From positions 1-34,112 of the IMG/VR virus record IMGVR_UViG_3300030450_003131: a DNA stretch of 34,112 bases; one strand, given 5' to 3'. The DNA is from a virus. The position numbers and the translations under genes were made by a program. The notes beneath the pieces were generated by a model that did no database searches, was not told where the DNA came from, and saw only the letters and a program-made list of their open reading frames with translations. Shown one piece after another: positions 1 to 34,112 of the stretch (the first letter of the stretch is position 1; every line of letters begins with the position of its first letter).

Positions 1-98
1 AAATTACATTGGTACGAAACTTGGAAAATTGATGAAAATATAGAAGATGAAATATTAGAAGGAATCAATAAACTAATAAAACAAAATAAAGAGTATAA
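1..98. repeat. Terminal direct repeat, left copy
   Basis: Bases 1-98 are identical to 34014-34111; the next base differs (C at 99, A at 34112). The repeat lies inside a small gene that is restored when the ends are joined. This is what an assembler leaves at the ends of a circular or circularly permuted genome, so the true unit is about 34,013 bp. A genuine short physical terminal repeat cannot be excluded from sequence alone. Confidence 0.93.
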
Positions 99-120
99 CG
101 AAAAAAACAAAAACAAATGA
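1..120 (+). CDS. Hypothetical 41-aa protein, 3' part (gene crosses the junction)
   Basis: Codons 3-41 of a small gene whose ATG-AGA start lies at 34008-34013. Joined, it encodes a 41-aa protein with two Trp near the N-terminus (HWYETW) and a highly charged Lys/Glu/Asn-rich C-terminal half, likely helical. The stop at 118-120 overlaps the ATG of the next gene (ATGA at 117-120), typical of translational coupling. I recognise no family. It follows the tRNA gene in the accessory operon. Confidence 0.7.
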   Translation, partial: KLHWYETWKIDENIEDEILEGINKLIKQNKEYNEKNKNK

Positions 121-266
121 GAACAATAAAAGAATTAGAAAAATTGGGAATAGTAAATAACTATAAACACCACCCATTATGCATTCAACGATCAATAATG
201 AACCAGCAATATCGTTCCCTCGTGTTCGATAGAATTACTAAAACAAGTGTAAAAATAACAAAATGA
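117..266 (+). CDS. Hypothetical 49-aa protein
   Basis: Short gene starting in an ATGA overlap with the preceding stop and ending in another ATGA overlap with the next start. The product is basic, begins MRTIKELEKLG and contains a His-His-Pro segment followed by Cys, but no domain I can name. The chain of four-base overlaps on both sides is the main support that it is translated. Confidence 0.55.
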   Translation: MRTIKELEKLGIVNNYKHHPLCIQRSIMNQQYRSLVFDRITKTSVKITK

Positions 267-406
267 GAAACTTAATTGAACAAGCCTTTGACAAACTTGT
301 AACTATTAAATCGATAGAACAAAGATTTATAGAATATTCAAAGAAATATCCTAATACAGAAATAAGTTACAAAGGTATAACATATAAAAACGGTAAAACA
401 AAATGA
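263..406 (+). CDS. Hypothetical 47-aa protein
   Basis: Starts in the ATGA at 263-266 and stops in the ATGA at 403-406. The product has a predicted helical N-terminal half (residues 1-30) and a short segment at the C-terminus, ISYKGITYKNGK, that looks like a beta-hairpin. Family not recognised. It is part of a run of tightly coupled small accessory genes. Confidence 0.55.
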   Translation: MRNLIEQAFDKLVTIKSIEQRFIEYSKKYPNTEISYKGITYKNGKTK

Positions 407-585
407 AAATAAGAAAAACATATAAAGATAAAGAATGTTGGTTCGATGTTAATGAAGATGATGTTATTGAATACGCAGAAAACAGAGGATATTATAAAAA
501 AGGAACATCACTAAAAATTTTAAAAGATATTGGCTCAATTCAAACTCCTTGGGCAATATGGAAATTAATAACTAAAAATAAATAA
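403..585 (+). CDS. Hypothetical 60-aa protein
   Basis: Start codon shares the ATGA with the upstream stop. The product is mixed charge with several aromatics (CWFDV near residue 12; TPWAIWKL near the end) and no recognisable domain. Two bases separate its stop from the next ATG, so it belongs to the same small-gene operon. Confidence 0.65.
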   Translation: MKIRKTYKDKECWFDVNEDDVIEYAENRGYYKKGTSLKILKDIGSIQTPWAIWKLITKNK

Positions 586-587
586 AA

Positions 588-803
588 ATGGAAAGCTATA
601 TAAACATTACAAAAAATCCTTGGTTTTACAAACACAAGGTTTTCAAACACACGGAATCTTTTGACAAAGATGTTACTTGGTACGAAGTTGTATACTTCAC
701 AAACTACGGCACCAATCATCAATCACTAGTGTGCAAAAAATTTGACACTGAAAAAGAAGCAGAAGAATTTACTAATAACAAAATAAAAACTCATTCATTA
801 TGA
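588..803 (+). CDS. Hypothetical 71-aa protein
   Basis: The sequence reads like a compact alpha/beta domain: strands rich in Tyr/Phe/Val (WYEVVYFTNY, residues 31-40) are followed by a C-terminal helix EKEAEEFTN. I do not recognise the family. The stop overlaps the next start in an ATGA (800-803). Confidence 0.65.
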   Translation: MESYINITKNPWFYKHKVFKHTESFDKDVTWYEVVYFTNYGTNHQSLVCKKFDTEKEAEEFTNNKIKTHSL

Positions 804-967
804 ACCAAGTAACACAACAAAAAGAATTAAGACAAGAGCTAAGTAGAATAGAAAACTACTTATCGTTATTAGCTAAACATGGAGCAACTAGAGAAAATTC
901 TATTGGCTATAAAAAGTATGACGATATGGCTATGGAAATTACTTCAATATTAATTAACATCAAATAA
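800..967 (+). CDS. Hypothetical 55-aa helical protein
   Basis: ATG at 800 overlaps the upstream stop, and the TAA at 965-967 overlaps the ATG of the SET gene (TAATG). The product is almost entirely helix-forming, with a probable coiled-coil segment (QQKELRQELSRIENYLSLL). The double overlap with flanking genes supports translation and places it in the same transcript as the SET-domain gene. Confidence 0.6.
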   Translation: MNQVTQQKELRQELSRIENYLSLLAKHGATRENSIGYKKYDDMAMEITSILINIK

Positions 968-1383
968 TGGACATTACTTGGTTATTACATTATAAAGTAT
1001 ATATAGGAATTTCTAAAATTCATGGAGTAGGATTAAGAGCAGTAGACAATATAAAGAAAGGTGAAGTTGTCTTTTTTTATAAAAATGAAAATGTTAAAAA
1101 AGTAAAGATACAAGACCTACTAAATTTAGGAGTTTCAAAAAATACAATTGAAGTTCTTTGCAGATTATGTTATGCAACTGAAGAGTATATATTTATTAAA
1201 GAAAATCAAGGAATAGACTTCGTTAATTATTTGAATCACCATGATGACTCTAATTTAATTTTTAAAAATGGTTATTATATTGCTAGTAAAGATATTAAAA
1301 AAGACGAAGAAGTAGTCTTAGATTGGACAGAGAATGATTATCATCCTCAACTTAACTTTAAACCTAATAAAAATGAAAAATAA
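967..1383 (+). CDS. SET-domain protein, putative lysine methyltransferase
   Basis: 138 aa, about the size of a minimal SET domain. The N-terminal SET signature is present at residues 15-34: a Gly-Val-Gly turn (G20, G22) followed by DNIKKGEVV. The catalytic-core signature at 84-96 has N90-H91 and N96, matching the family NHxxxxN pattern that binds S-adenosylmethionine and shapes the pseudoknot. The last motif, ASKDIKKDEEVVLDW (106-120), matches the family pattern of A..DI..GEE....Y, with Trp120 where Tyr is usual. A two-Cys segment (C65, C68) lies in the insert. Known members transfer methyl groups to protein lysines; the substrate here is unknown. The gene sits in the accessory operon and overlaps both neighbours. 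I am fairly sure of the fold and less sure of activity, given the Tyr-to-Trp change. Confidence 0.8.
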   Translation: MDITWLLHYKVYIGISKIHGVGLRAVDNIKKGEVVFFYKNENVKKVKIQDLLNLGVSKNTIEVLCRLCYATEEYIFIKENQGIDFVNYLNHHDDSNLIFKNGYYIASKDIKKDEEVVLDWTENDYHPQLNFKPNKNEK

Positions 1384-1582
1384 TAGAATAATAAAATTGA
1401 CAAAATATACATTTGCAATGTTCTTTGCATTTAACATAGGATTGTTAACGGCTTTTGCAATGATTTACAATAATGAAGAAGACAAGAACACTTCTGCGAG
1501 AATTATTAATAGACATATAAATTTTCCTGTACAGGATTGCTACAATGATTCAGATTTAAAATTAATTGTGTATGGTGAGTAA
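1373..1582 (+). CDS. Small single-pass membrane protein
   Basis: 69 aa from the ATG at 1373, which overlaps the end of the SET gene. An in-frame ATG at 1334 exists, but that extension overlaps coding sequence deeply and has no leader. Residues about 10-31 (YTFAMFFAFNIGLLTAFAMI) form one transmembrane segment or uncleaved signal anchor after a Lys/Arg-rich start, and a polar tail of about 35 aa probably faces outside. One Cys is present in the tail. Family unknown. It could act at the host inner membrane, for example in exclusion. Confidence 0.6.
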   Translation: MKNNRIIKLTKYTFAMFFAFNIGLLTAFAMIYNNEEDKNTSARIINRHINFPVQDCYNDSDLKLIVYGE

Positions 1583-1778
1583 AGCCATGAGTTGGTGTTT
1601 TAAAAATGACATTAAAGTTATGGTTATGCCAACTCGTCAAGGTAAAAATCCTCCAGTAAAACTAGAAATACATTTAAAAGGTAAAATAATAAAAGGAAAA
1701 CATATATATAAACAAGATGAAGATTTAAGTCTTAAAATTTACGAAATTTACAAGCATTATTATACTGAGTTTTCATAA
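1572..1778 (+). CDS. Hypothetical basic 68-aa protein
   Basis: Start taken at the ATG at 1572; a TTG two codons upstream is also in frame. It overlaps the previous gene by 11 bases. The product is basic with a central alternating segment (VKLEIHLKGKIIKGKHIY) that looks like a beta-hairpin, then a helix. Family not recognised. It is the last gene before the terminator at 1803-1837 and so ends the accessory operon. Confidence 0.6.
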   Translation: MVSKAMSWCFKNDIKVMVMPTRQGKNPPVKLEIHLKGKIIKGKHIYKQDEDLSLKIYEIYKHYYTEFS

Positions 1779-1802
1779 TCAGTGTTTTAGTTTGTTTGAT
1801 AG

Positions 1803-1837
1803 GGGTACAGTGCTTTATACACTGTGCCCTTTTTTTT
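1803..1837 (+). terminator. Rho-independent terminator ending the accessory operon
   Basis: Ten-base-pair stem GGGTACAGTG / CACTGTGCCC (one T-G pair) with a 7-nt loop, followed by eight T. It separates the small accessory genes from the tail operon, whose first ATG is 19 bases after the T run. Confidence 0.92.
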
Positions 1838-1855
1838 GTTTTTTAAAAAAGAAAT

Positions 1856-2488
1856 ATGAAGTTAAGAAAAATTAGTTTGAGTCATGTTCCATTATGGCGT
1901 TATCAAGAATATATAACAAAAGAAGACCAAACTCAAGATGATTTATTAAAGTGTTTTTTAAATCTAACAAGTAAAGAATTAAAACAAATACCAATAAATC
2001 ACATAGAACTTTATTTAGAGCAAATAAAAAAGCTATTAAGTAAAGAATATGAATTAGTACGAATCTTTGAAATGAGAGGTAAGAAATATGGATTCATTCC
2101 TAAATTGGATGATATTACGTATGGTGAAAATACAGATGCAACAAAGTATATTACAGAATATGGTTCAATGCATAAAGCCATGGCTGTTCTATATAGACCT
2201 ATTACACAAAAGATTAGAAATAAATATTTAATTGAAGAATACAGCGGTAGTTATAAATTTGCTGAAGAAATGAAACACATGCCATTAGACATTGTCTTAG
2301 GTTCGATTGTTTTTTTTTACAGTTTAACGAACGAGTTGCTGAATTGTATCCCGAAATATTTATTGAAGGAGGTGAAAAAGATGGACTCGACGCAACGTCG
2401 CAATTTGGAAAAAAGTGGTCAAGATATTCAGAACTCTATGCTCTTAGTCAAGGAGATATTAGGAGATTTGATACCATCACAAAAATGA
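1856..2488 (+). CDS. Tail assembly chaperone-like protein, zero-frame product
   Basis: 210 aa, mostly helical. The segment TEYGSMHKAMAVLYRPIT followed by KHMPLDIVLGSIVFF resembles proteins in Bacteroidetes phages that occupy the chaperone position ahead of the tape measure (recalled, not searched). Residues 152-154 are encoded by a run of nine T (2310-2318). A second open frame (-1) continues from there to 2580, so this protein probably exists in a short form and a -1 frameshifted long form of 241 aa, as with lambda G and GT. The zero-frame tail after the T run (about 56 aa, helical) uses codons rare elsewhere in this genome, such as CCG, TCG, CGC and CTG, as expected when two frames are constrained. 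A-rich leader GAAAT precedes the ATG. Confidence 0.7.
   Translation: MKLRKISLSHVPLWRYQEYITKEDQTQDDLLKCFLNLTSKELKQIPINHIELYLEQIKKLLSKEYELVRIFEMRGKKYGFIPKLDDITYGENTDATKYITEYGSMHKAMAVLYRPITQKIRNKYLIEEYSGSYKFAEEMKHMPLDIVLGSIVFFYSLTNELLNCIPKYLLKEVKKMDSTQRRNLEKSGQDIQNSMLLVKEILGDLIPSQK
2310..2318 (+). other. Probable -1 ribosomal frameshift site (T9)
   Basis: Zero-frame codons are GTT TTT TTT TAC; slipping back one base on the homopolymer gives TTT TTT TTA CAG. The -1 frame is free of stops from 2266 to 2580. The location, late in a chaperone gene upstream of the tape measure, is where such sites are conserved in many tailed phages. Confidence 0.65.
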
Positions 2489-2580
2489 AAATGCATAAAT
2501 GTTATATGTATTTAGCATTTGAGAAAGAGAAAGTTGAGTTAGAAAATTTAATGATTAAGAAACAATTTAAACAAAAATAA
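2317..2580 (+). CDS. -1 frame extension of the tail assembly chaperone
   Basis: Eighty-seven codons read in the -1 frame after the T9 site, ending TAA at 2578-2580. The product reads as a well-formed domain: LYPEIF, then KKWSRYSELYALSQGDIRRF, then a YMYLAFEKEKVELE helix. Its only ATG near the beginning (2431 region onward, or a non-ATG start at 2344) has no usual leader, so access by frameshifting from 1856 is more likely than independent initiation. The fused protein would be 154 + 87 residues. In lambda-type systems the long form recruits the tape measure protein and the short form binds tail tube subunits; that role is inferred. Confidence 0.65.
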   Translation, partial: LQFNERVAELYPEIFIEGGEKDGLDATSQFGKKWSRYSELYALSQGDIRRFDTITKMKMHKCYMYLAFEKEKVELENLMIKKQFKQK

Positions 2581-2581
2581 T

Positions 2582-3064
2582 ATGGCTGGAATACCACTTC
2601 AAGGTTTTTACAACCTAACAGAAAAAATAAGAGACACATTGGAACTTGATGTAAATGTTAATACAGTTACGTATGGTGATATTTTCGAAGTAGATTTAAA
2701 TAAGCAAACTATCTTTCCATTATCTCACTTTCAAGTAATCACCGCAACAATGCAACAAAATGTATGGAATTTTTCAATGAGTCTAATGGTAATGGATATT
2801 GTTGATGAAAACAAAGAGTACGCAGGACATAATGGCGAGTCTGCTTTTAGAGGTAATAATAATGACCAAGATGTATGGAATACACAATTGGCTGTTGCTA
2901 ATAGATTACTAGAATTACTTTATAGAGGTGACTTATATGTAGATAAATATCAATTAGAAGGACAACCTGTTTGTGAACCTTTCGTTGATAGATTTGAAAA
3001 TAAATTAGCAGGTTGGACAGTTATGTTTAATGTGTTAATTCCTAATGATATGACAATATGTTAA
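2582..3064 (+). CDS. Putative tail terminator / tail completion protein
   Basis: 160 aa. The order of features (helix, then FEVDLNKQTIFPLSHFQVI, then an alternating NFSMSLMVMDIVD strand, and the end GWTVMFNVLIPNDMTIC) matches a family I recall in Bacteroidetes siphoviruses at this position. The mixed alpha/beta make-up and the site next to an HK97 gp10-like gene suggest the protein that caps the tail tube (inference). It starts one base after the chaperone extension and overlaps the next gene by seven bases. No enzymatic motif is present. Confidence 0.5.
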   Translation: MAGIPLQGFYNLTEKIRDTLELDVNVNTVTYGDIFEVDLNKQTIFPLSHFQVITATMQQNVWNFSMSLMVMDIVDENKEYAGHNGESAFRGNNNDQDVWNTQLAVANRLLELLYRGDLYVDKYQLEGQPVCEPFVDRFENKLAGWTVMFNVLIPNDMTIC

Positions 3065-3582
3065 ATATGAAAGAAACTTTACAAAGATTTGCTCAAACTG
3101 TAGTCAGTGAAGCTAGAGTAAATTTAACAAGAGAAAAAAAAGACACTACTAAAAGTCTTTCTAATTCTTTAGCAGCTTCTGTAAATAAATATACAGATAG
3201 TTATGTTGTTGAATTTCTTATGGATTATTATGGAATTTTTGTAGACCAAGGAGTTTCAGGAATTCATAGAAAATATGATACACCATACAGTTATAAAAGT
3301 AAAGGTGGAAAACAAGGTTTGAAAGGAATGCCACCTACAAAAGCATTCGACAAATGGTCAATAATGAAAGGTATTGCGCCAAGAGATAAAAAAGGAAGAT
3401 TTTTACCTAGAAAATCTGTTAACTTCGCGATTGCTAGAAGTGTTTTTGAGAAAGGTATAAAGCCAAGTCTCTTTTTTACAAAACCTTTTAAGCAAGCGTT
3501 TGTTGCATTAGAACGTGAAATAGGTAAAGATTACAAAAACGAAATAGAATCAATTTTTAAAAAATTAGACAATGGCAAATAG
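3058..3582 (+). CDS. HK97 gp10-like head-tail/neck protein
   Basis: 174 aa, strongly basic. An N-terminal helix is followed by a strand segment SYVVEFLMDYYGIFVDQGVSG and a glycine-rich basic loop (KSKGGKQGLKGMP, about residues 81-93). The end, LFFTKPFKQAFVALEREIGKDY, resembles the C-terminal helix of gp10-like tail completion proteins. Such proteins join the head connector to the tail. ATG at 3058 is used; a second ATG three codons later is possible. It overlaps both neighbours, as expected in a coupled tail operon. Confidence 0.5.
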   Translation: MLNMKETLQRFAQTVVSEARVNLTREKKDTTKSLSNSLAASVNKYTDSYVVEFLMDYYGIFVDQGVSGIHRKYDTPYSYKSKGGKQGLKGMPPTKAFDKWSIMKGIAPRDKKGRFLPRKSVNFAIARSVFEKGIKPSLFFTKPFKQAFVALEREIGKDYKNEIESIFKKLDNGK

Positions 3583-4732
3583 TAAAATAAACTGTAGGAG
3601 TCCATACTATATATCACATAAAGACACTAATTTAGAAAGTGCAACATTAGATATCTATATATATACTGATTCTCCACACACAGTTGTAACAGGTACACCT
3701 GATTACACCTTAAACTCAACTGCTTTAGACGAAAAAGTTGTATTTGAGATAGCTGAATTAATTAGAGATTATATACCTGGTAGAAATGAAGGTGATTATG
3801 AACCAGATACAAGTGGTGATGTTTATGCTACTGTTTACGTTGATTGGGTTTTAACACCTACAATAAGTGGAGTTCCTTCTGCAGTAATTGATGAATTTGC
3901 GTTGAGAGCTTTCTTAGGTTATGGATATTTTCAAGAAAATACTAACCCTCAATTAGCTAACGCATTATTACAAACAAATAAAATTGTATTAAAACCTGGA
4001 AGTTCTCCATTAAGAATAGCACTGGACAGAATGTCTACTACTAATATAACATTTTTAAATAATGGTGTAGTTACTTCAACAGAAACAATTTCAAATGTAG
4101 CTCCTGATGACGAAGGTTATATGAACATTATTTATTCAAGTGATTTAAGTATATACTCAGCTGACGATTATACGGATTTTATAGAAGGACAAGGTGGTGA
4201 AGTAGAAGACAGTGAATGTTTACAAGATTTTTTTGATAATTACGATTGGTTACCATGTGATACTGTAATTGTAGAAGGAGATGATGGTGTTACAAATATT
4301 GATGTTAGAGAAATTCCAACATGTAAATATGAACCTATTAAGGTTACATTTAGAAATAAATATGGATCGTTACAAGATTTATGGTTCTTTGGTAATAATA
4401 AAAAATCTATGACAACCAAAAAACAACAATATAAAAGTAATACATTAGAAAGTAATATGACATATTCTGTTTCTAATCCTCAACAAAAATTAATGGATAG
4501 AATGGGTAATGAAAGCATAACACTTAATAGTGGATTTTATCCTGAAGAAAATAACGCAGTATTTAAAGAGTTATTCTTAAGTGAACAAGTTTGGATGGAA
4601 TATGAAAATCAATTAGTAGGAGTAATAGTGCAAGACAGTGCTTTACAATATAAAACTCATCTAACTGACAGTTTAATTAACTATACAATAAGATTTAATT
4701 TCGCTTTTGACACTATTAATAATATAAGATAA
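3572..4732 (+). CDS. Tail/baseplate structural protein (Bacteroidetes phage family)
   Basis: 386 aa, acidic and beta-rich, with no signal peptide or membrane segment. The C-terminal third carries TCKYEPIKVTFRNKYGSLQD followed by LWFFGN, a signature I recall from uncharacterised structural proteins of Bacteroidetes phages. The gene lies just before a 775-aa tail protein and the tape measure, so a distal-tail or baseplate role is likely by position. Its first bases overlap the end of the upstream gene by 11 bases, and one base links it to the next gene. No catalytic motif seen. Confidence 0.5.
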   Translation: MANSKINCRSPYYISHKDTNLESATLDIYIYTDSPHTVVTGTPDYTLNSTALDEKVVFEIAELIRDYIPGRNEGDYEPDTSGDVYATVYVDWVLTPTISGVPSAVIDEFALRAFLGYGYFQENTNPQLANALLQTNKIVLKPGSSPLRIALDRMSTTNITFLNNGVVTSTETISNVAPDDEGYMNIIYSSDLSIYSADDYTDFIEGQGGEVEDSECLQDFFDNYDWLPCDTVIVEGDDGVTNIDVREIPTCKYEPIKVTFRNKYGSLQDLWFFGNNKKSMTTKKQQYKSNTLESNMTYSVSNPQQKLMDRMGNESITLNSGFYPEENNAVFKELFLSEQVWMEYENQLVGVIVQDSALQYKTHLTDSLINYTIRFNFAFDTINNIR

Positions 4733-7060
4733 ATGCAAACAATTGAATTATATATTTTAAATCAAAGATTAAGTCTATTTAAAGATGAAAGTGTAACAAT
4801 TACAGATACAATTAGGAATATAAGAGACGTATCTAAAGTTTTTACTACATTTTCACAGCAATTTACTTTACCTGCTGATAATATTAATAATAAAATTTTT
4901 AAACATTACTATAATTATGATATTGTTAATGGATTTGATGCTCGTGTAAGAGTAGATGCTCAAATAAAACTAAATGGAACTGATTTTAGGAAAGGTAAAA
5001 TAAAATTATCATCTGTTTCGCTTAAAAATAATAAAGCTTATGACTATAAAATAGTCTTTTTTGGTGATGGAGTTGACCTTAATACACTTGTTGGTGACGA
5101 TTTATTGTCAAATTTACAATTTATAGAGGATAAAAGCAGTGGAAGTAATACCTCTGTATTAGCAAATCATCTTGTTGATGCTGGAGCAAGCTTTAGTAAT
5201 TCAATAACAGGTGTTTCTGAAGGAGATAGAGTTGAAAATGTAACAACTGGAGATTGGGCAACTATCATAGATGTTGTAAATGCATCAACTGTAGAGTTAA
5301 ATAACGATATATTTCTCGCATTTCCTGAAGATTACAAGATATATTTAAGTCCTATTTACGAAAATGATGCAGTTAAGGCTAAAATGCAATTAAATCCTAC
5401 ATATCAAAAAAATAGTGTTGTAGTTCCTTTAATTACGCATACTGCAAGATTAATTTATGACGCAAGTATACCCACGAATCAAGATGAACCTCCAATAAAA
5501 AATATAGAGTATGATGCAGCAGAAATAAAAGGTATAGACTACACTGATTTAAAATTTGCTGTTAGAATTGATGAAATTATAAAAGCTATTGAAAATACTT
5601 ATAAAATTTCAAATGGATTTCCTCAAAATTTAACGTTTACCACTGATTTCTTTAACACGTCTAATAATAATTATTATGAGATGTTTATGTGGCTAAATAG
5701 GAACTTAGGACCAGTGCAAACAAGCACTTCTGTGAACACATATCAATTTACTGTAAATTCCTTTACAGGTGGAGCAACAGGTGTTGGAGTTGACCCTTAT
5801 GAAACAGGATATATTGGTAGTGGTAACACTGTTTATGTAGCACCAGACCAAGGATTAACTTCTTTTGAAATAACGGTTGACCCCGCAGTTGGAAATGTAG
5901 ATGATTTTAATGTAGCTGTTATTCGTAATGGATTTAATATTTATAATGAAGATTCTGTAACACCTACGACGACTATGACTATTACACCTGCTGACTTAGG
6001 ATTAACTACAGCTACAGCAATAGGTGATTATCAAATTATAATAAGTTCAAATGGTCCTGCTACTTTTACTGAAGTTAAATTTACGTGTTCTGGAATTTAC
6101 ACGTCTGAAGATGCTCTTGGAAATATAACTACTCAAACATTTACAAATGAAGTTGCTACTTCAGGAGCTTTCACAATGCCTGCTATTCCTACTTTTGACA
6201 TTGGATTACAAATGCCAGAGATGAAAGTTATTGACTTTTTAACGAGTCTATTTAAAATGTTTAATTTAATTGCTTTTTTAAATGATGATGGAGATGTAGA
6301 AGTAAGAACATTAGATAATGCTAGCGCGGATTCTTATTATAATTTACCAACAGTAAAGGAATGGGATATCAGTCAATATGTAGATGTAGATAGTTCTCAA
6401 GTTGATGTAGCTTTACCATTTAGTACTATAGGTTTTGCTTATGAAGATTTAAAAACATTTTTAGCTTTAAAACATGGTCAATTATTTAACGAGCAATGGG
6501 GAACAGAAGCCTGGAATGATGATAGTGCTACAAAGAGAATGGATGGAAACACATATAAAGTTATAGTGCCATATCAACACATAAAATATGAAAGATTTCA
6601 AGGAACAACATTACAATATGGATGGTCAGTAAATGAAAGTCAATCAGCTTATAAAGGTAAACCATTATTGTTTTATCCTATATTAAATACAGGTGACGAT
6701 TTATCATATATAGAAAGTGGTTCTGTAATACCTATAGACCCATACATAATACCTTCAAATAGTAGAGCTTTAGTTGCTACAACATCTGAAGATAATATAA
6801 ATTTTGGAGCAATGGTTAATGAATATGAAGGAATAAGCTATTCTGGAACATTATTTCAAAACTATTACTATAATTATATAACAAATGCGTTTAAAGTTAA
6901 TGCTAGAATCATTAGAGTTACTGCTTATTTACCTTTAAGAATCATTTTAAATTATAAATTGAATGATTATATGATAATTAACTTTAAAAAATATAGAATT
7001 AATAGCATTAAAGTGAATTTATTAACTAATAAGAGTGATTTAGAGCTCATAACGACATGA
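4733..7060 (+). CDS. Large tail protein, baseplate hub candidate
   Basis: 775 aa. The N-terminus has a segment TIRNIRDVSKVFTTFSQQFT, then NNKIFKHYYNYDI and GTDFRKGKIKLSSV, which I associate with a family of large tail proteins in flavobacterial phages whose first domain resembles hub/baseplate folds. The middle (about residues 330-490) is Thr/Ser/Gly-rich beta sequence, consistent with inserted Ig-like or carbohydrate-binding modules. The end returns to a conserved fold (LRIILNYKLNDYMIINFKKY). The position just upstream of the tape measure supports a tail-tip role. The exact function is inferred. Confidence 0.55.
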   Translation: MQTIELYILNQRLSLFKDESVTITDTIRNIRDVSKVFTTFSQQFTLPADNINNKIFKHYYNYDIVNGFDARVRVDAQIKLNGTDFRKGKIKLSSVSLKNNKAYDYKIVFFGDGVDLNTLVGDDLLSNLQFIEDKSSGSNTSVLANHLVDAGASFSNSITGVSEGDRVENVTTGDWATIIDVVNASTVELNNDIFLAFPEDYKIYLSPIYENDAVKAKMQLNPTYQKNSVVVPLITHTARLIYDASIPTNQDEPPIKNIEYDAAEIKGIDYTDLKFAVRIDEIIKAIENTYKISNGFPQNLTFTTDFFNTSNNNYYEMFMWLNRNLGPVQTSTSVNTYQFTVNSFTGGATGVGVDPYETGYIGSGNTVYVAPDQGLTSFEITVDPAVGNVDDFNVAVIRNGFNIYNEDSVTPTTTMTITPADLGLTTATAIGDYQIIISSNGPATFTEVKFTCSGIYTSEDALGNITTQTFTNEVATSGAFTMPAIPTFDIGLQMPEMKVIDFLTSLFKMFNLIAFLNDDGDVEVRTLDNASADSYYNLPTVKEWDISQYVDVDSSQVDVALPFSTIGFAYEDLKTFLALKHGQLFNEQWGTEAWNDDSATKRMDGNTYKVIVPYQHIKYERFQGTTLQYGWSVNESQSAYKGKPLLFYPILNTGDDLSYIESGSVIPIDPYIIPSNSRALVATTSEDNINFGAMVNEYEGISYSGTLFQNYYYNYITNAFKVNARIIRVTAYLPLRIILNYKLNDYMIINFKKYRINSIKVNLLTNKSDLELITT

Positions 7061-7209
7061 TACTAATAAAACTATTAAATATGGATAATTTTTATGCTGA
7101 AAGTGATAGCATTGAAATTGCAAAAGGAAAATATAAGCTTCCAGAAACTATTACAGAAGGAATAACACAACTAACAAGAGAATATAAATGGATACGCAAA
7201 GCAATATAA
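7057..7209 (+). CDS. Hypothetical 50-aa protein before the tape measure
   Basis: ATG overlaps the stop of the hub-like gene (ATGA at 7057-7060), and the 3' end overlaps the tape measure start by 22 bases in another frame. The product is short, with an acidic middle (YAESDSIEIAKGKYKLPETI). No family recognised. The coupling on both sides is the support that it is translated. Confidence 0.55.
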   Translation: MILIKLLNMDNFYAESDSIEIAKGKYKLPETITEGITQLTREYKWIRKAI

Positions 7210-9113
7210 AAGTAAAAGTTGACCTCAAACAGGCAATAAAAGATTTTGAAATATTAGACCAAAGAGTTGAGGAAACTACAGAGTCTATTCAAAGTCTAGA
7301 ATCTCAAGTTTTAAAATTAGAGAAAGAACAGAAAGCTTTAGGACCTAAACAAGTTAATCGTTATAAAGATTATACAGTTGCTATTGATAAAGTTAAGCAA
7401 AAATTAAAAGAGGAAAAACAAGACTTAAAGCAATTAAATAACGAAAGAAAAAAAGCTAAAAAAGTTGTTGATGATGCAGCTAAATCTCAAAAAGATTATT
7501 CAGGTGCAACTTCTATGGCAGATAGAGCAACTGGAGGACTAGTTGGACAATTTCAAGCTTTAAAATTAGCTACAGTTGGAGTTACTAAAGGGTTAGGAAA
7601 AGTTAAGATTGCGTTGATAGCTACAGGAATTGGAGCATTTATTGTATTATTAGGAACTTTAGCAGCTGCATTTACTTCTTCTGAAAAAGGTCAAAATCAA
7701 TTTTCTAAAATGATGGGAATGATTGGTGTTGTTGTGAATAATACAATGGATATTATAGCGAATTTTGGTTCTAGTGTTATAAGCGCAGGTAAAGCTTTAT
7801 TTAAGCTAGCAACGGGAGATTTAAAAGGAGCAAGTGAAGCTTGGCAAGATGCTAAAGACAGTGTTAATGAAGCCACTGATTCTATTAAAAACTTTGGTGA
7901 AGAAACCAAAAAAGAAATGGCAATTGCAAATGATATTGCTAATAAAAGAGCTAAAGCGGATAAAGTTGAAAGACAATTGTTAGTTGATAGAGCAGAAGCA
8001 AATAGAAAATACAACGAATTAAGAGAGAAAGCTGCAGATAAAGAGAACGTAAGTATACAAGATAGAATTGCTGCGTTAAAAGAAGCTGGAGCAGTAGAAG
8101 ATGAAATAACTGCTAAAGAAATAGAAGCTGCTAAGTTAAGATTTGAAGCTAAAAAAGCAGAAAATGCAATGAGTAAATCTACAAAAGAAGATTTAGATGA
8201 ACAAGCGAGATTAGAAGCAGCAGTAATTGACTTAGAAGCTAAAAGACTTAAAAGACATAAAACATTAACAGCAGAAATTACAACAAATTTACGAGAAGCA
8301 GCAACAGAAAGAAAAGCTATTGCAGCAGAATTTGAAAAGAATTTTCAATTTGACCCTATTTACGGATGGATAAGTAAAGAAGCTATAGCAAAAGGTAAAA
8401 AAGATTTAGAAGGAATTGAAAAAATTCAAGCAGAATATGCTAAAAAACAACAAGACGATTTAGCTATTACTGATGCTCAAAAATTAGAGTTAGAAAAAGA
8501 GCGAAAACTTAAAGAATTAGAAGACTTAAATGCAACTGAAGAGCAAAAGGCAAACATTATTGGATATTATAATGATAAAATAGCTAAAGCTAAGAAAAAA
8601 GAGGGAGAAGATGAAGCTAAAAGAGAAAAAATCTTAGCTACAGCTAAAATGAATATGGCTAAAAATGCTTTAATGAATATATCTAAAGCTTTAGGAGAAA
8701 ATAGTAAAGCGGGTAAAGCCGCGGCAGCAGCTGCAGCATTAATAAATACGTACCAAGGTATTACGGCTGAATTAGCGACTAAAACCGCGACTCCTTGGGA
8801 GTTCGCGATAAAACTTGTTAATATTGCATCAACTGCGGCAATTGGTTTTAAATCCGTTAAAGATATTATTGCAACAAAACCTACCTCTAGTCCTTCAACA
8901 GGTACAACTCCTTCAGGAGGAAGAGGAGCAAGTGGAATGGCACCATCTGTTCCTTCATTTAATGTAGTTGGAGCAGGAGCTCAAAGTCAATTAGCTTCCG
9001 CTTTAGCTGAACAAGAAACTCCACCTGTTCAAGCTTACGTAGTTAGTCAAGATGTTACTACTTCTCAAAGTTTAGAACGTAACATTGTAACTGGAGCTAC
9101 TATTGGAGGTTAA
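7188..9113 (+). CDS. Tape measure protein
   Basis: 641 aa. Residues 1-100 are coiled coil (repeated Leu/Lys/Glu heptads, IQSLESQVLKLEKEQKALG). A hydrophobic segment at about 136-163 (IALIATGIGAFIVLLGTLAA) is followed by another near 180. Long Ala/Lys/Glu helices run from about 230 to 500, and there is an Ala-rich hydrophobic stretch near 505-560. The end is low-complexity Ser/Thr/Gly/Pro. This architecture is that of tape measure proteins, which set tail length and may enter the host membrane during ejection. It is short for the family, predicting a tail of roughly 100 nm by the usual 1.5 Angstrom per residue rule. Confidence 0.85.
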   Translation: MDTQSNIKVKVDLKQAIKDFEILDQRVEETTESIQSLESQVLKLEKEQKALGPKQVNRYKDYTVAIDKVKQKLKEEKQDLKQLNNERKKAKKVVDDAAKSQKDYSGATSMADRATGGLVGQFQALKLATVGVTKGLGKVKIALIATGIGAFIVLLGTLAAAFTSSEKGQNQFSKMMGMIGVVVNNTMDIIANFGSSVISAGKALFKLATGDLKGASEAWQDAKDSVNEATDSIKNFGEETKKEMAIANDIANKRAKADKVERQLLVDRAEANRKYNELREKAADKENVSIQDRIAALKEAGAVEDEITAKEIEAAKLRFEAKKAENAMSKSTKEDLDEQARLEAAVIDLEAKRLKRHKTLTAEITTNLREAATERKAIAAEFEKNFQFDPIYGWISKEAIAKGKKDLEGIEKIQAEYAKKQQDDLAITDAQKLELEKERKLKELEDLNATEEQKANIIGYYNDKIAKAKKKEGEDEAKREKILATAKMNMAKNALMNISKALGENSKAGKAAAAAAALINTYQGITAELATKTATPWEFAIKLVNIASTAAIGFKSVKDIIATKPTSSPSTGTTPSGGRGASGMAPSVPSFNVVGAGAQSQLASALAEQETPPVQAYVVSQDVTTSQSLERNIVTGATIGG

Positions 9114-9177
9114 TTTATAACAAAAAATATTTTTATTAGTTTATAAAAAAATACCTATAACTTTTAATACAATAAAC

Positions 9178-9816
9178 ATGGCAACAACAAGAACATATAT
9201 AAGAGGTGCAAATAATCCTTATTATGAAGAAACAATTTTGCGTTTAATAAATGATGGAAGAGCAAATAATGATAGATGGAAAGGAGTAATCCTTAAAGAT
9301 GAATTAAATGTAGCTAACGGAGAACAAGAATTCTCAGGATTTTCAACACCTATTAGAAGTGATGGAGATACTTGGGAAGATTTTGACGGTAACTTAAGAA
9401 TTCCAAATGAATATTTTGGAAATAATGTATTAAATCTAATTTTTGAAAATTTAGATTCAGTTGATGATATTGATGATGCTGAAATATATACACCTAGAAT
9501 AGAAGTATCAGTAAGACATTTTATGACAAGAAACGAAAACAATCCAGATTCTACAAATTGGGTTTATTTATCAGGTTCCACAGCTTACGGTTCATCTTTA
9601 AAGGATTCTTTAAATGTTACCAACGCATTTAACGGAGGTTTTGGATGGTCTTCTTGGAATATGGGTACAGCTGATTTTTCTGAAGATTCAGTAAATACAG
9701 ATGCACCTATGATGTGGGATTTTAGAGTAAGATTCCATTATGGTTCAGCTAAATACACCGCTGGTTATACAGATGAATTTTCTGGTGGTCCTTTTATAAC
9801 TTCAAATCAATTTTAA
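9178..9816 (+). CDS. Virion-associated hypothetical protein, 212 aa
   Basis: Acidic, beta-rich protein full of Asn/Asp/Gly and aromatic residues, with no signal peptide, membrane segment or catalytic motif that I can see. It lies between the tape measure and the prohead protease, after a 64-base gap that contains an AT-rich promoter- or leader-like element (9141-9165). The make-up is like that of minor structural or head decoration proteins. I do not recognise the family. Confidence 0.6.
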   Translation: MATTRTYIRGANNPYYEETILRLINDGRANNDRWKGVILKDELNVANGEQEFSGFSTPIRSDGDTWEDFDGNLRIPNEYFGNNVLNLIFENLDSVDDIDDAEIYTPRIEVSVRHFMTRNENNPDSTNWVYLSGSTAYGSSLKDSLNVTNAFNGGFGWSSWNMGTADFSEDSVNTDAPMMWDFRVRFHYGSAKYTAGYTDEFSGGPFITSNQF

Positions 9817-9817
9817 A

Positions 9818-10417
9818 ATGAATATAATAGAACTTATCTTAGATGAAGATGAAGAGCTAAGTGGAATTGAAGCAATTTCTGTAGTAGAAGCTCCAGCTAT
9901 TGAATTAGATTTTTTAGCTTTAAAGTCTCAAAAAGAATATAAACTAACACAAGTTGATGATGAGAAACATATTTTAATGGGTCCTGCACTTGTGCCTGAA
10001 AAACCTATTTATAGAAATAATGGAGAAGATGAGTTCTATATTTATTTTTCTAAAGATACTGTACGTAAAGCAAGTCAACTATTCTTAAAAAAAGGAAACC
10101 AAGGTAAATCAACTTTAGAACATGCTGAAAGTTTAGCAGGTATGACAGTTGTAGAAAGTTGGTTAGTAGAAGACAAAGTACATGACAAATCTAGAAAATA
10201 TGGTTTAGATGTGCCTGTAGGAACATGGATGATTTCAATGAAAGTTGATAATGACGAAATTTGGAATGATTTTGTAAAGACAGGAAGAGTTAAAGGGTTT
10301 TCAATTGAAGGTTATTTTGCTGATAAATTAAATAGACCTAATGACAAACAAAAAGACCAATTAGAAAGTGAAGATGATAAACTTATAAAACAAATAATAG
10401 ATGCCTTGGAACAATAA
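9818..10417 (+). CDS. Prohead protease, XkdF-like (peptidase S78_2)
   Basis: 199 aa. The conserved core is visible: HILMGPALVPEKPIYR (51-66), EFYIYFSKDTVRKASQLF, then STLEHAES with the candidate catalytic His102, and VKGFSIEG with the candidate nucleophile Ser162. GTWMISMKVDNDEIWNDF (135-152) is a hallmark of the XkdF-like serine protease family. These enzymes cleave scaffold and capsid proteins during head maturation. It is followed by a scaffold-like gene and the major capsid gene, which fits. The last 16 bases overlap the next small gene. The N-terminal 40 residues are acidic and may be a scaffold-binding segment. Confidence 0.8.
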   Translation: MNIIELILDEDEELSGIEAISVVEAPAIELDFLALKSQKEYKLTQVDDEKHILMGPALVPEKPIYRNNGEDEFYIYFSKDTVRKASQLFLKKGNQGKSTLEHAESLAGMTVVESWLVEDKVHDKSRKYGLDVPVGTWMISMKVDNDEIWNDFVKTGRVKGFSIEGYFADKLNRPNDKQKDQLESEDDKLIKQIIDALEQ

Positions 10418-10559
10418 TCAACCTACACCAAGTAGAACGAGTCCAGTAGGTGGAAGACGTGGTTGTCTTTGTCCTGATGGTAGAACTTATAGTTCAGAAT
10501 GTTGTGATGGAAGTTTACAAGCACAAGGAATTGGACCAACAACAGGACAGAACGATTAA
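10401..10559 (+). CDS. Small Cys-rich conserved phage protein, 52 aa
   Basis: The product has a Pro/Ser/Thr-rich start and then RGCLCPDGRTYSSECCDGSL with a C-x-C and a C-C pair, followed by QAQGIGP. I recall this pattern as a small recurring protein next to the prohead protease in Bacteroidetes phages, with no known function. The four cysteines might bind a metal or form disulfides. ATG at 10401 overlaps the protease gene in another frame. Confidence 0.7.
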   Translation: MPWNNNQPTPSRTSPVGGRRGCLCPDGRTYSSECCDGSLQAQGIGPTTGQND

Positions 10560-10627
10560 TGAATTTATAACAATCATTATTCTAGTATGTTTTTAAAAAA
10601 ATAGTTAACTAATATAAATAATTTAAA

Positions 10628-11212
10628 ATGAATTCAACAGAGACATTAAATAAAGTAAGAACTCTTCTTGGTTTAGACGTTAAACTAGAAGACAGATTAC
10701 TTGAAAACGGAACTCGTTTAGTAGCAGAAACATTTGCGAAAGGTAACGAGGTTTTCATCCTTGGAGACGATGATGAAAAAATACCACTTCCTAAAGGTGA
10801 ATATACGTTAGAAGATGGTCAAAAAGTAGTTGTTTTGGAAGAAGGTATAATCGATGAGGTTAAAGACGCTGAAGAAACAGAAGAAAAGAAAGACGAAGTA
10901 GCAGAAGAAGACTTAGGTGAAGATAGAGGAGAAGATGATGATGAAGCTGCTGTAGATGATTGGCAAGGTATGGAGAAAAGAATTAAAAATCTTGAAGATG
11001 CAGTTGCTGATTTAAAATCAAGAGTAGGTAAAGACGAATCAGAAATTGAGGAAGAATTAGCTAAAGTAGAGGTAAAAGAAGAAGTAGAACTATCTGAACA
11101 ACCTCAAACAATAAAACATAATCCTGAAGGAAAAGATAAAATTGAAATGACACAAATTGGAAGAGCTTCAGGAACCAAACAAAGAGTTTTTGACAGAATA
11201 TTTAACAACTAA
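10628..11212 (+). CDS. Scaffold-like head assembly protein
   Basis: 194 aa, extremely acidic. Residues 75-110 are almost all Glu/Asp/Lys, followed by a predicted coiled coil (GMEKRIKNLEDAVADLKSRV, about 114-133) and a basic C-terminus ending KQRVFDRIFNN. An acidic coiled-coil protein between protease and major capsid protein, with a short basic end, is the usual form of a capsid scaffold, which is degraded by the protease as the head matures. This assignment rests on composition and position. An AT-rich 65-base leader precedes the ATG. Confidence 0.6.
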   Translation: MNSTETLNKVRTLLGLDVKLEDRLLENGTRLVAETFAKGNEVFILGDDDEKIPLPKGEYTLEDGQKVVVLEEGIIDEVKDAEETEEKKDEVAEEDLGEDRGEDDDEAAVDDWQGMEKRIKNLEDAVADLKSRVGKDESEIEEELAKVEVKEEVELSEQPQTIKHNPEGKDKIEMTQIGRASGTKQRVFDRIFNN

Positions 11213-11225
11213 AAAATAAGAAATT

Positions 11226-11705
11226 ATGGCACCAGTAGCAACAACAAATACATATTACCATTATTCTACAACGATGCCACAGGAATGCAAAGCATCCTTT
11301 GGATTAACTGATGCGTCAGGAAGTTGGGAATTAAAAACACTTCACGACCCTTTTGGAATCGCTGAAGGAATGACATTTACTCCATCAAATCCTGAGGTTT
11401 TTGAATGGGAATTTGGATGGGATGATTCTGGAATTGTAGGTAAAGCATTTTTAAATGAGGAAGTATATACAGAAGGTGATTCTGATTATGTCAGGAAAGT
11501 CGTAATTAATTATACGGCACTAGGTTCTAATGCAGAAGAAAAAGGAACTAGCACAGGTTGTTTTATTGATGATGCATCTACTCCTGAAGTTTACCTTTAT
11601 GCTTACGCTACAAATGACAGCGAAACGATAGTTTTAACTCCGTCACAAGGAGATATTATCACAATAACTTTATATCATAACTTAACAGGAGTTTTTCCTT
11701 TATAA
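11226..11705 (+). CDS. Putative head decoration or minor capsid protein, 159 aa
   Basis: Beta-rich acidic protein with no membrane segment. Its start region (AAATTATGGCACCAG) is identical to that of the small acidic gene at 11742, suggesting duplication of the expression signals or of the gene start. The position between the scaffold-like and capsid genes suggests a capsid-associated protein, but I recognise no family. Confidence 0.5.
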   Translation: MAPVATTNTYYHYSTTMPQECKASFGLTDASGSWELKTLHDPFGIAEGMTFTPSNPEVFEWEFGWDDSGIVGKAFLNEEVYTEGDSDYVRKVVINYTALGSNAEEKGTSTGCFIDDASTPEVYLYAYATNDSETIVLTPSQGDIITITLYHNLTGVFPL

Positions 11706-11726
11706 AAAATAATAATAATCAATAAT
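11705..11726 (+). repeat. Leader repeat upstream of the 11742 gene
   Basis: A 22-base AT-rich element (core AATAATAATAATCAATAAT) identical to 11906-11927. In each case the element begins 37 bases before an ATG. Equal spacing suggests a duplicated 5' leader that sets translation or carries a promoter. Confidence 0.75.
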
Positions 11727-11741
11727 AAAAAAAAATAAATT

Positions 11742-11903
11742 ATGGCACCAGAAGCAGAAGTGGATGTAGAGGAAGAATTACCTCCTAACACGGTTCAAAC
11801 ACAAAATGGATTTCCTTATCATAGAGGTTCAGAATATACATGGGATTTAGGAGTTTCTCCAGTAGGAGGACTTGAAATGGAAGAAGTTCCACCTGAAGCA
11901 TAA
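11742..11903 (+). CDS. Small acidic protein upstream of the capsid gene, 53 aa
   Basis: Very acidic first 13 residues (EAEVDVEEELPP), then NGFPYHRGSEYTW and a Glu/Pro tail. Family unknown. The gene is flanked by two identical leader elements, and its first codons copy those of the gene at 11226. A role in the capsid, for example as a peptide cement or internal protein, is only a guess from position. Confidence 0.6.
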   Translation: MAPEAEVDVEEELPPNTVQTQNGFPYHRGSEYTWDLGVSPVGGLEMEEVPPEA

Positions 11904-11905
11904 AT

Positions 11906-11927
11906 AAAAATAATAATAATCAATAAT
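11906..11927 (+). repeat. Leader repeat upstream of the major capsid gene
   Basis: Second copy of the 22-base element at 11705-11726, again with its first base 37 bases before the ATG (11943). It is followed by further TAATTAATAA repeats. Likely part of the high-expression leader of the capsid gene. Confidence 0.75.
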
Positions 11928-11942
11928 TAATAATTAATAACA

Positions 11943-12869
11943 ATGGCAACAACAGTAACTATTACATCAACGTACGCTGGTGAATTTTCACAGAAATACA
12001 TTTCAGCGGCATTACTGTCATCGAGTACGATCAATGACGGTGGAGTTGAAGTTATGCCTAACGTTAAGTATCGTGAAGTCATCCAAAAGGTTGAAACAGG
12101 ATCGCTTATCGCTGATGGCTCATGTGACTTCGACGCAAGTTCTTCTGTAACTCTATCTGAAGCAATTTTAGAGCCAGAAGAATTTCAAGTCAATTTACAA
12201 TTATGTAAAAAAGACTTTTTAAATACTTGGGATGCAATTCAAATGGGATATTCCGCATGGAATCCTAATGGATTACCAACATCTTTTAGTGATTATCTAA
12301 TTGCTCACGTAGCAGCTAAAGTAGCAGCTCAAAACGAGACTAACATTTGGCAAGGAGCAACTGCAAATCCAGGAGAATATGACGGATTTGAAGCACTACT
12401 AACAGCAGCTGCACCGATACCGGTAGCAGGAGTTGTTTTAACAGCAGCAAATATTTTAGCTCAAATGCAGCTAGTGATTGACGCTATTCCTAATACTTTA
12501 TACGGTAAAGAAGATTTAAAACTTTACATTTCACCGAAAGCAGCTAAATTATATGTCCAAGTTCTTGGAGGTTTTGTAGCTACAATCGGAGCAAATGGTG
12601 TAGACAATAAAGGAACAATGTGGTACAATAACGGTTCTTTATCTATGGGTGGAGTTCCAATATTTGTAGCAAGAGGAATGAGCGAAGACACTATGGTTGC
12701 AGCGGAATCTAGCAACTTATTCTTTGGTACTGGTCTTATGAATGATTTTAACGAAGTTAAGGTTATCGATATGGCTGATATTGATGGTTCTCAGAACGTA
12801 AGAGTAGTAATGAGATTTACAGCAGGATGTCAATTAGGTATTCCTGGTGATATTGTATACTATTCATAA
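11943..12869 (+). CDS. Major capsid protein
   Basis: 308 aa, Ala/Gly/Val-rich, beginning MATTVTITSTYAGEF. The segment KLYISPKAAKLYVQVLG and the closing region (VVMRFTAGCQLGIPGD) fit HK97-fold capsid proteins of Bacteroidetes phages. Placement after protease and scaffold, an elaborate leader, a downstream hairpin and a codon choice richer in G/C than most neighbours (25 of 60 bases at 12061-12120) all point to the most highly expressed gene. No long N-terminal delta domain is fused, which agrees with a separate scaffold gene at 10628. Confidence 0.85.
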   Translation: MATTVTITSTYAGEFSQKYISAALLSSSTINDGGVEVMPNVKYREVIQKVETGSLIADGSCDFDASSSVTLSEAILEPEEFQVNLQLCKKDFLNTWDAIQMGYSAWNPNGLPTSFSDYLIAHVAAKVAAQNETNIWQGATANPGEYDGFEALLTAAAPIPVAGVVLTAANILAQMQLVIDAIPNTLYGKEDLKLYISPKAAKLYVQVLGGFVATIGANGVDNKGTMWYNNGSLSMGGVPIFVARGMSEDTMVAAESSNLFFGTGLMNDFNEVKVIDMADIDGSQNVRVVMRFTAGCQLGIPGDIVYYS

Positions 12870-12886
12870 TAATTAACTTTATATAT

Positions 12887-12902
12887 GGGAGCTTCGGCTC
12901 CC
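12887..12902 (+). promoter_or_regulatory. UUCG hairpin after the major capsid gene
   Basis: GGGAGC-TTCG-GCTCCC, a perfect 6-bp stem with the extra-stable UUCG tetraloop. Outside it, five more A/T pairs can form if one T is bulged. No T run follows, so it is more likely an mRNA-stabilising or processing hairpin, or a weak attenuator, than a full terminator. It lies 18 bases after the capsid stop codon. Confidence 0.8.
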
Positions 12903-12927
12903 TATATGACCTAAAAACAATAAAATT

Positions 12928-13476
12928 ATGGCTTGTGATATAGACTTAGGAAGATTAGAACCATGTAAAGATTCCGTCGGTGGCATATTAGCAGTTTACT
13001 TTATAAACTATACAAGTGGTTTATTAGATACTGCAACATTTGACGCTGATGAAGTAATTACTGGTTTTGCATCTCCATTAACATGTTACAAATATGATTT
13101 GAAAGGCGCTAATTCTTTTGAAGAAGCAAATGAAAATTCTAGAGAAAATGGAACAAGTTTTTTTACTCAAACTGGAACAGTTGTATTAAAGAAACAAGAC
13201 CCTGTAACTAGAAAAACAATGAAACTTTTATCTTGGGGTAGACCACAGGTAATTGTTGAATTTTATAATACTGGTACAGCGAATGATAGTAGATATGTTC
13301 TAGCAGGTATTGAGAATGGATGCGAAGTAGCACCGTCTCCTACGTCTGGAGCAGCTATGGGAGATTTGAATGGATACAATTTAGTATTTACTGGAACTGA
13401 AAAGACTCCAGCATACTTTATGGACCCAGCGATAATTGATGATACTACTAATACAGTAGTTGTAGTAGGAACATAA
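12928..13476 (+). CDS. Major tail tube-like protein
   Basis: 182 aa, beta-rich. Features include MACDIDLGRLEPCKDSVGGI at the start, YKYDLKGANSF, SRENGTSFFTQTG and GDLNGYNLVFTGTEKTPA near the end. I recall this family in Bacteroidetes phages as a major tail or tube protein. The Ser-Arg-Glu-Asn-Gly segment followed by a long hairpin agrees with tube folds. The gene is bracketed by the capsid hairpin and a strong terminator, giving a separate high-output block. Three Cys occur in the first 60 residues and one near 130. Confidence 0.65.
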   Translation: MACDIDLGRLEPCKDSVGGILAVYFINYTSGLLDTATFDADEVITGFASPLTCYKYDLKGANSFEEANENSRENGTSFFTQTGTVVLKKQDPVTRKTMKLLSWGRPQVIVEFYNTGTANDSRYVLAGIENGCEVAPSPTSGAAMGDLNGYNLVFTGTEKTPAYFMDPAIIDDTTNTVVVVGT

Positions 13477-13501
13477 TAACTTTTCAACTTCATGTTTTAA
13501 G

Positions 13502-13527
13502 AGGCTCCTTTTGGAGCCTTTTTTTTT
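13502..13527 (+). terminator. Rho-independent terminator after the tail tube gene
   Basis: Stem AGGCTCC / GGAGCCT, TTTT loop, then a run of T to 13527. A textbook intrinsic terminator, 25 bases after the tube gene stop. Confidence 0.93.
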
Positions 13528-13566
13528 AACACTTTTTTAGAATTGTTGTTTTATAAAAAAGATATT

Positions 13567-13920
13567 ATGATAGTTTTAACGACTTCCGCTTTATCTCAGG
13601 ATTTTAAATTTATACCTCGTACTTTTGCGAGCGCTGTAGATATAGAAATACATGACGAAGATACAAATACAACAGAAACTTATTTAGCTGTAGTAACGAA
13701 TACAGATAGATATTATGAAGAAGCATCTGTAACGTTTAGTCCTGTTTTAAAAGAAGGTACATTTTACAATTTAACAGTTTATTCTACGATTGCCTCTGGT
13801 AATGTAATTTATAAAGACAGAATTTTCTGTACCGATCAAAATATAAACGAACCTGGTTATAGCATTAACGAAGGAGAATATAACGAACATGTCTCAGAAA
13901 ACGAATATATAGTATTATGA
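13567..13920 (+). CDS. Hypothetical virion protein upstream of portal, 117 aa
   Basis: The ATG at 13567 is chosen over an upstream TTG (13543), which lies inside the leader. The product is acidic and beta-rich with an Ig-like feel (strand pairs, many Thr/Val/Tyr) and ends in a polar segment. The phrase YKDRIFCTDQNI recurs in my memory of proteins at this locus in Bacteroidetes phages, with no known function. It overlaps the portal gene by four bases (ATGA), so it is probably a minor head or connector protein co-translated with portal. Confidence 0.6.
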   Translation: MIVLTTSALSQDFKFIPRTFASAVDIEIHDEDTNTTETYLAVVTNTDRYYEEASVTFSPVLKEGTFYNLTVYSTIASGNVIYKDRIFCTDQNINEPGYSINEGEYNEHVSENEYIVL

Positions 13921-15725
13921 CAAATGACTTATTCATAACTAATCTTGCTGCGTATACCGCACCAAAAATAGTTGAAGTAAAAAATAAAGAATGGGTGTAT
14001 TATGGTGAAGACAATATGTATTTCAATTATTTAATTGAGTTGTATATGAATTCAACCACAAATCACTCTATAATTAATGGAATTAGCAATCAAGTTTATG
14101 GTAGAGGTATTGCTGCATTAAACGCAGATTTAAAACCAGACCAATATGCACAGATGATGCAAATTTTTAGAAAAGGAGATTTAAGAAAATTTGTAAAAGA
14201 TTTTAAATTATTAGGAATGGCTGCATTTCAAATAACTTATAATAAGAAAAAAGTAGTGTCAGCAACTCACTTTCCAATGGAAACTTTAAGAGCAGAAAAA
14301 TGCAATGATGATGGTGAAATTACAGGATGGTATTATTCTAATGATTGGTTAAAAGTTGGCCCTAGGTCAAAGCCTTTAAGAATACCTGCTTTTGGTCATG
14401 GTAATGGTAAAGAAAATGAGATGTTTGTGTTACGTCCTTACGTCGCTGGACATTATTATTATTCTCCACCAGATTATACAGGAGCTTTACCTTACGCAAA
14501 ATTAGAAGATGAAATTGGAGACTATTTAATAAATGATACAATTAATAATTTCAGTGGAACAAAAGTAGTTAACTTTAATAATGGTGTTCCTGACCCTGAA
14601 AAGATGCAACAAATCAAAACAGATGTGTTAGGTAAATTGACAGGTTCAAGAGGTGAAAAAGTGATTGTAGCATTCAATAATAACTCTGAATCTAAGACAA
14701 CGGTTGACGATATACCTTTAAACGATGCTCCGAGTCACTACGAATACCTTTCTAATGAGTGCTTTAAGAAACTAATTGTTGGACATAGAGTGACCTCTCC
14801 GATGCTCCTAGGAATTAGAGACGGAAATAATTCTCTTGGTAATAATGCAGAAGAAATTAAAACAGCAACATTATTAATGGATAACATAGTTATTAAATGT
14901 TATCAAGATACTATAATAGATGCAATGGATGACATACTAAGTGTTAATGATATTGCTTTAGATTTATATTTTAAAACTTTAAAACCATTAGCGTTTAATG
15001 ATGTTGACCAACTTGAAGGAGTTGATGATGATACAAAAGAAGAAGAAACAGGAGTTGAAATGAGTAGTAATTGGAAACCTAATAAAGAGTTACAAACATT
15101 TATTGACTTAGGTGAAAAAATTGATGATGAAACTTGGGAAGTAGTATTAGATGAAGAAGTGAATTATGAAGCTGAAGAGGAATTAGATAAAATAGTCGCA
15201 AGTTTAGAAGAATCACAACATGAAAAATTATCTACTTTTAGTAAAATATGGAATTTTATTTCTACTGGTAGAGCGATGCCAAATTCAAAATCTATACAAG
15301 ACAAAAAAATTGGAGAATATTATTTTAAGACTCGTTATTATTATTCACCAAGAAGATATAATGGAGGTAAAACAAATAGTCCTAGACCTTTCTGTGTAGC
15401 AATGGTTAATGCTGATAAACTTTATAGGAAAGAGGACATTATGAGAATGAATAAAGTTGCTGTGAACAGGGGTTGGGGACCTAAAGGAGCCGCTACTTAT
15501 TCTATTTGGAAATATAAAGGTGGAGGTAATTGTCACCATTCTTGGAGACGAGTAGTTTATAAGAGTAAAGAAGCTAGAATAGATGTTAAAACTTCAAAAC
15601 AAATTATAGGAACAGGAGCAGCAAGAATTGATGGTTATAAAATTACTAATGATTGGCAAGTTTCAGTACAACCAAGAGAATTACCTAACAAAGGATTTTT
15701 ACCCGGAAATCCACAAGGAAAATAA
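13917..15725 (+). CDS. Portal protein with fused C-terminal Mu gpF-like domain
   Basis: 602 aa. The first about 370 residues read as a portal: EWVYYGEDNMYFNYLIELY, SIINGISNQVYGRG, a central helix region, and TSPMLLGIRDGNNSLGNNAE, which matches the family pattern near the crown/stem. An acidic linker follows (about 370-440). Residues about 465-560 form a separate domain, TRYYYSPRRYN, SPRPFCVAMVNADKLYRKED, NRGWGPKGAATYSIWKYKGG, then NCHHSWRR. The Cys-His-His-x-Trp and preceding glycine-rich segment recall the C-terminal motif of Mu gpF-type minor head proteins. The portal forms the dodecameric DNA gate and terminase docking site; the extra domain may sit inside the head. Start overlaps the upstream gene. 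Confidence 0.8.
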   Translation: MTNDLFITNLAAYTAPKIVEVKNKEWVYYGEDNMYFNYLIELYMNSTTNHSIINGISNQVYGRGIAALNADLKPDQYAQMMQIFRKGDLRKFVKDFKLLGMAAFQITYNKKKVVSATHFPMETLRAEKCNDDGEITGWYYSNDWLKVGPRSKPLRIPAFGHGNGKENEMFVLRPYVAGHYYYSPPDYTGALPYAKLEDEIGDYLINDTINNFSGTKVVNFNNGVPDPEKMQQIKTDVLGKLTGSRGEKVIVAFNNNSESKTTVDDIPLNDAPSHYEYLSNECFKKLIVGHRVTSPMLLGIRDGNNSLGNNAEEIKTATLLMDNIVIKCYQDTIIDAMDDILSVNDIALDLYFKTLKPLAFNDVDQLEGVDDDTKEEETGVEMSSNWKPNKELQTFIDLGEKIDDETWEVVLDEEVNYEAEEELDKIVASLEESQHEKLSTFSKIWNFISTGRAMPNSKSIQDKKIGEYYFKTRYYYSPRRYNGGKTNSPRPFCVAMVNADKLYRKEDIMRMNKVAVNRGWGPKGAATYSIWKYKGGGNCHHSWRRVVYKSKEARIDVKTSKQIIGTGAARIDGYKITNDWQVSVQPRELPNKGFLPGNPQGK

Positions 15726-15728
15726 GAT

Positions 15729-16241
15729 ATGGCAACAGCATTATTCGTAACGACGAAAGACATTAAAAGATATTCTGTGTTAAGTGGAAACGTGGACCCA
15801 GATAAATTTATCTATATGGTTGAAATTGCCATGGATACTCAAGTTCAAAATTATACAGGTACAGTATTATATGAAAAACTACAAGACTTAATCTCAACAG
15901 GAGATATAAGTTTACCTGCTAACTCAGATTATTTAAGTTTATTAGAAACTTATTTGAAACCAATGACAATTTATTGGGCGTTAGTAACTTACATGCCTTT
16001 TGCAGCATACACTGTAGCTAATGGAGGTGTATATAAACACACTAGTGAAAGTGCTGTAACAGTAGACAAAACAGAGGTTGATTATTTAGTAGAAAAATAT
16101 AGAGACATTGCTCAATTTTATACAAATAACTTTATAGAATTTATGATTTATAATCAATCAACTTTCCCAGAATATAATGAAAACAAGGAAGATGATTTTT
16201 ATCCTGATACAAGTTGTGATTTTGGTGGTTGGGTTCTATGA
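15729..16241 (+). CDS. Head-tail connector protein (DUF6712-like)
   Basis: 170 aa, mainly helical. TKDIKRYSVLSGNVDPDKFI, then QVQNYTGTVLYEKLQDLI, then YLKPMTIYWALVTYMP and ANGGVYKHTSESAV match the pattern of connector proteins I recall as DUF6712 in Bacteroidetes phages, functionally like gp6-type adaptors below the portal. It starts three bases after portal stops, which fits. The C-terminal segment is acidic with a Trp near the end. Confidence 0.65.
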   Translation: MATALFVTTKDIKRYSVLSGNVDPDKFIYMVEIAMDTQVQNYTGTVLYEKLQDLISTGDISLPANSDYLSLLETYLKPMTIYWALVTYMPFAAYTVANGGVYKHTSESAVTVDKTEVDYLVEKYRDIAQFYTNNFIEFMIYNQSTFPEYNENKEDDFYPDTSCDFGGWVL

Positions 16242-16339
16242 GTTATAAAATAAAGAAAATAAATATATTGAAATTAGTTCAATATTTAAGTAAAAAAGAA
16301 AAATGTGGTATACAACGAAAACGTGTAACGAAAAAATAA
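16238..16339 (+). CDS. Hypothetical basic 33-aa peptide
   Basis: Starts in an ATGA overlap with the connector gene. Lys/Arg-rich (KIKKINILKLVQYLSKKEK and a KRVTKK tail). Too short to classify. The overlap start is the only support beyond an open frame. Confidence 0.35.
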   Translation: MSYKIKKINILKLVQYLSKKEKCGIQRKRVTKK

Positions 16340-16358
16340 TTTATAAAACAAGTAAATA

Positions 16359-16805
16359 ATGTTTGGAAATATATATAACACAACATGGTTTGGAACACCT
16401 CAATCTGAAGGATTTGGTAGTGAATATTATAACTTAGGAAACATGCTTTACAATGGCGATTTCTTAAATTCTGCTAACCCTGCTATTGATTGGAATGTTC
16501 AAGCAGGTTGGGTAATTCAACTTAATAATGCTAATGTAAATCATGGTGCTACAACAGCAATTACTCAAAACTTGCCTGATGTATTAATAAATGAAACTTA
16601 TGAAATAAGAGGAACAGTGTTTAATTATACACAGGGTACTTTACAAACTCAATTTGGTGGTCAAGTAATTAGTTCAGTTAGTGGTAATGAAGATTTTAAA
16701 CATACTGTTGTGGCCGCAGCAAGTGCTCCAACACTTTATTTGTACGCTATTTCAACTCCTCAATTTTCAGTTAGAAATTTAACCGTTAGAAAAGTAGTAT
16801 CATGA
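16359..16805 (+). CDS. Carbohydrate-binding-module-like fibre protein
   Basis: 148 aa. After an N-terminal 25 residues, NLGNMLYNGDFLNSANPAID and WNVQAGWVIQLNN resemble the opening strands of CBM4/9-type jelly-roll modules, and the rest alternates as beta strands to the end. Such modules on phage tails bind surface glycans. The TAG/TGA end overlaps the next fibre gene by four bases (ATGA). A role in host recognition is inferred from the fold-like pattern and from the LamG-like gene next door. Confidence 0.55.
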   Translation: MFGNIYNTTWFGTPQSEGFGSEYYNLGNMLYNGDFLNSANPAIDWNVQAGWVIQLNNANVNHGATTAITQNLPDVLINETYEIRGTVFNYTQGTLQTQFGGQVISSVSGNEDFKHTVVAAASAPTLYLYAISTPQFSVRNLTVRKVVS

Positions 16806-18109
16806 GCCAATTAACAATTCCTAATTTTGTTTTAATTCCTGCAGGATATAAAAGCGGTGTTGTTTATCAACAATTACCAAGACTAAATTATATGTCTTTT
16901 ACGAGAGCTACAAATCAAGCAACAAAAATAAATAAAGAAGGTTTTATTGAAAGAGTCACATCTAATTATCCTAGAATTGGATACGAGTTAAATGTAGATG
17001 GAGTTCCAAGTGATTGTCCAACTTTATCATTAGAAGATGAAGCTACAAATTTGATACCTGATTCAGAAGATTTTGATGCTGGTTCTTGGACACATACAAA
17101 TATAACAGTAACACCTGAAAATGGTCCATCACCTGATGGTAAATATACAGCTGATAAATTACAACAAACAAATGCTGGTGTACGATATGCTTATGATAAT
17201 ACAGTTTTAGTTATTAACGAAGATGCTTATTTTTCTATTTTTGCTAAAGCTGGGAGAACAGGTTGGTTCGCAATGGGTCTTTATGATTTCGCAGGTCCAA
17301 CAACAGATGAAGCAATAGGAACATTTGACTTAGTGAATGGAGTTGTAGGAGACACTTCATTAAGTTCAATTAGTCTATTAGGTCGAGTAGAAGTATCAAT
17401 AGAAAAATATCCAAATGGATGGTATCGTTGTATATTAAAATTAAACGCAACTTCTAGTGGTTCTTGGAGTGCACGAGTTTACACAAGCGCGCAAAGTATT
17501 AATAATATAACAGGAACAAATGGTGATAATATATATGTATGGGGAGCTCAAGTAGAGGTTAATGATTATTGTAGTTCGTATATTTGGACAAGTGGTGGAA
17601 CATTTACTAGATCGAAAGAATCCTGTAATCAACCAGGAGCTTCTAATAATGATTTACCTCAGCAATCTGGATTATTATATGCAGAAATGAGATGCTTTTG
17701 GGACGATACAGTTGGCTCACAATGTGTAGCAATTTCAGATGGGAGTTCTGCAAATGTAGTAGGGTTAATATTTTCACAACCAACATCTAATGAAATAACT
17801 TGTAACATGCAAAAAGGCTCAGCAACTTTACAACTTTTTTCAACCACTGTTCCTGACGTAACTCAATATCAAAAAGTAGCTTGTTCTTGGCGTGATAATA
17901 ATTTTCAATTTTATGTTAATGGTGTAGAAGTTGGTAATGTTATTATAGGAACTTCATATCCTCCTAATACATTTTCAGAAATGAATTTCGGATGGGCAGG
18001 CGGAAGCACGTATCCTTTTTATGGAGCATGTAAAGATTTAAGAGCTTACGATACAACAAAATTATCAGTTGCTGAGATAACAGATTTATTAATAACATTA
18101 ACACAATAA
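16802..18109 (+). CDS. Tail fibre / receptor-binding protein with CBM- and LamG-like domains
   Basis: 435 aa. Residues about 80-260 begin EATNLIPDSEDFDAGSWTHT and continue as a jelly-roll (SPDGKYTADKLQ, then YFSIFAKAG, then NGWYRC), a pattern common in phage fibre proteins with carbohydrate-binding folds. Residues about 280-435 look like a LamG/concanavalin-type domain (YAEMRCFW, YQKVACSWRDNNFQFYVNG, FSEMNFGWAG). The N-terminal 60 residues (MSFTRATNQATKINKEGFIE) are probably the virion attachment part. This is the best candidate receptor-binding protein. It overlaps the upstream gene by four bases. Confidence 0.7.
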   Translation: MSQLTIPNFVLIPAGYKSGVVYQQLPRLNYMSFTRATNQATKINKEGFIERVTSNYPRIGYELNVDGVPSDCPTLSLEDEATNLIPDSEDFDAGSWTHTNITVTPENGPSPDGKYTADKLQQTNAGVRYAYDNTVLVINEDAYFSIFAKAGRTGWFAMGLYDFAGPTTDEAIGTFDLVNGVVGDTSLSSISLLGRVEVSIEKYPNGWYRCILKLNATSSGSWSARVYTSAQSINNITGTNGDNIYVWGAQVEVNDYCSSYIWTSGGTFTRSKESCNQPGASNNDLPQQSGLLYAEMRCFWDDTVGSQCVAISDGSSANVVGLIFSQPTSNEITCNMQKGSATLQLFSTTVPDVTQYQKVACSWRDNNFQFYVNGVEVGNVIIGTSYPPNTFSEMNFGWAGGSTYPFYGACKDLRAYDTTKLSVAEITDLLITLTQ

Positions 18110-18110
18110 T

Positions 18111-18251
18111 ATGCCATTACCAAAACCAAATGGAGGAGAAAAGCAATCTGATTTTATGGCTAGATGCGTAAATTCAGAAGTAGTAAAAAACGAATTTAAA
18201 AACAAGTCACAAGCAGTGGCTGTATGTTACAATCAATGGAAAGAAAAATAA
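18111..18251 (+). CDS. Small conserved protein with DFMxRC...QAVAVCYNQW motif, 46 aa
   Basis: Sequence order: PLPKPNGGEKQSDFMARC, then EFKNKSQAVAVCYNQW. This pattern (F..RC, EF, AVCY..W) is widespread in phage-encoded proteins, often near or within prohead proteases. Here it stands alone, between fibre and lysis genes. The function is unknown. The TAATG at its end overlaps the next gene. Two conserved Cys are kept. Confidence 0.7.
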   Translation: MPLPKPNGGEKQSDFMARCVNSEVVKNEFKNKSQAVAVCYNQWKEK

Positions 18252-18487
18252 TGAATAAATTAGCTCAACTTCAACACGATAAATTATTACATTTTTTCTA
18301 TGGAACAGTAATTAGTTTTATTGGAATGGGAGTATTTGGATTAAATGGATTATGGTTTACAGTTGCCATAGCAGCTTGGAAAGAATTAGCTTATGATTGG
18401 TATTTAGAAGGAGGAAAACCTGATGTTTGGGATTTCTTATGGACTATTTTACCTGCAGGTATGTTTATAATATTAAATATGGTATAA
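18251..18487 (+). CDS. Small membrane protein, YfiM/holin-like
   Basis: 78 aa from ATG 18251, which overlaps the previous stop. Starts QLQHDKLLHFFYGTVISFIG, with two or three hydrophobic segments (about 12-32, 36-48 and 58-78). The Asp-Lys-x-x-His start and later WKELAYDWY recall YfiM/DUF2279-type proteins, which are found in phage lysis regions. It may be a holin or pinholin-like part of the lysis cassette, but no assay-level evidence is in the sequence. Confidence 0.55.
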   Translation: MNKLAQLQHDKLLHFFYGTVISFIGMGVFGLNGLWFTVAIAAWKELAYDWYLEGGKPDVWDFLWTILPAGMFIILNMV

Positions 18488-18488
18488 C

Positions 18489-18800
18489 ATGAAATTAAGT
18501 GAAGAAACAAATATAACATTGGATTTAAAAACTATTGGAATGATAGTAGGTTTTGCTGTATCGTTAGCAGCTACGTATTTTACTATTACAGCTTCTGTTG
18601 CTAAGAACACGGAAGACATAGAAAATATAAATACGAACAGTGTAAACCCTGTTGAATTTCAATATAAAGACGAGTTAGTAAGGTCAACAATTAAAAGAGT
18701 TGAGGAAAAACAAGAAATAATGGCTGAAGATGTTAAAGAAGTAAAATCTCAATTAGATAAAATTGACCAAAGATTATATGAATTAACCAGAAAACAATAA
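18489..18800 (+). CDS. Single-pass membrane protein with coiled-coil tail
   Basis: 103 aa. One transmembrane segment at about 16-36 (GMIVGFAVSLAATYFTITAS), followed by a long coiled coil (about 60-103, KRVEEKQEIMAEDVKEVKSQ and on). This arrangement is like inner-membrane spanin or holin-accessory proteins. It overlaps the following start by one base and lies in the envelope/lysis cluster. Confidence 0.55.
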   Translation: MKLSEETNITLDLKTIGMIVGFAVSLAATYFTITASVAKNTEDIENINTNSVNPVEFQYKDELVRSTIKRVEEKQEIMAEDVKEVKSQLDKIDQRLYELTRKQ

Positions 18801-19138
18801 TGAAATGGAATGCGACGGTAATTGCCCTTTTTGTAACGCTTGTTAATTATTCACAAGTTAAAGATGATATTAGTATTGTTCAGTATTCAGCTGAATTCTT
18901 AAAAGAAAAAGAAATATCATTGAAAAGTTTCAAAGACTATAACACTCAAGTATTATATCTTTCTAAAGATAAAAAAATATTTGAAAAGGAAAATATTAAA
19001 TATTTACCTACTGTTATTTTATACAATGACGGTAATGAAATATTAAGAATTGATGGAGGAATAAAATTAAGTCTTCCAGAAAATACCAACAAACAAATAC
19101 AAGAAGAAATAAATTTAATTTTAAGAAATAGATTTTAA
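18800..19138 (+). CDS. Exported thioredoxin-fold protein lacking cysteines
   Basis: 112 aa. A signal peptide is likely at residues 1-19 (WNATVIALFVTLVNYSQ), so the protein goes to the periplasm or membrane. The rest follows the thioredoxin order: SIVQYSAEFL where FSAxWC is normal, then KYLPTVILYNDGNEILRIDG with the cis-Pro at P70. No cysteine occurs anywhere, so it cannot act as a thiol oxidoreductase. Similar proteins occur in flavobacterial phages (recalled). A structural or chaperone-like role in the periplasm during lysis or infection is a guess. Confidence 0.6.
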   Translation: MKWNATVIALFVTLVNYSQVKDDISIVQYSAEFLKEKEISLKSFKDYNTQVLYLSKDKKIFEKENIKYLPTVILYNDGNEILRIDGGIKLSLPENTNKQIQEEINLILRNRF

Positions 19139-19139
19139 T

Positions 19140-20408
19140 ATGTGTATTTGTACTGGTATAATAGAAACAACAGCAGCTGTAAGTGCTGCTATTTTAATAT
19201 ATAAAAAAAAGAAAAATGAACACAATAAAATATACAATACAATGGATAAAAAAAGAATTAAAAGAAATGTGGGACTTCTTAGTATCTTTCTTTGCTTAAT
19301 ATTTAACTTAAATGTTAATGCACAAGATACACTGGAATTACCTGAAGATAATGTTAAAGAATTAAAAAGAGGTTTTAAATCTAAAAAATTCTTTAATGAT
19401 ATTTTTAAATACAGTACTTTTTATGGAACTTATTCACAAACTAATTCTATTCAAGGGAATCAAACTTTTTATGTAACTCAAGAGAATGAATTAATAGAAA
19501 CAACAGAAAGAACTCCATCAGATTTTATGGTAACGTATGGTTGGAGAAAACTAGCTAACTTTCAATATGAAGATAAAAATAGGTTTTATAGAGGTGATGA
19601 ATGGAATGCTACAACCAAATCGAATATTGGAAATCATAAAGGATTAGAGTATTTAATTCAATATGATAGAGGAAGACAACAAGGAGAAGACTTTACGAAT
19701 AAAGAAATATTTGTAAGATATTTGGATAAATGGTGGTTTATTAAAGGAGAATTTAAACAAAACGAGTTAGTTGATTTGAATTATATTAGTGGTGAAGTTA
19801 GAGCAAGAATTCCAATTGGTAGAAAACTAAGTATAAGTATTGGAACAATATATAGAACTTATGATAAAGCTTATGGACATAATCCAATTCAAAATTATTT
19901 AGAAGATAATCAATGGTGGACTTTAGCTTATGATTATGCAGGACATACTGATAACTTATACCAAATGATTAATCCTAGTAATGGTCAAAGTATGGGTTAT
20001 GACTATCAATGGTTTAATCAAGATGGAGAATTAATAGCATCATCTGACTTAGATTATAGAAATGGTGTTTTTCAACATGTTGTAAATCAATATAACGAAG
20101 AACAATTATCATCAATAGGAGATTACAGTCAAGTATCTGCAATTGCAGGTGTAGATTTTTATCACTATAGAGATAAGTTTTGGCTACACTTATATGGAAA
20201 CATATTACCATACCATAAGCTTCTTACAGGTGATGAGAGATATTCTTATAATAGTTTAGAAGGTGATGATTGGATTGACTATTCTGCTGGAGGAGTTATA
20301 GGAGTAACAATAGGAAAAAGACTAGGAATATATGGTGAAATTAACGTACAAAGATATTGGGACAGAGATATAAGAGTAATTAAAGCTGGATTAAATTATA
20401 AATTATGA
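19140..20408 (+). CDS. Outer-membrane-like beta-barrel protein
   Basis: 422 aa from ATG 19140. An internal ATG at 19242 gives a 388-aa form with a clear signal peptide (GLLSIFLCLIFNLNVNAQ, cleavage after NVNA). The first 34 residues look like a separate small membrane peptide fused in frame, so the shorter start may be the real one for the barrel. The mature part is rich in alternating Tyr/Trp/Gly strands (YGWRKL, KYLDKWWF-like segments, GIYGEINVQRYWDRD) and ends in a strand (KAGLNYKL) typical of barrels. A second small frame (19216-19299, MNTIKYTIQWIKKELKEMW) overlaps the start. I recall relatives in Flavobacteriia phages with no known function. It lies just before the M15 peptidase. Confidence 0.6.
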   Translation: MCICTGIIETTAAVSAAILIYKKKKNEHNKIYNTMDKKRIKRNVGLLSIFLCLIFNLNVNAQDTLELPEDNVKELKRGFKSKKFFNDIFKYSTFYGTYSQTNSIQGNQTFYVTQENELIETTERTPSDFMVTYGWRKLANFQYEDKNRFYRGDEWNATTKSNIGNHKGLEYLIQYDRGRQQGEDFTNKEIFVRYLDKWWFIKGEFKQNELVDLNYISGEVRARIPIGRKLSISIGTIYRTYDKAYGHNPIQNYLEDNQWWTLAYDYAGHTDNLYQMINPSNGQSMGYDYQWFNQDGELIASSDLDYRNGVFQHVVNQYNEEQLSSIGDYSQVSAIAGVDFYHYRDKFWLHLYGNILPYHKLLTGDERYSYNSLEGDDWIDYSAGGVIGVTIGKRLGIYGEINVQRYWDRDIRVIKAGLNYKL

Positions 20409-20785
20409 CAAAGAATTTTAAATACTCAGAATTTAAATGTAAATGTGGTAACTGTGAAATGCCAAAAGAAGTATATGAAAATATGCAGAAAGTAGCAGAA
20501 CAATTACAAGTGTTAAGAGATTTTTTAGGTAGAGGTATTAAAATTAATTCTGGTTATAGATGCCCAGAACATAATGAAAATATTGGAGGAACAAAAAACT
20601 CTCAACATAAATTAGGTAAAGCTTCTGACATAGTTGTTTCAGGTATGGAACCTGAAGTTGTTAAAGCTCAAATTGAAGATAGAATTTTAAATGGTGAAAT
20701 GTTACAAGGAGGATTAGGATTATATAATACATTTGTACATTACGATATAAGAGGAGAAAAAGCGAGATGGAATTACGTATCATAG
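20405..20785 (+). CDS. M15 peptidase endolysin (M15_3, D-Ala-D-Ala carboxypeptidase-like)
   Basis: 126 aa, a single catalytic domain. Zinc ligands and fingerprints are intact: INSGYRCPEHN (47-57), then SQHKLGKASD (66-75) with H68 and D75, and VHYDIRG with H112. This family cuts peptide cross-links of peptidoglycan and here is the likely endolysin. No signal peptide or cell-wall-binding domain is present, so a holin is needed (see the gene at 20897). Start overlaps the upstream barrel gene by four bases. Paired Cys (C12, C14, C17) at the N-terminus are common in the family. Confidence 0.9.
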   Translation: MTKNFKYSEFKCKCGNCEMPKEVYENMQKVAEQLQVLRDFLGRGIKINSGYRCPEHNENIGGTKNSQHKLGKASDIVVSGMEPEVVKAQIEDRILNGEMLQGGLGLYNTFVHYDIRGEKARWNYVS

Positions 20786-20904
20786 ATAGAAGTAGAGTTG
20801 GTTTATTAATTGGATTTGCGCATTATCCTGCTGACAATGAAGATGATAAAAATGAGTTTAATATATATCTTTTATTAATATGCATAAGTTTTAGATATGA
20901 GTAA
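20767..20904 (+). CDS. Small hydrophobic protein, 45 aa
   Basis: ATG lies inside the end of the M15 gene and the stop lies inside the start of the holin gene, so it is coupled to both. It has a short hydrophobic stretch (VGLLIGFAHYP), an acidic loop (DNEDDKNE) and a second hydrophobic stretch (FNIYLLLICISFRYE). I recall mini-proteins of this shape in flavobacterial phage lysis regions. It may assist the holin; unproven. Confidence 0.6.
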   Translation: MELRIIDRSRVGLLIGFAHYPADNEDDKNEFNIYLLLICISFRYE

Positions 20905-21346
20905 AAAGAAATTTAAAGAAACGAAAGTAGGAAAATTTTTAATAGGTGAAAAAGGTTTATTTAAAAACCTTGCTGATGTAGTTCCTAATCATGGTGTTTT
21001 AGGCCTTGTAAAGAACTTAATTGTAGAAGACAATAATATACCAGCTGAAGATAAAGAAACTGCATTAAAACTACTTGAAATAGATTCTATAGAGATGCAA
21101 GAAGTATCTAAAAGATGGTCAAGTGACATGAAGAGTGATAGTTGGCTTAGTAAAAATACTAGGCCACTATCTCTTATTTTTTTAACAGTGTCTATGGTTT
21201 TACTCATAATTTTAGATTCGTTTAATATTGATTTTAGTGTTGGTAATGGTTGGGTAGAATTATTAAAAAATCTTTTAATCACTGTTTATGTAGCATACTT
21301 TGGGTCAAGAGGAGTAGAAAAATTTAAAAAAATTAGTAATGGCTAA
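20897..21346 (+). CDS. 3TM-type holin
   Basis: 149 aa. A polar N-terminal half is followed by SKRWSSDMKSDSWLSKNTRP and two clear membrane segments (LSLIFLTVSMVLLIILDSF and LLITVYVAYFGSRGVEKF). The W-S-x-D-M-x-S-D-x-W-L-S-K-N-x-R-P order matches the 3TM holin / gene-transfer-release family (PF11351-like). It would form the membrane hole that lets the M15 endolysin reach the wall. It overlaps the small hydrophobic gene upstream and the basic peptide gene downstream. Confidence 0.75.
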   Translation: MSKKKFKETKVGKFLIGEKGLFKNLADVVPNHGVLGLVKNLIVEDNNIPAEDKETALKLLEIDSIEMQEVSKRWSSDMKSDSWLSKNTRPLSLIFLTVSMVLLIILDSFNIDFSVGNGWVELLKNLLITVYVAYFGSRGVEKFKKISNG

Positions 21347-21476
21347 AAAATGGATTGCTCCAATATTTGTTAAAAAATCAAAAAAGAAAAGACCTGGAAT
21401 TCATGCAAAATCTAAAAGCAGTAAATTAAAATCTTCAAAAAACTACTTAAAAAAATATAATAGACAAGGTAAATAA
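21339..21476 (+). CDS. Small basic conserved phage protein, 45 aa
   Basis: Very basic, with KKKRPGIHAKSKSSKLK followed by SSKNYLKKYNRQGK. The GIHAKSKSS...Y..QG pattern recurs in many environmental phage genomes and has no known function; nucleic-acid binding is plausible from the charge. Start overlaps the holin end by eight bases. Its last bases are also the first copy of the 19-base direct repeat at 21471. Confidence 0.7.
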   Translation: MAKKWIAPIFVKKSKKKRPGIHAKSKSSKLKSSKNYLKKYNRQGK

Positions 21477-21511
21477 TTTATTTACTTATGGCAAATAATT
21501 TATTTACTTAT
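21471..21511. repeat. 19-bp tandem direct repeat
   Basis: AAATAATTTATTTACTTAT occurs at 21471-21489 and again at 21493-21511, separated by three bases. The first copy includes the stop of the basic peptide gene. It begins the 135-base non-coding gap that separates the late genes from the replication genes. Confidence 0.85.
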
Positions 21512-21519
21512 ATATTCTA

Positions 21520-21533
21520 GGTATAATTATACC
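21520..21533. promoter_or_regulatory. 14-bp perfect palindrome, operator candidate
   Basis: GGTATAATTATACC is its own reverse complement. It lies between the tandem repeat and a larger stem-loop in the non-coding gap 21477-21611. Such a symmetrical site would suit a dimeric DNA-binding protein, or an extended -10 region. Confidence 0.5.
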
Positions 21534-21543
21534 CCTGCCCGAT

Positions 21544-21574
21544 AATCTTAATTAACAATACGGTTAATAAGATT
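21544..21574 (+). promoter_or_regulatory. AT-rich stem-loop in the late/early gap
   Basis: Arms AATCTTAATTAAC and GTTAATAAGATT pair over 12 bp with one bulged A and a 6-nt loop (AATACG). No strong T run follows, so it is a weak terminator at best. Operator or replication-origin roles are alternatives. Confidence 0.55.
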
Positions 21575-21611
21575 TGTAAATTTTCTCAGTATTTTGTAAT
21601 ATATTTATAAG

Positions 21612-22004
21612 ATGAGTAGAAAACCTTCTCGTAAAAACTTAATTAAAAAACTAGATAATACATTTAGTCAATGGATAAGGTTAAGATATAATAAAAATGA
21701 AATAGCAGAATGCGTTACTTGTGGAAAAAAAGACCATTGGAAAAAATTACAAGCAGGACACTTTGTAGGACGTAAACATTATTCAACAAGATGGGACCAA
21801 ATTAATGTCCAAGTACAATGCATGGGATGTAACGTTTTTAGATACGGTGAACAATATAAATTTGGTTTATTTATTAATAGAACTTATGGAGACGGAACAA
21901 CAGACGAGTTATTTAAAAAAAGTAGAGAAATAGTGAAGTATATGGATGAAGAGATTAAGGATATGATAAATTACTATAGTGAATTGGTAGAGGAATTAAA
22001 ATAA
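21612..22004 (+). CDS. NinG/Rap-like recombination protein
   Basis: 130 aa. Contains AECVTCGKK (C34, C37), LQAGHFVGRKHYST (H50), and VQVQCMGCN (C70, C73), the zinc/HNH-like core of lambda NinG, which helps resolve recombination intermediates. The N-terminal part is shorter than in lambda. It stands alone between the palindrome-rich gap and a strong terminator, apart from the ERF/SSB cluster that probably works with it. Confidence 0.85.
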   Translation: MSRKPSRKNLIKKLDNTFSQWIRLRYNKNEIAECVTCGKKDHWKKLQAGHFVGRKHYSTRWDQINVQVQCMGCNVFRYGEQYKFGLFINRTYGDGTTDELFKKSREIVKYMDEEIKDMINYYSELVEELK

Positions 22005-22027
22005 TTCTTGTTTTTTGTTTTGTTTTG

Positions 22028-22063
22028 AAGGAGTTAAAATTAATTTTTTAGCTCCTTTTTTTT
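22028..22063 (+). terminator. Rho-independent terminator after the NinG gene
   Basis: Stem AAGGAGTTAAAA / TTTTAGCTCCTT (12 bp, one T-G) with a 6-nt loop, followed by a run of eight T. It separates NinG from the conserved promoter at 22101. Confidence 0.9.
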
Positions 22064-22100
22064 ATTTTTTTTGAAAAAAGTTTAAAAAAAGTTTTTTTTA

Positions 22101-22119
22101 TTAACTATTTTGTTTATAT
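22101..22119 (+). promoter_or_regulatory. Conserved phage promoter element, copy 1
   Basis: TTAACTATTTTGTTTATAT, matching the copies at 26725 and 33341 in 17 of 19 positions. Preceded by T/A tracts, just after a terminator, and followed 34 bases later by the first ATG of the replication operon. It does not fit the Bacteroidetes housekeeping pattern (TTG and TAnnTTTG) well, so it may be read by the phage sigma factor. Confidence 0.75.
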
Positions 22120-22153
22120 TAGCTAATATTAATAACAACTAAAACAAAACAAA

Positions 22154-22363
22154 ATGAAAAATTTACTAGATAATATAAAATATGTAAACAACGAAATAGA
22201 CGCTTTAAAAAATACAATGAAACTAGTTGAAGGAACTAGAGACCATAAATTTTTAAGTGTAATACTTGAAAGAAGAATACAAAAAAGAGAAGAATTTAGA
22301 TGGGAATATTTAGAAAGACTGAAAATGAATCAGACCTTCCATTCAACATTTACTAACAATTAA
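22154..22363 (+). CDS. Hypothetical coiled-coil protein, 69 aa
   Basis: First gene behind the promoter at 22101, with the leader AAAACAAAACAAAATG. The product is helical and charged (NEIDALKNTMKLVEGTRDHK, then a Glu/Arg-rich helix). Family unknown. As the promoter-proximal gene it is probably expressed early and strongly. Confidence 0.65.
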   Translation: MKNLLDNIKYVNNEIDALKNTMKLVEGTRDHKFLSVILERRIQKREEFRWEYLERLKMNQTFHSTFTNN

Positions 22364-22375
22364 AAACAAAACACA

Positions 22376-22507
22376 ATGATAAATACTCAATCAACATCGT
22401 ACCTAATCGAAAAAGAAGAATTTATGTCTGACAAATGTGGACACTGTATGAGCTACACAGATGAACAAGGCGAATGCACTAACAATTTTTGCAGCAATAA
22501 ATATTAA
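22376..22507 (+). CDS. Small putative zinc-ribbon protein, 43 aa
   Basis: Leader AAAACAAAACACAATG precedes it. Four cysteines and one His in the second half (CGHCMSYTDEQGECTNNFCS) are spaced like a small metal-binding knuckle. A nucleic-acid or protein adaptor role is possible; family not recognised. Confidence 0.6.
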   Translation: MINTQSTSYLIEKEEFMSDKCGHCMSYTDEQGECTNNFCSNKY

Positions 22508-22525
22508 TAACTAAAACAAAACACA

Positions 22526-22702
22526 ATGGAAAAATTAGAATTTACAAAATTAGAATTAGAAGTTATAGATTATGCTTTAGAACTTGCTTGGCCTGACAGA
22601 AAACCAAGACATAAAAGAGCAATAACAAGAGCTCAATTAAAAGTTCGCAAATTACAAATGAAACCATATATTAGCGATAGCGGAAGACTTTATTACGTTT
22701 AA
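22526..22702 (+). CDS. Hypothetical 58-aa protein
   Basis: Leader AAAACAAAACACAATG. The product has a helix (KLELEVIDYALELAWPDR) and a basic segment (KPRHKRAITRAQLKVRKLQ) that could contact nucleic acid. No family recognised. It lies in the promoter-proximal run of small early genes. Confidence 0.6.
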   Translation: MEKLEFTKLELEVIDYALELAWPDRKPRHKRAITRAQLKVRKLQMKPYISDSGRLYYV

Positions 22703-22719
22703 CAACAAAAACAAAAGAG

Positions 22720-22875
22720 ATGCCACCTTACACTTATAAACTATATAAAAAACACATGTTGCAAGCAACAACTAAAGACCCTTTACAAGCTGAAATAGCG
22801 GCAAAAGCTGGAGAATATTCAATGTACTTTTGTCAAGGAAGTGTAGAAACTTTAATAAAATCTTATGAAATATAA
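22720..22875 (+). CDS. Hypothetical 51-aa protein
   Basis: Compact product, MPPYTYKLYKKHMLQATTKD followed by an Ala-rich helix. It overlaps the next gene by 11 bases. No domain recognised. Confidence 0.5.
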   Translation: MPPYTYKLYKKHMLQATTKDPLQAEIAAKAGEYSMYFCQGSVETLIKSYEI

Positions 22876-23107
22876 ATTAGGAACGAGTACTAGAAAAACA
22901 ATGTTAGAATTTCAACAAAACAGAATAGAAGTTTTAGAGAAAACAAATCACGAATATTTTGAAAAAATAAAAGAACTAAATAAACTTAACGATGACTTAT
23001 TTGATGTGTTAGCTGATGTATTAGACAATGATTGTCAAGAACACTATAAAGAGATTGCGAGGAGTTTTATATATAATCAATTAAATGAAATATCATCAGA
23101 CGAGTGA
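22865..23107 (+). CDS. Hypothetical coiled-coil protein, 80 aa
   Basis: Helical throughout with heptad-like leucines and charges (RIEVLEKTNHEYFEKIKELN). It overlaps both neighbours (11 and 23 bases). Family unknown; it precedes the recombination genes. Confidence 0.6.
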   Translation: MKYKLGTSTRKTMLEFQQNRIEVLEKTNHEYFEKIKELNKLNDDLFDVLADVLDNDCQEHYKEIARSFIYNQLNEISSDE

Positions 23108-23369
23108 AGAAGCATTAGAGTACATTAATGCTCAAGAAAATTGGCAATCACTTGCTTTAGTGATTTTAAAATTATCTAAAGAATATAAAAAAAATAAAAA
23201 GCTAAAAGAATGTCAAAATCAATTAACAGAATTATGGTGGTATTTAGAAAGCTTAAAAACCAAAAATAGATTATTAAATAATTATCTATCAGAAATTAAA
23301 TATGAATTAAATAAATTAAAACATGAACACTATGACTTTAAACGAGAAACTCAAGGAAATCCAAGTTAA
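23085..23369 (+). CDS. Hypothetical coiled-coil protein, 94 aa
   Basis: Helical, Lys/Glu/Leu-rich (LVILKLSKEYKKNKKLKECQ, then LLNNYLSEIKYELNKLKHEH). The 3' 47 bases overlap the start of the ERF gene in another frame. Perhaps a partner of ERF, by position only. Confidence 0.6.
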   Translation: MKYHQTSEEALEYINAQENWQSLALVILKLSKEYKKNKKLKECQNQLTELWWYLESLKTKNRLLNNYLSEIKYELNKLKHEHYDFKRETQGNPS

Positions 23370-23886
23370 TTTAAAAGCTAAAAAAGTTAGACATAATAAA
23401 TTTGGTAATTACAATTACAGATCTGCTGAAGATATTTTAGAAGCAGTTAAACCATTATTAGTAGAACACAATGTAACAGTTGTTGTGAACGAAGAACTAA
23501 GACTAAACGGAGACCAACCAATTATTTTATCCACTGCACAGATTTCTGATGGAGAAAAAACATTATGTGGAACAGCTTTAGTAGGAGTAGATGTAGGACA
23601 AAAAGGTATGTCAATGCCTCAAAGATTTGGAGCAGCTTCTAGTTATGGAAAAAAATACGCATTAGGTAATCTATTTTTAATTGATGATACTTTAGATGCT
23701 GATGCCACAAATAAACATAACAAAAAAACAACTACAAAAAAGAAAAGTATTAAAAGAGATACAGAAGAATATAGAAAAGCACTTGAATATTTAACTGTAA
23801 AAAATGGAGACATTAAAGTTTTAAAAGCAAATTATAATATCTCCGAAGATGTATTAACTGAATTATTAAATTTAACAACAAATTAA
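23323..23886 (+). CDS. erf: ERF-family single-strand annealing protein
   Basis: 187 aa. The ERF core is plain: KFGNYNYRSAEDILEAVKPL, then DGEKTLCGTALVGVDVGQKG, then MPQRFGAASSYGKKYALGNL and FLIDDTLDAD, where the GAASSYGKKYAL box is the family hallmark. A Lys-rich linker and a small C-terminal domain follow. ERF rings anneal complementary single strands in recombination-dependent replication. It is next to an SSB-like gene, as in many phages. A second in-frame ATG three codons downstream could also be the start. Confidence 0.92.
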   Translation: MNTMTLNEKLKEIQVNLKAKKVRHNKFGNYNYRSAEDILEAVKPLLVEHNVTVVVNEELRLNGDQPIILSTAQISDGEKTLCGTALVGVDVGQKGMSMPQRFGAASSYGKKYALGNLFLIDDTLDADATNKHNKKTTTKKKSIKRDTEEYRKALEYLTVKNGDIKVLKANYNISEDVLTELLNLTTN

Positions 23887-23888
23887 TT

Positions 23889-24185
23889 ATGGGACATTTA
23901 TTAGCATTAAAATTAGACGTAAAAAAAATTCCAAAAGAAAAATATTTCAATGGAGAAAAAGGAGTTTATATTGACTTAACTCTTAGCGTTAACGACGAAC
24001 CAAACCAGTTTGGTCAAACAATAAGCGCTTGGGTTGAACAATCAAAAGAAGAAAGAGAAAACAAAGTTGACAGAGTATTTGTTGGAAATGGTTCAGTAAT
24101 TTGGACAGATGGTAAAGAATTACCTGTTAGAACAAAAGAACAAACAACCTCAACGGATGGAGTAGATTTACCTTTTGAACTATAA
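23889..24185 (+). CDS. Phage single-stranded DNA-binding protein
   Basis: 98 aa. Begins LLALKLDVKKIPKEKYFNGE KGVYIDLTLSVND, a small OB-like strand pattern, and ends GVDLPFEL. The acidic, Phe-containing tail resembles the DLPF end by which SSB proteins bind partner enzymes. It lies three bases after ERF. Family recognition is from memory of similar proteins in Bacteroidetes phages. Confidence 0.75.
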   Translation: MGHLLALKLDVKKIPKEKYFNGEKGVYIDLTLSVNDEPNQFGQTISAWVEQSKEERENKVDRVFVGNGSVIWTDGKELPVRTKEQTTSTDGVDLPFEL

Positions 24186-24190
24186 GGCTT

Positions 24191-25018
24191 ATGCAGGAGA
24201 TGGAGCGTATCGAAAAGGAATGCCTGATCGATACAAATGAAGTTATTAAATATCCTCCTGTTGCATTATCTTATGGAAGTAAAACGATTAAATCTTTAAC
24301 TGGAGATTATACTATTCCTATTCCAATTGGAACTTATGGTAACTTTAGTTTTGTACAAGCACCTCCTAAAACTCATAAAACTTATTTTATTAGTTTACTT
24401 GCAAGTGTTTATTTAAGTGGACAAAATAAATATGGTGGAGAAATAAGAGGACATAGAGATGACAAATGTTTGATTCATATAGATACTGAACAAGGAAAAT
24501 ATCATGCTCAACGAGTATTTAAAAGAGTAGTTGACATGAATAACGAAACAGACATTGGTTGTTACCACACTTTTGGATTAAGAACTATAGGTTATTCTAA
24601 AAGAATTGAATTTATAGAATATTATTTAAAAAATAAAATACCAAAAGGAAAAGTAGGTCTATTAGTAATAGATGGTATTGCAGATTTATGTGGTGATGTA
24701 AATAATATAGAACAAAGTAATGATGTTGTTCAGAAAATAATGGAATGGTCTCAAATATATAATTGCCATATCATTACAGTTATTCACACAAATCCAGGTA
24801 ATGTGTCAAAACCGACTGGACATTTAGGAAGTTTCCTAGAAAAGAAAACAGAAACGCAAATACAATTAGAAGCAAACACAACGAACAAGGGTTGGATTTC
24901 GGTAATATGTAAACGTAGCAGAGGCTATTCATTTGACCGATTTAGTTTTAAGATTGATGACTATGGTTTACCAAAAGTTATCACTAATTTGTATAACCCG
25001 TTAGATGTAGATTTTTAA
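24191..25018 (+). CDS. RecA/RepA-like AAA ATPase
   Basis: 275 aa. Single RecA-type ATPase domain: P-loop at 57-64 (APPKTHKT, in place of GxxxxGK[ST]), Walker B GLLVIDGIADL (D161), then IITVIHTNPG, and SFLEKKTETQIQL like the sensor of RepA/DnaB-type proteins. Similar proteins are helicase loaders or replicative helicases in small phages. The second Gly of the P-loop is replaced by His, but K63-T64 is intact. An alternative start at the ATG three codons downstream is possible. One base links it to the sigma-like gene. Confidence 0.75.
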   Translation: MQEMERIEKECLIDTNEVIKYPPVALSYGSKTIKSLTGDYTIPIPIGTYGNFSFVQAPPKTHKTYFISLLASVYLSGQNKYGGEIRGHRDDKCLIHIDTEQGKYHAQRVFKRVVDMNNETDIGCYHTFGLRTIGYSKRIEFIEYYLKNKIPKGKVGLLVIDGIADLCGDVNNIEQSNDVVQKIMEWSQIYNCHIITVIHTNPGNVSKPTGHLGSFLEKKTETQIQLEANTTNKGWISVICKRSRGYSFDRFSFKIDDYGLPKVITNLYNPLDVDF

Positions 25019-25590
25019 TGAAAGAATGGATAGGAGAAGTAGCAAAATATCATAGTGATTGGGTGAAGATGACACAGAAATTTGGAGCTGGTCATTTTGC
25101 TGAAGACATTGTACAGGAAGCTTATATAAAGATAGATAAGTATACTGATAAAGATAAAATATTTAAGAATGGTAAAATTAGTAAAGGCTATATGTTTTTT
25201 GTTTTACGTTCTATATTCTTAAATTATATATATAATAAAAACAAAATAAAGAAAGTTAATATTGATGATTACTTTAAAGACCAAGGATTCAAAGAAATAA
25301 AACCAGAAGATATGGAAAAGTTTATCAATAATGATAATTTAGAGGAAGAACATGCTTTTGGTAAATTAATTGAGAAAATGGATAAAGAACTAGAAAGTTG
25401 GAATTGGTATAATAAAAGAATCTTTGAAATATATAGAGATACTCCTTTAAGTATTAGAGGAATGGCGAAAGAAACTAAAATTAGTTTTGTAAATATATTC
25501 CACACTTTAAAGAAAGGGAAAAATATAATGAAAGAAAAATTTAGCGAGGATTACGAAGATTATAAAAATAATGATTACGATAAAATTTAA
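25018..25590 (+). CDS. Phage RNA polymerase sigma factor (sigma-70 family)
   Basis: 190 aa. Region 2 at about 11-70: YHSDWVKMTQKFGAGHFAED, then IVQEAYIKIDKY, then ISKGYMFFVLRSIFLNYIYN, matching the core-binding and -10 helices of ECF-like sigma factors. A linker leads to a C-terminal region 4-like part (about 125-178, NKRIFEIYRDTPLSIRGMAK and ETKISFVNIFHTLKKGK), a helix-turn-helix for the -35 side. It would direct host RNA polymerase to phage promoters such as the repeated element at 22101, 26725 and 33341 (inference). Confidence 0.82.
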   Translation: MKEWIGEVAKYHSDWVKMTQKFGAGHFAEDIVQEAYIKIDKYTDKDKIFKNGKISKGYMFFVLRSIFLNYIYNKNKIKKVNIDDYFKDQGFKEIKPEDMEKFINNDNLEEEHAFGKLIEKMDKELESWNWYNKRIFEIYRDTPLSIRGMAKETKISFVNIFHTLKKGKNIMKEKFSEDYEDYKNNDYDKI

Positions 25591-25595
25591 AAATT

Positions 25596-25982
25596 ATGAA
25601 AAAAAGAAAAATGAAAAGAACTAAAGTGAAAGAATCTAAGGGATTAGGTGACACTATTGAGAAATTTACTGAAGCAACTGGAATTAAAAAAGTAGTTGAA
25701 TGGATTGCTGGAGAAGATTGTGGATGTGACGAAAGAAAAGAAAAAATGAATAGGTTATTTAAGTATGATAGACCAGAATGTTTAGAAGAATCAGAACATA
25801 GTTATTTAGATAAGTTTTTTAAAGAACATAGAGGTGTCATAAAACCTGAAACTCAAGATGAATTAATTACTATTTATAATAGAGTTTTTAAAAAGAAAAA
25901 AGTTAGAACTTCTTGTGGAAGTTGTGTGAGGTCAATGATTGGAGAACTACAAAAAGTATTTAAGACGTATGGAAATAAGTAG
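25596..25982 (+). CDS. Cys-rich conserved phage protein next to sigma factor
   Basis: 128 aa. Basic N-terminus, then GLGDTIEKFTEATGIKK, EDCGCDERKEKMNRLFKY (C-G-C), a Glu-rich middle with another Cys, and RTSCGSCVRSMIGELQ (C-x-x-C). The five cysteines may form a zinc site. I recall this as a conserved unknown in Bacteroidetes phages. Sitting directly behind the sigma gene it might be a transcription partner. A start at the in-frame ATG five codons later is also possible. Confidence 0.65.
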   Translation: MKKRKMKRTKVKESKGLGDTIEKFTEATGIKKVVEWIAGEDCGCDERKEKMNRLFKYDRPECLEESEHSYLDKFFKEHRGVIKPETQDELITIYNRVFKKKKVRTSCGSCVRSMIGELQKVFKTYGNK

Positions 25983-26682
25983 ACCAAGATTATGGGGAAA
26001 TAAATTAAAAGCATTTAAGTATTTAACTGAGAAAGTAAATAGAGTTTTAGTTATTGGAGATTTACATGAACCTTTTTGTTTAGATAGTTATTTAGATTTT
26101 TGTGCAGATACTTATTCTAAATATAATTGTAATAAAGTTGTGTTTATTGGAGATGTTATTGACAATCATTATTCTAGTTATCATGAAACAGATACTGAAG
26201 CAATGGGAGGAGCAGATGAATTAGAGTTAGCTATTGCGAGAATTTCAAGATGGTATAATATTTTTCCTAACGCTTACGTAACCATTGGAAATCATGATAG
26301 AATTATAATGAGAAAAGCTCAAACAAGTCAAGTACCTAGGAAATGGATTAAAGCTTATAAAGAAGTTTTAGAAGTACCTGGTTGGAACTTCGTAGATAGA
26401 GTTGAAATTGATAATGTTCAATATATTCATGGAGAAGGAGGAACTGCTCATTTAAAATGTAGAGCAGATATGCAAAGTACGGTACAAGGACATTTACACA
26501 CTCAATGTTATACTCAATTTTTTGTAGGACAAAATTTTAAGATATTTGGAATGCAAGTAGGTTGTGGTATTGATTTTGATACTTACGCAATGGCATACGC
26601 TAAAAGAGGAAAGAAACCTGCTATTGGTTGTGGAGTAATAATTGATGGAAAAATAGCTGTAAATGAACTAATGGATTTATAA
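25969..26682 (+). CDS. Calcineurin-like metallophosphoesterase
   Basis: 237 aa from ATG 25969, overlapping the upstream gene by 14 bases; a TTG at 25939 is in frame but weaker. All blocks of the family are present: GDLHEPF (D31, H33), GDVIDNH (D62), GNHDR (N108, H109), IHGEG (H154) and GHLHT (H175, H177). The enzyme hydrolyses phosphoesters with two metals. In phages such proteins sit in replication modules and may trim DNA ends or hydrolyse nucleotides; the substrate is unknown. It is the last gene of its operon. Confidence 0.88.
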   Translation: MEISRPRLWGNKLKAFKYLTEKVNRVLVIGDLHEPFCLDSYLDFCADTYSKYNCNKVVFIGDVIDNHYSSYHETDTEAMGGADELELAIARISRWYNIFPNAYVTIGNHDRIIMRKAQTSQVPRKWIKAYKEVLEVPGWNFVDRVEIDNVQYIHGEGGTAHLKCRADMQSTVQGHLHTQCYTQFFVGQNFKIFGMQVGCGIDFDTYAMAYAKRGKKPAIGCGVIIDGKIAVNELMDL

Positions 26683-26724
26683 AATAAAAAAAAATAAAAA
26701 AAAACTGTTAAATATTTTTTTTAA

Positions 26725-26743
26725 TTAACAATTTTGTTTATAT
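26725..26743 (+). promoter_or_regulatory. Conserved phage promoter element, copy 2
   Basis: TTAACAATTTTGTTTATAT, preceded by a long T tract and followed by an A-rich leader ending AAAAACAAAACAAAATG. It lies in the 102-base gap before the nucleotide-modification operon. Confidence 0.75.
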
Positions 26744-26784
26744 TTACTATATAATAATAAAACAATAACTAAAAACAAAACAAA

Positions 26785-27168
26785 ATGACAACACAAAACA
26801 CAAAACAAAAAGACAAAAGATTAGTAGCAGAAAATTTTAGCTTACTAAGAGATATGAGATACGAAAGAAAAACACCGTTTTCTCACATTACAACTAACGT
26901 TAATTTCAATCAATTAGGAGTTAACAAGCAAAATGCTATATTAACTTTGACAATGGTTGAAACAGATGAAGATGCTTTCGACTATATATTTCCAAAATCA
27001 TTAACTTATGTAGAGCATGGTAATGAATACATATATTTAGTTAAAACTGAAGGAAAAATATTCTTAGTAAATAACGAAGGTTACAGATATTGTAGATACG
27101 CATTAGAATTAAGAGGCCTTCCAATGGATAAATATAATGAGTGTCAAACTTATTTCGAAGAAAATTAA
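26785..27168 (+). CDS. Hypothetical 127-aa protein, promoter-proximal
   Basis: First gene behind promoter copy 2. An N-terminal polar segment is followed by alternating strands (AILTLTMVETDEDAFDYIFP and IYLVKTEGKIFLVNNEGY). It has a mixed alpha/beta make-up with several Tyr and two Cys. No family recognised. The stop overlaps the next ATG. Confidence 0.65.
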   Translation: MTTQNTKQKDKRLVAENFSLLRDMRYERKTPFSHITTNVNFNQLGVNKQNAILTLTMVETDEDAFDYIFPKSLTYVEHGNEYIYLVKTEGKIFLVNNEGYRYCRYALELRGLPMDKYNECQTYFEEN

Positions 27169-27299
27169 TGAAAAGAAAAAAATACACACAAAATCAGCGT
27201 ATAGCTTTGACTGAAAAAATTATATCTCAGCTATACGTTGCTTTAGAACAATTAAAATTAAGAGTTGAACAATTAGAAAAAAAACAAAACAATGAGTGA
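27168..27299 (+). CDS. Small coiled-coil protein, 43 aa
   Basis: Basic N-terminus (KRKKYTQNQR) followed by one long helix with heptads (ALEQLKLRVEQLEKKQ). Start and stop overlap both neighbours. Possibly a small transcription or DNA-binding accessory; not recognised. Confidence 0.55.
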   Translation: MKRKKYTQNQRIALTEKIISQLYVALEQLKLRVEQLEKKQNNE

Positions 27300-27564
27300 T
27301 TCAGTAAAAAAATATTTTGAAATGAAAGAAGAAAAAAGAAACCACAGTTTTAGTATTGCATATCCTTTTGACACAGGTATTATGTTAGATATTGAAGGAG
27401 TATACGAAGAAGGTGAACCAGCTACGTACGATTATCCTGGTTCTCCAAGTGAATTAACAATTGAAAGTATTATGTTAGATGGTAAAGACATTTACGATTT
27501 AGTGAGTGACTTTCACATTGAACAAATAGGAGAAACTTTAAGAATTGAATTTGACGGAAATTAA
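27292..27564 (+). CDS. Hypothetical acidic 90-aa protein
   Basis: GVYEEGEPATYDYPGSPSEL is followed by TIESIMLDGKDIYDLVSDF; this combination recurs in uncharacterised phage proteins as I recall. Acidic, beta-rich then helical. It overlaps the exonuclease start by one base (TAATG). No function can be assigned. Confidence 0.65.
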   Translation: MSDSVKKYFEMKEEKRNHSFSIAYPFDTGIMLDIEGVYEEGEPATYDYPGSPSELTIESIMLDGKDIYDLVSDFHIEQIGETLRIEFDGN

Positions 27565-28247
27565 TGGTAATACTTTTTGATGCAGACAGTTTAATATATT
27601 CATCTTGTATAAATGTAGATGATAATGTAGAATTAGGAATAGCAAAATTCGATGAAGTTCTCATGTCAATAGTAAATCATCTTGAGGAATATTGGGAAAT
27701 ACAAGAACTAATATTATTTAATAGTGCAAGAGGAAACTATAGGAAAATATTAGATAAAGAATATAAAGCTCCAAGAGGTAAATACGAATTACCTAAAATT
27801 TTAGGAGATATCCAACAATATGTAATTAAAACGTATGAAAGTAAAAGAGCTTATGGTATGGAAACTGACGACTTAGTTGCTATATATTGGAATAGATTAC
27901 AGCAAGAACATGGTAGAAACAATGTTATCATAGTGTCGATAGATAAAGATTACAAGCAATTACCTGCACTTATTTATAATTATCATTATAAACATAAAGA
28001 AATCTATGATGTATCACCTCATGATGCCTTATACAATTTCTATACTCAAATGATTGTTGGTGATTCTGCAGACAACGTGAATTATTGTAAAGGTTATGGA
28101 AAAAAGTATACAGAAAAATTATTTAAAGATTGTACAAGTCATTATCAGTTTACCAAAAGAACGTATGATTTATTTAAAAAAATATATAAAGGCAAAGGGA
28201 GAATGAAATACATTCAATGTTATCATTTATTAAGATTAAGAACATGA
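27564..28247 (+). CDS. 5'-3' exonuclease (FEN/PIN-like)
   Basis: 227 aa. Acidic metal-binding residues appear in order: FDADSLIY (D6, D8), GMETDDLVA (E100, D102, D103), SIDKDYKQLP (D127, D129) and GDSADNV (D167, D170) followed by a G-x-G-x-K-type helix-hairpin-helix start (KGYGKKYTEKL). This is the arrangement of phage flap/5' exonucleases that remove RNA primers and process ends. It is compact relative to T4 RNase H. It overlaps the next gene by four bases. Confidence 0.87.
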   Translation: MVILFDADSLIYSSCINVDDNVELGIAKFDEVLMSIVNHLEEYWEIQELILFNSARGNYRKILDKEYKAPRGKYELPKILGDIQQYVIKTYESKRAYGMETDDLVAIYWNRLQQEHGRNNVIIVSIDKDYKQLPALIYNYHYKHKEIYDVSPHDALYNFYTQMIVGDSADNVNYCKGYGKKYTEKLFKDCTSHYQFTKRTYDLFKKIYKGKGRMKYIQCYHLLRLRT

Positions 28248-28468
28248 ACATTAAGACAAAAGATAAAATAGTTAGAAAAGTTATTCAAAAAATGGATGAC
28301 AGAAGTATAGTGGGTCAAAATAAATATGGCAACACTATGAATAAAGAAATAGAAGACGAAATAAAAGACTTATTAGATTTTGTCAACGATGTACAAGAGG
28401 AAATGATGGACGCTTTATTATATTTAGAATCAGTAAAAACATTATTAATTAAAAACAAAATAAAATGA
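28244..28468 (+). CDS. Small all-alpha protein, MazG/NTP-pyrophosphatase-like fragment
   Basis: 74 aa from ATG 28244 (ATGA overlap with the exonuclease stop). DRSIVGQNKYGNTMNKEIED and DLLDFVNDVQEEMMDALLYL resemble the helical EExxD core of small all-alpha NTP pyrophosphatases. Those enzymes remove unwanted dNTPs. It could be a partial or minimal member, or a structural relative without activity. Its place beside the hydroxymethylase and transferase genes makes a nucleotide-pool role attractive. Confidence 0.5.
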   Translation: MNIKTKDKIVRKVIQKMDDRSIVGQNKYGNTMNKEIEDEIKDLLDFVNDVQEEMMDALLYLESVKTLLIKNKIK

Positions 28469-29682
28469 AAGTAGCAATATTATTAGGAAGAGGTATTGAA
28501 GGTTGTGGAGTCACAAGATTTGCCTTAGAACAAGAGAGATGGTTTCAAAAACAAAAATCAATTAGTTGTAAAGTATTTGCAAGTGATGATAAAAAATGGG
28601 GTAGACGTGATGCTCAACAACATAACATTATCGCATTTGAAAATGACAGAGTTAAAGGATTATCTAAAATTTTAGATGAAGAATATGATGTAGTGTATTA
28701 TCATTCATTAGCAGGTCGTTCCAACACGGAAGAATATAGAGAATTATGGTATGAATATATGGTGAAAGGAATAACAAAACCATTGAAGATAGCATTTCAA
28801 CATGACCATAAACTTGGTTCATTAACTAGGAATCATAAAGTATGGGAGACAATGCAATATATGGATGCATGTTTTACTCATTCTTTAGGTAGTCCTTTTT
28901 GTAAAAAATTAAGTGAGAAAGGAATTAGGACACCAGTCTCTGTTTTCTCAGTTGGTTTTGATTTTGATTCTTTATTACATTTTAGAAAACCTGTAGACAA
29001 GCAATTAAAAAGAGTTACATATTTTGGAAGATTTGCAGGATTTAAAGACCCTGAAAGAATTGTAGATATGCAACCAATATTAGAACAATATCGTTTTTAC
29101 TCAGAATTAAGAGGAATTGAAAGGAGTATTGGTTCATTACCATTATTTTATGGAGATGTTAAAGACAGAGAGAATACTTATAAGAAAAATATATACGAAG
29201 TAACTAAAAAGAATCCAGAGCCTTATATAAAATCACCTGCATTAACTTATATTTATGGACCTTATAACAGAATAGAAGGTCTAGCTGAATTAAGTGAATC
29301 AATGTTTGGTGCAGATTTTTTTAATTTAGATGCTGATTCTCATTCAAACAATATGGAATATTCAATGGCTGAAATTATTGCAGTTGGATGTATACCATTA
29401 TTTGATGTTAATTGGGCGAAAAATACAAGACATGTTAATGGCTTATTAATGAATGACCTTAAAGAATTTGCAATATTTTCTGATAGAAATGATTTCAAAA
29501 AAACAGTAGAAGAAATGGAGGAATTAGCAGACAATAATTATCTTCGAAGTAAATTTAGAAAGAATTCATTTGAATTAGCTAAAGAGCATTGTGATAGTAG
29601 TAAAGCTTTTAAGGATATTTTAACTGAAACTTTATTAGTAGAAAAAAAGACAAATTACATGGACCAATTAGAAATGTTTTAA
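28465..29682 (+). CDS. DNA alpha-glucosyltransferase-like enzyme (T4 Agt/GT72-like)
   Basis: 405 aa, GT-B type. The first 25 residues, MKVAILLGRGIEGCGVTRFA LEQ, match the start of T4 alpha-glucosyltransferase (MRICIFMARGLEGCGVTKFS LEQ, recalled), including the EGCGVT nucleotide-sugar loop. A second shared block is FQHDHKLGSLTRN (111-123), where T4 Agt has a YQHDH...SLRRN block. A third is EYSMAEIIAVGCIPLF (298-313), like the T4 LEYTHLELGACGTIPVFW region. T4 Agt puts glucose from UDP-glucose onto 5-hydroxymethylcytosine in DNA. The gene lies two bases before a dCMP-hydroxymethylase-like gene, which would supply the acceptor base. Other GT4 enzymes acting on glycans are possible, but the three blocks and the neighbour favour DNA. 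Confidence 0.72.
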   Translation: MKVAILLGRGIEGCGVTRFALEQERWFQKQKSISCKVFASDDKKWGRRDAQQHNIIAFENDRVKGLSKILDEEYDVVYYHSLAGRSNTEEYRELWYEYMVKGITKPLKIAFQHDHKLGSLTRNHKVWETMQYMDACFTHSLGSPFCKKLSEKGIRTPVSVFSVGFDFDSLLHFRKPVDKQLKRVTYFGRFAGFKDPERIVDMQPILEQYRFYSELRGIERSIGSLPLFYGDVKDRENTYKKNIYEVTKKNPEPYIKSPALTYIYGPYNRIEGLAELSESMFGADFFNLDADSHSNNMEYSMAEIIAVGCIPLFDVNWAKNTRHVNGLLMNDLKEFAIFSDRNDFKKTVEEMEELADNNYLRSKFRKNSFELAKEHCDSSKAFKDILTETLLVEKKTNYMDQLEMF

Positions 29683-29683
29683 T

Positions 29684-30337
29684 ATGTGGCAATTTAACAC
29701 CATAACAGATGCATTTGAATTTTATTACGATAAAATAGATTCACAACCTCATTCAGAAGAAACAGGTACAAAAGCTCTATATAACCAAATGTTCACGATT
29801 TTAGATACTTCTAAAAAAATAATAACAACACCTTATAGAAAATTTAAGGTAGATTATGCTGAATTAGAATGGAATTGGTATTTGTCACAAAACAGATGTG
29901 CAAAAGACATAGCTAAAGTCGCTTCTATTTGGTATAACCACATGGATGAAAGAGGATACGTAAATAGTAATTATGGTTGGCAATGGAATAGAAATGAACA
30001 AATTGAGTATGTAATTAGAGAACTTGAGAGAGATAAATATTCTAGACGAGCAGTATTAACTATTTATGATGGAAAAGAGCATCTTGAGTACTCTAAAGAT
30101 ACTCCTTGTACATTGTCGATACAATTTTACTTTACTCCTGATTCTGAAAGGTTAAATATGACAGTGATTATGAGAAGTAATGACCTTTGGTTTGGTTTTT
30201 GTAATGATGCTTATTGTTTTTTAAAATTACAAGAACTAATTTGCAATTATTTAGAATGCGAAACAGGATATTATATACATTTTGCACAAAATTTACACAT
30301 TTATGAACGACACTATAATAAGAATGGAAATATTTAA
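29684..30337 (+). CDS. dCMP hydroxymethylase-like protein (thymidylate synthase family)
   Basis: 217 aa, close to T4 gp42 and shorter than most thymidylate synthases. VNSNYGWQW (93-101) and YSRRAVLTIY (119-128) match T4 gp42. The catalytic Cys is C142 in TPCTLSIQFYF. MRSNDLWFGFCND (163-175) aligns with RSCDVFLGLPFN of E. coli thymidylate synthase, so D175 occupies the place of Asn177, which reads uracil; T4 gp42 also has Asp there to bind cytosine. His-x-Tyr (205-207) is kept. The enzyme would convert dCMP to 5-hydroxymethyl-dCMP using methylene-tetrahydrofolate. Plain thymidylate synthase is less likely but not excluded. Confidence 0.75.
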   Translation: MWQFNTITDAFEFYYDKIDSQPHSEETGTKALYNQMFTILDTSKKIITTPYRKFKVDYAELEWNWYLSQNRCAKDIAKVASIWYNHMDERGYVNSNYGWQWNRNEQIEYVIRELERDKYSRRAVLTIYDGKEHLEYSKDTPCTLSIQFYFTPDSERLNMTVIMRSNDLWFGFCNDAYCFLKLQELICNYLECETGYYIHFAQNLHIYERHYNKNGNI

Positions 30338-30647
30338 TAAGATTAGAGAATGGGCTGAAGATAAAGAAATCTTAGCCAAAGGAAATATAAAAACACAGTA
30401 TATTAAACTACAAGAAGAATGTGGTGAACTTGCTGAAGCTATTTTAAAAGAAGACCAAGTAGAAATTAGAGATGCAGTAGGAGATATTGTCATTGTTCTA
30501 ACTTCATTATCTGAAATGGCAGGGTTTAATATAGAAGCTGGAATTATGGAAGCATATTTCGAAATTCAAAACAGAAAAGGTAAAATAATTAATAACAATT
30601 TTGTAAAAAAACAAGAAAACGATGAGACGATACATTTCCCGCATTAA
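30324..30647 (+). CDS. MazG-like nucleotide pyrophosphohydrolase
   Basis: 107 aa from ATG 30324; in-frame ATGs further upstream lie inside the hydroxymethylase gene. The all-alpha NTPase core is present: IKLQEECGELAEAI (E31, E32, E35) and IRDAVGDIVIVL (D50, D54), binding Mg and the dNTP triphosphate. Such enzymes cut dNTP to dNMP plus pyrophosphate. In phages with hydroxymethylcytosine DNA a dCTPase of this superfamily (T4 gp56) keeps normal dCTP out; this gene may do the same (inference). It overlaps the upstream gene by 14 bases. Confidence 0.8.
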   Translation: MEIFNKIREWAEDKEILAKGNIKTQYIKLQEECGELAEAILKEDQVEIRDAVGDIVIVLTSLSEMAGFNIEAGIMEAYFEIQNRKGKIINNNFVKKQENDETIHFPH

Positions 30648-31047
30648 ATTAGATGATGGATTAAATAATTTAATATTAAACTCCAAAACAATTGGACATA
30701 TTGGAGAACAAGTATTTAAAAAATGGTTTAAGAGTAATTTTCATGACGAACAATTATTTAAACAGAAAGCGGATAGAGATTATCAAAAAATAGATTTTTC
30801 TGATGAGAAAGGTTACACGTATCAAGTAAAGACAACAACAAAAAAGTCTTATACGTTTAATTGTGAAAAGGAAAAAATTAAAACTCATTTAAAAGCAGAT
30901 TTTTACGTATTTATTCAACTTATTGATGAATATGCGTATATAGAACCTATAAAAACAGCAAAGGATGTAGAAGAAAAAATCAGAAGAAGTTTTTACAATG
31001 GAACGAGTTATATCAAGTCAAAAGACTTGCAACAATACGAGATATAA
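30622..31047 (+). CDS. PD-(D/E)XK nuclease-like protein
   Basis: 141 aa. GHIGEQVFKKWF (E29), then DYQKIDFSDEKGYTYQVKTT with D58 and Q68-V-K70, is the PD-(D/E)XK pattern with Gln in place of the second acid, as in some resolvases and restriction-type enzymes. A mixed alpha/beta tail follows. Possible jobs are branched-DNA resolution or attack on host DNA lacking the phage base modification. It overlaps both neighbours. Confidence 0.7.
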   Translation: MRRYISRIKLDDGLNNLILNSKTIGHIGEQVFKKWFKSNFHDEQLFKQKADRDYQKIDFSDEKGYTYQVKTTTKKSYTFNCEKEKIKTHLKADFYVFIQLIDEYAYIEPIKTAKDVEEKIRRSFYNGTSYIKSKDLQQYEI

Positions 31048-31300
31048 GGGACTGGACAACCCTATTATTTACGATCATTATTTACTAACATTATACGAAA
31101 TAGAAAATGGAACTCATGTTAGCGATATAACAAATATGTTAAAAGAATACGAAGAAAAGGAATTGTATTATGAATGTGCAGGAATATGGAGAGCACTTGA
31201 CCATTACCAATTTATTATCTTATATGCTTTAATAATTTATTATGATATCGATCACGTGACGAATATAAAAATAGAAAACTATGAAATTAAAGACTATTAA
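30998..31300 (+). CDS. Hypothetical 100-aa protein
   Basis: Begins MERVISSQKTCNNTRYKGLD, then helical segments, including YECAGIWRALDHYQF and a hydrophobic stretch IILYALIIYY. Acidic overall. It overlaps the nuclease gene by 50 bases and the DnaA-like gene by 20. No family recognised. Confidence 0.6.
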   Translation: MERVISSQKTCNNTRYKGLDNPIIYDHYLLTLYEIENGTHVSDITNMLKEYEEKELYYECAGIWRALDHYQFIILYALIIYYDIDHVTNIKIENYEIKDY

Positions 31301-31733
31301 AAAACTAGTAGAAGAAAGAACCAATATAAACCTCTTAATTCCAACTAGAAAACGAAAAGCAGTTTATGCTAGAGCAATCTACTTTAAATTAGCAAGAGAA
31401 AAGACCCACCTATCACTAAAACAAATAGGTGAATCATTAAATAAAGACCATGCAACAGTTCTACACTCCATCAATAATATATTTGAAGAGATAAAAAAGT
31501 ACGACTCAAGTCATTATTCCATCTACAAAGAACTACTTGGAACTGAAAAATTGCTACCAATGAATAAACGTTTTTTAATTCTTTCAAAAAAACACGAGGA
31601 TTTACAAGATAAACTTTTACATGAAAAATATGACAACATCATAGAAATTGTTAAAAGATTACCTGATAATAAGTTAGACGTCGCAGAAATTAGATTCAAA
31701 GCAATTGCGGATTTACTAGATAACAAAAATTAA
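31281..31733 (+). CDS. DnaA domain IV-like DNA-binding protein
   Basis: 150 aa. RKRKAVYARAIYFKLAREKT (23-42) and SLKQIGESLNKDHATVLHSI (45-64) match the DnaA C-terminal domain, which binds DnaA boxes through its basic helix-turn-helix; DHATVLHS is the family box (usually DHTTVLHA). No AAA ATPase domain is attached. The C-terminal 70 aa are helical and specific to this protein. It could mark the phage origin and recruit host replication proteins, or act as a repressor. Followed by a 120-base gap. Confidence 0.82.
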   Translation: MKLKTIKKLVEERTNINLLIPTRKRKAVYARAIYFKLAREKTHLSLKQIGESLNKDHATVLHSINNIFEEIKKYDSSHYSIYKELLGTEKLLPMNKRFLILSKKHEDLQDKLLHEKYDNIIEIVKRLPDNKLDVAEIRFKAIADLLDNKN

Positions 31734-31787
31734 CTTTAATTGTTATTTAAAAAAGGAAATCAATAATGATTTTTTTTAATTTTAATT

Positions 31788-31853
31788 GGAGGAGGAAATA
31801 CAGTTCATGCAGTTGAGCGATTCCCCTCGGAACTGAATATAGCAACAGTCAAC
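31788..31853 (+). promoter_or_regulatory. GC-rich structured leader before terminase: packaging site or mRNA element
   Basis: This 66-base non-coding stretch is much richer in G+C than the surrounding DNA. It holds GGAGGAGG (31788-31795), an inverted repeat CAGTTC (31801-31806) / GAACTG (31830-31835), and a nine-codon frame, ATG at 31807 to TGA at 31836. The site just upstream of the small terminase gene is a classical place for cos or pac sequences. Alternatives are a leader peptide or a hairpin controlling terminase synthesis. Confidence 0.4.
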
Positions 31854-32105
31854 ATGGCAGATAAAAGAAAGAACAACGGAGGTCACCCTAATTGTGGACG
31901 TAAATCCAAGGCCGAAGAATTGAAACTAGTAGAAAGATTAGGACCATTAGAAACAAAAGCATTTAAAGCTCTTAAAAAAGGAATTGAAGTAGGAGACTTT
32001 AAGTATGTACAACTGTTTTACCACTACTATGCTGGTAAACCTAAAGAATCAAAAGACATAACATTAAATACAGAACAACCCTTATTCACTTTAGATAAAG
32101 ATTAA
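31854..32105 (+). CDS. Terminase small subunit-like protein
   Basis: 83 aa. NGGHPNCGRKSKAEELKLVE followed by FKALKKGIEVGDFKYVQLFY HYYAGKPKE resembles the short DNA-recognition subunits seen before terminase large genes in Bacteroidetes phages. It has a basic N-terminal segment and then helices. Its stop overlaps the ATG of the large subunit by one base. The assignment is mostly by position plus recalled similarity. Confidence 0.65.
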   Translation: MADKRKNNGGHPNCGRKSKAEELKLVERLGPLETKAFKALKKGIEVGDFKYVQLFYHYYAGKPKESKDITLNTEQPLFTLDKD

Positions 32106-33274
32106 TGGACGACTTTATTGTAACAACTGCAATTAAGAAACTGTACAAATTAAAGAAGAGAAAGAGAATAGTTCAAGGAGGTACGTCAGCAGGCAAGACC
32201 TTTGGTATTCTTCCTATATTGATAGATACAGCTATTAGGCAACCTGGTATAGAGATATCTGTGGTGAGTGAGTCTATACCTCATTTGAGAAGAGGTGCCC
32301 TAAAAGACTTCCTAAAGATTATGGTATTGACAGGGAGGTTTATAGACCACCAGTTTAATAAGTCTATATTGAAATATACTTTTACTAATAAGAGTTATAT
32401 AGAGTTCTTTAGTATAGAGTCTGCTGACAAGCTTAGAGGAGCGAGACGAAATATACTATATGTCAATGAAGCTAATAACATACCCTTTGATGCCTATAAC
32501 CAATTAGCTATAAGGACCTCCAATACTATATGGATAGACTTCAACCCTACCTCTAGCTTTTGGGCTCATACAGAATTAAAGAACCAAGATGATACAGATT
32601 TCTTAAAGCTAACTTATAAAGACAACGAGGCACTCTCTGATGCCATTGTCAAAGATATAGAGAAAGCTAAAGGGAAAGCCTTAACCTCCAATTACTGGAA
32701 AAATTGGTGGACAGTATATGGACTAGGAGAAGTAGGAGCTCTAGAAGGAGCCTGCATCAAAGATTGGTATAGTATGGCTCTCCCTGGTGAGGCAAGGTTG
32801 CTCTGTTATGGAATGGATTTCGGATATACCAATGACCCTACCACAGTGGTTGCTATGTACAAGTGGAACAATGCTTATGTCTTTGACGAAGTCCTATACA
32901 AAAAAGGACTCTTGAATAGTGGACTTTCATCTCTCTTGAAACAGGGGGACCATACTGAAATCATCTATGCGGATAGTGCAGAACCTAAGTCAATAGCGGA
33001 ACTTTGTTCTTATGGGCATACTGTATTACCATGCCAAAAAGGCAAGGACAGCATAGTGTACGGTATCAACCTCCTTAATCAGCAAGAATTATATATAACA
33101 CCTAAGTCTGTTAATTTAATTAAAGAGTTGCAGAATTATATTTGGATGGTTAATAAGGATGGGACGACCTTAAATAGACCTATTGATAACTATAATCATT
33201 GTATTGACGCAATGCGGTACGCGATTACCTCCCAGCTGGCTAACCCAGGGCACGGAGAATATCATATTTACTAA
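32105..33274 (+). CDS. Terminase large subunit
   Basis: 389 aa. The N-terminal ATPase has Walker A GGTSAGKT (25-32) and Walker B ILYVNEAN (117-124, E122). The C-terminal RNase H-like nuclease has YGMDFGYTNDPTT (D238), IIYADSAEP (D290) and HCIDAMRYAI (D368). Together these pump and cut genomic DNA. The gene differs in base and codon use from its neighbours: 27 of 60 bases at 32761-32820 and 26 of 60 at 32821-32880 are G/C, against 10 and 11 of 60 in two samples from the portal gene, with AGG, CTC and ACC codons rarely used elsewhere. This suggests later acquisition or strong codon optimisation. Confidence 0.94.
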   Translation: MDDFIVTTAIKKLYKLKKRKRIVQGGTSAGKTFGILPILIDTAIRQPGIEISVVSESIPHLRRGALKDFLKIMVLTGRFIDHQFNKSILKYTFTNKSYIEFFSIESADKLRGARRNILYVNEANNIPFDAYNQLAIRTSNTIWIDFNPTSSFWAHTELKNQDDTDFLKLTYKDNEALSDAIVKDIEKAKGKALTSNYWKNWWTVYGLGEVGALEGACIKDWYSMALPGEARLLCYGMDFGYTNDPTTVVAMYKWNNAYVFDEVLYKKGLLNSGLSSLLKQGDHTEIIYADSAEPKSIAELCSYGHTVLPCQKGKDSIVYGINLLNQQELYITPKSVNLIKELQNYIWMVNKDGTTLNRPIDNYNHCIDAMRYAITSQLANPGHGEYHIY

Positions 33275-33340
33275 ACTTTCAGATTTTTTTATTGATTAGA
33301 TTGCACTTTTTTTAAAAAAAAACAGCATTTTATTTTTTTA

Positions 33341-33359
33341 TTAACAAATTTGTTTATAT
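33341..33359 (+). promoter_or_regulatory. Conserved phage promoter element, copy 3
   Basis: TTAACAAATTTGTTTATAT with the same T/A tract upstream and an A-rich leader downstream as copies 1 and 2. It opens the accessory operon that runs through the tRNA and the genome junction to the terminator at 1803. Confidence 0.75.
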
Positions 33360-33393
33360 ATTAGCTCTAACAAACAAACAAAAAACTAAAATC

Positions 33394-33621
33394 ATGACAA
33401 CAAAAGAAAAATTACAAGTACTAAAAAAAGCAAACGAAGTATTATTTAACAAACCACTTTTTGATTTTGACCTTGAAGTTGAAAACTTAAGTTTAGACGT
33501 AGAATTAGCTATAACTTTAGAAGCAGCTGTAAGACATATCAAAATGTTAGAAAACTTAAAAGATGCTTATAGAGACATGGAGAAAAAAAGAATTGCTATA
33601 GCGTTAAATAAATTATCATAA
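33394..33621 (+). CDS. Hypothetical helical protein, 75 aa
   Basis: First gene behind promoter copy 3. Begins TTKEKLQVLKKANEVLFNKP and is helical, with an acidic middle and a Lys-rich end. Family unknown. The promoter-proximal position suggests early expression and a possible host-takeover role. Confidence 0.6.
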   Translation: MTTKEKLQVLKKANEVLFNKPLFDFDLEVENLSLDVELAITLEAAVRHIKMLENLKDAYRDMEKKRIAIALNKLS

Positions 33622-33649
33622 TAAAACAAACAAACTAAAAACAAACACA

Positions 33650-33904
33650 ATGATGACAAAAATAGAAAATTTACCAGGAGGATTATTAATAAAAAAAGAA
33701 GTAGTAAAAACTTTTATAATAAAAGGTGAAGATGATAGAGGAGCAACATACACTGTATGTCAAATTAGTGAAAACTCAAGAAAAACAATAAAGTTAGAAG
33801 ATTCAATGTATGCTGAAAAATTTTACAGTTTAGAAGATGCTGAAATAGCAATGAAAAAAATATGTTGGAGAAATTTAATTAGACATGGAAATTCAGACTT
33901 TTAA
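33650..33904 (+). CDS. Hypothetical 84-aa protein
   Basis: Leader AAAACAAACACAATG. The N-terminal half alternates as strands (FIIKGEDDRGATYTVCQIS) and the C-terminal half is a helix containing SLEDAEIAMKKICWRNL. Two Cys. It ends nine bases before the tRNA. No family recognised. Confidence 0.6.
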   Translation: MMTKIENLPGGLLIKKEVVKTFIIKGEDDRGATYTVCQISENSRKTIKLEDSMYAEKFYSLEDAEIAMKKICWRNLIRHGNSDF

Positions 33905-33913
33905 AAAACAAAT

Positions 33914-33986
33914 TGCGAGTTGGAGAAGTGGTCATCTCGTGAGTCTCATAAACTCAAGGTCAGCGGTTCGAATCCGTTACTCGCAT
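33914..33986 (+). tRNA. tRNA with CAU anticodon (Met or Ile2)
   Basis: Complete cloverleaf: acceptor TGCGAGT/ACTCGCA, D stem GAGA/TCTC, anticodon stem TGAGT/ACTCA with loop CTCATAA, T stem AGCGG/CCGTT and loop TTCGAAT. The anticodon CAT is at 33947-33949. CCA is not encoded. Position 73 is T and the first pair is T-A, both unusual. The stem lacks the three G-C pairs of initiators, so it is an elongator Met tRNA or an Ile tRNA whose C34 is changed to lysidine to read AUA, a codon this genome uses heavily. Confidence 0.85.
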
Positions 33987-34007
33987 CTAACTTAAACACA
34001 AAACAAA

Positions 34008-34112
34008 ATGAGAAAATTACATTGGTACGAAACTTGGAAAATTGATGAAAATATAGAAGATGAAATATTAGAAGGAATCAATAAACTAATAAAACAAAAT
34101 AAAGAGTATAAA
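34008..34112 (+). CDS. Hypothetical 41-aa protein, 5' part (continues at base 1)
   Basis: ATG at 34008 after the leader AAACACAAAACAAAATG. The frame is open to the window end and continues at base 1 after the overlap is removed, ending at 120. The last base of the window differs from base 99 and would change Asn to Lys; it is best taken as an end-of-assembly artefact. Confidence 0.7.
   Translation, partial: MRKLHWYETWKIDENIEDEILEGINKLIKQNKEYK
34014..34111. repeat. Terminal direct repeat, right copy
   Basis: Identical to bases 1-98. Its presence inside a gene restored by circularisation supports a closed genome of about 34,013 bp. Confidence 0.93.

Follow-up and report, generated by a model that had tools for sequence, protein, structure and literature searches.

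The stretch of DNA analysed here (the window, 34,112 nucleotides) is the whole of virus record IMGVR_UViG_3300030450_003131. Its two ends (positions 1-99 and 34014-34112) overlap directly over 99 bases with one mismatch, as expected of a complete genome whose assembly closes into a circle. Among annotated phages, the relatives of its portal protein are the Nonlabens phages P12024S/L (34%), and its terminase is 50% identical to those of Flavobacterium psychrophilum phages, so the host most likely belongs to the Flavobacteriia. At 967-1383, on the plus strand like every gene of its surroundings described below, the window encodes a small SET-domain protein. The initial annotation had called this gene phage-encoded, which holds for what is a complete flavobacterial siphophage genome.

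The SET gene lies in an accessory island of ~2.6 kb that extends, across the circular junction, from the gene for the terminase large subunit (TerL, 32105-33274; Pfam Terminase_3C, E 1.2e-20) to the gene at 1856-2488. The island comprises small ORFs, a tRNA with a CAT anticodon (33914-33987, called by ARAGORN), the SET gene, two more small ORFs and a terminator. The small ORFs upstream of the SET gene (1-966; 403-585, 588-803 and shorter ones in the ORF list) match no family above any curated cut-off. Those downstream (1334-1778 in the ORF list) encode a protein of 82 aa with a hydrophobic stretch and one of 70 aa (1566-1778). An intrinsic terminator on the plus strand (1801-1838; 12-pair stem, loop of 7, T-run; -18.6 kcal/mol, z -4.9) ends the island before the neck/tail block. 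In P12024S, TerL is immediately followed by the homologue of the window gene 1856-2488. A second site resembling a terminator, again with a long stem, is found at 22027-22058. Taken with the terminator at 1801-1838, it suggests that the SET gene may form the last part of a transcript on which the replication genes and the terminase also lie. A Bacteroidetes-type promoter pattern was no more frequent than expected by chance. The gene had been described as sitting among early-type small genes; the small-gene setting is real, but the location is not simply "early", as it falls between TerL and the neck/tail genes, upstream of a strong terminator.

The ORF at 967-1383 runs from ATG to TAA and encodes 138 aa. 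It matches Pfam SET (PF00856) with 30.8 bits (E 4.2e-7; curated cut-off 22.4), and its predicted structure matches solved SET domains, both of which bear out its assignment as a SET domain. All motif residues by which SET membership was tested are present (G20, G22, N90, H91, N96, E114 and E115). SET motif I, part of the SAM site, is G20-V-G22 (1024-1032) and is near-invariant among relatives. SET motif III, the equivalent of RFINHxCxPN, is N90-H91-x4-N96 (1234-1254), with N90 invariant and H91 and N96 near-invariant. SET motif IV is E114-E115-V-V-L118-D119-W120 (1306-1326), and the acidic motif reads D109-I110..D113-E114-E115. The initial annotation was thus correct that the G-x-G, N-H-x4-N and DI..DEE motifs are kept, and also that Trp replaces the final catalytic Tyr, since W120 aligns with the tyrosine of ELxFDY. 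Five residues past W120 begins a further motif, Y125-H126-P-Q-L-N-F (1339-1359).

Several other searches with the window SET protein returned little. NCBIfam gave nothing above any cut-off, PHROGs gave no match of note, Padloc gave no match to a defence family, and a search of solved structures with the single window sequence gave no significant SET match. A tblastn search of annotated phages with the window protein and two relatives also found no match, with records very near the window possibly excluded. In the viral structure library BFVD, an unnamed viral protein of 138 aa (A0A516LY53) is 99% identical to the window SET, indicating an earlier deposit of this protein or of one almost identical to it.

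We built an AlphaFold2 model of the window SET from 77 aligned SET sequences of phages and bacteria. The model is of moderate confidence (pLDDT 81.6, pTM 0.63), with pLDDT about 50 after W120, in the C-flank, which in canonical SET lysine methyltransferases helps to form the knotted C-terminal active site. Searched against the PDB, it gave 211 matches at E <= 0.001, and the best 50 of these were all SET-domain proteins or complexes containing one; TM values (by target or query) were mostly 0.4-0.6 for this moderate-confidence model. The best match by E-value was MLL3. The structure comparison with chlorovirus vSET that the initial annotation had proposed likewise recovered a SET fold (3kma; TM 0.60 by target length), although global superposition of the model on SET structures is loose (rmsd 4.6-7.8). 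A first model (pLDDT 79.5, TM about 0.4-0.5, rmsd about 10) was superseded by this one, which uses a better alignment.

The window protein departs from the canonical SET active site at the tyrosine of ELxFDY, which corresponds to Set7/9 Y335 and yeast Set1 Y1054 (PMC3585878). This residue is Trp in the window and Phe in all close relatives found. In the same subfamily, the residue at the Phe/Tyr switch is Leu. The window protein also has R24 in place of Phe and H92 in place of Ser, two more departures at near-invariant positions that its relatives share only in part.

Relatives were sought by scanning viral contigs with the window protein and a first close relative, L155. Four loci in phage contigs (L204-L207; L205 lies on the contig of L155) encode proteins 47-52% identical to the window SET over about 133 aa (E about 1e-43), with Pfam SET scores of 40.0-42.2 bits; the SET proteins of L205 and L206 are identical. 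The structural genes of all the phages that bear these relatives are homologous to those of the window (26-89% identity), which places them in one phage lineage with it. Reading frames are intact in all SET copies found. The dN/dS ratio is 0.21 for the pair L206/L207, from only 12 differences, and about 0.23-0.33 for deeper pairs, in which synonymous sites are near saturation. With dN/dS at about 0.2-0.3, purifying selection acts on the subfamily gene, which is therefore probably still useful; the ratio, together with the 47-52% identity of the relatives, confirms that the window ORF is more than a chance reading frame.

The SAM-site motifs are kept in every member of the subfamily, whereas their absence from relatives would have spoken against the original reading. 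The ELxFDY tyrosine is absent in every member, and the survey of this position that the initial annotation had suggested found Phe in all of the nearest relatives. Its loss extends to the entire subfamily, with Trp or Phe instead, and has thus been selected or tolerated rather than arising as a stray substitution. The C-terminal YHxxLxF motif is also common to all members (YHPKLSF in L204, YHSKLNF in L205-L207).

The position of the gene varies among these phages. In L204 the SET frame begins immediately past the stop codon of the terminase, and in L205-L207 it overlaps the end of the tape measure gene. The available sequence before the homologue of 1856-2488 in L206 and L207 contains no SET gene but does contain a homologue of ORF 1566-1778, which is also present in L204. 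It follows that the SET gene has used two slots, one after the terminase and one after the tape measure gene, and it behaves as cargo in these phages.

SET methyltransferases had been described as chiefly eukaryotic, with scattered bacterial and viral copies. Our data do not support treating them as rare oddities here. A SET gene was found in 30 of 192 Patescibacteria genomes sampled around one genome (G018), with open frames that span 108-305 aa. In viral contigs, a restrictive pattern scan returned at least 120 stretches, the majority of which a profile search confirmed as SET. Copies also occur in several Synechococcus phages, where one bears the annotation of a SET-domain protein, and BFVD holds several SET entries from Caudovirales. 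SET proteins are common in phages, and the window protein is a variant with an altered Tyr position. Our literature search found no paper describing the function of a phage SET protein.

We also compared this position across SET proteins. Among the matches listed, 156 SET rows have a residue in the ELxFDY column (Tyr in 145, Phe in 10 and Trp in one), counts that are not population frequencies because some scans demanded certain codons and some aimed at non-Tyr codons. In a less biased set the counts are Tyr 51, Phe 1 and Trp 1. A strict pattern for Trp-type SETs gave a single match in viral contigs, and the SET profile search did not recover it. In a maximum-likelihood tree of 109 rows, the window clade (support 100/99) falls together with other phage SETs (90/84). 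The well-supported branches of this tree require Tyr to have been lost at least three times, though the bootstrap is not fully settled. Across roughly 150 phage and Patescibacteria SETs, nearly all sequences outside the window subfamily have Tyr here, and it was lost on at least three independent occasions.

A second pattern was spotted post hoc and is put forward as a lead: a Y-H or Y-P pair at +4/+5 occurs in three of five Tyr-lacking lineages, compared to one of 145 Tyr-bearing rows. Besides the window subfamily, the L104 group and L182, which lost Tyr independently, have Y-P at +4, whereas the Tyr-lacking lineages L209 and L069 have no downstream Y-H or Y-P. On its phage contig, the Tyr-lacking SET gene of L182 (1620-2090) directly follows a cpn60-type chaperonin gene (311-1636; PF00118, E 2.6e-25), and one small ORF separates it from an ORF that reads like a terminase.

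Of the known systems, the Synechococcus phage proteins (SynMITS9220M01, S-B05 and Sf-CH1b) resemble the window protein in being stand-alone and small (about 120 aa), and one is annotated as a SET domain-containing protein-lysine N-methyltransferase. However, viral SETs of this cyanophage type retain the Tyr and share about 25% identity with the window protein, and the Synechococcus genes adjoin purM, whereas the window gene is near the terminase. Chlorovirus vSET, a histone H3K27 methyltransferase, is also a minimal viral SET domain, but comes from a virus of a eukaryote and is 18% identical to the window protein. The best cellular match is one of the small SETs of Patescibacteria, Nomurabacteria L042 (37% over about 115 aa), which has the Tyr, lies in a bacterial genome assembly and falls outside the window clade. 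Chlamydial cpnSET, which acts on Hc1, provides an example of a bacterial SET enzyme that modifies the bacterium's own nucleoid protein (PMC3980110).

Mutants of yeast Set1 bear most directly on the altered residue. Set1 Y1054F, which has at this position the Phe found in the window's relatives, retains 45% of H3K4me1, 28% of me2 and 3% of me3, while Y1054A is null, as is N1016A in the Asn of motif III (PMC3585878). Y1054F is a laboratory mutant of a large COMPASS enzyme, and that study contained no Trp variant (PMC3585878). Nevertheless, its partial activity means that loss of the Tyr is no proof of inactivity.

The retained Asn-His, the aromatic residue in place of Tyr, the purifying selection and the Set1 data together favour an enzyme that still works but whose lysine channel is altered. 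The Pfam SET score and the match of the model to SET structures, vSET among them, point the same way. On this evidence we give about an even chance that the window gene encodes a working minimal SET methyltransferase of a phage-specific subfamily, with slow or low-order methylation likely. The residue lost here is one at which Set1 tolerates Phe, and the Asn essential to Set1 is retained throughout the subfamily. Against this stand R24 and H92 in the window copy, the null phenotype of Set1 Y1054A and the moderate quality of the model, and our literature search found no SET enzyme described with Trp at the ELxFDY Tyr position. The same R24 and H92, the null Y1054A mutant (PMC3585878) and the absence of the usual Tyr throughout the subfamily would suit a pseudoenzyme, a module that binds SAM or a lysine peptide, has stopped methylating and works through its contact with a host or phage protein. 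We regard this as a real but lesser possibility, because the SAM-site and motif III residues are kept in all members under purifying selection, such strict keeping of N-H and EE..D is unexpected for a module that only binds, and Set1 with Phe at the Tyr site is still partly active (PMC3585878).

As a special case of a working enzyme, the relocated Y125 of YHxxLxF could supply the hydroxyl of the lost Tyr. Conservation of YH at +5 in all subfamily members, Y-P at +4 in the independently Tyr-lacking L104 group and L182, and the enrichment described above point in this direction. However, this is a post hoc observation based on five lineages, L209 and L069 lack the downstream motif, and low model confidence past residue 120 leaves the placement of Y125 unfixed, making a relocated tyrosine rather unlikely. 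The broader idea that phage SETs repeatedly dropped the active-site Tyr and rebuilt the pocket with a downstream Tyr, giving a different active site and possibly another acceptor or product, appears improbable. A recently acquired, decaying passenger with no function would explain why the SET position varies among relatives, why the portal-related contigs searched (all fragments) gave no SET match, and why no SET is annotated between the terminase and the next gene in P12024S. With intact reading frames in all copies, dN/dS well below 1 and a C-terminal motif common to the subfamily, this explanation is already disfavoured and we consider it very unlikely.

If the window gene does encode a methyltransferase with an altered channel, the stand-alone SET protein would bind SAM and methylate lysines of a protein made by the phage or its host. 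With Trp or Phe for the ELxFDY Tyr and Leu at the Phe/Tyr switch, its lysine channel would most likely make it slow or favour the addition of one or two methyl groups. The gene itself behaves as accessory cargo of flavobacterial siphophages, in which it has taken up two different slots. Protein methylation would then be a phage tool directed at bacterial or virion proteins, and the subfamily would provide a natural test of a debated point, whether the ELxFDY Tyr is needed for methyl transfer or only tunes the number of methyl groups.

Other genes of the window deserve mention. The gene at 30622-31047 weakly matches a model of a type II methyl-directed restriction enzyme (padloc, E 0.0014), with no Pfam match. 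A 150 aa protein with a DnaA C-terminal DNA-binding domain (31281-31733; Bac_DnaA_C, E 4.8e-14) may bind DnaA boxes. A homologue of the T4-type DNA alpha-glucosyltransferase is encoded at 28465-29682 (Pfam AGT, E 3.9e-19; PHROG alpha-glucosyltransferase, E 8.9e-80; best phage match Bacillus phage G gp306, 31%) and adjoins a gene of the thymidylate-synthase family at 29684-30337. The pairing of these two genes suggests that this flavobacterial siphophage may carry glucosylated, hypermodified DNA.
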